From: Methanobacteriota archaeon
Lineage (GTDB): Archaea; Thermoplasmatota; Thermoplasmata; Methanomassiliicoccales; Methanomassiliicoccaceae
DNA length: 48,421 bases
Direction of reading: 5' to 3'
NCBI GenBank assembly: GCA_012518185.1
Contig: JAAYTA010000069.1
Coordinates: forward strand, 1 to 48,421
Shown: piece after piece, positions 1 through 48,421 of the stretch
Position numbering within the stretch: the stretch's first letter is position 1
Layout of the letters: every line of letters begins with the position of its first letter
Notes under the pieces: model-generated
Told to the model about the DNA's origin: nothing
Databases searched by the model: none
The model's input: only the letters and a program-made list of their open reading frames with translations
Program-made: the position numbers and the translations under genes

Positions 1-1615
1 CGTCCATACCGCCTGGAGGTGCTGGGGGCGCCTTGCGAGATGCAATGACATCATCAATTCTAAGCACCATAGCTGCAACTTCAGTTGCGGACTCTAGTGC
101 CTGAACCTTGACTCTTAGAGGCTCGATGACATCTTGCTCTAGCATGTTGGTGGGGTTGCCTGTATCGAGATCTAGTCCCATGTGGGCGCTGTCTTTCTCG
201 CCGGAGTGGGCCTTCTTGAGCTCGATAACTACGTCGATGGGGTCAAGACCAGCATTCTCAGCTAATGCCCAGGGGATAACCTCTAAGGCCTCAGCAAAAG
301 ATCTGATGGCAAGTTGCTCGCGACCGCCTATAGCAGATGCATAGTCAGCTAGCCTTAGAGCCATTTCAATTTCTGGAGCTCCTCCACCAGCAACAATCTT
401 ACCATCTTCCATAGCGACTCCAACTACTCTTAGAGCATCGTGTAGAGCGCGCTCAACTTCATCAATGACATGTTCAGTTCCACCGCGGATAATAATGCTG
501 ATGGCCTTAGGACTCTGGCAGCCGGTGATGAATGTCATCCATTCTTCTCCAACGCGGCGCTCTTCGACCAAATCAGCGCGGCCTAGATCGGATTCAGTAA
601 TAGCATCCAAGTTACCAACTATGTTTCCACCAGTGGCCTTGGCGATTGCTTCCATGTCTGATTCCTTCAGGCGGCGGCTAGCAAAGATACCTGCCTTAGC
701 TAGATAATGCTGTACAATATCATCCATACCCTTCTGGCAGAACACAACGTTAGCACCTGCGGCCTTGATCTTCTCGACCATTTCCTTCAGGGACTTTTCT
801 TCCTCATCTAGGAAGCGCTGCATAGATGCGGGGTCACGAATCTGTATTTTTGCCTCGACTTCAGTCTTCTTGATCTCAAGAGCAAAGGATAGTATAGCGA
901 TCTTTGCGTCTTCGACAGCGCGAGGCATCCTGGGATGAACTTTTTCCTTATCAATTATAAGACCATTAATCATCTCAGTATCAGAAATTGATCCACCGGT
1001 CTTCTTCTCCACCTTGATGTTATCGACATCAACAATGGTATCCCCGTTACGCTTCTCAGCAATAGCCTTAGCAGCCTTTACGGACAGCTCAGAGAGAGTT
1101 CTTCCCTCGCCACCTACCGACTTACCAGTCATGGCAGTGTTAGCTATCTTTATTAGATCTTCATCGCTTTCAATTGGAACAGCGATCTCGTTGAGGATCT
1201 TTACAGCCTCAGTCGCAGCGAGCCTATATCCGTTGGCGATGATGGTGGGATGTACGTTGGACTCAATGAGCTGCTCAGCCTTCTTGAGAAGCTCACCTGA
1301 TAGCACCACAGAGGTTGTTGTACCATCTCCGCATTCAGAGTCCTGGGTCTTTGCAACCTCAACAATCATTTTAGCCGTGGGGTGCTGAACGTCGATTTCT
1401 CTCAGAATAGTGACACCATCGTTAGTTACAACAACATCTCCGATGGTATCTACCAGCATCTTATCCATGCCCTTTGGTCCCAACGTCGAGCGTACAGCAT
1501 CGGCGATGGCACGGGCAGCGGCGATATTATTCGCCTGGGCCTCACGGTTCTTAGTCCTCTCTGTGCCCTCTTTGAGCACTATGATCGGTTGGCCTTGTCC
1601 TAATGAATATGCCAT
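1..1615 (-). CDS. ths: Thermosome subunit (group II chaperonin), C-terminus cut by window edge
   Basis: ATP-dependent cytosolic protein-folding chamber subunit of the archaeal TCP-1 family. My reverse-strand translation gives 538 codons that stay open to base 1, so only the last few residues are missing; family members are about 540-550 residues. The start reads [11 protein letters not shown], followed by the ATP-binding [10 protein letters not shown] segment, the GDGTTT nucleotide-phosphate loop near residue 90, and the C-terminal GGGAPEIE motif near residue 405. The terminal part turns into the usual Gly/Pro/Met-rich tail (PPAPPGGMD). The ATG at 1613-1615 is chosen because it has a strong Shine-Dalgarno (AAAGGAGGTT) 4 nt upstream and a TATA box further up. 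Monocistronic as far as visible. Whether this is an alpha or beta subunit cannot be told. Confidence 0.97.
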
Positions 1616-1619
1616 TATG

Positions 1620-1661
1620 AACCTCCTTTCGAGTCCAGGATATTTTATCGCTTCTATATAA
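1620..1661 (-). promoter_or_regulatory. Thermosome promoter: TATA box and strong Shine-Dalgarno
   Basis: On the minus strand a TTATATA box lies at 1655-1661 and AAAGGAGGTT at 1620-1629, 4 nt before the ATG. The spacing predicts a short leader of roughly 15-20 nt, unlike the leaderless promoters of several other genes here, which suits a highly translated mRNA. No operator was recognised. Confidence 0.6.
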
Positions 1662-1766
1662 CTATTACTCTAGTTTCCCCTTCAGCGAAAGAGTGTGGAC
1701 AAACTTATCACCATATCATCTAAAATAGGTGTATTGATCATATCGTTAGCGAGTTAGTGAGATGTA

Positions 1767-2609
1767 TTAGAATGCATCTCGGTATTCTAGATCTCTATTT
1801 TCGCATAAATTTCGGATACGATTAATAATATCATTGTAGAATTCTCTGTCTTTAATGTATTTCTCTAATATTGATAAGGAGGAAGGATCCATCTCCTTCA
1901 TTCTTTTAAGCAATCTAATATCCATCCCCGGACGAAGGTTGAGTCTATCAACCATGACTATAGAGGCTCCCGTATCGCGGATTGAATCTAAAAACTCGTC
2001 AAGGCGGAAATCTGTTATGGTAGGTATGATGGGACCAATAAGAGCATAAACACTCACGCCTTCGTTACTCAATATCTTCATTGCATCAAGTCTCTCAGAA
2101 GGAGGTGTAGAATACGGTTCAAATATAGTCGCTCTATTGCTATCCATTGCTGTTATTGTAATTCCCACTTCAGAATCATTCAATTTTGAAATTAGATCGA
2201 TATCTCTGGTAACTAGTGGTGATTTAGTAAGTATACTTACTTTAGCACGGTGCTTTACTAAGACTTCTAAACATCTTCGAGTTAGATTAACAACTCTCTC
2301 AGCAGGTTGATATGGATCTGTTACTGTCCCTAGACCTATCATACCTCTATTGCGCGGTAATTCCCTATCTAACAACACAGGTAGATTCATCTTAGCCGAT
2401 ATTATGCATCCCCATTCATCGACTGGTTGTCTTGTAATATATGGTGCATAACAGTAAGTACACCTATGACTACATCCTTGGTAAGGATTGAGGGCGAAGT
2501 CAAGGCCTGGAAGGCGTGATGGTGATAGGGCAACTGTAGCCTTAGTTTCCCTAACATTGGGAGGATATTCATCACCGGAAAAGAACATGTCTAGATTAAA
2601 CATAATCAT
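1767..2609 (-). CDS. SplB-like radical SAM protein (COG1533 type)
   Basis: Radical S-adenosylmethionine enzyme of the group related to spore photoproduct lyase; the family uses a [4Fe-4S] cluster to make the 5'-deoxyadenosyl radical, but the substrate of this archaeal branch is not established. The cluster motif is seen at residues 46-53 (C46-x3-C50-x2-C53 in NPYQGCSHRCTYCYAP), preceded by the conserved NPYQGC context. 280 residues, about the usual size of the short branch. The ATG at 2609 is followed by a second in-frame ATG at 2603; either start overlaps the 3' end of the upstream NreA-type gene (14 or 8 nt), indicating translational coupling. That pairing suggests a nucleic-acid repair or modification role, an inference only. 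Confidence 0.85.
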   Translation of the reverse strand: MIMFNLDMFFSGDEYPPNVRETKATVALSPSRLPGLDFALNPYQGCSHRCTYCYAPYITRQPVDEWGCIISAKMNLPVLLDRELPRNRGMIGLGTVTDPYQPAERVVNLTRRCLEVLVKHRAKVSILTKSPLVTRDIDLISKLNDSEVGITITAMDSNRATIFEPYSTPPSERLDAMKILSNEGVSVYALIGPIIPTITDFRLDEFLDSIRDTGASIVMVDRLNLRPGMDIRLLKRMKEMDPSSLSILEKYIKDREFYNDIINRIRNLCENRDLEYRDAF

Positions 2610-3903
2610 CTATCCTTCTCTGAGATAGAAAGTCGCGCAAGATGCCGCTATGAGCAATCCACGTCTCCATAGGTATTTCCATACGTCCGGATATGTGCGC
2701 TAATGCTTGCTGAAGCGTTTCAAATCTATGTGGCTCAGTCATCAATGCTGCCCGAACGTTTTCTCTAACATTCCATACTCCAACTGGCATAATGTAGCCT
2801 GGATGTGCTTCTCTGAAAATTATGGCTCCGGCCTGCTTTCCTTCTTTCATAAGCAATTCATTAATAGCTAGGCGTGCAGCATAATAACAGCCGCCTATAG
2901 GAGCATATTCCTTCCGTCCCTTGAAGAACTCATGATCACTCAGTATCTCCACTTCCCTACCCATTGGATTCCAGGCAGTGTTGGGATACCATGCCTCTAT
3001 GAGTTCATAGCGCCAGGAAGTAGGCATGAGTAATATACTCCACCTATTATCTAATTGATACCAATCATATACTCTCCACTCATCCAATAACGGATTATAT
3101 CGAGTATCTTTTAGGAGTCCTTTTCCCAAAATGTCATCTACAGCCGTTATAGTCCATCTGGTAGGCACAAACCTGCGATTTTTTCCTATACCAAATGCGC
3201 CCACTGAGAATGCCTTTTGTATTTTAGATATCATGACTCCGTCACGATATAGTTCTCGCACTGCCTGTGTGGCTTTTAAGTCTTTATCATAATAGGCCTT
3301 CTCCACATGTTGATCGTATTTTGGATTTCCAACTGAAAGATCTCTCAGCCAGGCTGAGGGCCCAAACGGTTGTACTTCATCATCCAGTATCATACGACCG
3401 CTGGGCTTTTTCAGGAACTTTGCTTCCACTTCTAGAGGATTATTAGATAATGCAAGATCTCTAGTGAGATCAACGATTCGACCTCCCTTTTCGAAGTTGA
3501 ACGCATCAATCCGATGTTTTCCTCTAACTAATGAAAATCGAAAATCTACTATCTCTTCAATACTCTTTCCGACCCAAAGTTCTGGAGTATCCATCATTGC
3601 AGTGTCGCCCATAATAGGTGGTACAAGTGGGCCGATCTCAACTTTTGGATATCCATATCGACCGACAAAAATTCCAGGAGGAGACATGCCTGCTAAATCT
3701 AAAGTATCGATCATCCTACGTGTTTTTGATCGAGAATAAAACTTAACCATTAGGGGACATCGATCTTTACCACATAGATTCCGGGAGCCTTTGCATAGAA
3801 CGCATGCTGAGCCCTTCGGGACTTGTAGAGCACCTTCTGCGCGAAGTGCGCCAAAATGGACGTCAAAGTTCCCCTGGTATGAATTGGACATTTGCTTTCT
3901 CAC
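2596..3903 (-). CDS. nreA: NreA-type archaeal DNA repair protein (Nre family)
   Basis: 435-residue protein matching the archaeal Nre family, implicated genetically in repair of DNA damage and in binding the sliding clamp PCNA. An N-terminal zinc-finger-like set is visible at C34-x2-C37-x6-C44-x4-C49 followed by Pro, the hallmark of the family. The C-terminal eight residues read QRRIDDYV, close to the PCNA-interacting peptide pattern Q-x-x-hydrophobic-x-x-aromatic, where such peptides are usually placed. The body (two DUF650/DUF651-like halves) has no recognised catalytic motif. Start is the ATG at 3903, with another in-frame ATG four codons later; both are plausible. It overlaps the next gene, an SplB-like radical SAM enzyme. 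Family call is firm; biochemical function is unknown. Confidence 0.85.
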   Translation of the reverse strand: MRKQMSNSYQGNFDVHFGALRAEGALQVPKGSACVLCKGSRNLCGKDRCPLMVKFYSRSKTRRMIDTLDLAGMSPPGIFVGRYGYPKVEIGPLVPPIMGDTAMMDTPELWVGKSIEEIVDFRFSLVRGKHRIDAFNFEKGGRIVDLTRDLALSNNPLEVEAKFLKKPSGRMILDDEVQPFGPSAWLRDLSVGNPKYDQHVEKAYYDKDLKATQAVRELYRDGVMISKIQKAFSVGAFGIGKNRRFVPTRWTITAVDDILGKGLLKDTRYNPLLDEWRVYDWYQLDNRWSILLMPTSWRYELIEAWYPNTAWNPMGREVEILSDHEFFKGRKEYAPIGGCYYAARLAINELLMKEGKQAGAIIFREAHPGYIMPVGVWNVRENVRAALMTEPHRFETLQQALAHISGRMEIPMETWIAHSGILRDFLSQRRIDDYV

Positions 3904-4051
3904 TATATCATGTATATTTAGCCCTTACTCCAACCCTACCGAATGTACTGGATCCAACATGATGAAATCATGCTATGATAGTAAAGATTCTGAAAATATT
4001 TCTAGGATTAAATGTAGTTAAAAAGAAAGAAAATGATTTGCCAGGAGATGA

Positions 4052-4486
4052 TTACCAGGGCGCCTGTCCCGTTCGCTGGACATAATTGCAATAATATCTC
4101 GTAGCATTATTTGCATCATATATTGCCCATATCCAAAATATCAGTAGCACTATACCGAATACGATGGTCAATATTGAGATGATCCAAAATATGCCATATG
4201 CGATTACTAATACTATTCCTCTTCCAATTCTGCCTAGATATAATTGCCCAAGGCCTGGTATAAAAAACGTCAATAATACTGCAAGACCAGGGAAAAATAC
4301 TGGTACAATACTAGCTCCTCTGACAGTCTTATGAGATGTTGGGATGCGCGTCGACTGGACGTGTGGCTGCCATTCTTGTGGCCCATCACCTTCAGAATAT
4401 GACTGATCCGAAAATAAAGAGGCTCCGCAACTACCACAGAACCTCTCACCGGGAGCGGATTTAACTCCGCAATTCTCACAGAACAA
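4052..4486 (-). CDS. Zinc-ribbon membrane protein with TM2-like hairpin
   Basis: 144-residue protein. The N-terminus carries a zinc ribbon, C3-x2-C6 and C17-x2-C20 (FCENCG and FCGSCG). A polar linker (about 25-55) leads to two or more hydrophobic segments between about 60 and 125, with FIPGLGQLYLGRIGRG between them, the TM2-domain pattern. Such small proteins are common in archaea and have no assigned biochemical role. The only start upstream of the first Cys pair is a TTG at 4486, with a TATA-like AATAGATATATTG centred about 24 nt upstream, so a leaderless TTG start is likely. Stands alone between 240 nt and 150 nt spacers. Confidence 0.7.
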   Translation of the reverse strand: MFCENCGVKSAPGERFCGSCGASLFSDQSYSEGDGPQEWQPHVQSTRIPTSHKTVRGASIVPVFFPGLAVLLTFFIPGLGQLYLGRIGRGIVLVIAYGIFWIISILTIVFGIVLLIFWIWAIYDANNATRYYCNYVQRTGQAPW

Positions 4487-4726
4487 TATTCCACCATTCG
4501 AGCAATATATCTATTAAATACTTAATAACGAGTATGATTATATTAATCCATACAATATATGGACGTCCTATATAACTTGAATAAACTCTATAATGCTATA
4601 TACTCAGTCTGAGTCTTTTCCAATATTATGATCGTTTTCCTGAAGTATAATATCAACTTTTTTCTCAACAGCTCATACTATTAGCAGTAGCTGCATGATG
4701 TGTTGGTAGGATATCATTGAGACTAC

Positions 4727-5719
4727 TCATCCCAATGATTTTTCGGCCTCGGTCTGACTATCAAGTATCCTTCGGAAGAAGAACATCGCTTGCTTCAGGC
4801 TGAGACTTAGACCAGCAATGCGAGTATGGTGTAAGAATGCGCGAAGCTCTCTAATAGAAGGCATCTTTCCAGCAAACAAGCGATTAAGGCCTTGCCTCTC
4901 CTTTCCCATCCAATCATATCTTTTCAGAATATCAGTAGGATATTGTTCCAGATTATCCCAATGATCCACAAGCATTTCTGCAGTTTGCATAGCATATACG
5001 ATGCCGTCTGCTGCCAATGGAGCCACTGCACCAATGCTCTCCCCTACTCCAACAATATTTCCTGACACGAACGGTTGCGTTGCATGAGGTGAAGATAGAC
5101 GTACTTTAGAGTTACAACGACACAATATTTTGCCGCGTTCCATGACGCCAGTGGTTGATGGACGGAATTCGGTGGTGTCTGTCTTCAGATTTCCAAATCC
5201 CATATGATATTCATTATTTCCTATGGGAAAACACCACTCATAGCCTAAAGAAGATATCTTGATAGACATACCAAGGTCTTCATCTAGTTTGATTCGATAC
5301 TGCCTACAAGGAGCTAAGAATTGTGGTCCCGAAGTAGGCCCTAAGAAAGCTCGAGCTTCTCCAGTAGCATCAACTATACGATCATAATCATTTGGATCGA
5401 AAGGTTGCGTGTGGACTTCAGTATCGCATAATAGATCATTAATGAGACGTGGTTTGTCGATTGTTAACAAATCAGCAGGTATGTCCAAGCCTTCGATATT
5501 TATGCTATCAAACTGCTGTAATTCATAAGCAGTAGGCTCAAGAAATCTAGACACAAGTTTCCTTACCTCAGAAGTAGGAGTCGCACCCCATGCACATGAA
5601 TGAAGGCCACAGGGATTGCGCCGCTTCACATCATATACATCTGCTTGTATACCTTCTTCATCTAGTAGGCGATATAAATATGCGCCTGACATTCCAGCAC
5701 CTGCTATAGCTACTTTCAA
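4727..5719 (-). CDS. FAD-dependent geranylgeranyl-reductase-family oxidoreductase
   Basis: 330-residue flavoprotein of the geranylgeranyl reductase superfamily, whose archaeal members saturate isoprenoid chains of membrane lipids. Visible: N-terminal Rossmann dinucleotide motif GAGMSGAYLYRLL (residues 7-19) and the late FAD-contact segment GVGESIGAVAPLAADGI (about 225-241), the family's G-D/E-A motif. A pair of Cys (CGLHSCAWG, about 37-45) sits just after the first beta-strands, as in archaeal members. It is shorter than typical digeranylgeranylglycerophospholipid reductases (about 390-400), so the exact substrate is open. Start is a TTG at 5719 with GGTGAT 2 nt upstream as Shine-Dalgarno; no ATG fits before the Rossmann motif. 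It lies 65 nt downstream of the GNAT gene on the same strand. Confidence 0.75.
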   Translation of the reverse strand: MKVAIAGAGMSGAYLYRLLDEEGIQADVYDVKRRNPCGLHSCAWGATPTSEVRKLVSRFLEPTAYELQQFDSINIEGLDIPADLLTIDKPRLINDLLCDTEVHTQPFDPNDYDRIVDATGEARAFLGPTSGPQFLAPCRQYRIKLDEDLGMSIKISSLGYEWCFPIGNNEYHMGFGNLKTDTTEFRPSTTGVMERGKILCRCNSKVRLSSPHATQPFVSGNIVGVGESIGAVAPLAADGIVYAMQTAEMLVDHWDNLEQYPTDILKRYDWMGKERQGLNRLFAGKMPSIRELRAFLHHTRIAGLSLSLKQAMFFFRRILDSQTEAEKSLG

Positions 5720-5784
5720 ACGATCACCATCCTTTTCAGATATATTATCAGATATTCACATCTGTTTCGATTTTGAAATCAATA

Positions 5785-6756
5785 TTATCCTGCCCAAGAA
5801 GTTATCTGATATATGCCATTCTCCTCATAATTCCCCTTTTTTATCATCCTTATATTTGCTCCTTTTAACGAATATGAGCGAGATAACATATGATTATAGA
5901 GTGTCGGTGATTCTGCTGATAATCGTACTAGGATGTGGTCCTTTCCCATAGATGATGATATCTGTTCACATCGATCTAGAAGAGAATCAAATATTTCTTC
6001 CTGATCAGATCGTTCGGGATCCACTATAACAGCTTTAATTGAGGAATAGCGAGATTCTTCATCTCTCTGATATGTGTGTAGTATGGCAAGGCCCACCACT
6101 TTTCCTTCCCTCTTTGAAACTAATACATGTCCCATTCGTCGCTCCACTGTTATCTTGACTTCTGAGGAGTAATCTAATGAAGGCGATATACTTCGTCCGA
6201 GTCGAGCTATATCTCCTAATGTATGTTCTAAATGAGAAATGTCTATTTCTTCAGTGAAATGAGGATGTGTTCCTTTACTCATCATCTGCTTTTCCATAAC
6301 AAGTATTAATGATATGGGCGAGTATTTTGATGATAGATAGAAATGTAGATTTTTAGGCAAATGAGACATTGTCTCAAGGCCAATGACATCGCATCCTTTT
6401 TCCGATAGATGATGCTCGCAAGCCCCAAGAAGAGCTTTACCTACTCCATCATTCTGATTCATTGGGAGAACTTCTAATGGACCAATCCAACCGACATTTC
6501 CCCAGATGTGACAGAATGCCGATCCTACTATTTTTCCGTCAATTTCAGCGACTAGACATCCATCGGGATCTGCAGCCATATATGCTTTGATCAATCTTTC
6601 TGATCGTTTGGGATAGCGGAAACGTCTCCCAATGTCCTGTGTAGCAAGATCTGACCATGCTATCTGGCCCACATCTCTCACTTGCTCCATATCGTCTATT
6701 ACCATAGGTCTTATAGTGATTTCCCGGTTTTTATTGGCTCGAGATAAAATATTCAT
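5785..6756 (-). CDS. Tandem GNAT-domain acetyltransferase
   Basis: 323 residues with two GNAT folds. The first (about 13-165) keeps an acetyl-CoA pyrophosphate loop of the Q/R-x-x-G-x-G/A type (QNDGVGKALL, about 101-110). The second (about 190-315) keeps the central strand GKVVGLAILHTY but has a poor CoA loop, so only the first domain is likely catalytic. Substrate is not predictable. It sits 10 nt after the PolX-like gene, so a larB-polX-gnat transcript is likely. The ATG at 6756 is taken because the fold begins within about 15 residues of it. Confidence 0.72.
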   Translation of the reverse strand: MNILSRANKNREITIRPMVIDDMEQVRDVGQIAWSDLATQDIGRRFRYPKRSERLIKAYMAADPDGCLVAEIDGKIVGSAFCHIWGNVGWIGPLEVLPMNQNDGVGKALLGACEHHLSEKGCDVIGLETMSHLPKNLHFYLSSKYSPISLILVMEKQMMSKGTHPHFTEEIDISHLEHTLGDIARLGRSISPSLDYSSEVKITVERRMGHVLVSKREGKVVGLAILHTYQRDEESRYSSIKAVIVDPERSDQEEIFDSLLDRCEQISSSMGKDHILVRLSAESPTLYNHMLSRSYSLKGANIRMIKKGNYEENGIYQITSWAG

Positions 6757-6766
6757 CAGACGTACT

Positions 6767-8422
6767 TCACCCCCTCCATCCTCGTCTTCTCAACTGATCG
6801 ACTGATAATGCATTCAGAAATCGTTCGGGCCCTAATCCAGATTGCTCGGCTGCGATAATGGCCCAGTCCCAATACATTAACTCATCTGGGAATGCTGCTT
6901 CCGTGCCGAGCATGAGAAGTGGAGAAGAATCTAGAGATCTAACCGAGTCAGCATCAAGATCCAATCTATCAGGATATACATTCATCTCTAGTGCTATATT
7001 TAGATCAGCTGCAGCATAACTTATTTTAGCAATGTCGATTTGAATACGCTCTCTGAGTCCAATCACTCTGCTATTAGGATGTCCTAGAACATCCATCAGG
7101 GAATTCTCCATTGCTCTTAGTACTCTAGAAGTCATCTCTCTATTATCCATAGTGAGGGACGTATTAACCGAAGCAATGACTATATCAAGATCTTCAAGTG
7201 ACTCTGAAGGAAAGTCTAGATCACCCTTGGGAGATATGTCCACTTCCCCACCCTTCAATATCGTCATTCCCAACAACTCGGACGTTTCATCTATGAGTAT
7301 ATTTCGTTGTTCCAGAGTAGATGGATCCATTCTACGGCTCCCAAGGCGGTCGCATATGCAAATATACTCATGCCCTAGTTCACTAGCCTTGGCAGCCATT
7401 TCTAAGACTCTCATACCTTCATTAAATGAGATTGAGCGGACGTGAAGATCACCTCGAAGATCAGATGGAGTTACCTTCGCGTTGGGTAATCCTCTGAGTT
7501 CAGGCCTTATTGGAGGCATATTTACTGATTCAAATACATCATTTTCTGTTATTGCTTTGCGACGAGCTCCGAATCGTATGTTACTATCCCGTATGATCCT
7601 ATCTATATCTCTCACATATTCATTAGGACCAGTGGATCTCAAAAGCTCAAGACCGAAGATGTCAGGATCAACAGCCCTTAGCATACAAACAGCGCCTGAT
7701 GTTGTCTTACCTAGAGCCTGCCACTTATCGACCATTAGTAATTCTACTATTTCAGGGCAAAGGCCAAAACGTGCAATTATATCTTCAGGAGAAGGTGCAG
7801 AAAACAGTAGCATGATATTTGCAACGGTTGGAACTTTTCGACGTAGTGGGCCAGTGAGTTCTAATCTCTCCAGTCCTGGTGCATAGCGGAGATAATTGAT
7901 GATCTTACGGGCCGAATGCATAGCGTACGGTGAGGGAACTTCGGCGACTTCTTCTCGCTGCCAGGTTAGATATTCTAAAGTGCGTCGCTCCACTTCAGAA
8001 CCAAACCCTAATAGATCAGTAAGGCGGTTTTCATGTATAGCTCTGAGTAGATCGTCGACTGAGCGGATGCCAAGATGGATGTCGAGATCGGCTAAGCGCC
8101 TCATGCCTAGAGCAGGTATTCTTCTAAGAAGCTCTAGATCCTCCGGGAGTAAGTTGCGTACTTCTTCTAACGCCTCTATCTCGCCAGTGCGTAGGAATTC
8201 GTCCACTCTAGCTTCAATACTTTTTCCAATCCCATCTATGAGGCGTAATTCTCCCCGCTCACTGATTGAGCGGAGATTCTCCGTTAAGTCTTCAATACTC
8301 CTTGCCGCTCTGAGATAGCTACTGGCCCTCCAGCGCTCTCCCTGGATCTCCATGGCAAGAGCTAGATCATAGAATAGATCAGCTATAATCTTATTATCTG
8401 CCCTACCTATCGTAACTGCCAT
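6767..8422 (-). CDS. PolX-family (DNA polymerase beta + PHP) protein, both active sites degenerate
   Basis: 551 residues in the full PolX layout: N-terminal helix-hairpin-helix 8-kDa region (about 10-155), a nucleotidyltransferase palm/fingers region (about 165-290) and a C-terminal PHP domain (about 322-550). Length and order match bacterial/archaeal PolX, which couples gap-filling synthesis with a 3'-5' exonuclease. The catalytic residues are gone: the GS motif is GP (191-192), the GD(I/L)D metal motif is ANIM (201-204), and the third Asp position reads C246. In the PHP domain HxH is H327-V-R329, TDH is C357-D-R359, SVH is SVN (418-420) and terminal TDAH is TEAA (507-510); GHP (447-449) and LEMNVYPDRLD persist. 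The reading frame is intact, so this is probably a structural or DNA-binding paralogue. 9 nt after larB. Confidence 0.88.
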   Translation of the reverse strand: MAVTIGRADNKIIADLFYDLALAMEIQGERWRASSYLRAARSIEDLTENLRSISERGELRLIDGIGKSIEARVDEFLRTGEIEALEEVRNLLPEDLELLRRIPALGMRRLADLDIHLGIRSVDDLLRAIHENRLTDLLGFGSEVERRTLEYLTWQREEVAEVPSPYAMHSARKIINYLRYAPGLERLELTGPLRRKVPTVANIMLLFSAPSPEDIIARFGLCPEIVELLMVDKWQALGKTTSGAVCMLRAVDPDIFGLELLRSTGPNEYVRDIDRIIRDSNIRFGARRKAITENDVFESVNMPPIRPELRGLPNAKVTPSDLRGDLHVRSISFNEGMRVLEMAAKASELGHEYICICDRLGSRRMDPSTLEQRNILIDETSELLGMTILKGGEVDISPKGDLDFPSESLEDLDIVIASVNTSLTMDNREMTSRVLRAMENSLMDVLGHPNSRVIGLRERIQIDIAKISYAAADLNIALEMNVYPDRLDLDADSVRSLDSSPLLMLGTEAAFPDELMYWDWAIIAAEQSGLGPERFLNALSVDQLRRRGWRG

Positions 8423-8431
8423 ACTACCATT

Positions 8432-9196
8432 TTATATTTGAGAGCGTCTGCATCTTATACTTATGAGGGCAGCAGTAATACCAGCTCCCACTCCATTATC
8501 TATATTGACCGTTACAAGACCGGGAGAACAGGATTGTAGCATAGATGCTAGAGCAACTTTTCCACCTTCACCTACGCCATAACCTACTGACGTAGGAACT
8601 CCTATTACTGGCACATCCACTAATGATGATACCACTGATGCTAATGCACCTTCCATCCCGGCTACCACTACCAATGCATCAGCGCCACTTTCTAACATAT
8701 TGTGGAGGGGTTCGATAAAACGGTGAAAGGCGGCGATACCTACATCATATGCAGTCATCACACGGCATCCCATAGCTTCAGCCACCACTCTTGCTTCTTC
8801 AGCTGTTGATATATCTGAACTTCCACCAGCTAGTAATCCAATTATTCCTTTTTCCTTATGCTCTTTTCTGCGATCGAGGATTATCATCTTGGCTTCATCT
8901 TCATATCTTGCTTCAGGGATCCTATCTCGGACTGCTTCAAACTGTTGAAGAGAAGATCGAGAAACTAATAATACATCACGCTCTGCCATGGCTCCTTCTA
9001 TGATGTCTGCTATTGTGTTTGCATCCTTACTTTCACCATATATGATTTCAGGAACACCCTTTCGTTCTGCACGGCGGGCATCGAATAATGTATGTTCTCC
9101 GATCCTGCGGATATAATCCATGCGGAGCAGTCTTTCCGCCTCAGAGATATTAATCTCTCCCTTACTGTGTCTTTCTAGGACATCCCTAATGCTCAT
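8432..9196 (-). CDS. larB: LarB, pyridinium-3,5-biscarboxylic acid mononucleotide synthase
   Basis: 254-residue PurE-like carboxylase/hydrolase that carries out the first step in making the nickel-pincer nucleotide cofactor from nicotinic acid adenine dinucleotide. Seen: AGGSSDI (about 125), the AYDVGIAAFHR segment, VVAGMEGALASVV, PTSVGYG and VNIDNGVGAG, all in LarB order. The ATG at 9196 is preferred over a TTG one codon earlier. Its divergent neighbour is LarE, which performs the sulfur transfer; LarC (nickel insertion) and LarA (racemase) are not in this window. Followed at 9 nt by the PolX-like gene. Confidence is high for family. Confidence 0.9.
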   Translation of the reverse strand: MSIRDVLERHSKGEINISEAERLLRMDYIRRIGEHTLFDARRAERKGVPEIIYGESKDANTIADIIEGAMAERDVLLVSRSSLQQFEAVRDRIPEARYEDEAKMIILDRRKEHKEKGIIGLLAGGSSDISTAEEARVVAEAMGCRVMTAYDVGIAAFHRFIEPLHNMLESGADALVVVAGMEGALASVVSSLVDVPVIGVPTSVGYGVGEGGKVALASMLQSCSPGLVTVNIDNGVGAGITAALISIRCRRSQI

Positions 9197-9244
9197 CAAT
9201 CAGCCATACGCGATTATTGTTATTTTGACATTTTGGCCCAACAA

Positions 9245-10099
9245 ATGATAATATCCTATGTTCATACATGCCATGTGAGTGATAAATCACTGGAACAGTT
9301 GAAAGAAATCCTTCATTCTATGAAGAGGGTGGCTATAGCTTATTCTGGTGGTGTAGATAGTGCCTTACTCCTTCGCGTAGCCAAAGATTCCCTTCTTGAA
9401 GAGATTATAGCTATTGTAAATGTCTCTCCATTAAACTCTGCAGATGACGTCGATAATGCTATTATGGTTGCTAGATCCATGAATATCGAGCCGCTAATAA
9501 CATATTCTAATCCATTGAATGATCCATATTTTAGAAGTAATCCTATCGATCGCTGTTACTATTGTAAAAAGAGTATGCTCAATGCTATAATCAATATGGC
9601 AAAGGATCGAGGAATCGAATGTGTAATAGAGGGAAGTCATCGCGACGATTTGGATTGCGATCGACCAGGTAATCGCGCAATTGCTGAGCTGGGTGTTAGA
9701 TCACCTCTGCGAGAAGTGGGATTGGATAAAAAGGGAGTTCGGAGATTGGCTAAAAAGTTATCAATTCCCTCAGCTGATAGACCTTCTAGCCCCTGCCTAA
9801 TTACTAGGATCCCATTTAATCAGGAGGTCAGTGAAGAAGCGCTTAAAACGGTTGAGAAAGCCGAGTCCGCACTTAAGGAATTGGGATTTGAAGAAGTTAG
9901 AGTTCGACATCATGGAACGATAGCTCGCATAGAAGTTCCACGGAATGATATGATCCGTCTGATTAATTTATATGATAAAGTGGTGGAAAAACTGAATCGG
10001 ACGGGATTCATCTATGTCACTGTAGACTTACAAGGTATTCGTTCAGGAAGTATGTCTGAGGCGTTGGCGAGTAATACCAATCGCCATAATGACGTGTGA
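9245..10099 (+). CDS. larE: LarE, ATP-dependent sacrificial sulfur transferase
   Basis: PP-loop enzyme that adenylates the carboxylate groups of the LarB product and donates sulfur to make the thiocarboxylates of the nickel-pincer nucleotide. The PP-loop SGGVDS begins about 34 residues in; RCYYCKKSM, GSHRDDLDCDRPG and SSPCLITRIPF follow, the last carrying the Cys that serves as sulfur donor in characterised LarE. 284 residues from the ATG at 9245, chosen because an AT-rich TATA-like stretch (about 9212-9224) lies about 27 nt upstream (leaderless). A TTG at 9233 and GTG at 9275 are alternatives. Divergent from larB, with under 50 nt between them, so shared control is likely. Confidence 0.9.
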   Translation: MIISYVHTCHVSDKSLEQLKEILHSMKRVAIAYSGGVDSALLLRVAKDSLLEEIIAIVNVSPLNSADDVDNAIMVARSMNIEPLITYSNPLNDPYFRSNPIDRCYYCKKSMLNAIINMAKDRGIECVIEGSHRDDLDCDRPGNRAIAELGVRSPLREVGLDKKGVRRLAKKLSIPSADRPSSPCLITRIPFNQEVSEEALKTVEKAESALKELGFEEVRVRHHGTIARIEVPRNDMIRLINLYDKVVEKLNRTGFIYVTVDLQGIRSGSMSEALASNTNRHNDV

Positions 10100-10254
10100 G
10101 CACATTTACCGTATTGATAAGTTCGATTCTATCTGATGTAGATATCTCATTTTAGATTGAGTATTATATATTCAGCCATGACACCACATATGTTATATTA
10201 TGAGTATTACCAAATTGAAAATCGATAAGTAAGTATGAAGAACAAACTATATTC

Positions 10255-10818
10255 ATGAATGTCTTCATCACTTTACTATCATATGATCACGGCATACTTC
10301 GTCAAGTCCTTGATGTCTTAGAAGATATTTCTGAAAATGACACTTGGAAGTATTATGAAGATATTATTCCACAGGCAATCGAATTTCTAAATAAATTCAT
10401 GGATCAATATCATCATGGAAAAGAGGAGAGTTTTCTATTCCCCGCCATTCCAGCAAGTGAAAGCTCTCTTAGAGAGCAGATTGACCATCTGATAGAGGAG
10501 CATAAACAGGTCAAGATATACATCAATGAGATAGAGTCGGGATCAGAATTATGGGATTTAGAACTCCTGAGAGACAGCGTTAATCAAATGACATCACACA
10601 TGCGTCACCACATAATAGAGGAAGAGGATATTGTTTTTCCAAGGATTGCGGAGCATTTGGATAGAGATGCAGATATGGCTTTATTCGAAGAGAGTCAAAA
10701 ATACATGGAAGTACGATTTGGCGCATCATTTCTGGCAGAAATGGAACAATTCGCAAACCAATTCCAAAATAGAGTGATGGGAGAAGGTGTAATCAAATAC
10801 AGTTCGTCTGGAGCGTAG
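10255..10818 (+). CDS. Hemerythrin HHE-domain protein
   Basis: 187 residues, largely one four-helix hemerythrin-like domain. Probable di-iron ligands are seen in HGILRQVL near residue 12, HHGKEESFLFP (about 58-68), EEHKQ (about 85) and HMRHHIIEEEDIVFP (about 121-135), followed by a C-terminal helix. Such domains bind O2, NO or iron, or sense oxygen. No promoter motif was certain in the 155-nt upstream spacer. It ends on a TAG stop 15 nt before the tRNA-Ser gene, which is on the opposite strand. One of three such proteins in the window. Confidence 0.88.
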   Translation: MNVFITLLSYDHGILRQVLDVLEDISENDTWKYYEDIIPQAIEFLNKFMDQYHHGKEESFLFPAIPASESSLREQIDHLIEEHKQVKIYINEIESGSELWDLELLRDSVNQMTSHMRHHIIEEEDIVFPRIAEHLDRDADMALFEESQKYMEVRFGASFLAEMEQFANQFQNRVMGEGVIKYSSSGA

Positions 10819-10828
10819 ATATTTCGTT

Positions 10829-10833
10829 AAAAA
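10829..10833 (-). terminator. Oligo-T terminator of tRNA-Ser
   Basis: Five T residues on the minus strand directly after the encoded CCA, the usual archaeal termination signal. Confidence 0.5.
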
Positions 10834-10940
10834 TGGCGCCGAGGGAGAGATTCGAACTCCCGTGGCGTTACCGCCAGTGGTTAACTCGGAGATCTCGGTC
10901 CATTCGAGACCACCGCCTTACCGGACTAGACTACCTCGGC
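10834..10940 (-). tRNA. tRNA-Ser(CGA) with 20-nt intron; CCA encoded
   Basis: Minus strand. Acceptor GCCGAGG/CCTCGGC, discriminator G, encoded CCA (10834-10836), D-arm GTCT/AGGC, anticodon stem GTGGT/ACCAC, a long variable arm GGCG-GTAA-CGCC (type II, as expected for Ser) and T-arm GGGAG-TTCGAAT-CTCTC. The anticodon loop is split: CTCGAA, then an intron (10883-10902), then A38, giving anticodon CGA. The junction forms a canonical bulge-helix-bulge: 4-bp CTCG/CGAG helix flanked by 3-nt bulges AAT and TTA, with cleavage after the second base of each. A T5 run follows the gene and a TATA box precedes it. Confidence 0.95.
10883..10902 (-). other. tRNA-Ser intron (20 nt, position 37/38)
   Basis: Archaeal tRNA intron lying between bases 37 and 38. 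The central helix pairs CTCG of the anticodon loop with CGAG of the intron, and each splice site sits in a 3-nt bulge. The inner helix of the intron is weak. Removal by the archaeal tRNA endonuclease is expected. Confidence 0.88.
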
Positions 10941-10963
10941 CCAATGGTGGCAGATGCGCGCCC

Positions 10964-10973
10964 ATATAAAAGG
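10964..10973 (-). promoter_or_regulatory. TATA box of tRNA-Ser
   Basis: CCTTTTATAT on the minus strand, centred about 27 nt before the mature 5' end, a close match to the archaeal box A. The surrounding leader (GGGCGCGCATCTGCC) is G+C-rich, in contrast to the AT-rich spacer beyond. Confidence 0.72.
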
Positions 10974-11179
10974 TTTTCACATAAGGGCAAATCTAGATAG
11001 AGTGACGTGATATGTTCTAATTTATAAAGTCTAATATTATAACTATGCTCTGACATTATTTAGTATATTTTTGAGGTAAATTAGCCTGACCAAAAATTAC
11101 CTATGGTTTGTCCATAGTAAATGGGGTAATATTCATCTACTTCATCAATATCAGGAAATCGCATCTTGCAAGTGAAGGA

Positions 11180-11377
11180 GTGATTATAATTATCATCATC
11201 AAGATTGACGATGAGCAATGGGAGATCGAGGCATCATCTCCATTGGAAGTATTGCAAGCATTATCGCTATTACCTGATTCGTATCTTATTCTGAGAGATA
11301 ATGTTCCGATACCTATAGATGAACCTTTGAACAATGGAGATATTATTAGGGCTATCAAAGTGGCATCAGGAGGTTGA
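11180..11377 (+). CDS. Ubiquitin-like sulfur-carrier candidate (ThiS/MoaD/SAMP fold) ending in Gly-Gly
   Basis: Short beta-grasp-like protein. From the GTG at 11180 it is 65 residues: a hydrophobic first strand (VIIIIIIKIDDEQWEIE), helix SPLEVLQALSLL, then YLILRDNVPIP, LNNGDIIRAIKVASGG. The L-x-x-G-D-x-I-x-x-I pattern and free C-terminal Gly-Gly are what ThiS, MoaD and archaeal SAMP proteins use for thiocarboxylation. The frame is open upstream to a TTG at 11108, but the added residues do not look like the fold. Partner E1-like enzyme is not in the window. Possible roles are tRNA thiolation, thiamine or molybdopterin sulfur supply, or protein tagging; which one cannot be said. Confidence 0.7.
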   Translation: MIIIIIIKIDDEQWEIEASSPLEVLQALSLLPDSYLILRDNVPIPIDEPLNNGDIIRAIKVASGG

Positions 11378-11665
11378 GTACTCCAGATAGGCCACGATAT
11401 GTGTAGGAATACATGATTGATAGAAGCACCATATAGAAAAATATTTAATTACCATTTCCCCCTATTGGGCCGAAACGGTTTACTCAGACTGATCTCATGT
11501 TCACTCTCACCATTTCATCCCGTTCACTTACGGGAGGTTTAATCCGACAACAGTCGCAAATAGGAATACAGCAGGCGGCTGGGTTCCAATTATAATCAGT
11601 GATAGTGCCAATGTTATTCTGGCCCTGGGACGACCGTTTCATGACAATATAAAGAGGTATACAAT
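11378..11665 (+). promoter_or_regulatory. Long dnaG leader region with hairpin
   Basis: The 288-nt spacer holds an AT-rich TATA-like stretch (AAATATTTAATTACC, about 11435-11450) followed by about 190 nt that is visibly richer in G+C than other spacers. Within it is a perfect hairpin TCCCGT-TCACTT-ACGGGA (11518-11535). A Shine-Dalgarno-like AAAGAGG stands about 6 nt before the dnaG ATG. The stretch also carries a short ATG-led frame (11497-, about 32 codons) with no recognised product. It could be a structured 5' UTR or a small RNA. Confidence 0.4.
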
Positions 11666-13009
11666 ATGAACATCGATCCTAGCACCACCAAGTACATGAT
11701 CAAAGCGAGGCTTCAGGCCGACGGTATTGTCGAGAAGCCCGATGTGGTCGGTGCAATATTCGGTCAGACCGAGGGTCTACTCGGCGACGAACTTGATTTA
11801 AGGGATCTCCAAAAGAGCGGACGCATAGGTCGCATCGAAGTGGAGGTCGGTTCCAGACAAGGTAAATCGGAAGGTGAAATTCTGATACCATCTAGTTTAG
11901 ACCAGGTGGAGACCGTAATTCTGGCCTCTGCACTGGAGACTATAGATCGTATCGGCCCATGCAAGGCGAAAATAAATACGCTTAGCATTGAGGATGTTCG
12001 GGTCTCCAAAAGACAGAAGATCATCGATAGGGCCAAAGACCTTCTTTCCGAGCTTATCAAGCAGTCTAAGACTTCTGGCATTGACCTTACTGAGAGTGTA
12101 AGACAATCAGTTCAAGTTGAGGAGATTATTCATTATGGTAAAGAACACCTGCCTGCTGGCCCCAACGTTGTGGATAGCGATGCTATAATCGTTGTAGAAG
12201 GTCGATCAGACGTGCTCAACTTACTGAGATCGGGGATCAAAAATGCCATTGCTGTAGAGGGTACCAATATCCCTAAGACCATAGCTGATCTCTCTAGAGA
12301 ACGAGTTATCACCGCCTTTGTAGATGGTGATCGAGGAGGCGAACTTGTCCTACGCGAGTTGTTTCAGGTAGCTGAGGTAGACTTCGTCGCCAGGGCACCA
12401 CGCGGCATGGAAGTTGAAGAGCTTACTCAAAAGCAAATAATGAAAGGGCTTCGCAACAAGATACCCGGAGAGCAGTTCATAGAGATGTACGGCTTATCTA
12501 TCGAAATTAAAGAGCATGTGGAACCGGAGCCAGAGAGGCCTGAGCGACACATTGAGAAACCCGAGAAGCCTGAAAGGATAGAAAGAGTAGAAAGGGTTCA
12601 TCGTGAACCTCGTGAAAGGAGAGAGAGATCTAGACATGAGCGAGAACGCGATCCTGTACCTCCAGTGATCGAGGCTGAACCGTTTGAAAAAACACCTACT
12701 AAGCATTTATCAGATAGTCAAATGAAATTCAGGACTATGATTAATGAACTTGGATCTACATCTAAGGCAAAGATCCTAGGACCTGATATGGCTATTATTA
12801 AAGAGGTTCCAGTGCGCGAGCTAGTCACTACTCTAAAAGCCGATGCAAAGGGAGTGGACGCCGTGGTGTTCGATGGCATCGTTACCCAGCGTATTCTAGA
12901 TATCGCTTCAGATAAGAAGATATCTACTATCATAGGAACTAAGATGGGTAATATAACCAAGCAACCCACATCAGTGGATGTTTGGTCTAAGGATGATCTA
13001 AACGAGTGA
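11666..13009 (+). CDS. dnaG: Archaeal DnaG-type TOPRIM primase
   Basis: 447 residues. The TOPRIM domain is clear: IIVVEGRSDVLNLL with E179 and D182, then AFVDGDRGGE with D220 and D222, the metal-binding acidic residues. An N-terminal archaeal DnaG domain (about 1-165) precedes it; a charged Pro/Glu/Arg-rich linker (about 285-345) leads to a small C-terminal domain (about 350-447). Archaeal DnaG has primase activity in vitro and also associates with the exosome, where it helps poly(A)-RNA degradation. No bacterial zinc-binding or helicase-binding domain is seen, as expected. Starts at an ATG with a preceding AAAGAGG; the next gene begins 6 nt after its stop, so they are co-transcribed. Confidence 0.95.
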   Translation: MNIDPSTTKYMIKARLQADGIVEKPDVVGAIFGQTEGLLGDELDLRDLQKSGRIGRIEVEVGSRQGKSEGEILIPSSLDQVETVILASALETIDRIGPCKAKINTLSIEDVRVSKRQKIIDRAKDLLSELIKQSKTSGIDLTESVRQSVQVEEIIHYGKEHLPAGPNVVDSDAIIVVEGRSDVLNLLRSGIKNAIAVEGTNIPKTIADLSRERVITAFVDGDRGGELVLRELFQVAEVDFVARAPRGMEVEELTQKQIMKGLRNKIPGEQFIEMYGLSIEIKEHVEPEPERPERHIEKPEKPERIERVERVHREPRERRERSRHERERDPVPPVIEAEPFEKTPTKHLSDSQMKFRTMINELGSTSKAKILGPDMAIIKEVPVRELVTTLKADAKGVDAVVFDGIVTQRILDIASDKKISTIIGTKMGNITKQPTSVDVWSKDDLNE

Positions 13010-13015
13010 GACATA

Positions 13016-14545
13016 ATGAGTGGAAAAATCGATTTGACCAAAGAGATCGACCTGCGCGGTCTCTCTACTACTGACGATATTCTAATACCAGCAGACCCGC
13101 TAAAGCGAGTTATTGGACAAGATGAAGCGGTAGAGTTAGCTCGGATAGCTGCTAGACAGAGGAGACATCTACTACTAGTAGGTCCTCCGGGCACTGGCAA
13201 ATCGATGATAGCGCAGGCTCTCGCTCTTCATCTCCCTCATCCTACAGAAGAAGTGCGAGTGGTCCATAACCCAGAGAATCCAGAGCGCCCATTGGTAGAG
13301 GTGAGAGATGAGGCAGAAGTCCTTGAAGAGCGAGAATCGAAAGGATCTGCTGAGGGAGAACTCATCAAACCAGAGGATGCTCCTGCTAATGTGGCAGAGC
13401 GCCTTGGTTATAGATGCCGCAATTGCGGTATCTACTCACCTCCCTCCGAACGTTTTTGCCCAGGCTGTGAAAAAGGCAAATTAGACCTAGGCGCACAAGC
13501 GGGAAATCCCTTTGGAGATATCTTGGGTGGCCTTATGGAGTCCATGGCGGGCGCTGCGCCGTTCCCTACTGGAAAGGAGAGAGTTACTACTACTCGTAGA
13601 CGATTTGATAAAGAGGAAGTCGTAGTATTCGAGCGCAGCGGTAACATGATCCGCGTTCTTGAGCAGAAAGCACTGGAGCGACGTAGGGAGATGGAGAAGC
13701 TAAACCCTCGAAAGGTTATTGTCCCTATAGATCGGAATCCTTTTATCCTATCTACTGGAGCTTCCGAAACTGAACTTCTTGGAGATGTTAGACATGATCC
13801 ATTTGGAGGTCATAGCAATCTCGGCACACCACCTTTTGATAGAGTCGTACCCGGTGCCATCCATGAAGCTCATCAAGGAGTATTGTTTCTGGACGAGATC
13901 TCTCATTTAGGCGCTACTCAACGTTACATTTTGACCGCAATGCAGGAGAAACAATTCCCAATTGCAGGTCGCAATCCACAATCAGCTGGTGCCTCAGTTC
14001 GTGTAGATAATGTACCATCTGACTTCATACTTGTCGCCGCATGTAATATTCAAGACTTAGAGCAGGTACTTTCTCCATTGCGATCTCGCATTAGTGGAGA
14101 TGGATATGAAGTTCTCGTGGAGACTACTATGGATGATTCTCTAGAAAATCGCGCATTGCTGGCTCAATTCGTAGCGCAGGAGATCGTTTTCGATGGACGC
14201 ATTCCACATGCCAACCTTGGTGCGGTTGAAGCGATTATAAAAGAAGCAAGACGCCGCGCTAAAGTTATGGATGGTCGCGATGGAGCGCTCACTCTTAGAC
14301 TACGTGAACTAGGAGGACTGGTTCGCTCAGCAGGCGACCTAGCAGTCTCCATGTCTGATGACGTGATTGATGAAAAACACGTCATTGCAGCGATACGTCG
14401 TAGCCGCCCTGTGGAAGAGCAGATAAAGGAGCGCTACGGATCATATATGCGAGGATTGGGGACTGATATATCATCGGCACAAAAGGAAAAGTCCCCTTAT
14501 TATTTCTGGAATGAGCACATTCAGGATGATCAGGCCTATCATTGA
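13016..14545 (+). CDS. LonB-like AAA+ ATPase with zinc ribbon and no protease domain
   Basis: 509 residues. The N-terminal half matches the ATPase of archaeal membrane Lon (LonB): GQDEAVELARIAARQRRHL, Walker A GPPGTGKS (56-63), the NPENPERP segment, Walker B GVLFLDE (288-294), ACNIQDLEQVLSPLRSRI with sensor/Arg-finger residues, and a helical lid to about 480. Two features differ from LonB: the insertion that normally holds transmembrane helices contains a zinc ribbon (C134-x2-C137, C148-x2-C151) and no convincing membrane helix, and the Ser-Lys protease domain is absent, the protein stopping right after the lid. The next gene is convergent with zero spacing, so no split protease half follows. 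Likely a soluble remodelling ATPase; co-transcribed with dnaG. Confidence 0.85.
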   Translation: MSGKIDLTKEIDLRGLSTTDDILIPADPLKRVIGQDEAVELARIAARQRRHLLLVGPPGTGKSMIAQALALHLPHPTEEVRVVHNPENPERPLVEVRDEAEVLEERESKGSAEGELIKPEDAPANVAERLGYRCRNCGIYSPPSERFCPGCEKGKLDLGAQAGNPFGDILGGLMESMAGAAPFPTGKERVTTTRRRFDKEEVVVFERSGNMIRVLEQKALERRREMEKLNPRKVIVPIDRNPFILSTGASETELLGDVRHDPFGGHSNLGTPPFDRVVPGAIHEAHQGVLFLDEISHLGATQRYILTAMQEKQFPIAGRNPQSAGASVRVDNVPSDFILVAACNIQDLEQVLSPLRSRISGDGYEVLVETTMDDSLENRALLAQFVAQEIVFDGRIPHANLGAVEAIIKEARRRAKVMDGRDGALTLRLRELGGLVRSAGDLAVSMSDDVIDEKHVIAAIRRSRPVEEQIKERYGSYMRGLGTDISSAQKEKSPYYFWNEHIQDDQAYH

Positions 14546-14989
14546 TCAAAGCCATCTTTGCATCTGATAGGCATCTTCGCCATCATTGTAGTAATTTCCA
14601 ATGACACCAACGCGCAGGAAGCCTAATTTATGATAGAAGTTCAGAGCAGCATCATTATGCTTCCGTACCTCGAGAGTAACTATTCGAGTTCCTCTCTTGC
14701 TACTCTCTTCTAAAAATCGTTTCATCAGCATGGTTCCAATGCCCCTTCTACGAGAGTCGGGGCTGACTGCTAGCATAAGTACTCTTGATTGTAGGTTAGG
14801 TAGCAACGCACCGAGTATGAATGCTTTAATGCCATCCGGTGACTCGACAACAATGAAGCCATCGGGCCAGGATAGAGAGAGCGAAATAAACAGAGATGGA
14901 TCATATTTCTCACTCAAGGTCTTACATGCTAAGTCATAGACCAACGGTAGATCGGCTTGGGAGAATCCTCTGAGATACACCTTAATCAC
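14546..14989 (-). CDS. rimI: RimI/Ard1-type protein N-alpha-acetyltransferase (GNAT)
   Basis: 147-residue GNAT enzyme that acetylates protein N-termini. The acetyl-CoA loop is SRRRGIGTMLMKRF (about 82-95), preceded by LMLAVSPD and followed by the RimI-type LEVRKHNDAALNFYHKLGF and GNYYNDGEDAYQM segment. Size and motifs match archaeal RimI/Naa10 homologues, which have a broad specificity for Ser/Ala/Thr/Met-Leu N-termini. Its stop abuts the stop of the convergent LonB-like gene with no spacer, so transcripts must overlap. Confidence 0.9.
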   Translation of the reverse strand: MIKVYLRGFSQADLPLVYDLACKTLSEKYDPSLFISLSLSWPDGFIVVESPDGIKAFILGALLPNLQSRVLMLAVSPDSRRRGIGTMLMKRFLEESSKRGTRIVTLEVRKHNDAALNFYHKLGFLRVGVIGNYYNDGEDAYQMQRWL

Positions 14990-15131
14990 AATCGTTTAAC
15001 TTATCAATAATCTTTTTCAGAGATATGATCCTTAATAAGCATGATTGTTTAAACATATAGGGCTCAAAGTATTATCATAAATTGAGTTAATACCAAATAT
15101 AGTAAAAATTAAGGTGCCCAGTAAGGGCCAT

Positions 15132-15809
15132 TTAAAGATATTGTATTAAGTCAGTTAGTACAGCAGCTGGATCAGCGGCCTTAACTACACCGGATGCTAA
15201 AAGCACTCCTGAGGCTCCTAGTTCTACTGCTCGCTTGACATCACGTCCAGTCTTGATGCCTGCACCACATAGAACTTCAATGCTATCGTCGATTTTCTGA
15301 ACAGCCTTGACTGTGTTCTCGATTATTTCTGGCTGTGCATCTGTAACTGATATGTCGCCACCGATAAGTTCAGGAGGCTCTATCGCTATAGCATTGGGCT
15401 TAAGTGATGCTGCAGCAGCGGAAGTAGCTGTAGTATCTGTGCAGACAACTGTTGTCAGCTGATTGGAATGGCATCGATCTACAGCTACTCCAATATCTGC
15501 AAGTCGTAAGCGGCGCTCAGAGTGATTTATTAAAGTTCCTACAGCGCCCGCACCGTGGAGGAGCTGTGCTGTCAACCTCCCCGTGGCTGCTCCAGGCTTG
15601 TGTGGATCAACGTGTTGCGCGAATACTGGCACGTCTGTCGACGAGACTATCTGTGCGATAGCAGTTGCAGGTGGACAGACAGCGATACTAATGCCAGTCT
15701 GTTCAGCCACATTATGGCATATTCGGGCAAGATGGAGAGCTCTATCGCCCTCCACTTCCGAATAAGCTTTGAAGTTGACTATGACAGTCGGTATGCGAGA
15801 ATCAGTCAA
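15132..15809 (-). CDS. tpiA: Triosephosphate isomerase, archaeal type
   Basis: 225 residues, the short tetrameric archaeal form. Interconverts dihydroxyacetone phosphate and glyceraldehyde 3-phosphate. NFKAYSE holds the catalytic Asn/Lys pair (residues 12-14), INHSE the catalytic His (about 94), AIEPPELIGG the catalytic Glu (about 143), and CGAGIKTG plus GVLLASGVVKA the phosphate-binding loops. Its start overlaps the end of fbp by 8 nt, so the two gluconeogenic genes are translationally coupled. The spacer after its stop (15131-14990, 142 nt) is AT-rich and without features. Confidence 0.95.
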   Translation of the reverse strand: MTDSRIPTVIVNFKAYSEVEGDRALHLARICHNVAEQTGISIAVCPPATAIAQIVSSTDVPVFAQHVDPHKPGAATGRLTAQLLHGAGAVGTLINHSERRLRLADIGVAVDRCHSNQLTTVVCTDTTATSAAAASLKPNAIAIEPPELIGGDISVTDAQPEIIENTVKAVQKIDDSIEVLCGAGIKTGRDVKRAVELGASGVLLASGVVKAADPAAVLTDLIQYL

Positions 15810-16944
15810 GCTTCTCCATCCTCTCCTTGAGTTTGCTCAAGACAGTTGGCCGAGTAGTGTATTCCATCTCTTCTGGACCTAAGACAGCAGGCATGAATGG
15901 ACCATGACGGCGCATATAGTTAGACGCCTTCACCGCACCTCTGCGAGCTTCATCCCAACAACTGCCCTTGAAGTAATCAACAGGAATGTGTACGCCGGGT
16001 TTGGAATCGGGATCTTCTAAGCCCTGGAACATGCCATTGCTAACCATCATACCTAGTGCAACAATTCGAGGCGGGCCATCAAAGAACACTGGATCCGAAT
16101 CCTCAACCGAGCAAGGATACCAACCGCCATAGTGAGATCCGCGCATCCATCCAGCAACTAATGAAGGGAACATATACGGCTGTAATACTTCACCAACTGC
16201 AGGAAGTCCACTTTGGCAACGGCATACGCATACCGGATCGTCTTTACCTACATATTTACCAGCAGAAATATTGAGCTTCTCGGTAGATACGACAGCAGCT
16301 ATACCTATGTCATCACTCTTGCTCCAGATTCTTTTGATTGCATATCGAGTGGTATCGCCAAGTAAGGTCAGCATATCGTAGGTCTCATCAGGCGAAGACA
16401 TGACAACTCTCTTAGAGTCGCATACGTCGACTATCTCAAATTTGAATCCTTCATGAGCTCGCGGATCTATTACCAATCCGGTTGTAGTGAAGGGATCCAT
16501 GAAAGTTCTGCATAATGGTAGAGAGTATGAAGAGGGTTCTGTCTTATCAGCCATTAGAAATACTAAGGGCTCGGCGCCTCGTTCTTTGAACTCCATCTCT
16601 GCTGCTCCAGGGCCCGCTCCGCGGACATTGCCTGAGAACGCATCAGTCAATAGATCTTGTCCTGCAGCATAGAGCTTCATTGATTTGGCTACTTTAGTAG
16701 CCTCCATGAAGGCTTCCCATGCTAATCCATGGATGTCCTTGTTGTTCTCACCACGGTTGTGAGTTAAGAACAGATTGATATCATCACCAACCCTGGTGAC
16801 GTAGTAATCATTTATGATGCCAGCAGAATGTCCATCAGCAAGGCGCTCTTCGCATTTCTGCATCATGAGCGGGTGTGGCCTAGCATGGCCGCCTACCGAA
16901 CCAACATCTGCCTTAATAACTGAAACAGTGACTCTATCTGACAT
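15802..16944 (-). CDS. fbp: Fructose-1,6-bisphosphate aldolase/phosphatase (type V FBPase)
   Basis: 380 residues, full length for the bifunctional archaeal enzyme that condenses triose phosphates and then hydrolyses fructose 1,6-bisphosphate, making gluconeogenesis unidirectional. The N-terminus (VTVSVIKADVGSVGGHARPHP) carries the metal-binding Asp and His of the family; GQDLLTDAFSGNVRGAGPG (about 95-113), MADKTEP and VDYFKGSCWDEARRGA are also diagnostic; the last includes the Schiff-base Lys region. ATG at 16944 has a G-rich SD-like stretch (AGGGG) and a TATA box upstream. Coupled to tpiA, which supplies its substrate pair. Confidence 0.95.
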   Translation of the reverse strand: MSDRVTVSVIKADVGSVGGHARPHPLMMQKCEERLADGHSAGIINDYYVTRVGDDINLFLTHNRGENNKDIHGLAWEAFMEATKVAKSMKLYAAGQDLLTDAFSGNVRGAGPGAAEMEFKERGAEPLVFLMADKTEPSSYSLPLCRTFMDPFTTTGLVIDPRAHEGFKFEIVDVCDSKRVVMSSPDETYDMLTLLGDTTRYAIKRIWSKSDDIGIAAVVSTEKLNISAGKYVGKDDPVCVCRCQSGLPAVGEVLQPYMFPSLVAGWMRGSHYGGWYPCSVEDSDPVFFDGPPRIVALGMMVSNGMFQGLEDPDSKPGVHIPVDYFKGSCWDEARRGAVKASNYMRRHGPFMPAVLGPEEMEYTTRPTVLSKLKERMEKLD

Positions 16945-16986
16945 TCCATTTTCCCCTAAGCTATGATTTCGAAATAATGCTTACTG

Positions 16987-16994
16987 TATAAATA
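16987..16994 (-). promoter_or_regulatory. TATA box of fbp-tpiA
   Basis: TATTTATA on the minus strand about 45 nt before the fbp ATG, implying a leader of around 20 nt. Confidence 0.55.
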
Positions 16995-17299
16995 CTTAGC
17001 AACATGAGGAGCCAGTAAAGGCTTACTCTTCTGTTGCGAGCGTCTTGTATATAAATAAATGTTAAATATTTTTGTGAGTTTTTAGTCGCAATACCAAAGA
17101 GATGTGTCATTTGGAAGTACCAATTTAATTTATGATCAAGGCACTGTTGATCACTCATCGCTAGCGCTAGGTGAAATTGTGTGCTATTCCTGATAGAGGA
17201 GCTATACTGATCTACATTGAGTAGATTCAAACTACACAAGTTCGCGTGCCTTATACCGATCCATCCCAACGACCTATGTGCTCTATGGTCAATTATTGC
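16995..17299. other. Spacer without recognised gene
   Basis: Together with the fbp promoter this makes a 355-nt gene-poor stretch between fbp and the ferredoxin. It is AT-rich, contains a CGCTAGCG palindrome near 17158 and an AT-rich run at 17049-17075. A 102-codon minus-strand frame spans part of it but has no recognisable motif and poor coding character. I see no RNA gene. Confidence 0.4.
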
Positions 17300-17527
17300 T
17301 TATGGCGTTACTATTATGACCGTTACTGGACAAGCGTCAGCAGCTCTGTTGGCGCAATCAGCCAGATCATCTGGAGCTTCTCCTTTGGCAAGGTCTCCAC
17401 CCACACGATATTGTTCAACTATCTCCGAAGTACCATCATCACTTTCTCCGAAGATCTCAGGGCATTCGTCTTCGTAACATACACCGCATTGGATGCAGCC
17501 ATCACGATCGATCTCGATCTTTACCAT
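17300..17527 (-). CDS. Single-cluster ferredoxin, Pyrococcus-type [4Fe-4S]
   Basis: 75 residues from the ATG at 17527 (a GTG seven codons upstream also fits). The first Cys set reads CIQCGVC, then CPEIF, and the second half ends DCANRAADACPVTVI. This is the layout of the monocluster ferredoxins of hyperthermophilic archaea: three Cys of the first motif plus the last Cys-Pro bind the cluster, and the remaining two Cys (before PEIF and in DCAN) can form a disulfide. Position two of the cluster motif is Cys rather than the Asp of Pyrococcus furiosus ferredoxin, so a stable [4Fe-4S] is expected. Strongly acidic, as usual for this family. Electron partner unknown. Confidence 0.88.
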   Translation of the reverse strand: MVKIEIDRDGCIQCGVCYEDECPEIFGESDDGTSEIVEQYRVGGDLAKGEAPDDLADCANRAADACPVTVIIVTP

Positions 17528-17664
17528 GTAATCAGAATTGGCATACACTGTAATAAAATCCTTTGTGAGTAAAGTGCACTCATTGAAAAAAGATCTAATT
17601 ATTCGATATGTGTCATCTGCCTAATTTATTATACCGCCCCAGCTATCCCAGCCACGGTGTTCAG

Positions 17665-18981
17665 ATGAGTGATAAAAATATCAGAACTTCCAGGAGCCTC
17701 GCCCCTACAGACGCTGATAGTGAGGTAGTGGTACAAGGCTGGGCCCAGGATATAAGGAATCTGGGAGGAATATCATTCTTACAACTTCGCGACCGTTACG
17801 GTATAATTCAAATTACCGCTCCAAAAAAGAAAACAGATCCACAAGTTATGGATGCAATAACGTCACTATCTCGTGAATCTGTCGTACGTGTCACTGGCAC
17901 TGCTAAAGCATCTGATCAGGCTAAAGGTGGGGTGGAAGTGCTTCCGACCCATTTCGAAGTTATCTCTGCCGCGGCTACGCCTCTACCCATGGGCGTGATA
18001 GATAAAGTAAACGTAGAAGCAGATACCCGATATGATCATCGATTCATGGATCTTCGAAAGCCGGAGACTCGAGCAATATTCGAGATCAAATCTACAGTCT
18101 TGTCTCTTATTGATGAGTATTTGGTAAATAACGGATTTACGGAAGTCTTCACGCCAAAGTTAGTAGCCTCAGGAGCAGAGGGAGGAGCTACATTATTCGA
18201 GCTTCGCTATTTTGATCAAAACGCGTATCTCGCACAATCTCCCCAACTGTACAAACAAATGCTCATGTCTACTGGACTGGATAAAGTGTTTGAAATTGGT
18301 CCAGCATTCCGTGCAGAACCTTCTGATACTACTCGGCATGTGTCTGAATTCATCTCTTTTGATGGAGAGATGGCTTTCATCGAATCTCAAAGAGATGTGC
18401 AGGTAATGATAGAAGGATGTATGCAGTCAGTAATAGGTGGAGTAATAGAGCGATGTAAGGGACAGCTCGAGTTATTGGGCGTAGATGTTGCCCTTCCAAA
18501 GGCTCCCTATCCAACTTTAACATATGAAAGCGCTGTGGAGATGGTTAACGCTGAAGGAATGAACATTCCATTGGGAGAAGACCTTGGAACCGAGGGAGAG
18601 AGACTCCTTGGCAATATAATGGCCCGTCAAGGTAGTGAGATGTATTGGATAGTTGAATACCCTGATGAGGCAAAGCCATTCTATATAATGGAGAAAGAGG
18701 GGACTCCTTACTCTTATTCATTCGACCTAGATTACAAAGGTCAGGAGATATCTTCGGGAGGGCAAAGAGAGCATCGATATGATAATCTAGTGAGCAGGAT
18801 GGAAAAGAAAGGTTTAGATCCTGCCTCTTTTAACTTCTATCTTGAGGCTTTCAAATTCGGAATGCCAGCACATGGTGGCTGGGGGCTTGGCGTAGAACGT
18901 CTCATTCAAAAGATGTTGGATCTTCCCAACATTAGGGAAGCTATTCTTTTCCCACGAGACCGGATCAGGCTAGTCCCCTGA
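17665..18981 (+). CDS. aspS: Aspartyl-tRNA synthetase, archaeal type
   Basis: 438 residues from the ATG at 17665, the normal length of archaeal AspRS; a longer frame begins 57 nt earlier but its extra residues are not homologous. GGTG stands 5 nt before this ATG and a TATA box (AATTTATTATACC, about 17622) precedes it. Class II motifs are clear: anticodon-binding OB fold with GWAQDIRNLGGISFLQLRDR, motif 1 region RYDHRFMDLRKPETRAIF, motif 2 FRAEPSDTTRHVSEF, and motif 3 GWGLGVERLIQKML. The residue two after GW is Gln where I recall a discriminating archaeal enzyme has Trp, so charging of tRNA-Asn as well is possible but unproven. T-rich run after the stop. Confidence 0.95.
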   Translation: MSDKNIRTSRSLAPTDADSEVVVQGWAQDIRNLGGISFLQLRDRYGIIQITAPKKKTDPQVMDAITSLSRESVVRVTGTAKASDQAKGGVEVLPTHFEVISAAATPLPMGVIDKVNVEADTRYDHRFMDLRKPETRAIFEIKSTVLSLIDEYLVNNGFTEVFTPKLVASGAEGGATLFELRYFDQNAYLAQSPQLYKQMLMSTGLDKVFEIGPAFRAEPSDTTRHVSEFISFDGEMAFIESQRDVQVMIEGCMQSVIGGVIERCKGQLELLGVDVALPKAPYPTLTYESAVEMVNAEGMNIPLGEDLGTEGERLLGNIMARQGSEMYWIVEYPDEAKPFYIMEKEGTPYSYSFDLDYKGQEISSGGQREHRYDNLVSRMEKKGLDPASFNFYLEAFKFGMPAHGGWGLGVERLIQKMLDLPNIREAILFPRDRIRLVP

Positions 18982-18984
18982 AAC

Positions 18985-19000
18985 CTTTTTACCCCTTTTA
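18985..19000 (+). terminator. Oligo-T termination signal after aspS
   Basis: CCTTTTTACCCCTTTT just after the aspS stop gives two T runs of the archaeal terminator kind. Confidence 0.4.
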
Positions 19001-19050
19001 TTCAGAATCGCTCAGGGCAGTTATTATCTCCTTCTTGCTCCCAAGACGGA

Positions 19051-19509
19051 GTGAGGAATCATATGGAGATCCCAAGTTCATTAAGAAAAGAGCATGACGA
19101 GCTACTATCTATCTTGGAAGCGGCCATGGCAGAGTCGGGGAAGGTTGGTGAGATGGCTCAAATCGTTTCAGATCGTCTGATGCCTCACTTTAGAAGAGAA
19201 GAAGAGTTAGCTCTCCCACAGCTCGGAATATTGACTTTATCAGGAGTAGGAAGAGTGGAACAACCTGAAGAGATCCATAAATTAACCGATCGTATGAAGG
19301 AAGAGTTACCAAGAATGCTAGAGGAGCATGTTCAGATAGCAATTGCATTAGAAGCACTTCGTATTGAGGCAGAATCTGCAGGTATGAAAGAGTATGTGGA
19401 ATTCGCAGATAGGTTATTATTGCATGCACAGATGGAAGAGGAAATCCTCTATCCAACAGCATTGCTTATTGGATCATATGTCAAACAAGTGCTCATGACA
19501 AGGGCGTAA
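19051..19509 (+). CDS. Hemerythrin HHE-domain protein
   Basis: 152-residue helical protein. Likely iron-binding residues appear in RKEHDELLSIL (about 11), PHFRREEELALP (about 49-60), EEHVQIAIAL (about 89) and LLHAQMEEEILYP (about 123-135), the four-helix HHE pattern. It is a stand-alone domain without membrane segments. The frame opens with two in-frame ATGs (MRNHM); the second may be the start. Role in oxygen, NO or iron handling is inferred from the fold only. Confidence 0.82.
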   Translation: MRNHMEIPSSLRKEHDELLSILEAAMAESGKVGEMAQIVSDRLMPHFRREEELALPQLGILTLSGVGRVEQPEEIHKLTDRMKEELPRMLEEHVQIAIALEALRIEAESAGMKEYVEFADRLLLHAQMEEEILYPTALLIGSYVKQVLMTRA

Positions 19510-19538
19510 TATTACACTCTTAGGAAGTCAGAAATGGT

Positions 19539-20048
19539 TTAATCGCCTTTTGCTTCCTTCTTAGCCCTTCTCCTCTTGTCCCTCATGTTTTGATATCGGC
19601 ATACTTGTAAGTAGGCACCTGGGCGACGTTCTTCATCGTAATCTTTTGTAACTCTAAGTGATACTACTTGGCAATCATCCGGGAATAATATGCCTGTTAA
19701 TGCATCGTTGATAGCTCTGACTAATTTATCAACATCTGGCCTAACAGTAGGATGAAAACGTCTATGGGGCGGAACACTTGGAGGCCTAGGAAGTATGAAG
19801 TCTACATCTACAGTATACGCAGATGCACGGTCAGACGTCCATTCGCGATGATTTAATACATTTTGTGCCTCAGTAGCTACTCGGCTTCGCCAAGCATCAA
19901 GCTCGGTTTGATTCTGATGCGTTACAACAGTTCTCTTTGCCTTGGGGATGTAGAACGCACGCGTGCTCCCTTCTGGCGCTGGTTCTCCCAGAACGATAAA
20001 CGATATTGACTCAACTGGCTCTTTATTGCTAATTTCAATAATTCCCAT
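19539..20048 (-). CDS. RusA-like Holliday junction resolvase
   Basis: 169 residues from the ATG at 20048. Matches the RusA endodeoxyribonuclease family: an early F-x-V-x-G-x-P-x-P-E-G-S/T-R strand, a central PRPPSVPPHRR loop, then HPTVRPDVDKLVRAINDALTGILFPDD, which holds the catalytic acidic residues (the DVD pair, the Asp of NDAL and the DD). A basic tail (KRRRAKKEAKGD) follows. RusA resolves Holliday junctions and is mostly carried by phages; archaea normally use Hjc. No phage genes flank it. Start chosen by a GGTG about 6 nt upstream and a TATA box (AATTTTATAGCC, about 20095). Confidence 0.8.
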   Translation of the reverse strand: MGIIEISNKEPVESISFIVLGEPAPEGSTRAFYIPKAKRTVVTHQNQTELDAWRSRVATEAQNVLNHREWTSDRASAYTVDVDFILPRPPSVPPHRRFHPTVRPDVDKLVRAINDALTGILFPDDCQVVSLRVTKDYDEERRPGAYLQVCRYQNMRDKRRRAKKEAKGD

Positions 20049-20202
20049 CCTATGCACCATCGTGGCAGATAGCAGCACATTGTGGTTGATGGCTATAAAA
20101 TTGCCCCTATGTAAGAATCATTGCCAGCATGTACAAATGAATGACTTTAGAGCGTCTATGTTCGAAATATTGATATATGTCTCGCTCAACACCTGACGCC
20201 CC

Positions 20203-20556
20203 ATGATAGACTTGCAACATGCTCTTGAAGAAAGAATGGCAAGTATGTTGGATGATAGTAATGATATGGTCGTCAGTACAGAACTCATGGATGATTGGTG
20301 TGTGATACACTATCATGACAGTTCAGGTAATCTTATCAGATGTGAGTTCTTGGAAACTGAACGTTCATGGAGGAATCGAGATGCCGTTCAAGATTACAAT
20401 GATTTGATGGATCAGGGTGTTGAGGTCGTTGTTATTGTCCCTGAGGCAGTATTGGATACAGTTGATCAGCATCTTGGGATATTTGCTCACCCAGATATCC
20501 AACTCTCGAGTATGGAGGAAGCAGGGATAACAGTAAGAGAAGTCATCACTGGTTAA
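20203..20556 (+). CDS. Hypothetical protein, 117 aa
   Basis: Not recognised. A soluble acidic alpha/beta protein: an N-terminal helix (LQHALEERMASML), strands around WCVIHYHD and LIRCEF, a helix SWRNRDAVQDYNDLMDQ, then VEVVVIVPE and a C-terminal helix. Starts at an ATG with a TATA-like ATTGATATATG about 30 nt upstream, consistent with a leaderless message divergent from the RusA gene. No cofactor or catalytic motif visible. Confidence 0.65.
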   Translation: MIDLQHALEERMASMLDDSNDMVVSTELMDDWCVIHYHDSSGNLIRCEFLETERSWRNRDAVQDYNDLMDQGVEVVVIVPEAVLDTVDQHLGIFAHPDIQLSSMEEAGITVREVITG

Positions 20557-20624
20557 ATAATGGAGAAAGTGCTAAATTAATGCCACCATATGCCTTAGCT
20601 TAATCATGGAGGCGCAAGGGCGGC

Positions 20625-21917
20625 ATGGGAGCTGAGGATATTGATAAGAATATTAGTCATTGGTCACGCCTAGAGGCCAGACTGTTATGCCTCACTCCTC
20701 GTCAGCGCTTCCTTACATTGATTTTACTATGCATCTCTATCTATGGAGTCATAATGATAATGGATGGATTATTTATCCGTCCATTTATCGATCATAATTT
20801 TGCTGGCTCCTCTGATCTGCACATATTCCAGGAGAGAGCTAAACTTATTCTAAATGGAGGCACAATATATCGGGATGTCCCTTATGGATCATTTCGTGTA
20901 GAGTCCCCTCCGCTCATAAATTATCTATTCCTCCCTCCTCAATTGGCGGGTGGCGAGTGGTGGGCTTATGAAATATGGTTCTCGTTTTTCTCTCTCTTGA
21001 CGTCGCTAGTCACATATGTAGCTTTGAGAGGCTGGAATGATCATCTAGCATTCATTGCTGCGCTATTGATACTTCTAAGTCCATACCTCATCATAGATTC
21101 TACTGTAGGTCAGCAAGATGAGCCTATCGTAGCATTCTTCTTCATACTACCAATATTATTATTTTTAAGAGGACGCGAAAAAGGTGGAACAATCGCTATT
21201 ACTCTAGGATTTTGGACCAAATTCCTATCCGGCATATTGTTTCCAGTAATGCTTCAAAAAATACCTGAGTGGAGAAAACGCCTTTACCACATAGGACTTG
21301 CCGTACTAATTACACTGCTTATTTCTATTCCATTCCTATATGTAACTCCTATTGAATTTTTGCAGTTCCCCGGATATTATACACTTGGGGAAGAGGATGG
21401 CGGAGCTGGGATGTCTATAGTAGGATTGCTCAGCACTGTGGGCATAGTAGTTCCTGGAAACACAGGAGCATTGATTACAATAGCTGGCCTTTTCGCCTCA
21501 TACGCATATTGCTGGAGACGTGGATTAGATATTTGGCGCTCTTGCTTAGTAGTAACTACTGTATTCCTATGCATTTATCCAATGATTCGTCTAAGTTATT
21601 TTATTTTCCCATTTATGTTCCTAGCTGTATGGTCGGCCAATAATCGCAGAGTACTACTTCGTGCTATTGGAATGTACGTACCGTTGACGATTCCTCAGTT
21701 TGTAGAGTCTGCAATAAGTGATGGGAATATATCGACATCATACGCTTGGATAGGACTGGTATTCCTTCTGATTGGCTTTATAATAATGATTGACGCTACT
21801 CGTATAGCATTAAAAAGTGAGTGTTTCTTAGATCATCCTTACAAGAGGGCGGAGCCTATATTCAAGAGCGTATCATCGATCAGTTCGGAAGAGATGGTCA
21901 TTGATAATATTGAGTGA
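20625..21917 (+). CDS. Multi-pass GT-C/GT87-like glycosyltransferase
   Basis: 430 residues, about ten hydrophobic segments from residue 25 to 390. The first outer loop contains an acidic SSDLHIFQERAKLIL followed by GGTIYRDVPYGSFRVESPPLINYL, the arrangement of lipid-linked-sugar mannosyltransferases of the GT87/PMT-like class, where a loop Asp acts as base. It is probably a membrane transferase using a polyprenyl-phosphate sugar. A related protein is encoded at 22232-23494, on the other strand; both share LxGGxxYxDV and PPLINYL. Start ATG has a purine-rich GGAGGCGCAAGGGCGGC before it. Confidence 0.68.
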   Translation: MGAEDIDKNISHWSRLEARLLCLTPRQRFLTLILLCISIYGVIMIMDGLFIRPFIDHNFAGSSDLHIFQERAKLILNGGTIYRDVPYGSFRVESPPLINYLFLPPQLAGGEWWAYEIWFSFFSLLTSLVTYVALRGWNDHLAFIAALLILLSPYLIIDSTVGQQDEPIVAFFFILPILLFLRGREKGGTIAITLGFWTKFLSGILFPVMLQKIPEWRKRLYHIGLAVLITLLISIPFLYVTPIEFLQFPGYYTLGEEDGGAGMSIVGLLSTVGIVVPGNTGALITIAGLFASYAYCWRRGLDIWRSCLVVTTVFLCIYPMIRLSYFIFPFMFLAVWSANNRRVLLRAIGMYVPLTIPQFVESAISDGNISTSYAWIGLVFLLIGFIIMIDATRIALKSECFLDHPYKRAEPIFKSVSSISSEEMVIDNIE

Positions 21918-21956
21918 GGGATTCATCTTATTACATCCTACTCTCAATTATAGTAT

Positions 21957-22199
21957 ATGCCTGCTGCTTTCGTATTGATAGGTTGTGATGTTGGTAAGGA
22001 AGATAGCGTAGCTGATGAGTTATGCCGCATGCAAGGTGTAGAGAATGTAGCTATAGTGTATGGTATCTATGACCTTGTAGCCAAACTTTCCGCCGAGACT
22101 ATGGATGGCCTTGAGGGCATTATTATACGAAAATTACGTTCTATACCTGGCATAAAATCTACTGTTACACTAATGGTGTCGCGAGAATGTCCTGTTTAA
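21957..22199 (+). CDS. Stand-alone Lrp/AsnC C-terminal (RAM) domain protein
   Basis: 80 residues forming only the ligand-binding beta-alpha-beta domain of Lrp/AsnC regulators (AFVLIGCDVGKEDSVADEL ... YGIYDLVAKL ... GIKSTVTLMV); the DNA-binding helix-turn-helix is absent. Such proteins bind amino acids or associate with full-length Lrp proteins; a direct DNA role is not expected. ATG at 21957, directly after an AT-rich spacer. Confidence 0.82.
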   Translation: MPAAFVLIGCDVGKEDSVADELCRMQGVENVAIVYGIYDLVAKLSAETMDGLEGIIIRKLRSIPGIKSTVTLMVSRECPV

Positions 22200-22231
22200 T
22201 CTATTGAGGAAGTTTTGGCAGTAGACTGTAG

Positions 22232-23494
22232 TCAGACCTCAGGCATGCCTGGAGTAGATGTTTTTTCGACTTCATCTATTGAATCTGACTCTTCCAATCG
22301 TTCTATTCCGCGAGTTATGAAAGATTTCTCTTTCATAGCTACATATGTAGTTTCTAATAGCAGGATATTTGCAGAGATTGCAAAGATTAATCCAACTATC
22401 CATGAACCTTCAAAATGAATGAATGCGTCTCCTTCTACCATTGGAGGTGCGAAGGCTACCGCCAACATAACAGGAACATATAATAGAAAGCATCTAGCGG
22501 CAATCTTCCAATTAGTTGATCCCCATGCTACTAAGAACGCAATTGGAATGAGATAATACCCACCATGCATTTTATGATATAGGCAGAAGAAGACTACTAT
22601 CGCCAGAGTCATACTTTCCCATTTTCCAAGACCTTTCCAGTACGCATAGAAATAAGCTATCAGTAATCCTGCTAAGACTAGTGCGATTGAGACTACATTA
22701 GGTATCGAAATACCTCCTAGCTCAAGGAACATGTGTGCACTAAATCCTTCGTTAGTTCTCTCTGGATCACCCATAAAATAATACTTCAAGAACCATGTGA
22801 ACTCATCGCCACATAGTGCTAAGAATGGGGCAGCTACTGCAATAGACACTCCACCAATTATGGCGATTATCGTAAGGCGTTCTTTCCAGGTTTTTGAGTG
22901 TAGGAAATGTACTGGAGCTAGCAGTATAGCCCACATCTTTGTCCATATACCGAGCCCGATGATTAGAGAAGCGATCTTGCTCCGATTAATTACTATTAAT
23001 ATTGCAGGTAAAACAACAGTAAATGCTACTATTGTCTCATCATTGGCCAAGCCTCCTTCAAGGAGGGAGAAGGGAGATAACATGTATAGTAAAGACATTA
23101 TAAATGCTGAAGTATCATCATATCTTCTCAGTGCTAGATACATTAACAGCCCGCCTAATATGCTGAAAAAGGAGAAATAGGCAGAATATACCAATACATT
23201 CTCATCACCACCAAGTAGTTGGGCTGGAATCATTAGGTAATTAATGAGTGGGGGAGTCTCAGTATGGACATCGGTATATAGCAATCCACCATCTAAGATA
23301 GTTGAGGTCCGATTACGGTATGCTTGGATATCTGGATGCATATTTTCCTGGCCGAAAATCTCTCCAATCGTTCCATCAAGCATTATGACTGTACCGAATG
23401 CCAGAATACCAATAACAATGATGAAAAGGCTCTTCTTCAACGGATTCCACGAAATCACTCTATGTTTAAAACGCGCCAGCCTTCGTTCAGACAT
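22232..23494 (-). CDS. Multi-pass GT-C/GT87-like glycosyltransferase (paralogue)
   Basis: 420 residues with about ten membrane spans. The first extracytoplasmic loop reads HPDIQAYRNRTSTILDGGLLYTDVHTE-TPPLINYL-like, matching its neighbour encoded at 20625-21917, so the pair arose by duplication. A loop Asp in HPDIQAY is the candidate base. It is the last gene of a minus-strand cluster (flippase-like, GT2, epimerase, then this), so it most likely adds a sugar to a lipid-linked glycan at the outer face of the membrane. Substrate not predictable. Confidence 0.68.
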   Translation of the reverse strand: MSERRLARFKHRVISWNPLKKSLFIIVIGILAFGTVIMLDGTIGEIFGQENMHPDIQAYRNRTSTILDGGLLYTDVHTETPPLINYLMIPAQLLGGDENVLVYSAYFSFFSILGGLLMYLALRRYDDTSAFIMSLLYMLSPFSLLEGGLANDETIVAFTVVLPAILIVINRSKIASLIIGLGIWTKMWAILLAPVHFLHSKTWKERLTIIAIIGGVSIAVAAPFLALCGDEFTWFLKYYFMGDPERTNEGFSAHMFLELGGISIPNVVSIALVLAGLLIAYFYAYWKGLGKWESMTLAIVVFFCLYHKMHGGYYLIPIAFLVAWGSTNWKIAARCFLLYVPVMLAVAFAPPMVEGDAFIHFEGSWIVGLIFAISANILLLETTYVAMKEKSFITRGIERLEESDSIDEVEKTSTPGMPEV

Positions 23495-23524
23495 TTTAAC
23501 CCTCTATCAGTAGTAAATATTAAA

Positions 23525-24559
23525 TTATTTATATATTAATAAATCATCAAGTGGATTAGATATTGACATGCTAGTTGCAGAATGCGTGGAGGATATATCG
23601 CTACTTAGGATGGTTCGCCGTTCTTCATTATTAACATACCATTCTACATAATTCCTCAATCCCTCTCTGATGCCAGTTCTGGCTTTCCAGTTCAAAAGTT
23701 TGATCGCTAATGTAGGATCTCCCCAAGTATGATTAACATCTCCTGGCTGAGGAGGGAAATATATCGGATCTAGATCGGTTCGTCCGCATATAGCCTGCAA
23801 TTCACTCACTAATCGATTGATTGTGATTGGCTTTCCGCCCGAAATGTTGATTGGGACTCCTTTCAATTCAGGAGCAGACATTGCAGAACAAATAGCGGCT
23901 ACAACGTCATCTACATAGGTGAAATCCCTAGATTGTTCACCATCTCCATATATTTTAGGAGGAAGTCCATTGAGAATAGACTCGGTAAATATTCGAATGG
24001 CCATATCTGGCCTCTGGCGAGGACCATATACTGTAAAATAACGAAGAGAAACTGTATCTAGCCCATATAGTTCATAAAACTGCCTGCAGTAGATTTCTGC
24101 AGCTAGTTTACTAGTGGCGTAGGGTGATACTGGTATGACTAAATCCTCCTCGGTCACAGAACGATCATCTATGTTGCCATATACTGAAGAGGAGGATGAA
24201 TTTATTACACGCTTCACTCCGCCATCCAACGATGCCATCAGGACATTTAGTGTACCTACTGTGTTTACCATATGTGATTTGAGGGGATCTTTCACAGATA
24301 TGCGAACCCCTGCCTGAGCGGCTAGATGAATTACTACATCAGCTCCTTTCATAGTCTCCTTAAGGAGTTGGAGATTCAGTATATCGCCGTGAATTAGAGA
24401 GAAGTTTGGATGAGCCATACTTTGTTCTAGAAACAAAGATTTTCCTGAATAATAGTCATCGAAATTATCGATTCCAATTACTTCATGATCTTCATTTAAT
24501 AATCGCTCAGTCAGATTACTTCCTATGAATCCAGCAGCGCCAGTTATGATTACTTTCAT
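23525..24559 (-). CDS. NAD-dependent sugar-nucleotide epimerase/dehydratase (GalE-like SDR)
   Basis: 344 residues, extended SDR fold. NAD-binding GAAGFIGSNL (residues 7-16), an early DNFDDYY, the catalytic SSSSVYG and Y-x-x-x-K (YATSK, about 147-151) and RYFTVYGPRQRPDMAI are all as in UDP-sugar 4-epimerases. A GalE- or UDP-glucuronate-epimerase-like activity supplying the glycosylation genes around it is the likely role. Starts 4 nt after the GT2 gene ends. Confidence 0.88.
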   Translation of the reverse strand: MKVIITGAAGFIGSNLTERLLNEDHEVIGIDNFDDYYSGKSLFLEQSMAHPNFSLIHGDILNLQLLKETMKGADVVIHLAAQAGVRISVKDPLKSHMVNTVGTLNVLMASLDGGVKRVINSSSSSVYGNIDDRSVTEEDLVIPVSPYATSKLAAEIYCRQFYELYGLDTVSLRYFTVYGPRQRPDMAIRIFTESILNGLPPKIYGDGEQSRDFTYVDDVVAAICSAMSAPELKGVPINISGGKPITINRLVSELQAICGRTDLDPIYFPPQPGDVNHTWGDPTLAIKLLNWKARTGIREGLRNYVEWYVNNEERRTILSSDISSTHSATSMSISNPLDDLLIYK

Positions 24560-24563
24560 ACTT

Positions 24564-25325
24564 TCACCTATCGGCGCGCTTTGATGATGATGATCTCATA
24601 ATACTCGATAGTACTCTTATCTGATCACGATGTTCTCGATTAAATCGCCTTAGATCTCTCAATGCAATGAAGGGCACCGTGTAGAACTTGATGTAGGATT
24701 TACCACTTGGACGTGAATAATGAACTATAGGGATCTCTTCGATTGTCATCCCATTTAGAGCAGCAAGTGGTAAAATATAGCGATGTAGTCCTAGATATCC
24801 TTCTGGATCAAATCCCATACTTAGCGCCTTGGTTCGGACGAATGCTTTGAATCCACTATTTTGATCTTTTATATTTAAACCAAACATCTTTCTTATAATA
24901 TATTTGTTATATACATTTGAGATAAATCTTCTGATAAATGTATCACTTCGTTGGTATCTCCAGCCACTAACTACATCATTTCCTTCTCTAATTTTATCCA
25001 AAAATTGCGGGATCTCTTTTGGCTCATATTGACGATCACCATCCATTATGATAGCTACGTCCCCTCTAGCTTCTCGGAAGCCAGTACGAATTGCAAAAGA
25101 TCGTCCCTTATTTACAGTATGACGAATAGTTCTTACTCTTTCATCCATCTTAGATAAGTAATCACATACTTCACTCGAACCATCAGTGCTTCCATCATCA
25201 AGTAAGAGAACCTCTCCATTTATTTCATTGTTAGAATAAACAGCTAGTATATCTTTTGTAAGTGGCTCGATGTTGTCTTTCTCATTATAGATTAGCAATA
25301 TAGTTGTACATTCCATATCAGTCAT
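24564..25325 (-). CDS. GT2 glycosyltransferase, dolichyl-phosphate sugar synthase type
   Basis: 253 residues, GT-A fold at the cytoplasmic face. LLDDGSTDGSSEV (about 41-53) and MDGDRQYEP (about 94-102; the D-x-D is DGD) bind the nucleotide sugar, and QNSGFKAFVR follows as in DPM1/AglJ-type enzymes that charge dolichyl phosphate. No C-terminal membrane helices. Overlaps the end of the flippase-like gene by 8 nt, so the two are coupled: charging of the lipid carrier and its membrane handling. Confidence 0.85.
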   Translation of the reverse strand: MTDMECTTILLIYNEKDNIEPLTKDILAVYSNNEINGEVLLLDDGSTDGSSEVCDYLSKMDERVRTIRHTVNKGRSFAIRTGFREARGDVAIIMDGDRQYEPKEIPQFLDKIREGNDVVSGWRYQRSDTFIRRFISNVYNKYIIRKMFGLNIKDQNSGFKAFVRTKALSMGFDPEGYLGLHRYILPLAALNGMTIEEIPIVHYSRPSGKSYIKFYTVPFIALRDLRRFNREHRDQIRVLSSIMRSSSSKRADR

Positions 25326-26370
25326 CCCCTTTTCCAGTTGTAGAGTATGCCCGCTTGGACGCCTCTTTGTTGAATGAGACTTTATTGATACGATCGTCGA
25401 TAAAATAGGCTAAAAGTCCTATTGGAACCGAGAGCCATATTGAGGTTAATGCTGCAATTATACCGACACTTGTAGCTACTCCGGAGCTTATTCCAATGGC
25501 GGATAGCACTGCCGATGAGATCAGGATATGATTGCTACCCGCTACCAAAAACACAGCACTGAGCGCCGAGACCCCTGTAACTACTAATGCTGCAGCAATA
25601 TTGGATGGGGCCCCCAGGGCAACTATTATAAGGAATATTCGGAGAATTTCATTGCTCCATATAAGGGTCGTTAACACGCTCGCCCCTAGCAAAGTCCTTC
25701 GTTTTGCTTTGTCTGAGGCAGCCATAGAGTCAGCAAAAGTATTTAGAAATTTAAGTGGACTGGAATTTACTGATACATCTTTTTTCCGTGGAAAGATCCT
25801 TGTAAATAATTTGTGGATATGATTTCCTATAATCACCAGATATTTTGGCTTTGCTAGAATGGCGATTAATATTAAATTCAATATTACTGCTATGATTATA
25901 ATGCCACCTAGTTCATTCCGAATATTACCAAGTAGCACTGGAGCTAATATGGCCATGCCAAATATCGTAATAGATGTGGCCATTACAAGATCCATTATCT
26001 TTTCAGTAACTACTAGCGCAGTGCCGACTCCAGCCTTAACTCCCAGTCTAGAACTTGCTCCATATATTCTGGTAGCCTCTCCAAGCACCCTGCCAGGAGT
26101 TACATTATTAACTGCTTGAGAAAATGAGAAGTTGGCAAATACTGTGCGGAATGGTGGCTTGATGCACGAGCCATTGTCGCTCATCAATACTTTCCATCGG
26201 TAGCTCTTAGCAACTAAGTTTAGAACATATAGGATTATGACAAAAGATATGAGGTAAAGATCCACACCTGCTATAGTGTCCCACAGAGATCTCGGGTCTG
26301 CTATCAATATGGCTAATACTATTAAGACCAGACATCCAATATATTTTAGTGTGTCGAATTTTGACCTCAT
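25318..26370 (-). CDS. Flippase-like membrane protein (LPG synthase TM / AglD C-terminal type)
   Basis: 350 residues, about eight hydrophobic spans, of the lysylphosphatidylglycerol-synthase transmembrane family (UPF0104) that in archaea also forms the C-terminus of AglD. SYRWKVLMSD, NFSFSQAVNNVTPGRVLGEATRIY (about 94-116) and the Gly-rich late helices are diagnostic. First gene of the minus-strand glycan cluster; the GT2 gene overlaps its 3' end, so together they equal a split AglD. No promoter motif was certain in the 196-nt upstream spacer. Confidence 0.8.
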   Translation of the reverse strand: MRSKFDTLKYIGCLVLIVLAILIADPRSLWDTIAGVDLYLISFVIILYVLNLVAKSYRWKVLMSDNGSCIKPPFRTVFANFSFSQAVNNVTPGRVLGEATRIYGASSRLGVKAGVGTALVVTEKIMDLVMATSITIFGMAILAPVLLGNIRNELGGIIIIAVILNLILIAILAKPKYLVIIGNHIHKLFTRIFPRKKDVSVNSSPLKFLNTFADSMAASDKAKRRTLLGASVLTTLIWSNEILRIFLIIVALGAPSNIAAALVVTGVSALSAVFLVAGSNHILISSAVLSAIGISSGVATSVGIIAALTSIWLSVPIGLLAYFIDDRINKVSFNKEASKRAYSTTGKGDD

Positions 26371-26641
26371 TGTATGCCAGCTAATGATTCGAAATGATGA
26401 GTTAGTATTAAATAAAATGGCTCTAAATTATTAAATTTGACATCTTCAACTCAATTAATGATAAGAAAATGAGATAAAATATCAATCGGCCAAATTCCAA
26501 CGCTTAAAAACTATATGAATTATCTATCAGAATCTCTTATCAAATATATTTTATGAATCATGAATAATGTCAAATTTATGCATGAGAAGATATTATCATG
26601 CTTATCTAAATGAATATATACTCATTCTTATTTTTACACAC

Positions 26642-27271
26642 ATGGAAGGACCAGGCGACCCCATCATGTTCTTGGTATGGGTCGCCATAATATCAGCTTC
26701 AGGAGTGATTGCTCCAGGTCCTTTATTCGCAGCAGCAATAGCAAAAGGACTGGACGATCCACGTGCTGGTGTCAAACTCTCCATTGGTCATGCTATTGTT
26801 GAAGTTCCACTTATCTTAACCATATTCTTTGGACTTATGGTATTCCTTAAAGATGACAATGTTCTGGCTGTAATTGGATTAGTGGGTGGTGCATTCCTCC
26901 TCTATATGGGAGTATCATTGTTTAAATCTCAAAAAGAGATTAGCAATGAAGATATCAGATACACATCCATCATGTCAGGGATTATACTTACCGCTGTAAA
27001 TCCCTACTTCTTACTTTGGTGGGCTACTGTAGGAGCTGCAATGATAGGTTTAGCATCTGGCTTTGGCTGGTGGATGATACCATTATTCATTGTAATTCAT
27101 TTGTCCTGCGATTTTGCATACATGAGCATAGTATCCTATTCAGCCAATATAGGAAAGTCCATTCTTCATAGTAAATGGATCCATAGACTATACACAGCAT
27201 GTGGCATATTCCTCATATTGTTTGCACTATACTTCATAAGTAGTTCATTCAGGATTTTGTTATTAAGTTGA
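26642..27271 (+). CDS. LysE-family amino-acid exporter
   Basis: 209 residues from the ATG at 26642, giving an N-terminus at the first helix; an open frame 75 nt longer adds Tyr/Arg-rich residues unlike the family. Five or six membrane spans, with the signature SGVIAPGPLFAAAI near residue 20 and GIILTAVNPYFLLWWATVG near 110. Exports small amino acids or related metabolites. Stands alone; the stop faces nadA convergently with about 60 nt between. Confidence 0.82.
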   Translation: MEGPGDPIMFLVWVAIISASGVIAPGPLFAAAIAKGLDDPRAGVKLSIGHAIVEVPLILTIFFGLMVFLKDDNVLAVIGLVGGAFLLYMGVSLFKSQKEISNEDIRYTSIMSGIILTAVNPYFLLWWATVGAAMIGLASGFGWWMIPLFIVIHLSCDFAYMSIVSYSANIGKSILHSKWIHRLYTACGIFLILFALYFISSSFRILLLS

Positions 27272-27329
27272 TTAGTATAATCTATTGTAGACTAATCCAT
27301 AGCTTAATAGAGCGATTAGATTCACTCGA

Positions 27330-28235
27330 CTAGTCGCCTCGTCCTATAGCCATCATCCTATCTAGAGGCGTGCGCGCCTTATCCATGAGTTCGGGAGATA
27401 GGGTCACCTTTGGAGAGAGTGATTCGAGAGCGGCGAGAACATTGTCCAATGTTATCAGTTTCATCGTTGGACATACCGCTCCTGGAACATCATAGAATGT
27501 TTTATCTGGGAACTCTTTCGATAAGCGATAGAGCATATCTTTCTCAGTACCTATGATGAATTCTTCGGCATCAGATTCACGTATGAAATTCAACATTCCC
27601 TCGGTAGATCTTACAGCATCGGCTATATCTATGACTTCAGGACGACATTCTGGATGTACTATTACTAAAGCTAGAGGGTGCTTATCTTTCAGATTCTCTA
27701 TCTTTTCAAGAGTAATCGCTTCATGAGTTGGACAGTAGCCTGGCCAGGGAATTATGCTCTTGTTGGTGAACCTCTGAACATAATTAGCTAAATTCTCATC
27801 TGGCAAGAATATTATAAGATCCGACTCTAGCGAGTTGACCACTTTTATGGCATTAGAAGATGTGCAGCATATGTCAGATTCAGCCTTACATTCTGCTGTC
27901 GTATTCACATACGCTACAACACTAGCTCGGGGAAAATCATTCTTGAGCATCCTTAGACTAGATGGTTCACACATGGCAGCCATAGGGCAGCATGATTTAG
28001 TTTCTGGATGTAGAACGATCTTCTCAGGATTGAGTATCTTAGCGCTTTCAGCCATAAAGTCGACGCCACAAAAAACTATGACATCTGCTTCTGACTGAGA
28101 GGCTTGCACGGCTAATCCCAGTGAGTCGCCTACGAAATCGGCTATATCTTGTACCTCGGGAAGCTGATAATTATGGGCGAGGATTACAGCATTCCTCTCC
28201 TTTTTCAGCTCTAATATCCTTTCCTGAGGCTGCAT
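27330..28235 (-). CDS. nadA: Quinolinate synthase A
   Basis: 301 residues. Condenses iminoaspartate with dihydroxyacetone phosphate to quinolinate for NAD synthesis using a [4Fe-4S] cluster. Three cluster Cys are visible: CGVDFMAESAKI (about 81), the DICCTSSNA segment (about 167-169) and the VCPTMK Cys (about 255); HPECRPEV also belongs to the family core. The ATG at 28235 sits 25-30 nt from a perfect TATA box, so the message is leaderless. NadB/aspartate dehydrogenase and NadC are not adjacent. Ends with TAG. Confidence 0.95.
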   Translation of the reverse strand: MQPQERILELKKERNAVILAHNYQLPEVQDIADFVGDSLGLAVQASQSEADVIVFCGVDFMAESAKILNPEKIVLHPETKSCCPMAAMCEPSSLRMLKNDFPRASVVAYVNTTAECKAESDICCTSSNAIKVVNSLESDLIIFLPDENLANYVQRFTNKSIIPWPGYCPTHEAITLEKIENLKDKHPLALVIVHPECRPEVIDIADAVRSTEGMLNFIRESDAEEFIIGTEKDMLYRLSKEFPDKTFYDVPGAVCPTMKLITLDNVLAALESLSPKVTLSPELMDKARTPLDRMMAIGRGD

Positions 28236-28259
28236 TGAGCATTGAGATATGAAATAGGA

Positions 28260-28266
28260 TATAAAA
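28260..28266 (-). promoter_or_regulatory. TATA box of nadA (leaderless)
   Basis: TTTTATA on the minus strand, in CCTTTTATATCC, centred 28 nt before the nadA ATG. The spacing places transcription start at or within a base or two of the start codon. Confidence 0.7.
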
Positions 28267-28486
28267 GGTTTCCATCAACTTAAGTCTGGGTGAGATAGGG
28301 TTGAGGGTTAAATTGAGCATATATTGGTAAAATGTAATGGACAATTGTCGATCATATTTCCATAATATAGAATATTAGTCGGATTGTGCTGACATGCTAC
28401 TTAGCGCATAGCAGTGTGGTCGATTATGGATTCCGCATCACATCATCATTTAATATGAGTATCCATTCTTTCGCAGAGGGACTCAT

Positions 28487-28873
28487 ATGGATCATTCACG
28501 AGAAGAGAGGGCGGCCTCGTATTTCCAGTGCACTGTTCGTGAAAGAGCAGTATTTGAAGCAGGAATCAAATTAGCAGCAGTATATCATCAATTCATAGGA
28601 GCTCCTGTAAGTGCATCAAACGTTGAAAGTTTGGAGAGAGCCATTGAACACGGCGTCATGGTACAGCCATTCGTAGAGTCGGTATCTGTCCATATACATA
28701 AGGAAAGTCTTCGTCGCAAAAGAAACGAATACGACTATCAATCCCTTACAGGAGATATGCTCGATGTATCTGTGAGCATAAAAATTGAAGAGGTCCGAGT
28801 TAGAGGCCGGATGAGATATGTTGAGGATATAAAATATCCTCTAATGTATATCGAGTCCATCGAGCAAGCTTAA
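28487..28873 (+). CDS. mptD: Archaeal dihydroneopterin aldolase (MptD-like)
   Basis: 128 residues resembling the archaeal MptD family, which cleaves 7,8-dihydroneopterin in the pathway to tetrahydromethanopterin or related pterins. Family-like blocks: RAVFEAGIKLAAVYHQFIGAPVS (about 20-42), VQPFVESVSVHI, YDYQSLTGDMLDV and the terminal YPLMYIES. ATG start, monocistronic. The 250-nt upstream spacer is shared with the divergent nadA. I recognise it from memory of the family blocks; an independent profile hit would confirm it. Confidence 0.72.
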   Translation: MDHSREERAASYFQCTVRERAVFEAGIKLAAVYHQFIGAPVSASNVESLERAIEHGVMVQPFVESVSVHIHKESLRRKRNEYDYQSLTGDMLDVSVSIKIEEVRVRGRMRYVEDIKYPLMYIESIEQA

Positions 28874-29136
28874 ATTTGATCTAGTAATCATATATGCTGT
28901 TTGGATAAATGATCCAATACAGACTAGTGTATATGTTGATCAGTTATAGGGCTCTAATATCCTCAATAGGAGCGATATATGATAATTAGCATCTACCATG
29001 GTCGATTTATCAATGATTCGGATAGGATAATTACCATTAATCATTAGAAAAGATATTAAGAATAGGAGCCCATACGGTCTGGCACCCGTTTCCCCTGGAA
29101 ATATTAAGGGTCATGCTTTCGAATTGGTGACATATA
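28874..29136. other. Spacer before THEP1 with short ORF
   Basis: 263 nt without a clear gene. A 22-codon frame starting with ATG at about 28979 has AGGAGCGAT before it, and a G+C-rich patch lies at about 29066-29112. Neither resembles a known RNA or protein. Confidence 0.3.
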
Positions 29137-29682
29137 ATGAAGAATAATATTAAGATAGGCATTACAGGTTTGCCCGGAGCTGGCAAGACTCACGCCTTGT
29201 TGAAAGTTATTGAAATGTTGGAGGCTGAAGAATATACGGTAGGAGGGATGGTCACCGAACCTATTGTCGAGGGGGGAAAGAGGACAGGGTTTGCTATAGT
29301 AGATTGGCAGAGTAAGGAAAAAGGTGTATTCGCTCACGTCGATATTTCTTCAAAGTTTAATGTAGGAAAATACGGCGTGGATTTATCAGTGCTAGAGTCT
29401 GTAGGAGTAAAAGCATTGTTTAAGGCCACTGAAGATGCCGATGTAATCGTCATTGATGAAGTTGGCCGTATGGAGGTAGAATCTCAACCTTTTATCGATA
29501 CTGTCAAACTAATTCTTGACCTTAATAAACCTATGATCCTAACACTTCATAAGAAGTCAAGGAATCCTCTTTTACAAGATATTAGGCGGAGAGATGATAT
29601 CCGCATTCTAGAAGTGACTCCCATAAACCGTAACCTACTCCCATATAAGATCATGAAGCTTATGAAGGGAGAGTTCCTTTGA
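29137..29682 (+). CDS. THEP1-type nucleoside-triphosphatase
   Basis: 181 residues. P-loop NTPase of the THEP1 family (archaeal enzyme and human NTPCR), which hydrolyses NTPs to NDPs with low turnover. Walker A GLPGAGKT (residues 9-16 approx), GGMVTEPIVEGGKRTGF and VIVIDEVGRMEVES (Walker B, about 105-118) are diagnostic. ATG preceded by GGTGA at 6 nt. The last codons overlap the TTG start of trm1, so they are coupled; a nucleotide-housekeeping role alongside tRNA modification is a guess. Confidence 0.9.
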   Translation: MKNNIKIGITGLPGAGKTHALLKVIEMLEAEEYTVGGMVTEPIVEGGKRTGFAIVDWQSKEKGVFAHVDISSKFNVGKYGVDLSVLESVGVKALFKATEDADVIVIDEVGRMEVESQPFIDTVKLILDLNKPMILTLHKKSRNPLLQDIRRRDDIRILEVTPINRNLLPYKIMKLMKGEFL

Positions 29683-30794
29683 GCCTTCCTGGCTCCATCG
29701 AAGTTCTAGAAGGAAGGACTCGCCTACAAGTACCTCATAATCATTCATCAGGCGGCCCAGGTAAACGCATTGGACGCGTGTTCTATAACTCTCAGATGGC
29801 TTTTAACCGCGACATTTCAGTCATGTTCCTTAGGGCTCGACCAGTGCGCTCGGCCCTCGATGCCATGGCAGGTACCGGGGCAAGAGCAATTAGGTGGGCA
29901 GTGGAAACAGACGTTTCCGATATTACTGCCAATGATCGTGATCCAAATGCAGTTGAGTATATCAGGGCAAATATTGACCTGAATAATGTGAATGCACGTT
30001 GCAATAGTACTAATGAAGATCTTAGATGCATGCTTGCTCGACGAGCATTCGATATGATAGATATTGATCCCTTTGGTAGCCCAGTGCATTACATTCCTGC
30101 AGCAGTTCAGGCTGTAAAACGACGTGGTCTATTAGCTATCACTGCAACTGATACTGCACCACTTGCGGGGACTTATCCTAAGAAGAGTATGCGCCGATAT
30201 GGTGCAGTATCTATGCGATCTCCTTTCGGGCATGAATCAGGACTTCGAATTTTAATAGGTCATGTTATGAGAGAGGCGGCAAAAGAAGATCGTGGAGCAA
30301 GATGCCTATTATCATTCTATGCAGATCATTATTTCCGTATATACCTTCAAATGGAGGAGGGGGGAGCAGCTGCAGATCGATGCCTCAAACAAATGGGTTA
30401 TGTTGAAAATGATCCTGCCACAGGGTATTTTACATATGGTCTCGAATACTCCAATCGCTCAGCCGGACCATTATGGCTAGGCCCACTTCACGATCATGAA
30501 TTACTGTCTGATATGGAGGCGACCAATGATCTTTCAGAGGTCAGACGATGTGAAAAATATCTTGAATTATGGAGGTCAGAATTAGATATGCCGTTTTTCT
30601 ATGAAAATGATGAGCTATCATCTTTTCTTGGAATATCTCCTCCGCGCATGGATCTCCTTCTTGAGAAATTGAACGAAGTTGGTAAGGCCTCTAAGACGCA
30701 TTTTTCTCCTACTGCGATAAAGACCGATCTCCCAATAGAGGATATTTTATCCATATATCAGGAAGCATCGGCTTCAAACTTACGGCATGATTAA
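29679..30794 (+). CDS. trm1: tRNA (guanine26-N2)-dimethyltransferase
   Basis: 371 residues. Methylates G26 of tRNAs twice using S-adenosylmethionine. SAM-binding motif DAMAGTGARAIRWAVE (about 60-75), acidic NDRDPNAVEYI, and the catalytic DIDPFGSPVHYI (about 125-136) are clear, followed by the Trm1-specific C-terminal domain. Start is a TTG overlapping the THEP1 stop (TTGA), the usual coupling geometry. A TATA-like stretch at its 3' end probably serves purA. Confidence 0.95.
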   Translation: MSLPGSIEVLEGRTRLQVPHNHSSGGPGKRIGRVFYNSQMAFNRDISVMFLRARPVRSALDAMAGTGARAIRWAVETDVSDITANDRDPNAVEYIRANIDLNNVNARCNSTNEDLRCMLARRAFDMIDIDPFGSPVHYIPAAVQAVKRRGLLAITATDTAPLAGTYPKKSMRRYGAVSMRSPFGHESGLRILIGHVMREAAKEDRGARCLLSFYADHYFRIYLQMEEGGAAADRCLKQMGYVENDPATGYFTYGLEYSNRSAGPLWLGPLHDHELLSDMEATNDLSEVRRCEKYLELWRSELDMPFFYENDELSSFLGISPPRMDLLLEKLNEVGKASKTHFSPTAIKTDLPIEDILSIYQEASASNLRHD

Positions 30795-30829
30795 AATATG
30801 TGTACCTGCTGACCATCCATGGTGTATTC

Positions 30830-32137
30830 TTGCCGACGTTAGCGATCATTGGAATGCAATGGGGCGATGAGGGTAAGGGTAAGATAACAGATTATCTGGC
30901 TGAAGGCGCCGACATGGTTGTACGCTATCAGGGCGGTGCCAACGCTGGCCATACTATAAAGGTGGGCGATGAAGTCATCGCACTACATCTGTTGCCATCT
31001 GGTATGGTTCGCCCTGGTGTGATATCAGTAATTGGAAATGGCGTGGTGATCGACCCTGAAACCATGAAGAAAGAAATAGAGGGATTAGTGCGTACAGGCC
31101 GATCTGTGGAAAATCTCAGAATCTCTGACCGCGCAAATGTTGTATTACCGTATCATAAAGTCCTAGATGGTGCAGAGGAGCGTGCACGTGGTAAGAAAGG
31201 AGTCGGAACTACAGGCCGTGGCATAGGTCCTTGCTATTCAGACAAGATGTCACGATCTGGAATTCTAATGGGAGATCTTCTAGATGAGGAATATCTGAGA
31301 GATCGTATTGAAACTATACTGCCTATGAAGAAGCGCCTCATTAATTCATTGGGAGAAGAGTTCGATATAAACCCTGAGGAACTTGTAAAGGAACTTCTTG
31401 AATATGGGCGAATTTATCGAGATAAGATTATAGACACTTCAATCCTAATTAACGATTATATAAAAAAGGGCGAGAATATATTGTTCGAGGGCGCCCAGGG
31501 AACTATGCTGGATATTGATAATGGAACTTATCCTTACGTCACATCATCCAATTGTACATCAGCGGCCATATGTTCAGGTGCGGGCGTTCCACCGTCAGCA
31601 ATAGAGCAAGTAGTTGGAGTCGCCAAGGCATATACTACTCGCGTTGGAGCTGGTCCATTCCCAACTGAACTACACAATGAGATGGGGAAGATACTTCTAC
31701 ACCAAGGCGAAGAATTTGGTACCACCACTGGACGAGAAAGGAGATGTGGATGGCTCGACCTAGTAGTATTACGTCATGCGACCCGGCTAAATGGCCCAAC
31801 ATCACTAGCAATCACTAAGCTTGACGTATTGAATGATATAGATTCAATCAAAGTATGTGTGGCCTACGATATAGATGGTGAGAGAGTAGAGCATTTTCCA
31901 GGTAGTGCACCTAAAATGGAAAGTGCTAAGCCAATTTATGAAGAATTGAAAGGCTGGAAGTCCTGGTCTGAAGATACTGTAGAATTGTGTCAACAAGGTA
32001 TAGAAGCTATGCCAAGGGAGATGCGAGATTACATATCATACATTGAAAAGGATTTGGGCGTAAAAGCTGATATTATATCTGTTGGAAAAGAGAGAGATGA
32101 GACCATAGATCTACGCCCTGATCGTTGGTCAGCCTAA
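30830..32137 (+). CDS. purA: Adenylosuccinate synthetase
   Basis: 435 residues from the TTG at 30830, giving the usual LPTLAIIGMQWGDEGKGK start; GGTG lies 5 nt upstream. The GTG at 30800 would add ten non-homologous residues. Converts IMP and aspartate to adenylosuccinate with GTP. Seen: P-loop GDEGKGK, GGANAGHTI, RGIGPCY, the PYVTSSNCT segment and TTTGRERRCGW. A TATA-like ATTAAAATATG at 30790-30800 overlaps the trm1 end, so it has its own promoter. Functions in AMP synthesis. Confidence 0.95.
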   Translation: MPTLAIIGMQWGDEGKGKITDYLAEGADMVVRYQGGANAGHTIKVGDEVIALHLLPSGMVRPGVISVIGNGVVIDPETMKKEIEGLVRTGRSVENLRISDRANVVLPYHKVLDGAEERARGKKGVGTTGRGIGPCYSDKMSRSGILMGDLLDEEYLRDRIETILPMKKRLINSLGEEFDINPEELVKELLEYGRIYRDKIIDTSILINDYIKKGENILFEGAQGTMLDIDNGTYPYVTSSNCTSAAICSGAGVPPSAIEQVVGVAKAYTTRVGAGPFPTELHNEMGKILLHQGEEFGTTTGRERRCGWLDLVVLRHATRLNGPTSLAITKLDVLNDIDSIKVCVAYDIDGERVEHFPGSAPKMESAKPIYEELKGWKSWSEDTVELCQQGIEAMPREMRDYISYIEKDLGVKADIISVGKERDETIDLRPDRWSA

Positions 32138-32235
32138 CTAAATATCAGAACTTCAGGATGCTTCATACGGAGTATCCTCTCTTAATTCCTTATTATTTAT
32201 GATATCACCCCTCTTAGTGATTATACAATATTAGT

Positions 32236-34170
32236 CTATTTAGCTTGTAATATTGAATCCCTTGTGCATGTGAGACTACTGTCTAATGTGTTGATCGTAT
32301 CGTCGAGCATGTCTTTAAAACGATAAACATCTACAGGCACTTCGATCTCGAATCTAATTCCTTTACCATATTCACCAGTTTCATCAATTTTCATGCCTGA
32401 AATGGCTAAGGCTTCAGCTACGAAGTGTAATCCGTGACCCGATCGAGAATTATGTACAAATTCAAAAATTGAATCTTTATCCTTAGCCGATACCCCTGGA
32501 CCATCATCCTCGTAAATTAATACCAACTTATCATCTTTCATATCAGTCCAGACACGTATATTCTTAGCTCCAGTTCCATGGATCATGGTGTTTTGGAATA
32601 AGTTATAGAATACTTGGAGAAGTAATCCATCCGCATAAATCTCAATATCTAGAACATCTAGATCAATATTTATGTCGTGTAAATCAAGTGATGATATTCC
32701 TAGATTAATAGCTTCATTTAAATCCATCCAGGTTAGAGGAACCTCGCCTAATTCAAAATATTTTCCAGTGGATTCTATCAGAGCTATCATGTCATCCATG
32801 GAGTTGAGACCCTTGACAAGATAGTCATTCTTCTCCGATTCGTCCTCACTATCCATCGCTAATTCAAGATAACATAATGCGACTGTAATGTGATTACTTA
32901 GGTCATGACTAGTTAGATGGCCTAGAAGTTGTAATCTATCCTGAGTTATTTGCAATTGTTCAAAGCTCTTCATTAATTCAGTTACATCTCTAGAAATTCC
33001 AATTACACGAGATGCTTTTCCCTCATCATTATAGACTTTAACCATGCCAGCCTGTAGCCAGATCTTCCCACCATCTTTGTGAGGAAACCTATATGTCCCC
33101 ATGGTCCAATCGTCTTCTAGATTACCTGATTCTTCCCTTATCCATTCTCCCATTGGATGATCAGCGGGAAGAATCTTTGCAGGATTATTACATAATTCTT
33201 CTGCCGAGTAGCCTGTGAATTCTTCTACTGCTGGACTAATATATGTTAGTTTAAGCTCAGGGATCAATTCATACTGAAATAGTATGTCTCGAGCATTTTC
33301 TACCAGACCTCTAAATATTTTTTCACGCTTAGAAAGTTCCCTATAAATTAATCGAGTTGGCTCAGACACACCTGTATGGACAATTGCCATGAACACTAGG
33401 AAGAATTCAGCGAGCATGAAGATATGTCCCAGCATGTTGATCGATGAATATACACTAATGTAGAGCGTAAACATTAATTCGGCTAGAATGAACATCGCCA
33501 CCGCAATCATCAGCAGTCTGAGAATATATCTGTCAAAATGCGATCGCTTGAGGAATAAAAGAATTCCACCTATGGTAGCAATGCCTATAATCACATATTC
33601 ACTTATTACTTTGAATGGAGTGAGTCCAGTTGGGTCTACATGAGCAGTTGGGAATATTCCTAAAAATATCGTTATTATGAGTATTGAGGTGACTGCTGCA
33701 TAGCTAGTAATCAGTAATTTCCATGGAATTTTTCGACCAATTGTTAATGGAGCAATTAATAGCGTGATTGCCTGGATATAACGGAAGGCCAGCCAGAGCT
33801 GGGTCGGAAGATTAGAGCCACCTTCGAATATGCCCATGCCCTTATAACCAAGCATATGAAGCATTTCAATAACAGCTGTGAAAAGATACGACATTCCGAG
33901 CACAAGGAGATAGTTATTTTCGATACTTCTGCGAGTACTAAGTACGACAGCCGCAATGGTAAAGGAGATCGCCATCCCGAAAACTTCGGCTAGACTATGG
34001 AAGAGAAGGTAATTATATGCAGATGTTAAATATAATGATGCTAATAATATAATAAGTATTGTATATGGAAACCAGCGGCGCTCGATGAGAGGCAGGCCTT
34101 TATTGCCGCTCTTTTTTTGACTACTTAATAAGTCACCTTTCATTATAGGGTCAGTATACAAGGGATACAC
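32236..34170 (-). CDS. Membrane sensor histidine kinase with MASE3 and PAS domains
   Basis: 644 residues. N-terminal MASE3 sensor with about seven membrane spans (30-275), recognised by FHSLAEVFGMAISF, the YLLVLG strand and HMLGYKGMGIFEG with NLPTQLWLAFRY. A PAS domain follows (about 285-395), then a kinase core: phospho-acceptor His in LTSHDLSNHI, N box NLFQNTMIHG, G box EDDGPGV and the F/G2 region SGHGLHFV. An archaeal HisKA variant. No response regulator lies nearby, so it is an orphan. Monocistronic. Ligand unknown. Confidence 0.88.
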   Translation of the reverse strand: MYPLYTDPIMKGDLLSSQKKSGNKGLPLIERRWFPYTILIILLASLYLTSAYNYLLFHSLAEVFGMAISFTIAAVVLSTRRSIENNYLLVLGMSYLFTAVIEMLHMLGYKGMGIFEGGSNLPTQLWLAFRYIQAITLLIAPLTIGRKIPWKLLITSYAAVTSILIITIFLGIFPTAHVDPTGLTPFKVISEYVIIGIATIGGILLFLKRSHFDRYILRLLMIAVAMFILAELMFTLYISVYSSINMLGHIFMLAEFFLVFMAIVHTGVSEPTRLIYRELSKREKIFRGLVENARDILFQYELIPELKLTYISPAVEEFTGYSAEELCNNPAKILPADHPMGEWIREESGNLEDDWTMGTYRFPHKDGGKIWLQAGMVKVYNDEGKASRVIGISRDVTELMKSFEQLQITQDRLQLLGHLTSHDLSNHITVALCYLELAMDSEDESEKNDYLVKGLNSMDDMIALIESTGKYFELGEVPLTWMDLNEAINLGISSLDLHDINIDLDVLDIEIYADGLLLQVFYNLFQNTMIHGTGAKNIRVWTDMKDDKLVLIYEDDGPGVSAKDKDSIFEFVHNSRSGHGLHFVAEALAISGMKIDETGEYGKGIRFEIEVPVDVYRFKDMLDDTINTLDSSLTCTRDSILQAK

Positions 34171-34214
34171 CGCTTTTTACATTATAGTATATCAAAAAAT
34201 AGTAAGGTTAAATG

Positions 34215-35477
34215 TCAGAGAACTGCTCTCTCGAACCCCTCAGTCCCTAGGGGAAGAGTGGCATCAATAGCAATTTTAGATGTAGTACCATCGCCACTAG
34301 GATCCAATGAAGAACCTGCAGCATTATCAATCACTGTTAAGGATCTGGAGGCTTGGAATCTAGTCGCTAGAGCCCACTCAACCTGAAGATCATCGTAGAT
34401 ATCAATATCTCCATCGACAACGATTACTTGCTTCATAGATGGATGTCCAGTTAAAGCAGCAATTGCTGCATTCGTCCCATCTCCCTCTTTATTTTTAGTT
34501 ATTGAAACAACACCATGAAGCCAGCAGCATCCTCCCTCAGTAAGTCGAACACCATGCACTCGAGGAACTACTTGATTCACAGTCCGATAAATTATTGGTT
34601 CACGAGGTAGACCCATCAATAGGAAGTGTTCAAGACCACCTGGGAACAGTAACTGGAATATGGGATCATTGCGCATGTATAGCCGATCCACTTCAAACAC
34701 CGGACCGGGACGTACCATATCATATGTTCGAGTTATATCTACAAATGGACCCTCATCTACCATTCGTGAAGTAATTCTCCCCTCTAATACTATTTCCGCC
34801 TGCGATGGCACGCGTATTCCAGAGGGTAGCTGATATACCTCTAGTGGACTTCCTATTGTCCTTTCTTTCAGTGAAGAGGCAATTTGCATCTCGTCGATAT
34901 CATAGTTAGTAGAGGTAGCAGCGGCTAGAAGTTCAGGTGGAGATAGGCCTAAACAGAATGCTACAGGAAGATCTTTTCCTTTAGATTTGGCATTTTTCCA
35001 CATAGTGTACAAATGGCGTGGAACCAATCTTAGAGCAAAGCTTCTCCCATCAAGTAAAAGCATTCGGTGAAAAGACATATTGGCTTTACCATCTTGTTCA
35101 GCAATCGCTATCGCTGAAGTTATGTATCTACCAGCATCTTTCGGATAATGTTTGATTATAGGTAAGGATGTAAGATCAAAATCCTCTCTGACATCTTCCA
35201 TAAAGGGAGCATTATCAACTAGTTTTGGATCGGACGGATTAGATATGGCCTCTAGCATCCTCTCCATCAATTTGTCTTTTTCAATCCTAAGGTAATTGCA
35301 TATGGCATCTCTAGTGGACCATACATTGCCAACAGCGCGCATACCATTGATATCAGTAAACATTATCGGAGTATTATTATTTTCAGCGAGTAAGCGGGAG
35401 GCCTCTAGATCATAACTAACAGGCCGGTCCACTAAAATGATATCTTTTACCTCGGCGAGATGGTCCCTTAGCGCCAT
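34215..35477 (-). CDS. UbiD-family decarboxylase
   Basis: 420 residues. UbiD enzymes decarboxylate unsaturated acids using prenylated FMN. The family's central segments are present: SLPIIKHYPKDAGRYITSAI, NMSFHRMLLLDG, ALRLVPRHLYTMW, and the late EGGCCWLHGVVSITK and VVVDGDIDIYDD. In many archaea a UbiD homologue of this length is trans-anhydromevalonate 5-phosphate decarboxylase of the archaeal mevalonate pathway; that is the first hypothesis, but no aconitase-like AMPD partner or UbiX is visible here. The start ATG at 35477 has no strong SD. Divergent from gltX. Confidence 0.82.
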   Translation of the reverse strand: MALRDHLAEVKDIILVDRPVSYDLEASRLLAENNNTPIMFTDINGMRAVGNVWSTRDAICNYLRIEKDKLMERMLEAISNPSDPKLVDNAPFMEDVREDFDLTSLPIIKHYPKDAGRYITSAIAIAEQDGKANMSFHRMLLLDGRSFALRLVPRHLYTMWKNAKSKGKDLPVAFCLGLSPPELLAAATSTNYDIDEMQIASSLKERTIGSPLEVYQLPSGIRVPSQAEIVLEGRITSRMVDEGPFVDITRTYDMVRPGPVFEVDRLYMRNDPIFQLLFPGGLEHFLLMGLPREPIIYRTVNQVVPRVHGVRLTEGGCCWLHGVVSITKNKEGDGTNAAIAALTGHPSMKQVIVVDGDIDIYDDLQVEWALATRFQASRSLTVIDNAAGSSLDPSGDGTTSKIAIDATLPLGTEGFERAVL

Positions 35478-35564
35478 ATTGGTAAGATATGATGAGGGAT
35501 ATTAATTCATTGTCCCGGTTATATGAAAATCCCTTCTTCGAAAGATACAAAAGCCTGATGTAAG

Positions 35565-37262
35565 ATGGGTCGCACAATGTCTGTCGAGCTTAAAGATGTC
35601 TTATGGAAGTATGCACTGCAAAATGCTGCCCTCTATGGAGGGAAAGCCAACCCCAAGGCAGTAATGGGAAAAGCTATGGCTGAGATGCCTGAATTACGTT
35701 CTCAAGCCCGAGAAGTATCCATTGCAGCTGCAGAAGTATGCAAGGAGATTTCTGAGTTGCCAATCGATGACATCTGCCGGATGGTCGAAGACATAGATCC
35801 TACTTTACTCGAGAAAACCAAGTGCGAGCGCAAGAATGTACTACCTGATCTCCCTATGGCTAAGGGAAATAAAGTAATCATGCGTGTAGCGCCTGGCCCA
35901 TCAGGTCCTCTTCATTTAGGACATACTCGTGTAGCAATATTAAATGATGAATATGTGAAGCGATACGATGGTAAATACATCAATCGTATAGAAGATACCA
36001 ATCCAGAAAGAATAGATCCAGAAGCTTACCGTATGATTCCAGAAGATCTAGAGTGGTTGGGCGTAGATATCCATCAAACAATCATCCAGAGCGATCGTTT
36101 CGAATTGTACTATGATATCGCACGTCGTCTGATCGATATTGGGCAAGCATATGTTTGCTTATGCAAGCCGGAAGATATGCGTCAGTGTAAGGAAGATAGT
36201 GTGGCTTGTCCGGATCGTGATCAATCTCCAGAAGAAGCTAACGAATTGTTCGACCGTATGCTTTCTCATGACTTTGGAGAGGGAGAGGCGGTGCTTGTGA
36301 TTAAAACAGACATACATCATCCTAATCCAGCAGTTAGAGATTTTGTAGGTCTTCGTATAATTGATTCCGTACCTCATCCTAAGACTGGATCGCGCTACAG
36401 TGTGTATCCTATGATGAATCTTTCAGTAGCAGTAGATGATCACGAGCTAGGGATGACACATGTGATACGTGGTAAAGATCACTTGAATAATACTATTAGG
36501 CAGGAATATATCTTTAATCATCTTGGATGGGAGAAGCCCTTATACTTCCACTATGGTCTAGTATCTATCCCAGATGCTATTCTAAAAACTTCCACAATCG
36601 GTGAAGGAATTCACACTGGTGAATTTTCAGGATGGGATGATGTTCGATTAGGAACTGTAAGGGCAATGGCTAGGAGGGGCATACAGTCCGAAGCGATCCG
36701 GAATTATTGGATAGACGTTGGTATGAAGGAAGTAGATATTGAATTCTCATGGGAGAATCTTTATGCTTTTAATAAGCAAATAGTTGACAAGACCGCGTCT
36801 CGATACTTCTTCACCTGGGATCCAGAATTAATCGACATAGTGGGAGTAGATCGCATTGAGGCACATTGTCCTATACATCCAGATCATCATGACCTTGGGT
36901 GCAGAGATCATACTCTAACTGCACCATTGAAAGTCTACATGACTAGGGAAGATCTTAACGAATTTAAACAGCGTGGATCTATCCGATTGAAAGATCTTTG
37001 TAACTTGCGCTGGGATGATGGAAAAGCGACGTATGCAGGCAATGATATAAGTGTACTAAAGGAAGGTTGGAAGATTGCTCATTGGTCACCTCCTAATTCC
37101 ATTCCAGCAAAAGTATTCCTTCCGGATGGCACCATACGCAAAGGTGTTGCTGAACCCATATCAATAGATGAGCAGGGAAAAGTTGTACAATTCGAACGAT
37201 TCGGATTTGCTCGCATAGAGACTGTGGATCCTGAAGTAACTGCCTTTTTTGCTCACACTTGA
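35565..37262 (+). CDS. gltX: Glutamyl-tRNA synthetase, archaeal/eukaryotic class
   Basis: 565 residues. Charges tRNA-Glu (and tRNA-Gln in archaea, for the GatDE route). HIGH-type motif is HLGH in PGPSGPLHLGHTRVA (about 107-121); IEDTNPERIDPEAY follows; the KMSKS-type loop reads KTSTIGEG. A C-terminal beta-barrel anticodon domain (about 390-565) replaces the bacterial helical cage, so this is the archaeal type. An extra N-terminal helical region of about 95 residues is typical. Two in-frame starts (MGRTM) lie at the beginning; the first is used. Confidence 0.95.
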   Translation: MGRTMSVELKDVLWKYALQNAALYGGKANPKAVMGKAMAEMPELRSQAREVSIAAAEVCKEISELPIDDICRMVEDIDPTLLEKTKCERKNVLPDLPMAKGNKVIMRVAPGPSGPLHLGHTRVAILNDEYVKRYDGKYINRIEDTNPERIDPEAYRMIPEDLEWLGVDIHQTIIQSDRFELYYDIARRLIDIGQAYVCLCKPEDMRQCKEDSVACPDRDQSPEEANELFDRMLSHDFGEGEAVLVIKTDIHHPNPAVRDFVGLRIIDSVPHPKTGSRYSVYPMMNLSVAVDDHELGMTHVIRGKDHLNNTIRQEYIFNHLGWEKPLYFHYGLVSIPDAILKTSTIGEGIHTGEFSGWDDVRLGTVRAMARRGIQSEAIRNYWIDVGMKEVDIEFSWENLYAFNKQIVDKTASRYFFTWDPELIDIVGVDRIEAHCPIHPDHHDLGCRDHTLTAPLKVYMTREDLNEFKQRGSIRLKDLCNLRWDDGKATYAGNDISVLKEGWKIAHWSPPNSIPAKVFLPDGTIRKGVAEPISIDEQGKVVQFERFGFARIETVDPEVTAFFAHT

Positions 37263-37364
37263 TACTAGCATAGCTAATTAAGGTAGTATCTAGATGGAGT
37301 ATTAATCCATCATAATTTATTTAACTCTATTACTATTTCCTGCCGATAGAATAGGGAAAATAAT

Positions 37365-39425
37365 ATGGTAGAGGGAGCGGTCGCTAGGTTCGAAATCGCA
37401 CAAGAAAATACAGATTTTCAATACGCTCTCCTAGATAGAAATAGAATAATTGTTGATATGAATCGTGCATTTTCTATTACACTAGGAGGAGTTGCTATTG
37501 GCGATATATTAGATCCGGATATACATCCTGTAGCTTCAGCCCTATGTGATGCAATACGTTCAGGTGAAGAAACGACCGTAGTGTGTGATTTTACCAGATA
37601 TGATATATCTCGATCAGAAGCCAATAATACGATTATTGTAGGAAAGCTATTGACTCCTAGTCATGATGATCTACTCTATCACACATTGTTTCTAAATGCA
37701 TCCAATCCTATGCTAATCCTTGATAGAGTCCATGCTACAGTATATGATGCAAATTCTTTAGCTGCCTTAATATTTAATCAACCTAGAGAAGAATTTATTG
37801 GCTTACATATCTCAGAACTGCTAGCCGACTACTCCGATTTATTATCAAAAGAAGAAGGTAATTTCCAGACCTATTGTTTACTTCCTGAATATGATATGGA
37901 AATAGGGATTGATTATCACCTAACTGTCATTGACGGACGCAGTATGGTCTTAATTAAGATGTCCGAAGGTAAACCTCATGAATCTATCTTGCAGAATAAT
38001 TGCAGAACAATAATAGATGCTACTTTCGAAGGAATTGTAGTACATCGTGATTATATAATTCAGGATTGTAATCAGACATTTCTTGAAATGATTGGACTGG
38101 CTAAGGATGAATTAATAGGGTCCAATATTCTAGATTTTATTCATGAAGATTATAGAAGTAATGTGATTCAGCGAGTAAATGCTAGACGTATTGATCCTCA
38201 TCAGATAATTATCCAATCTAAAGATAATGTGCCTCGTCGAGTTATTACTAGAGGACGTAGAATTATATGCGATGGCCAGCCAGTAAGGATGGCAGTATTC
38301 CTTGATATTACTGAAGAAGCAAATATCTCAGCAAGATTAGAAGAAGAAAAGGCCAGGCTCCAGGCAACAATAGATAGTTTACCAGTAGGTGTAATAATAA
38401 CTGATACCCTAGGTGGATTCATAGAATGTAATGAGATGGCATCTATCATGTGGGGAGGCAAAGTAAAGGCGGAAGACTTTTTTGACTACGATCAGTTCGT
38501 AGCATATAATGAGAAGGGAAATAGAGTGCGACCCGAAGAATGGGGATTAACCAGAGCAATATTGCATGGCGAAACTTCTATGGGTGAATTATATGACATT
38601 ACACGTTTTGATGGAAGTCAGAGTACATTGGTCATATCAGCAGCTCCTATTAGAGGAGTGGATGGTAAAATACTGGGGGGAGTGGAAGTCACTCATGATA
38701 TCACTCGGCAGAAAGAGCTTGAGAGATCTCTCCGGATGACCAGGAATAAAGCTGAATTATATCTTGATATATTGACTCATGACATAGTCAATTTTAACAC
38801 TGCTCTTATGAGTTATCTGGATCTCGTATATCGAGACTTATCTATTGGCTCTTCTTCTTCAACGTATGTAGAGCGATGTCTTGATACATTACAGGCATCT
38901 AATGAATTGATTTTTTCCATACAGAAAGTGAATCGCTCAGAAATGGAGAATCGAGAAAGAAGTAATATCAAAGAGTTGTTTGATTCGATCATTTCTACTC
39001 TTCCAATACCTCCTAGTCGTCAGATATATGTAGATCAAGAGTATGAAAATGATTTAATTGTTGAGCATAGCGGCCTACTAAGAGAGGCGTTGGCTAATCT
39101 AGTCAGCAATGCTGTAATACACACTAGCGGAGAAGTGTGTATATGGACTAGAGCATGGCGAGAAGGTAAGCGGGTGATCATCTCGATAGAAGATAGTGGT
39201 GAAGGCATTAAAGACGATCTTAAGGCTCATCTATTCAAACGGCATGTAAAGGGTTCGAGAAAAGGCCCAGGGCAGGGTCTAGGACTGTCGCTAGTAAAAT
39301 CACTTATAGAGAATCACGGAGGTAGCGTCAGAGTAGAGGATAGAGTACCTGGAGATAGTTCACAAGGGGCAAGGTTTGTTGTCTCATTGCCATTAGCCGA
39401 TCTCCCAAATCCATGTGATAATTAA
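37365..39425 (+). CDS. Cytosolic multi-PAS histidine kinase
   Basis: 686 residues without membrane segments. Three or four PAS-like units: around 20-90, 105-195, 205-320 (IIDATFEGIVVHRDY ... LDITEEAN) and 325-450 (IDSLPVGVIITD ... EVTHDITRQKELERSL). The kinase core has the phospho-acceptor His in LTHDIVNFN, N box ANLVSNAVIHT, G box EDSGEGI and GQGLGLSLV. PAS cofactors cannot be told. It ends 1 nt from the stop of the convergent hemerythrin gene, and no response regulator is encoded nearby. Possibly a redox or ligand sensor. Confidence 0.88.
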   Translation: MVEGAVARFEIAQENTDFQYALLDRNRIIVDMNRAFSITLGGVAIGDILDPDIHPVASALCDAIRSGEETTVVCDFTRYDISRSEANNTIIVGKLLTPSHDDLLYHTLFLNASNPMLILDRVHATVYDANSLAALIFNQPREEFIGLHISELLADYSDLLSKEEGNFQTYCLLPEYDMEIGIDYHLTVIDGRSMVLIKMSEGKPHESILQNNCRTIIDATFEGIVVHRDYIIQDCNQTFLEMIGLAKDELIGSNILDFIHEDYRSNVIQRVNARRIDPHQIIIQSKDNVPRRVITRGRRIICDGQPVRMAVFLDITEEANISARLEEEKARLQATIDSLPVGVIITDTLGGFIECNEMASIMWGGKVKAEDFFDYDQFVAYNEKGNRVRPEEWGLTRAILHGETSMGELYDITRFDGSQSTLVISAAPIRGVDGKILGGVEVTHDITRQKELERSLRMTRNKAELYLDILTHDIVNFNTALMSYLDLVYRDLSIGSSSSTYVERCLDTLQASNELIFSIQKVNRSEMENRERSNIKELFDSIISTLPIPPSRQIYVDQEYENDLIVEHSGLLREALANLVSNAVIHTSGEVCIWTRAWREGKRVIISIEDSGEGIKDDLKAHLFKRHVKGSRKGPGQGLGLSLVKSLIENHGGSVRVEDRVPGDSSQGARFVVSLPLADLPNPCDN

Positions 39426-39426
39426 T

Positions 39427-39879
39427 TCATATGCGCAACTGTTGAACAATAGTCCGATGTGCCGCTTCAAATTCTCTATCTAATTCTTCACGCTCTTCTT
39501 CATCGAATAATTCCTGAAGGAGTGGAAATATGTTCCCTTCCTCTATCTGAAGATGTAAAGATAACATATTATTTGCTACTACTAATCTAGGTATCCAGAC
39601 TTCTTCCGTAATCTCCAGTTCTGCTAGATCTCGCATCAGCATACGTAATATACGATGCTCTTCGAGTGATTGTAGCGCTATTGGACGAACGTCTATATCT
39701 GTCGCCAACTTAGCATATATCGTCTGCTCTTCGGCCCTCTCATGACTTTCCACAGCGATCATTAGATCGATGAATCGACGACCATATGATTCTGCATCGA
39801 TTATGTCTAAATCCAGCATGTTGCTGAATGCTGTTTGAAGCTCTTCATGTTCTTCTCTCAGTCTCCTGGTGATGTCCAT
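39427..39879 (-). CDS. Hemerythrin HHE-domain protein, in feo gene group
   Basis: 150 residues, four helices. Probable iron ligands: LREEHEELQTAF (about 10), ESHERAEEQTIY (about 48-60), EEHRILRMLM (about 83), LHLQIEEGNIFP (about 115-126). Follows feoB by 50 nt on the same strand, so it may be expressed with the ferrous-iron uptake genes; an iron-binding, oxygen- or NO-sensing role next to iron transport is plausible. Converges on the multi-PAS kinase gene with a single base between stops. Confidence 0.82.
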   Translation of the reverse strand: MDITRRLREEHEELQTAFSNMLDLDIIDAESYGRRFIDLMIAVESHERAEEQTIYAKLATDIDVRPIALQSLEEHRILRMLMRDLAELEITEEVWIPRLVVANNMLSLHLQIEEGNIFPLLQELFDEEEREELDREFEAAHRTIVQQLRI

Positions 39880-39929
39880 TATATGCCTCTTACTGAGCGT
39901 CTGAGCGGCTGGTATATTGTAATTGCCCT

Positions 39930-41858
39930 TTACCCTAGCACTGCGAACAGCTTAAAGACATAATTTGCAATGATACCAAGAGTTAGTGCTATACCGATTG
40001 AGGCAGCTGATATTACTACAGACGATTTTGCTCCAAATTCTTTTACAAGAGCTGCTAATACGCCAAGGCATGGCATATATGTCGCCATGACTAGTGCAAA
40101 GACAAACATCTGTTGTGGAGATAATACAGTGCCTAGATCTCCACCAGTACCGAGCGCAAATATTACGAACAATATTTGCAATGACATTTCTTTTCTTAAG
40201 ATCCCGAAGATTAGTGCTATGATAATGACAGGTGGAAGGCCGAGTAGTCCCTCAGTCAAGGGAGTGAGTGGTCCTACTAACACATCCAATATGTCAAAAT
40301 TAAGGAGTGTAGTAAGGATGAGACTGCCCACTAGCAATAAGGGGAAGGCAATTACGAAGAATTCTTTCATCCTCATCCATGTTTTCAAGAGAATGTTTCT
40401 AGCAGACGGTACCGCAAGATCTGGTATCTCAATAGCTAAGCTAGGCGGTTCTGCCTTTAACACTTTATGAAGGATCCGTCCTAATAATAGAGCCAATCCT
40501 ATGAGTATTAGATAGATCAGTCCAGCCCAGAATATTCCGGAAGCCTTACCAACAGTACCTATTATAATGACTGTTTGTGCAGTGCAAGGTACAGCTACAA
40601 CAATTATTGTGGCTAGAATTAAGCGTTGTCTTCTAGAATCTAATGTTCTAGTAGCCAATATTGCTGGAACATTGCATCCAGTACCTACTATCATAGGAAT
40701 AATAGTTCGACCATGTAGGCCTAATTTTACCATTATTCCATCAAGTAGCATGACTACTCTGGGAAGATATCCAGAGTCTTCTAGTAATCCTAGTAGTATG
40801 TAGAATACTAGCACATATGGGATTACTATTTCCAGCATAGCTTCGATCGTCACATTTATACTGGATGCTATGATTTCTCCTATATCTCCACCAATAAATG
40901 CAGCCATTTGATCGAAGAAGTCTCCGATCAATAGGAGATATGTATCGACCAATAGATCCTCTAGATATCCTCCTATCAACACTACAGATAGGAAGATACC
41001 AAGTAAGACTGTCAGTAAGATTGGTATGCCAGTGATGGGGCGTATAGTTAATTCAGAAGCGCGCTCTCGAAGGGACATTGGACCTTCCAATTTTCCGATT
41101 GAGCTGGTTGCTATAAGGCCCGACTCGCCATAGCGATCACGGGAAATGTGTACTTCAACATCTTCTCCATGGTCTAAACGAAATGTCTCTCTAAAATCTT
41201 CAACAGCATCAATTGTGTGATCAGGGAATTGTTCTTCGAAAAGTTCATTCCCTTCCAATAATTTAATCAGAGCACCACGTATAGGAAAGCCTTCATCAGT
41301 GAATGCTTGATCACGTGCCATATCTTCTAGAAATGCTTCTATGTGACTATCATATCTAGTAACATATGAGGAGCGTGGTACACATCCTTGAACGATGACG
41401 TGCATAAGTTCATCGATTCCCTCTCCCGTAGTGGCAACAGTTGGAATAATGGGCGTTCCAAGAATATTAGAGAGTTTGTCAACATCCAATGAGTATCTCT
41501 TTCGAGCCTGATCCATGAAGTTTAGCGCTACAACAACTCGATATCCTAACTCGATGAGCTGAAGTACCAATACTAAGTTCTGTTCAAGTCGAGTAGCATC
41601 TACAACAGCAACAACACAATCAGGACGCTTTTCAAATAATAAACTCGTAGCGACTTTTTCGTCTTCAGTGGCGCCTGCTAATGAATAAGTACCTGGTAGA
41701 TCAAAAACTGTGATGCGCTTTCCTTCATGTGTTACTACGGCCTCTTCAAATTCCACAGAAGTTCCTGGATAGTTAGCCGAGATCACACCGATGCCAGTTA
41801 TTCGAGTAAATAGAGCTGACTTACCCACATTGGGATTGCCCATTAATACCAATCTCAT
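39930..41858 (-). CDS. feoB: Ferrous iron transport protein FeoB
   Basis: 642 residues. N-terminal G domain: G1 GNPNVGKS (7-14), G3 DLPG (about 54-57), G4 N-F-M-D (about 113-116). A linker domain precedes a membrane part with about eight to ten spans from residue 290, including two Gate motifs with ground-state Cys: PMIVGTGCNVPAILATRTL and the later MPCLGVLAALVKEFG. Takes up Fe(II) across the cytoplasmic membrane. FeoA is not separate: its domain is fused to the regulator encoded 10 nt upstream. FeoC is absent. Confidence 0.95.
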   Translation of the reverse strand: MRLVLMGNPNVGKSALFTRITGIGVISANYPGTSVEFEEAVVTHEGKRITVFDLPGTYSLAGATEDEKVATSLLFEKRPDCVVAVVDATRLEQNLVLVLQLIELGYRVVVALNFMDQARKRYSLDVDKLSNILGTPIIPTVATTGEGIDELMHVIVQGCVPRSSYVTRYDSHIEAFLEDMARDQAFTDEGFPIRGALIKLLEGNELFEEQFPDHTIDAVEDFRETFRLDHGEDVEVHISRDRYGESGLIATSSIGKLEGPMSLRERASELTIRPITGIPILLTVLLGIFLSVVLIGGYLEDLLVDTYLLLIGDFFDQMAAFIGGDIGEIIASSINVTIEAMLEIVIPYVLVFYILLGLLEDSGYLPRVVMLLDGIMVKLGLHGRTIIPMIVGTGCNVPAILATRTLDSRRQRLILATIIVVAVPCTAQTVIIIGTVGKASGIFWAGLIYLILIGLALLLGRILHKVLKAEPPSLAIEIPDLAVPSARNILLKTWMRMKEFFVIAFPLLLVGSLILTTLLNFDILDVLVGPLTPLTEGLLGLPPVIIIALIFGILRKEMSLQILFVIFALGTGGDLGTVLSPQQMFVFALVMATYMPCLGVLAALVKEFGAKSSVVISAASIGIALTLGIIANYVFKLFAVLG

Positions 41859-41868
41859 ATTTCATCCC

Positions 41869-42675
41869 TTAGTCCGAGTCAGTATCAGTTTGTCTCTGCT
41901 TGTAAGCGCTAGCGCGTCGTTTTTTAGGCGACAGACACAGTCTTCTGCGTGGGCACGCAGCACCGCGACGACTGCTTTTCCAGAATTTGGGGCAATGCGC
42001 ATCTATTGATGGGCCAGCATCGGAACTTACACGAATTAATGAAGCATAATCTCGACCAATAGCTACGCGTGTATCATTCATTCTGATAAGAAGTGGTCCC
42101 CCCATAGGAACTTGTTCTTCAACTATGACTTTACGGCCAGGGACGAATCCCATACTAATAAGGCGACGTATCATAGTGGGATCATTGCACACTAGATGAG
42201 AGATCGTACCTTCATCACCCAATCCTAAGTTCATTATTGGGAATGACTCTGTTTCATCGTCATCAATATGCTCAGAGGGAGGTATTGGATCGCCTCCGGG
42301 ACACTCAGTGGGATTATTCAAAATTCGAGAGAGTGCATCTATTGATTCATCTGAGATATTGTGCTCAAGTCCCATAGCTTCCTCATGACTATCCTCATAA
42401 GATCGACCTAATACATCAACTAGAAAACGTTCTAATAATCTATGGCGCCGCTTAATCTTCTTGGCCACTTCATTGCCAGCGGGAGTGAGTGTTACACCTT
42501 TGTAGCGTTCATAATTGAGATAACCTTCTGAAGCGAGTTTTTGAGTCATCTCGGTAACACTTGCCGGTGATAAATTCAATCGGTTGGAGATTTCAGATGT
42601 CTTAACTAGATCTCCATTTCCGGATAGATCATAGATACATGCTAGATAATCTTCGACATTCTCGCTGATCTTCAC
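41869..42675 (-). CDS. DtxR-family iron-dependent regulator fused to FeoA domain, with Cys-rich basic tail
   Basis: 268 residues. An N-terminal winged helix (about 5-65; SEISNRLNLSPASVTEMTQKL), a DtxR dimerisation/metal domain with AMGLEHNISDE (100-110) and the family's CPGGDPIP (125-132), then a FeoA/SH3-like domain (about 145-215; MIRRLISMGFVPGRKVIVEE). Position 102 of DtxR is Met here (M101) rather than Cys, so metal choice (iron or manganese) is not certain. An unusual basic tail (about 220-268) has C228, C241 and C247. The start is a GTG at 42675 with TATA at 42697-42704, consistent with leaderless transcription. Next gene is feoB; expected to regulate iron uptake and itself. Confidence 0.88.
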   Translation of the reverse strand: MKISENVEDYLACIYDLSGNGDLVKTSEISNRLNLSPASVTEMTQKLASEGYLNYERYKGVTLTPAGNEVAKKIKRRHRLLERFLVDVLGRSYEDSHEEAMGLEHNISDESIDALSRILNNPTECPGGDPIPPSEHIDDDETESFPIMNLGLGDEGTISHLVCNDPTMIRRLISMGFVPGRKVIVEEQVPMGGPLLIRMNDTRVAIGRDYASLIRVSSDAGPSIDAHCPKFWKSSRRGAACPRRRLCLSPKKRRASAYKQRQTDTDSD

Positions 42676-42696
42676 GAACCTGAGATAGAGTCCGCA

Positions 42697-42725
42697 TATA
42701 AAATATTATTTGGGTCGACCTAAAT
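42697..42725 (-). promoter_or_regulatory. dtxR-feoA promoter with iron-box-like palindrome
   Basis: On the minus strand the TATA box ATTTTATA (42697-42704) lies about 25 nt before the GTG start. Directly upstream, 42708-42725 reads ATTTGGGTCGACCTAAAT on the plus strand, an 18-bp inverted repeat with one mismatch, of the TTAGG...CCTAA type bound by DtxR/IdeR proteins. It abuts the TATA/BRE and begins at the stop codon of the upstream gene, so it most likely mediates metal-dependent autoregulation of the dtxR-feoA-feoB operon. Confidence 0.6.
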
Positions 42726-43760
42726 TCATAGATCTCGGAAGGGCACTACATCACAGCAGCCACATTCATGGCACATTGTATTAATGCTTCTAGTATCGAG
42801 ATCATATCTTTTCAGTATTTCTTTATGACTTCTGGCTAATCGTAATAATCTATCTGGACTTATGGGATCGGGGCGCCCTAATGCCTCCTCCATTGCCTCC
42901 CGATTCATATCATTGAGTCTTATCGGCCTAAGTGTTGCGACACATCCTCTCATGGCAAGAGCTTCAATTCCTTCAAGGAGTTTTTCATCTGTTTCACCCA
43001 TGCCCAATATCACATTGGATGTAACTTTACCATGTCCAAACACCTTGGCTGCATAAGCGATTGCTTCCAAGATCCAATCGAAATCTAACTCTCCACAGAC
43101 CTTATCGAATATTTCTCTATCGTATGTTTCAATGTTGAGTTTGATCTCATCCGCCCCTGCCTCTCGTAGTGAATCTATCTGCTCCAGACAATCCACATAA
43201 GGTTCAACTCCAATAGGCATGGTTGGAAGTTCCTTTCTGACGCGCTTAACGATCTCTATCATACGATCGACTGTTTTCTGCGGTGATGACTCTACTGCAG
43301 AAGTCAATGCTACTGCCTTCAGGCCACCCCGGTGATATGAGGTCAAAATCATATCTACAATACGATCGCTGTCCAATGACTTGGTAATTCGTTTATCTAA
43401 ACGTGGGGAAGTGCAGAATTTACAAGAATATATGCAGTTAGTAGATAAATTGAAGAAAGCTTGTTCTGGAGCATGATATATAGTGGGCTGGAACGTCACG
43501 TTGTTAGTTAATATTTCATTATTATGCATTATTAGATAACGATCTCCACTCTTTACTAGTTCAAAATCTCCTTCATGAGTAGATATTGTCTTCTTTACTC
43601 TAGTTCCATCAAAGCAGAACACCATACTATGTGTGCCGGCTCCTGGTCCAGCGGTAGAACGAGATAAGGGAAAAGGAGGACGGAAGTCAGTCGAGACTTT
43701 TATTGCACCACCCGTTAGCAAGATAGCCTTTCTCCGAGCGACTAGGTAGTTCTCTTCCAT
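42726..43760 (-). CDS. Radical SAM protein of unknown substrate with C-terminal CHECGCC cluster
   Basis: 344 residues. Radical SAM motif C109-x3-C113-x2-C116 (NLSTNCIYSCKFC), then LNIETYDREIF and VILGMGETDEKLLEGIE, which resemble the biotin-synthase/lipoyl-synthase type barrel. About 100 residues of unknown fold come first. The C-terminus ends in CHECGCC (C330, C333, C335, C336), a possible second iron-sulfur site. It overlaps the cysS end by 19 nt on the same strand, so it is translated with the cysteine genes. Substrate not recognised. Confidence 0.75.
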   Translation of the reverse strand: MEENYLVARRKAILLTGGAIKVSTDFRPPFPLSRSTAGPGAGTHSMVFCFDGTRVKKTISTHEGDFELVKSGDRYLIMHNNEILTNNVTFQPTIYHAPEQAFFNLSTNCIYSCKFCTSPRLDKRITKSLDSDRIVDMILTSYHRGGLKAVALTSAVESSPQKTVDRMIEIVKRVRKELPTMPIGVEPYVDCLEQIDSLREAGADEIKLNIETYDREIFDKVCGELDFDWILEAIAYAAKVFGHGKVTSNVILGMGETDEKLLEGIEALAMRGCVATLRPIRLNDMNREAMEEALGRPDPISPDRLLRLARSHKEILKRYDLDTRSINTMCHECGCCDVVPFRDL

Positions 43761-45145
43761 CTTACGCCCTCCGTAGTATCTTGTATCTCTACTCCACGAT
43801 CTTTCAAACCATCTCTGATTCTATCAGCCAAATCATACATCTTACGCGTTCGTAACTCATTCCGAACTTCAACAAGTAGATCTATAAATTCACCAGATCG
43901 ATCTTCAATATCTTGGATTTCAGATGGAAGTATCCCAAATACTTGATCTACTTCCTCCATAACTTCGATTATATTTGCAGCGCCTTGTTGACTTAACCGA
44001 TCATCAGATAGCAGTTTATTCGCTTCGCGAATCAATTCAAACATCGCTGATATAGCTGCCCTTGAATTGAGATCATCATCCATAGATTTGATGAATGCTT
44101 TTCGAAATGTATCAACTTCATCAATTGCATCATAATTTCCACTGGCATGTCCCATAACAGCCTGTAGTTCTGAATAAGTATTATGTAATCTACGGAGACT
44201 GGCAGATGCTTCCTCTAGAGCCTCTGGCGAATATACTTGTGGTCCACGATAATGTGCAGATAAGAAGTAGAAACGTATTTCTTCTCCAGTGTGTTGATTC
44301 AGCACATCTCTCACAGAGAAGAAATTTCCTGTTGATTTGGCCATCTTGGCACCATCTACTTGTAACATTCCATGATGTATCCAGTAGCGAGCTAGTGGCT
44401 TGCCATTGGCTGCCTCAGATTGTAATATCTCGTCTTCATGATGCGGAAAGATAAGATCATTTCCACCACCATGAATATCAATTGTCTCACTTAGATAACG
44501 ATTGCACATAGCTGAGCACTCGATATGCCATCCTGGACGTCCCTTGCCCCATGGAGAATCCCATGATATCTCACCAGGCTTAGCAGCCTTCCATAATGCA
44601 AAGTCGTAAGGATGGCGTTTCATCTCATTCACTTCGACTCTAGCTCCAGCCTGCATATCTTCCAATCGCTGCCCAGTGAGGCGGCCATAATTCTCGACCT
44701 TTTCTACCTCAAAGTAGACACTGCCATCCTCACTCTCGTATCCATAGCCATTTTCGATGATCTTTTGAATCATGTCTATGATATCGTCTATGCTTTCCGA
44801 TGCCCTGGGATATATATCGGCACGAATGACTCCAAGTCGATCTATATCTTCAAAATATCGATTTATATACATGGCAGATAACTCAAGTGGCTCCATTCCC
44901 CTCTCAGAAGCCCGATTTATAATTTTATCATCGATGTCGGTAAAATTGGTAACGTGCTTAACATCATAACCTCTGAAGCGAAGGTATCTGACAATCATAT
45001 CAAATACAATGGTTGAGCGAGCATGGCCCATGTGCATGTCATCGTATACTGTGACGCCGCACACGTACATCTGGACTTTGTTACCTTCCAGCGGTACAAA
45101 TTCTTCTTCTTTTCTAGATAATGTATTGTATATGCGTAATGTCAC
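43742..45145 (-). CDS. cysS: Cysteinyl-tRNA synthetase
   Basis: 467 residues. Charges tRNA-Cys. Zinc ligand and HIGH-type motif in MYVCGVTVYDDMHMGHARS (about 26-44), the zinc segment GWHIECSAM and HGGGNDLIFPHHE, and the KMSKS loop KMAKSTGNF (about 266-274). Normal length. It lies in a minus-strand group cysK-cysE-cysS with tRNA-Cys upstream of all three, so synthesis of cysteine, its charging and its tRNA sit together. It is translationally coupled to the downstream radical SAM gene. Confidence 0.96.
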   Translation of the reverse strand: MTLRIYNTLSRKEEEFVPLEGNKVQMYVCGVTVYDDMHMGHARSTIVFDMIVRYLRFRGYDVKHVTNFTDIDDKIINRASERGMEPLELSAMYINRYFEDIDRLGVIRADIYPRASESIDDIIDMIQKIIENGYGYESEDGSVYFEVEKVENYGRLTGQRLEDMQAGARVEVNEMKRHPYDFALWKAAKPGEISWDSPWGKGRPGWHIECSAMCNRYLSETIDIHGGGNDLIFPHHEDEILQSEAANGKPLARYWIHHGMLQVDGAKMAKSTGNFFSVRDVLNQHTGEEIRFYFLSAHYRGPQVYSPEALEEASASLRRLHNTYSELQAVMGHASGNYDAIDEVDTFRKAFIKSMDDDLNSRAAISAMFELIREANKLLSDDRLSQQGAANIIEVMEEVDQVFGILPSEIQDIEDRSGEFIDLLVEVRNELRTRKMYDLADRIRDGLKDRGVEIQDTTEGVRWKRTT

Positions 45146-45188
45146 CGTATCCCTCAGAATATTTCAACCACAATACTTACCCAAGTAA

Positions 45189-45839
45189 TTATGGCTTCTT
45201 TACTCTTTCTTCTAATACCTCAATTCTTCTCTCGATAGAATCAATGGCATTGCATAGATCAGTTAGCGTTTCCATTAATGGATCTGGAAGGCTCTCCTGG
45301 CGAACTTTTTGCAGCCGATCATACTCGCAGACAGTCCTTTGAACTACTTTTCCGGGAATGCCAACAACTGTAACATTAGGCGGTACATCTTTGACAACTA
45401 CTGATCCTGCGCCGATTTTCACATTCTCGCCTATAGTGATATTACCTAACACAGTGGCATGTGCACCGATGATTACATTATCCATTATAGTCGGATGTCG
45501 CTTTTCCTTAGCCGTTGAGACGCCGCCCAAAGTTACGCCCTGGAATATGCTGACATTATCGCCTATGACTGTAGTCTCTCCTATTACTACACCTGTAGCA
45601 TGATCTATGAAGACATTATTTCCTAACTTGGCCCCCGGATGTATGTCTGCACCAGTTAATACGCGGGACCAATAATTGATGAGACGAGCTAATTTATATT
45701 GACCTTTTAGATACAAACGGTGAGATATACGATGAAGTAGGACCGCATGAAGTCCTTGGCTAAACATCAGGGCTTCAGAAAACGACTTAGGCGCAGGATC
45801 TCGTTCCAGCACCAAATATACGTCATCTTTCCAGCTCAT
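45189..45839 (-). CDS. cysE: Serine O-acetyltransferase
   Basis: 216 residues. Left-handed beta-helix acyltransferase forming O-acetylserine from serine and acetyl-CoA. [20 protein letters not shown] (N-terminal helical part), then [31 protein letters not shown] with the catalytic His, and hexapeptide coils to about residue 165. A charged coiled-coil-like C-terminal tail (about 185-216) is present; the classical C-terminal Ile end that binds CysK is not seen. Begins 1 nt after the cysK stop, so both are one operon. Bacterial-type; rare in archaea and probably acquired. Confidence 0.93.
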
Positions 45840-45840
45840 A

Positions 45841-46740
45841 TCATTCCATCGAAAACAGTTCCGTACTTAGATACCTTTCTCCAGTATCAGCCAGTAGGGC
45901 TACTACTTTAGCATCAGGGCCTAATTCCTTAGCTATATTCATAGCTCCACATAGCGCTGCTCCTGATGAGATACCACATAAGATACCTTCTTTCCTAGCT
46001 AGTTCCCGAGCGTGCTTAATAGCTTCGAGATCGTCCACTTGTAATACATGATCAATCAATGAAAGATCACAAGTTCCCGGAATAAATCCTGCTCCAATGC
46101 CCTGGATACGATGTGGTCCAGGCTTACCGCCTGATAATACAGGAGATGCTGATGGTTCCACGGCTACAAGTTCTACATCACACTTTCTCTCTTTTAATGC
46201 TCGCCCAACACCAGTTATAGTTCCTCCAGTTCCAACAGCAGAAACGAATGCGTCAAGATCAGGGAGATCTGTTAGTATTTCATCAGCAGTTTTACGTTGG
46301 TGTATATCTGGATTAGCAGGATTTACAAACTGCTGAGGCATGAATGCGTTATCATCTGAATTTACTATCTCTTCAGCCCTCAATATAGCTCCTTTCATCC
46401 CTTCACTACCCGGTGTAAGGATTACTTCTGTCCCAAAGGCAGCCATCAGGCGCTGACGTTCAACACTCATAGTCTCTGGCATGGTGATGACTAAGCGATA
46501 CCCTTTAGCAGCGCATACCATGGCGAGTCCGATGCCAGTATTGCCCGATGTTGGTTCTACTACATACATGCCAGGACGCAATGTACCATTTCTCTCTGCA
46601 GTTTCGATCATGGAATAGGCAACACGATCCTTCACCGAATGCATAGGATTGAATGATTCTAATTTAACGTAGATTTGAGAACTATTCTCATCTACTATTC
46701 GGTTGAGCTTTATCATAGGAGTATGCCCTATTGCTTCCAA
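45841..46740 (-). CDS. cysK: O-acetylserine sulfhydrylase (cysteine synthase)
   Basis: 299 residues from the TTG at 46740. Makes cysteine from O-acetylserine and sulfide with PLP. SVKDRVA carries the PLP Lys (about 37), [12 protein letters not shown] the substrate loop (about 62-73), and [11 protein letters not shown] the phosphate loop (about 170-180). The frame remains homologous upstream of the TTG (reads [11 protein letters not shown], like the family's N-terminus) but has no ATG/GTG/TTG; an ATA at 46756-46758 has GGTGAT 3 nt before it. So the real start may be AUA. Followed at 1 nt by cysE. Confidence 0.93.
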
Positions 46741-46865
46741 GATGTTCTGATAGAGTATTGCATCACCAAAGTATGAAAGGCAGTATCAATCTATTATCTT
46801 TTGTAGAATAAATAATGAGCCATGTGATGTGATGATATATTTTAAAATTATGAATAATATGAAAA

Positions 46866-46968
46866 TGGGGCCGGGACCGAGATTTGAACTCGGGTTTGCG
46901 GATACCTGCCTGTGGGACTATAGCCCGAAGGGCTGCAGTCCGCCACATAGCCGCTCTGTCATCCCGGC
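46866..46968 (-). tRNA. tRNA-Cys(GCA) with 29-nt intron; CCA encoded
   Basis: Acceptor GCCGGGA/TCCCGGC, discriminator C, encoded CCA (46866-46868), D-arm ACA/TGT, anticodon stem GCGGA/TCCGC, T-arm CCGAG-TTCAAAT-CTCGG and a 4-nt variable loop AAAC. The anticodon loop CTGCAG|intron|A gives anticodon GCA. The junction is a canonical bulge-helix-bulge: 4-bp CTGC/GCAG helix, 3-nt bulges AGC and GTA. Reading it instead as an unspliced type II tRNA leaves the anticodon stem without a proper loop, so the intron model is preferred. The discriminator is C rather than the U usually found in tRNA-Cys. TATA at 46993-47000, T4 after the CCA. Confidence 0.88.
46904..46932 (-). other. tRNA-Cys intron (29 nt, position 37/38)
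   Basis: Between G37 and A38. The bulge-helix-bulge has the 4-bp helix CTGC/GCAG. The intron's 5' part can instead form the hairpin AGCCC-TTC-GGGCT with exon bases, so two foldings compete. Confidence 0.8.
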
Positions 46969-46992
46969 GTCGACCGTTAATCCAGCTAGGCC

Positions 46993-47000
46993 TAAATAAG
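46993..47000 (-). promoter_or_regulatory. TATA box of tRNA-Cys
   Basis: CTTATTTA on the minus strand, centred about 28 nt upstream of the mature tRNA 5' end. Confidence 0.5.
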
Positions 47001-47080
47001 CTTATCTTCTCCAAAGCTCCCTATATTCAAAATTTCAGACATTAAGGAAGTTTTAAGTGTAATCATTCATTGACGAATAC

Positions 47081-47926
47081 ATGCTTCCCGGACACTGTAA
47101 AGATGTGGCAGTCAAATATGTCGATTTTGACCTGACAGCGGAAAATATTGAACGAGAGATCCGGGACAAGAAGGCATACACGCGCTGCGATCATTATGTT
47201 TTGCATTATGGAGATGATGTTGCAGTCGTAGCTATAACTAAAGCTGATGGGAAAGATTTATTTCGCCCTATTGTTGATTACCGAATCATAGCACTTCCAG
47301 AAGATGTTGTTGTAATTATAGATCCAGATGTTGACGTCATAAATCCATCTAGTATGGCTAAAATAGCCGAGAAGTATCCGGGAAAAGTTGTCGTAGTAGA
47401 GGGATTGTTTGGGCATGTATCTTTTGTCATGCCAGACGAGATCATATACCTAGATGTCTTGGATGTAATCCCACCAAGTCCATCTAAATTATCAGTGCTT
47501 GTAGATAGAGCACTCTTAGCTGGGCTCGTCCATTTTCCAGTAATTCCTAGATATGAGGAGATCGATCTCAATGAGATTGCGTCGGGTGTTGAAACTTCAG
47601 CGATCGTATTCCCTTGCGAGTCATCTGGACTTAAATCTGAAAAGATATTGTATTATTTAGATCAGATACCAGATATAAACGAGGATGCGACATTGGTTGG
47701 ATGCGATCTATCTGGTCGAATTTATCGTACATTATATCATCGCGATATTGATAGGGTTGAGATGTGTCCTAAGGAGCTTGCACCCAATGATGGTCGAAAG
47801 CGCTTGGTAAAATGCTGCCGCGTCCGAGATGGTTATCAATTAAAAGACAATATGGCTATAGTTCCATGGGGCGCAACAGTACAAGAGGTGGCCGATGCCA
47901 TCAATGCCTTATTAGCGTCGACTTAA
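47081..47926 (+). CDS. Hypothetical protein, 281 aa, conserved-looking
   Basis: Not recognised. 281 residues, soluble, with alternating strand/helix segments (VVVIIDPDVDVINPSSMAKIAEKYPGK, VVVVEGLFGHVSFVMP), suggestive of an alpha/beta fold. Cys occur singly in TRCDHY, FPCESSG, VGCDLSG, EMCPKEL and as a pair in VKCCRVRDGY; some could be metal ligands. No transmembrane segment or known motif. Its 3' end overlaps the convergent TPR-like gene by 15 nt, and an AT-rich spacer separates it from tRNA-Cys. Good codon regularity and length argue it is real. Confidence 0.7.
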   Translation: MLPGHCKDVAVKYVDFDLTAENIEREIRDKKAYTRCDHYVLHYGDDVAVVAITKADGKDLFRPIVDYRIIALPEDVVVIIDPDVDVINPSSMAKIAEKYPGKVVVVEGLFGHVSFVMPDEIIYLDVLDVIPPSPSKLSVLVDRALLAGLVHFPVIPRYEEIDLNEIASGVETSAIVFPCESSGLKSEKILYYLDQIPDINEDATLVGCDLSGRIYRTLYHRDIDRVEMCPKELAPNDGRKRLVKCCRVRDGYQLKDNMAIVPWGATVQEVADAINALLAST

Positions 47927-48349
47927 CTCTCTAGCCTTAGCCATGGCTCTAAATCCATCTTCACTCTTCCCCATCTTTAATAGAAGTTCAGCGGCTAAAA
48001 ACCATGCATCTTCATCATCTGGATTCTTTACCAGATGATCTTCTAGAAGTTTCATGGCAACTCTTGTCCTACCTTTCTCCACATGTTCCCTAACTCTTTG
48101 TACTGGATCCTTGGTCCGCTCTAGATGATCGCTCATCGCTTCCTGTGCTCCTCTTATGACTTCATCCAGAGCATGGCGAGAAAGCCATGGATATCTAGAA
48201 TTCAACAACTGTCGGAATTTCACTACCTCTTCAGGAACTAATTCAGTAGTTCTCCCTCGGAATATTTTCTTTGGAACGTTGATCTCAAGTCGGCCATGAT
48301 ACATTTTGATGAAGTTTGGATTATCTTGAGAGCGGGCGACTTGTCTCAT
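47912..48349 (-). CDS. Small TPR-like protein
   Basis: 145 residues. The C-terminal 55 residues (VQRVREHVEKGRTRVAMKLLEDHLVKNPDDEDAWFLAAELLLKMGKSEDGFRAMAKARELS, in parts) have the tetratricopeptide spacing and probably form one to two helical repeats. The first 90 residues are basic, with IFRGRTTELVPEEVVKF, and not recognised. A protein-binding role is implied; the partner is unknown. ATG at 48349 is preceded by AT-rich DNA with TTTTTAGTG. Convergent overlap with the gene on the plus strand. Confidence 0.65.
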   Translation of the reverse strand: MRQVARSQDNPNFIKMYHGRLEINVPKKIFRGRTTELVPEEVVKFRQLLNSRYPWLSRHALDEVIRGAQEAMSDHLERTKDPVQRVREHVEKGRTRVAMKLLEDHLVKNPDDEDAWFLAAELLLKMGKSEDGFRAMAKARELSRR

Positions 48350-48421
48350 TGATAGTTTGAACGAGTAGGCACTAAAAATTGATTGCTCCGAGAATTTATT
48401 ATCTCCTTATTACTAATAATC

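Follow-up and report, generated by a model that had tools for sequence, protein, structure and literature searches.

The locus described here raises the question of what a PolX-family gene is kept for when both its polymerase and its PHP nuclease active sites have been erased. It lies in a 48,421-nucleotide contig (JAAYTA010000069.1, the window) of an archaeon of the Methanomassiliicoccaceae, and its product is here called PolX*. According to recent surveys, the PHP nuclease is preserved in PolX evolution even in members that no longer synthesize DNA (PMC9226535, PMC12926913). In the main text of the first, the catalytic triad is altered in 27.5% of PolXs, the full PHP set is kept in 98% of those, and polymerase-dead, PHP-active PolXs are already established; the second, from 2026, puts conservation in bacterial PolX1 at 95% for the PHP site and 75% for the polymerase site. 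A selected clade without either site breaks this rule. From comparison of the available sequences PolX* is very probably such a dead but selected paralogue, and its function probably needs no catalysis, because evolution has kept the gene intact despite the erasure of both sites.

The reading frame of PolX* opens with ATG and is free of frameshifts. PolX of Thermus thermophilus (Tth) is a full-length phmmer match (E about 1e-60, residues 10-544), D. radiodurans PolX (2w9m) also matches from end to end, and the same two proteins, in this order, are the first PDB matches in Foldseek of an AF2 model based on the aligned orthologues (mean pLDDT 84.2, pTM 0.73). The 8-kDa, fingers, palm, thumb and PHP domains follow one another as in other members of the family, with only HHH_8 above the Pfam cut-off and the thumb and PHP domains below theirs (PHP 13.8 bits vs a cut-off of 26.4). 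Motifs were called by alignment to Tth PolX and to canonical PolXs of the same order (Table 1). The palm triad DDD is N202/M204/M247 in PolX*, which thus lacks the three acidic palm residues of a canonical PolX, and GS has become GP (Tth S188 to P192). The nine PHP ligands HHHEHHEDH read HRRENHEEA, with five of nine changed; H327, E393, H448 and E479 are left and the change to E508 is conservative. PolX* therefore shares the altered triad of the noncanonical PolXs (PMC9226535) but not their conserved nine-residue PHP site. The original prediction that both centres were lost together in an intact frame is borne out by this alignment. Its list of substitutions was right except for the third Asp, which corresponds to Met247 and not Cys246, and the "entire PolX architecture" that it described is true of the full-length domain order but overstated, as the thumb and HhH2/HhH3 are eroded.

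Table 1. Features of the PolX* locus, in window coordinates. Substitutions are given as Tth PolX residue followed by PolX* residue.
Feature	Position	Strand	Evidence
NreA-type DNA repair protein, further downstream, family-wide synteny	2596..3903	-	Pfam Nre_N/Nre_C
Two-domain GNAT acetyltransferase, directly downstream of PolX*, 10-bp gap	5785..6756	-	Pfam Acetyltransf_1, two stretches
PolX*, 551-aa paralogue of the PolX family, both active sites (polymerase, PHP) erased	6767..8422	-	ORF, phmmer, alignment, AF2
PHP domain, about residues 321-548	6779..7462	-	phmmer to Tth, Dr PHP; below Pfam cut-off
TDAH to TEAA: D529 to E508, H531 to A510	6893..6901	-	Alignment
Retained DNA-path residues N481, R486 (Tth 501, 506; Bsu N498, R503)	6965..6982	-	13/13
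Retained DNA-path residues R452, R457 (Tth R472, R477; Bsu R469, R474)	7052..7069	-	13/13
PHP metal ligand H440 to N420 (SVH to SVN), 13/13 orthologues	7163..7165	-	Alignment
PHP metal ligand H374 to R359 (TDH to CDR)	7346..7348	-	Alignment
PHP metal ligand H344 to R329 (HVH to HVR), 13/13 orthologues	7436..7438	-	Alignment
Thumb remnant, poorly conserved among orthologues	7487..7669	-	Pfam thumb E=0.012
Palm domain, conserved core	7670..7936	-	Alignment, domain identities
Erased third catalytic Asp: D243 to M247	7682..7684	-	Alignment
Erased DxD, GDLD to ANIM: D198 to N202, D200 to M204	7811..7819	-	Alignment to Tth PolX
Fingers region containing HhH2 and HhH3, both without their GxG hairpin; sign of net charge reversed	7937..8164	-	
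8-kDa (HHH_8) domain, residues 9-81	8180..8398	-	Pfam HHH_8 6e-14; all 13 members
Pol beta K72 / Pol lambda K312 lyase lysine position: Arg72	8207..8209	-	Pol lambda alignment
larB, directly upstream of PolX*, 9-bp gap	8432..9199	-	NCBIfam LarB 1.7e-73
larE, divergent from larB	9233..10099	+	NCBIfam TIGR00268 5.9e-85

Orthologues with the same erased motifs were found in 14 of 15 Methanomassiliicoccaceae genomes; the remaining genome (G014) is 80% complete and is missing larB and the GNAT gene too. A search of 61 related genomes detected them in all genera of the family, with identities of 38-73%. The triad, S188, H344, H374, H440 and H531 are replaced alike or similarly in 13-14 independent genomes, so the loss is not due to chance, and this recurrence rules out sequencing error as its source. 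All orthologues have in common PARR, PLRR or PFRR, the motif VAN[IV][MT] (ATAFT in G006), Met at the position of the third Asp, HxH with Arg replacing its second His, an SVN-type motif and the absence of the final His. CDR is general, with CDH in L012 and VDR in G006, and D529 is still Asp except in four or five genomes from the genus of the window, which have Glu. When catalytic and other canonical invariants were compared over the whole protein, 2 of 11 and 35 of 80 were kept, a difference that is not significant (Fisher p 0.19), and the dead-site argument therefore rests on which residues changed and on their recurrence. Across 400 Thermoplasmata genomes, mostly MAGs, a profile of the family scored 788-965 bits inside the Methanomassiliicoccaceae and at most 365 bits for any other PolX; among these genomes, which represent one class, the PolX* form is restricted to this family.

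A canonical PolX is encoded at another locus in 13 of the 14 genomes with PolX*. Like the canonical copies that the search of 61 genomes detected, the one in the genome of the window (G000:C106:28056-29771) is about 30% identical to PolX*, with triad DDD and PHP set HHHEHHEDH intact, and its presence rules out that PolX* replaced an only PolX. It is flanked by genes for glutamate dehydrogenase, RuBisCO, an IF-2B (ribose-1,5-bisphosphate isomerase-like) protein and an AMP phosphorylase-like protein (L034:2738-9560), of which the last three belong to the AMP salvage pathway, and this neighbourhood is syntenic in other families of the order. At the lyase-lysine position of the 8-kDa domain this canonical copy (L034:4056-5771) has Ile and that of G003 (L041) has Arg, while nearly all others have Lys. 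The sole family genome without a canonical copy, G006, is 99% complete and also lacks the glutamate dehydrogenase gene that elsewhere flanks it. Since G006 keeps PolX* alone, here in its most divergent form (38% identity), PolX* is no mere accessory to the canonical protein.

Other PolXs of the class have gone a different way. In family code f14 (L168-L177, from G408, G356, G375, G372, G405, G284, G243, G290, G342 and G317) the triad DDD is intact and the PHP site decayed (HH-ETHEGx type), with several ligands and most of the DNA-path residues gone, a mirror image of polymerase-dead PolXs. L178 (G272, family code f22) combines DDD with the PHP set HNKQSHEGT and is apparently another independent PHP loss.

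The PolX* copies form one clade with support of 100/100, so that monophyly and the same lost residues coincide in 14 genomes. Branching inside the clade resembles that among the canonical copies, which makes vertical inheritance from the family ancestor most likely. The dN/dS values (NG86) of seven PolX* pairs were 0.29, 0.25, 0.25, 0.15, 0.17, 0.13 and 0.17, compared with 0.12-0.27 for the canonical copy. The check proposed with the original prediction, recurrence of the substitutions in related genomes at low dN/dS, thus came out in its favour (14 genomes, about 0.13-0.29), and its proposal of selection for a role apart from synthesis or exonuclease activity is supported. Most terminal branches of PolX* have about 1-2 times the length of their canonical counterparts. 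Relative to a concatenate of neighbouring genes the G006 branch (1.7) is about 3.5 times as long, with about 1.2-2.6 times in most others, and the GNAT branch of G006 is also about 2.8 times as long. In the best tree, whose sampling left out the bacterial altered PolXs, PolX* sits on a long branch apart from every PolX sampled, and AU tests reject neither a grouping with the canonical copies of the family (p 0.105) nor one with those of the order (p 0.15). PolX* may have arisen by duplication inside the family, by an older duplication or by transfer.

In family genomes with contigs spanning the locus PolX* lies between larB and the GNAT gene; a contig end conceals the larB side in G011, and slight overlaps take the place of the short gaps in G006. 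Of the 26 genomes from other families in which both larB and the GNAT gene occur, 25 have the two side by side, -14 to 152 bp apart, and the pair without PolX* was found in four such families. The sole exception, G040, has a 1-kb gap with short ORFs that appear VOC-like and zinc-ribbon-like by eye; these are unrelated to PolX, and the gap is ruled out as a PolX relic. Given this adjacency outside the family, insertion of PolX* into a pre-existing pair at the family base is the most economical interpretation. A paralogue that coexists with canonical PolX and was inserted once between these two genes had been missed in the first reading of the sequence. The association of the two-domain GNAT gene with larB extends throughout the order Methanomassiliicoccales, and the gene is possibly linked to nickel-pincer cofactor biology. 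The larB next to PolX* in L052 (G002:C3:83935-84692) is in two frames, owing to a frameshift or an assembly error.

The domains of PolX* have been conserved to different degrees, as judged by mean pairwise identity among the altered copies (13 PolX* orthologues) and among the canonical ones. The 8-kDa domain is the best conserved (73% vs 64% in canonical PolX), with the GxG of HhH1 kept and R32 and Y36 invariant. Identity in the fingers is 62% in both, and their mean charge has gone from about +3 to about -6.5 (-5 in the window protein). The palm (64% vs 59%) contains a new near-invariant stretch at residues 238-244 (G238-K239-T240-x-S242-G243-A244, K239 in 12 of 13) and further new invariant residues (FG..PE..EL), while the thumb has fallen to 37% vs 69% and the PHP domain to 59% vs 67%. 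In B. subtilis PolX, nuclease activities and DNA binding both suffer severely when R469, R474, N498 or R503 is mutated (PMC6616362). All four are retained in 13 of 13 PolX* orthologues despite the lost metal ligands, as opposed to the f14 PolXs, in which the path is mostly lost, and this contrast was counted in favour of an adaptor role. The fifth path residue (Bsu K545) is Arg or Lys in nine of 13 and Gln in the window protein. Four retained positions make a small sample, and of 25 further PHP invariants 15 persist too, so the path residues may serve folding instead.

On these grounds we give a probability of about 0.5 to the following reading as a whole. An old archaeal PolX paralogue lost both synthesis and PHP nuclease chemistry before the Methanomassiliicoccaceae diversified and has since been kept by purifying selection within the larB-GNAT gene string, a part that the sequences support strongly, and it would now work as a non-catalytic nucleic-acid-binding or adaptor protein. 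DNA ends would be held by the 8-kDa domain (5'-phosphate/dRP-end pocket, HhH1) together with a basic path on the PHP surface, and the palm with its new near-invariant loop may serve as a structural or partner-binding core. PolX* could then protect ends, hand them over or modulate canonical PolX, with no gap filling or trimming. Nucleic-acid binding is favoured because the 8-kDa end pocket and the PHP path are retained; the DNA-end role itself is advanced tentatively, at slightly under an even chance. The binding role that had been predicted from retained structural residues is compatible with these data, as PDRLDLD, GHP and GLR include the DNA-contact path (PMC6616362). Ordinary binding of gapped DNA, which had also been expected, is argued against by the loss of GxG in HhH2 and HhH3, the reversed charge of the fingers and the eroded thumb: the gap-binding core of Pol beta, with its HhH2 GxG and basic fingers and thumb, is degenerate here, and binding in a polymerase manner is doubtful.

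The main rival to an adaptor at DNA ends would be a role as partner in the larB/GNAT operon. PolX* may have been repurposed off DNA, as scaffold or regulator for LarB and the nickel-pincer cofactor or for the GNAT protein, or to bind a new ligand in the palm. The position between larB and the GNAT gene, fixed in every contiguous family genome, agrees with such a role, as do the eroded thumb and HhH2/HhH3 with their charge reversal and the new invariant palm residues GKTxSGA and FG..PE..EL. Yet the 8-kDa domain and the PHP path are still present, sharing an operon is by itself a weak guide to function, and larB and GNAT do not need PolX*, since they are adjacent without it in four other families; we consider this explanation unlikely, though worth keeping in view. 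Improbable to a clearly greater degree is a single-function lyase in which the 8-kDa domain still cleaves 5'-dRP or AP sites by way of a lysine of the Pol beta K72 type, so that PolX* would retain some catalysis. This lysine is found in the 12 other orthologues compared, next to the invariant R32 and Y36 and an intact HhH1, and is absent from the canonical copies L034, of the same genome, and L041; but the window protein alone has Arg in place of the Schiff-base Lys72 equivalent, which also counts against an end-related role in that protein, and Lys is equally present in most canonical PolXs.

Retention of a reduced or altered PHP metal site with another chemistry (E393, H448, E479 and D/E508) is, if anything, still less probable. 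E393 and E479 are invariant, H448 is found in 11 of 13 orthologues and D/E508 in all 13, and PHP sets in which three ligands are replaced, such as HHRERHEDC, are on record for other PolXs (PMC9226535). Two His to Arg changes, one His to Asn change and the missing last His speak against it, however; the arginines would tend to keep metal out and could form salt bridges with the acidic residues that are left, and the Phe440 equivalent is Leu423 in every orthologue. Decay as a pseudogene under relaxed selection is very improbable and largely refuted: PolX* does exceed canonical PolX in dN/dS in one clade (0.25-0.29 vs 0.12-0.15) and has a long branch in G006, but the frame is open in 14 of 14 genomes, dN/dS is well below 1, inheritance has been vertical since the family ancestor and conservation is domain-specific.

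A conserved PolX form that is dead at both sites appears to be undescribed in the open-access literature that was searched. None is described as a conserved clade in the main texts of PMC9226535 and PMC12926913, and PolX and Methanomassiliicoccus are named together in that literature only in work on PolD. The former lists 12 altered archaeal PolX sequences, 11 of them in "Methanomicrobia", and some of these could be members of the PolX* clade. Whatever its role, PolX* provides a natural separation-of-function set, in which the PolX surfaces still under selection can be seen after catalysis was lost, and the family members that carry both copies make it testable with the active copy as internal control. 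With somewhat less than even confidence, we propose a lineage-wide "pseudo-PolX", a whole polymerase-nuclease that would have become a non-catalytic adaptor at DNA ends, or a partner of the larB/GNAT operon, and that is conserved beside an active PolX.

Among known systems the canonical archaeal PolX of the same genomes is of the same family and domain order as PolX*, but has intact sites and another locus. The noncanonical PolXs of Deinococcus and Bacteroidetes (Prostova et al. 2022, PMC9226535; 2w9m) resemble PolX* in their full domain order and lost triad, and genomes that pair a canonical with an altered PolX are known for this type too; their PHP nuclease, however, is intact and active, whereas that of PolX* is erased as well. 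The Actinobacteria PolX-like proteins (PMC12926913) are also relatives of PolX without polymerase function, but lack the polymerase region altogether, while in PolX* the region is present with its active site, and the PHP site, erased. The PHP domain of E. coli Pol III alpha has likewise lost metal ligands and kept a structural role, although it is attached to an active C-family polymerase (PMC3666897). ImuB, a polymerase homologue that is itself inactive, persists as part of a mutagenesis complex of several proteins and differs from PolX* in belonging to the Y family, in having known partners and in the absence of a PHP domain (PMC12926913). If the proposal is true, pseudo-PolX would be to the PolX family what ImuB, or an activating "prozyme", is elsewhere.
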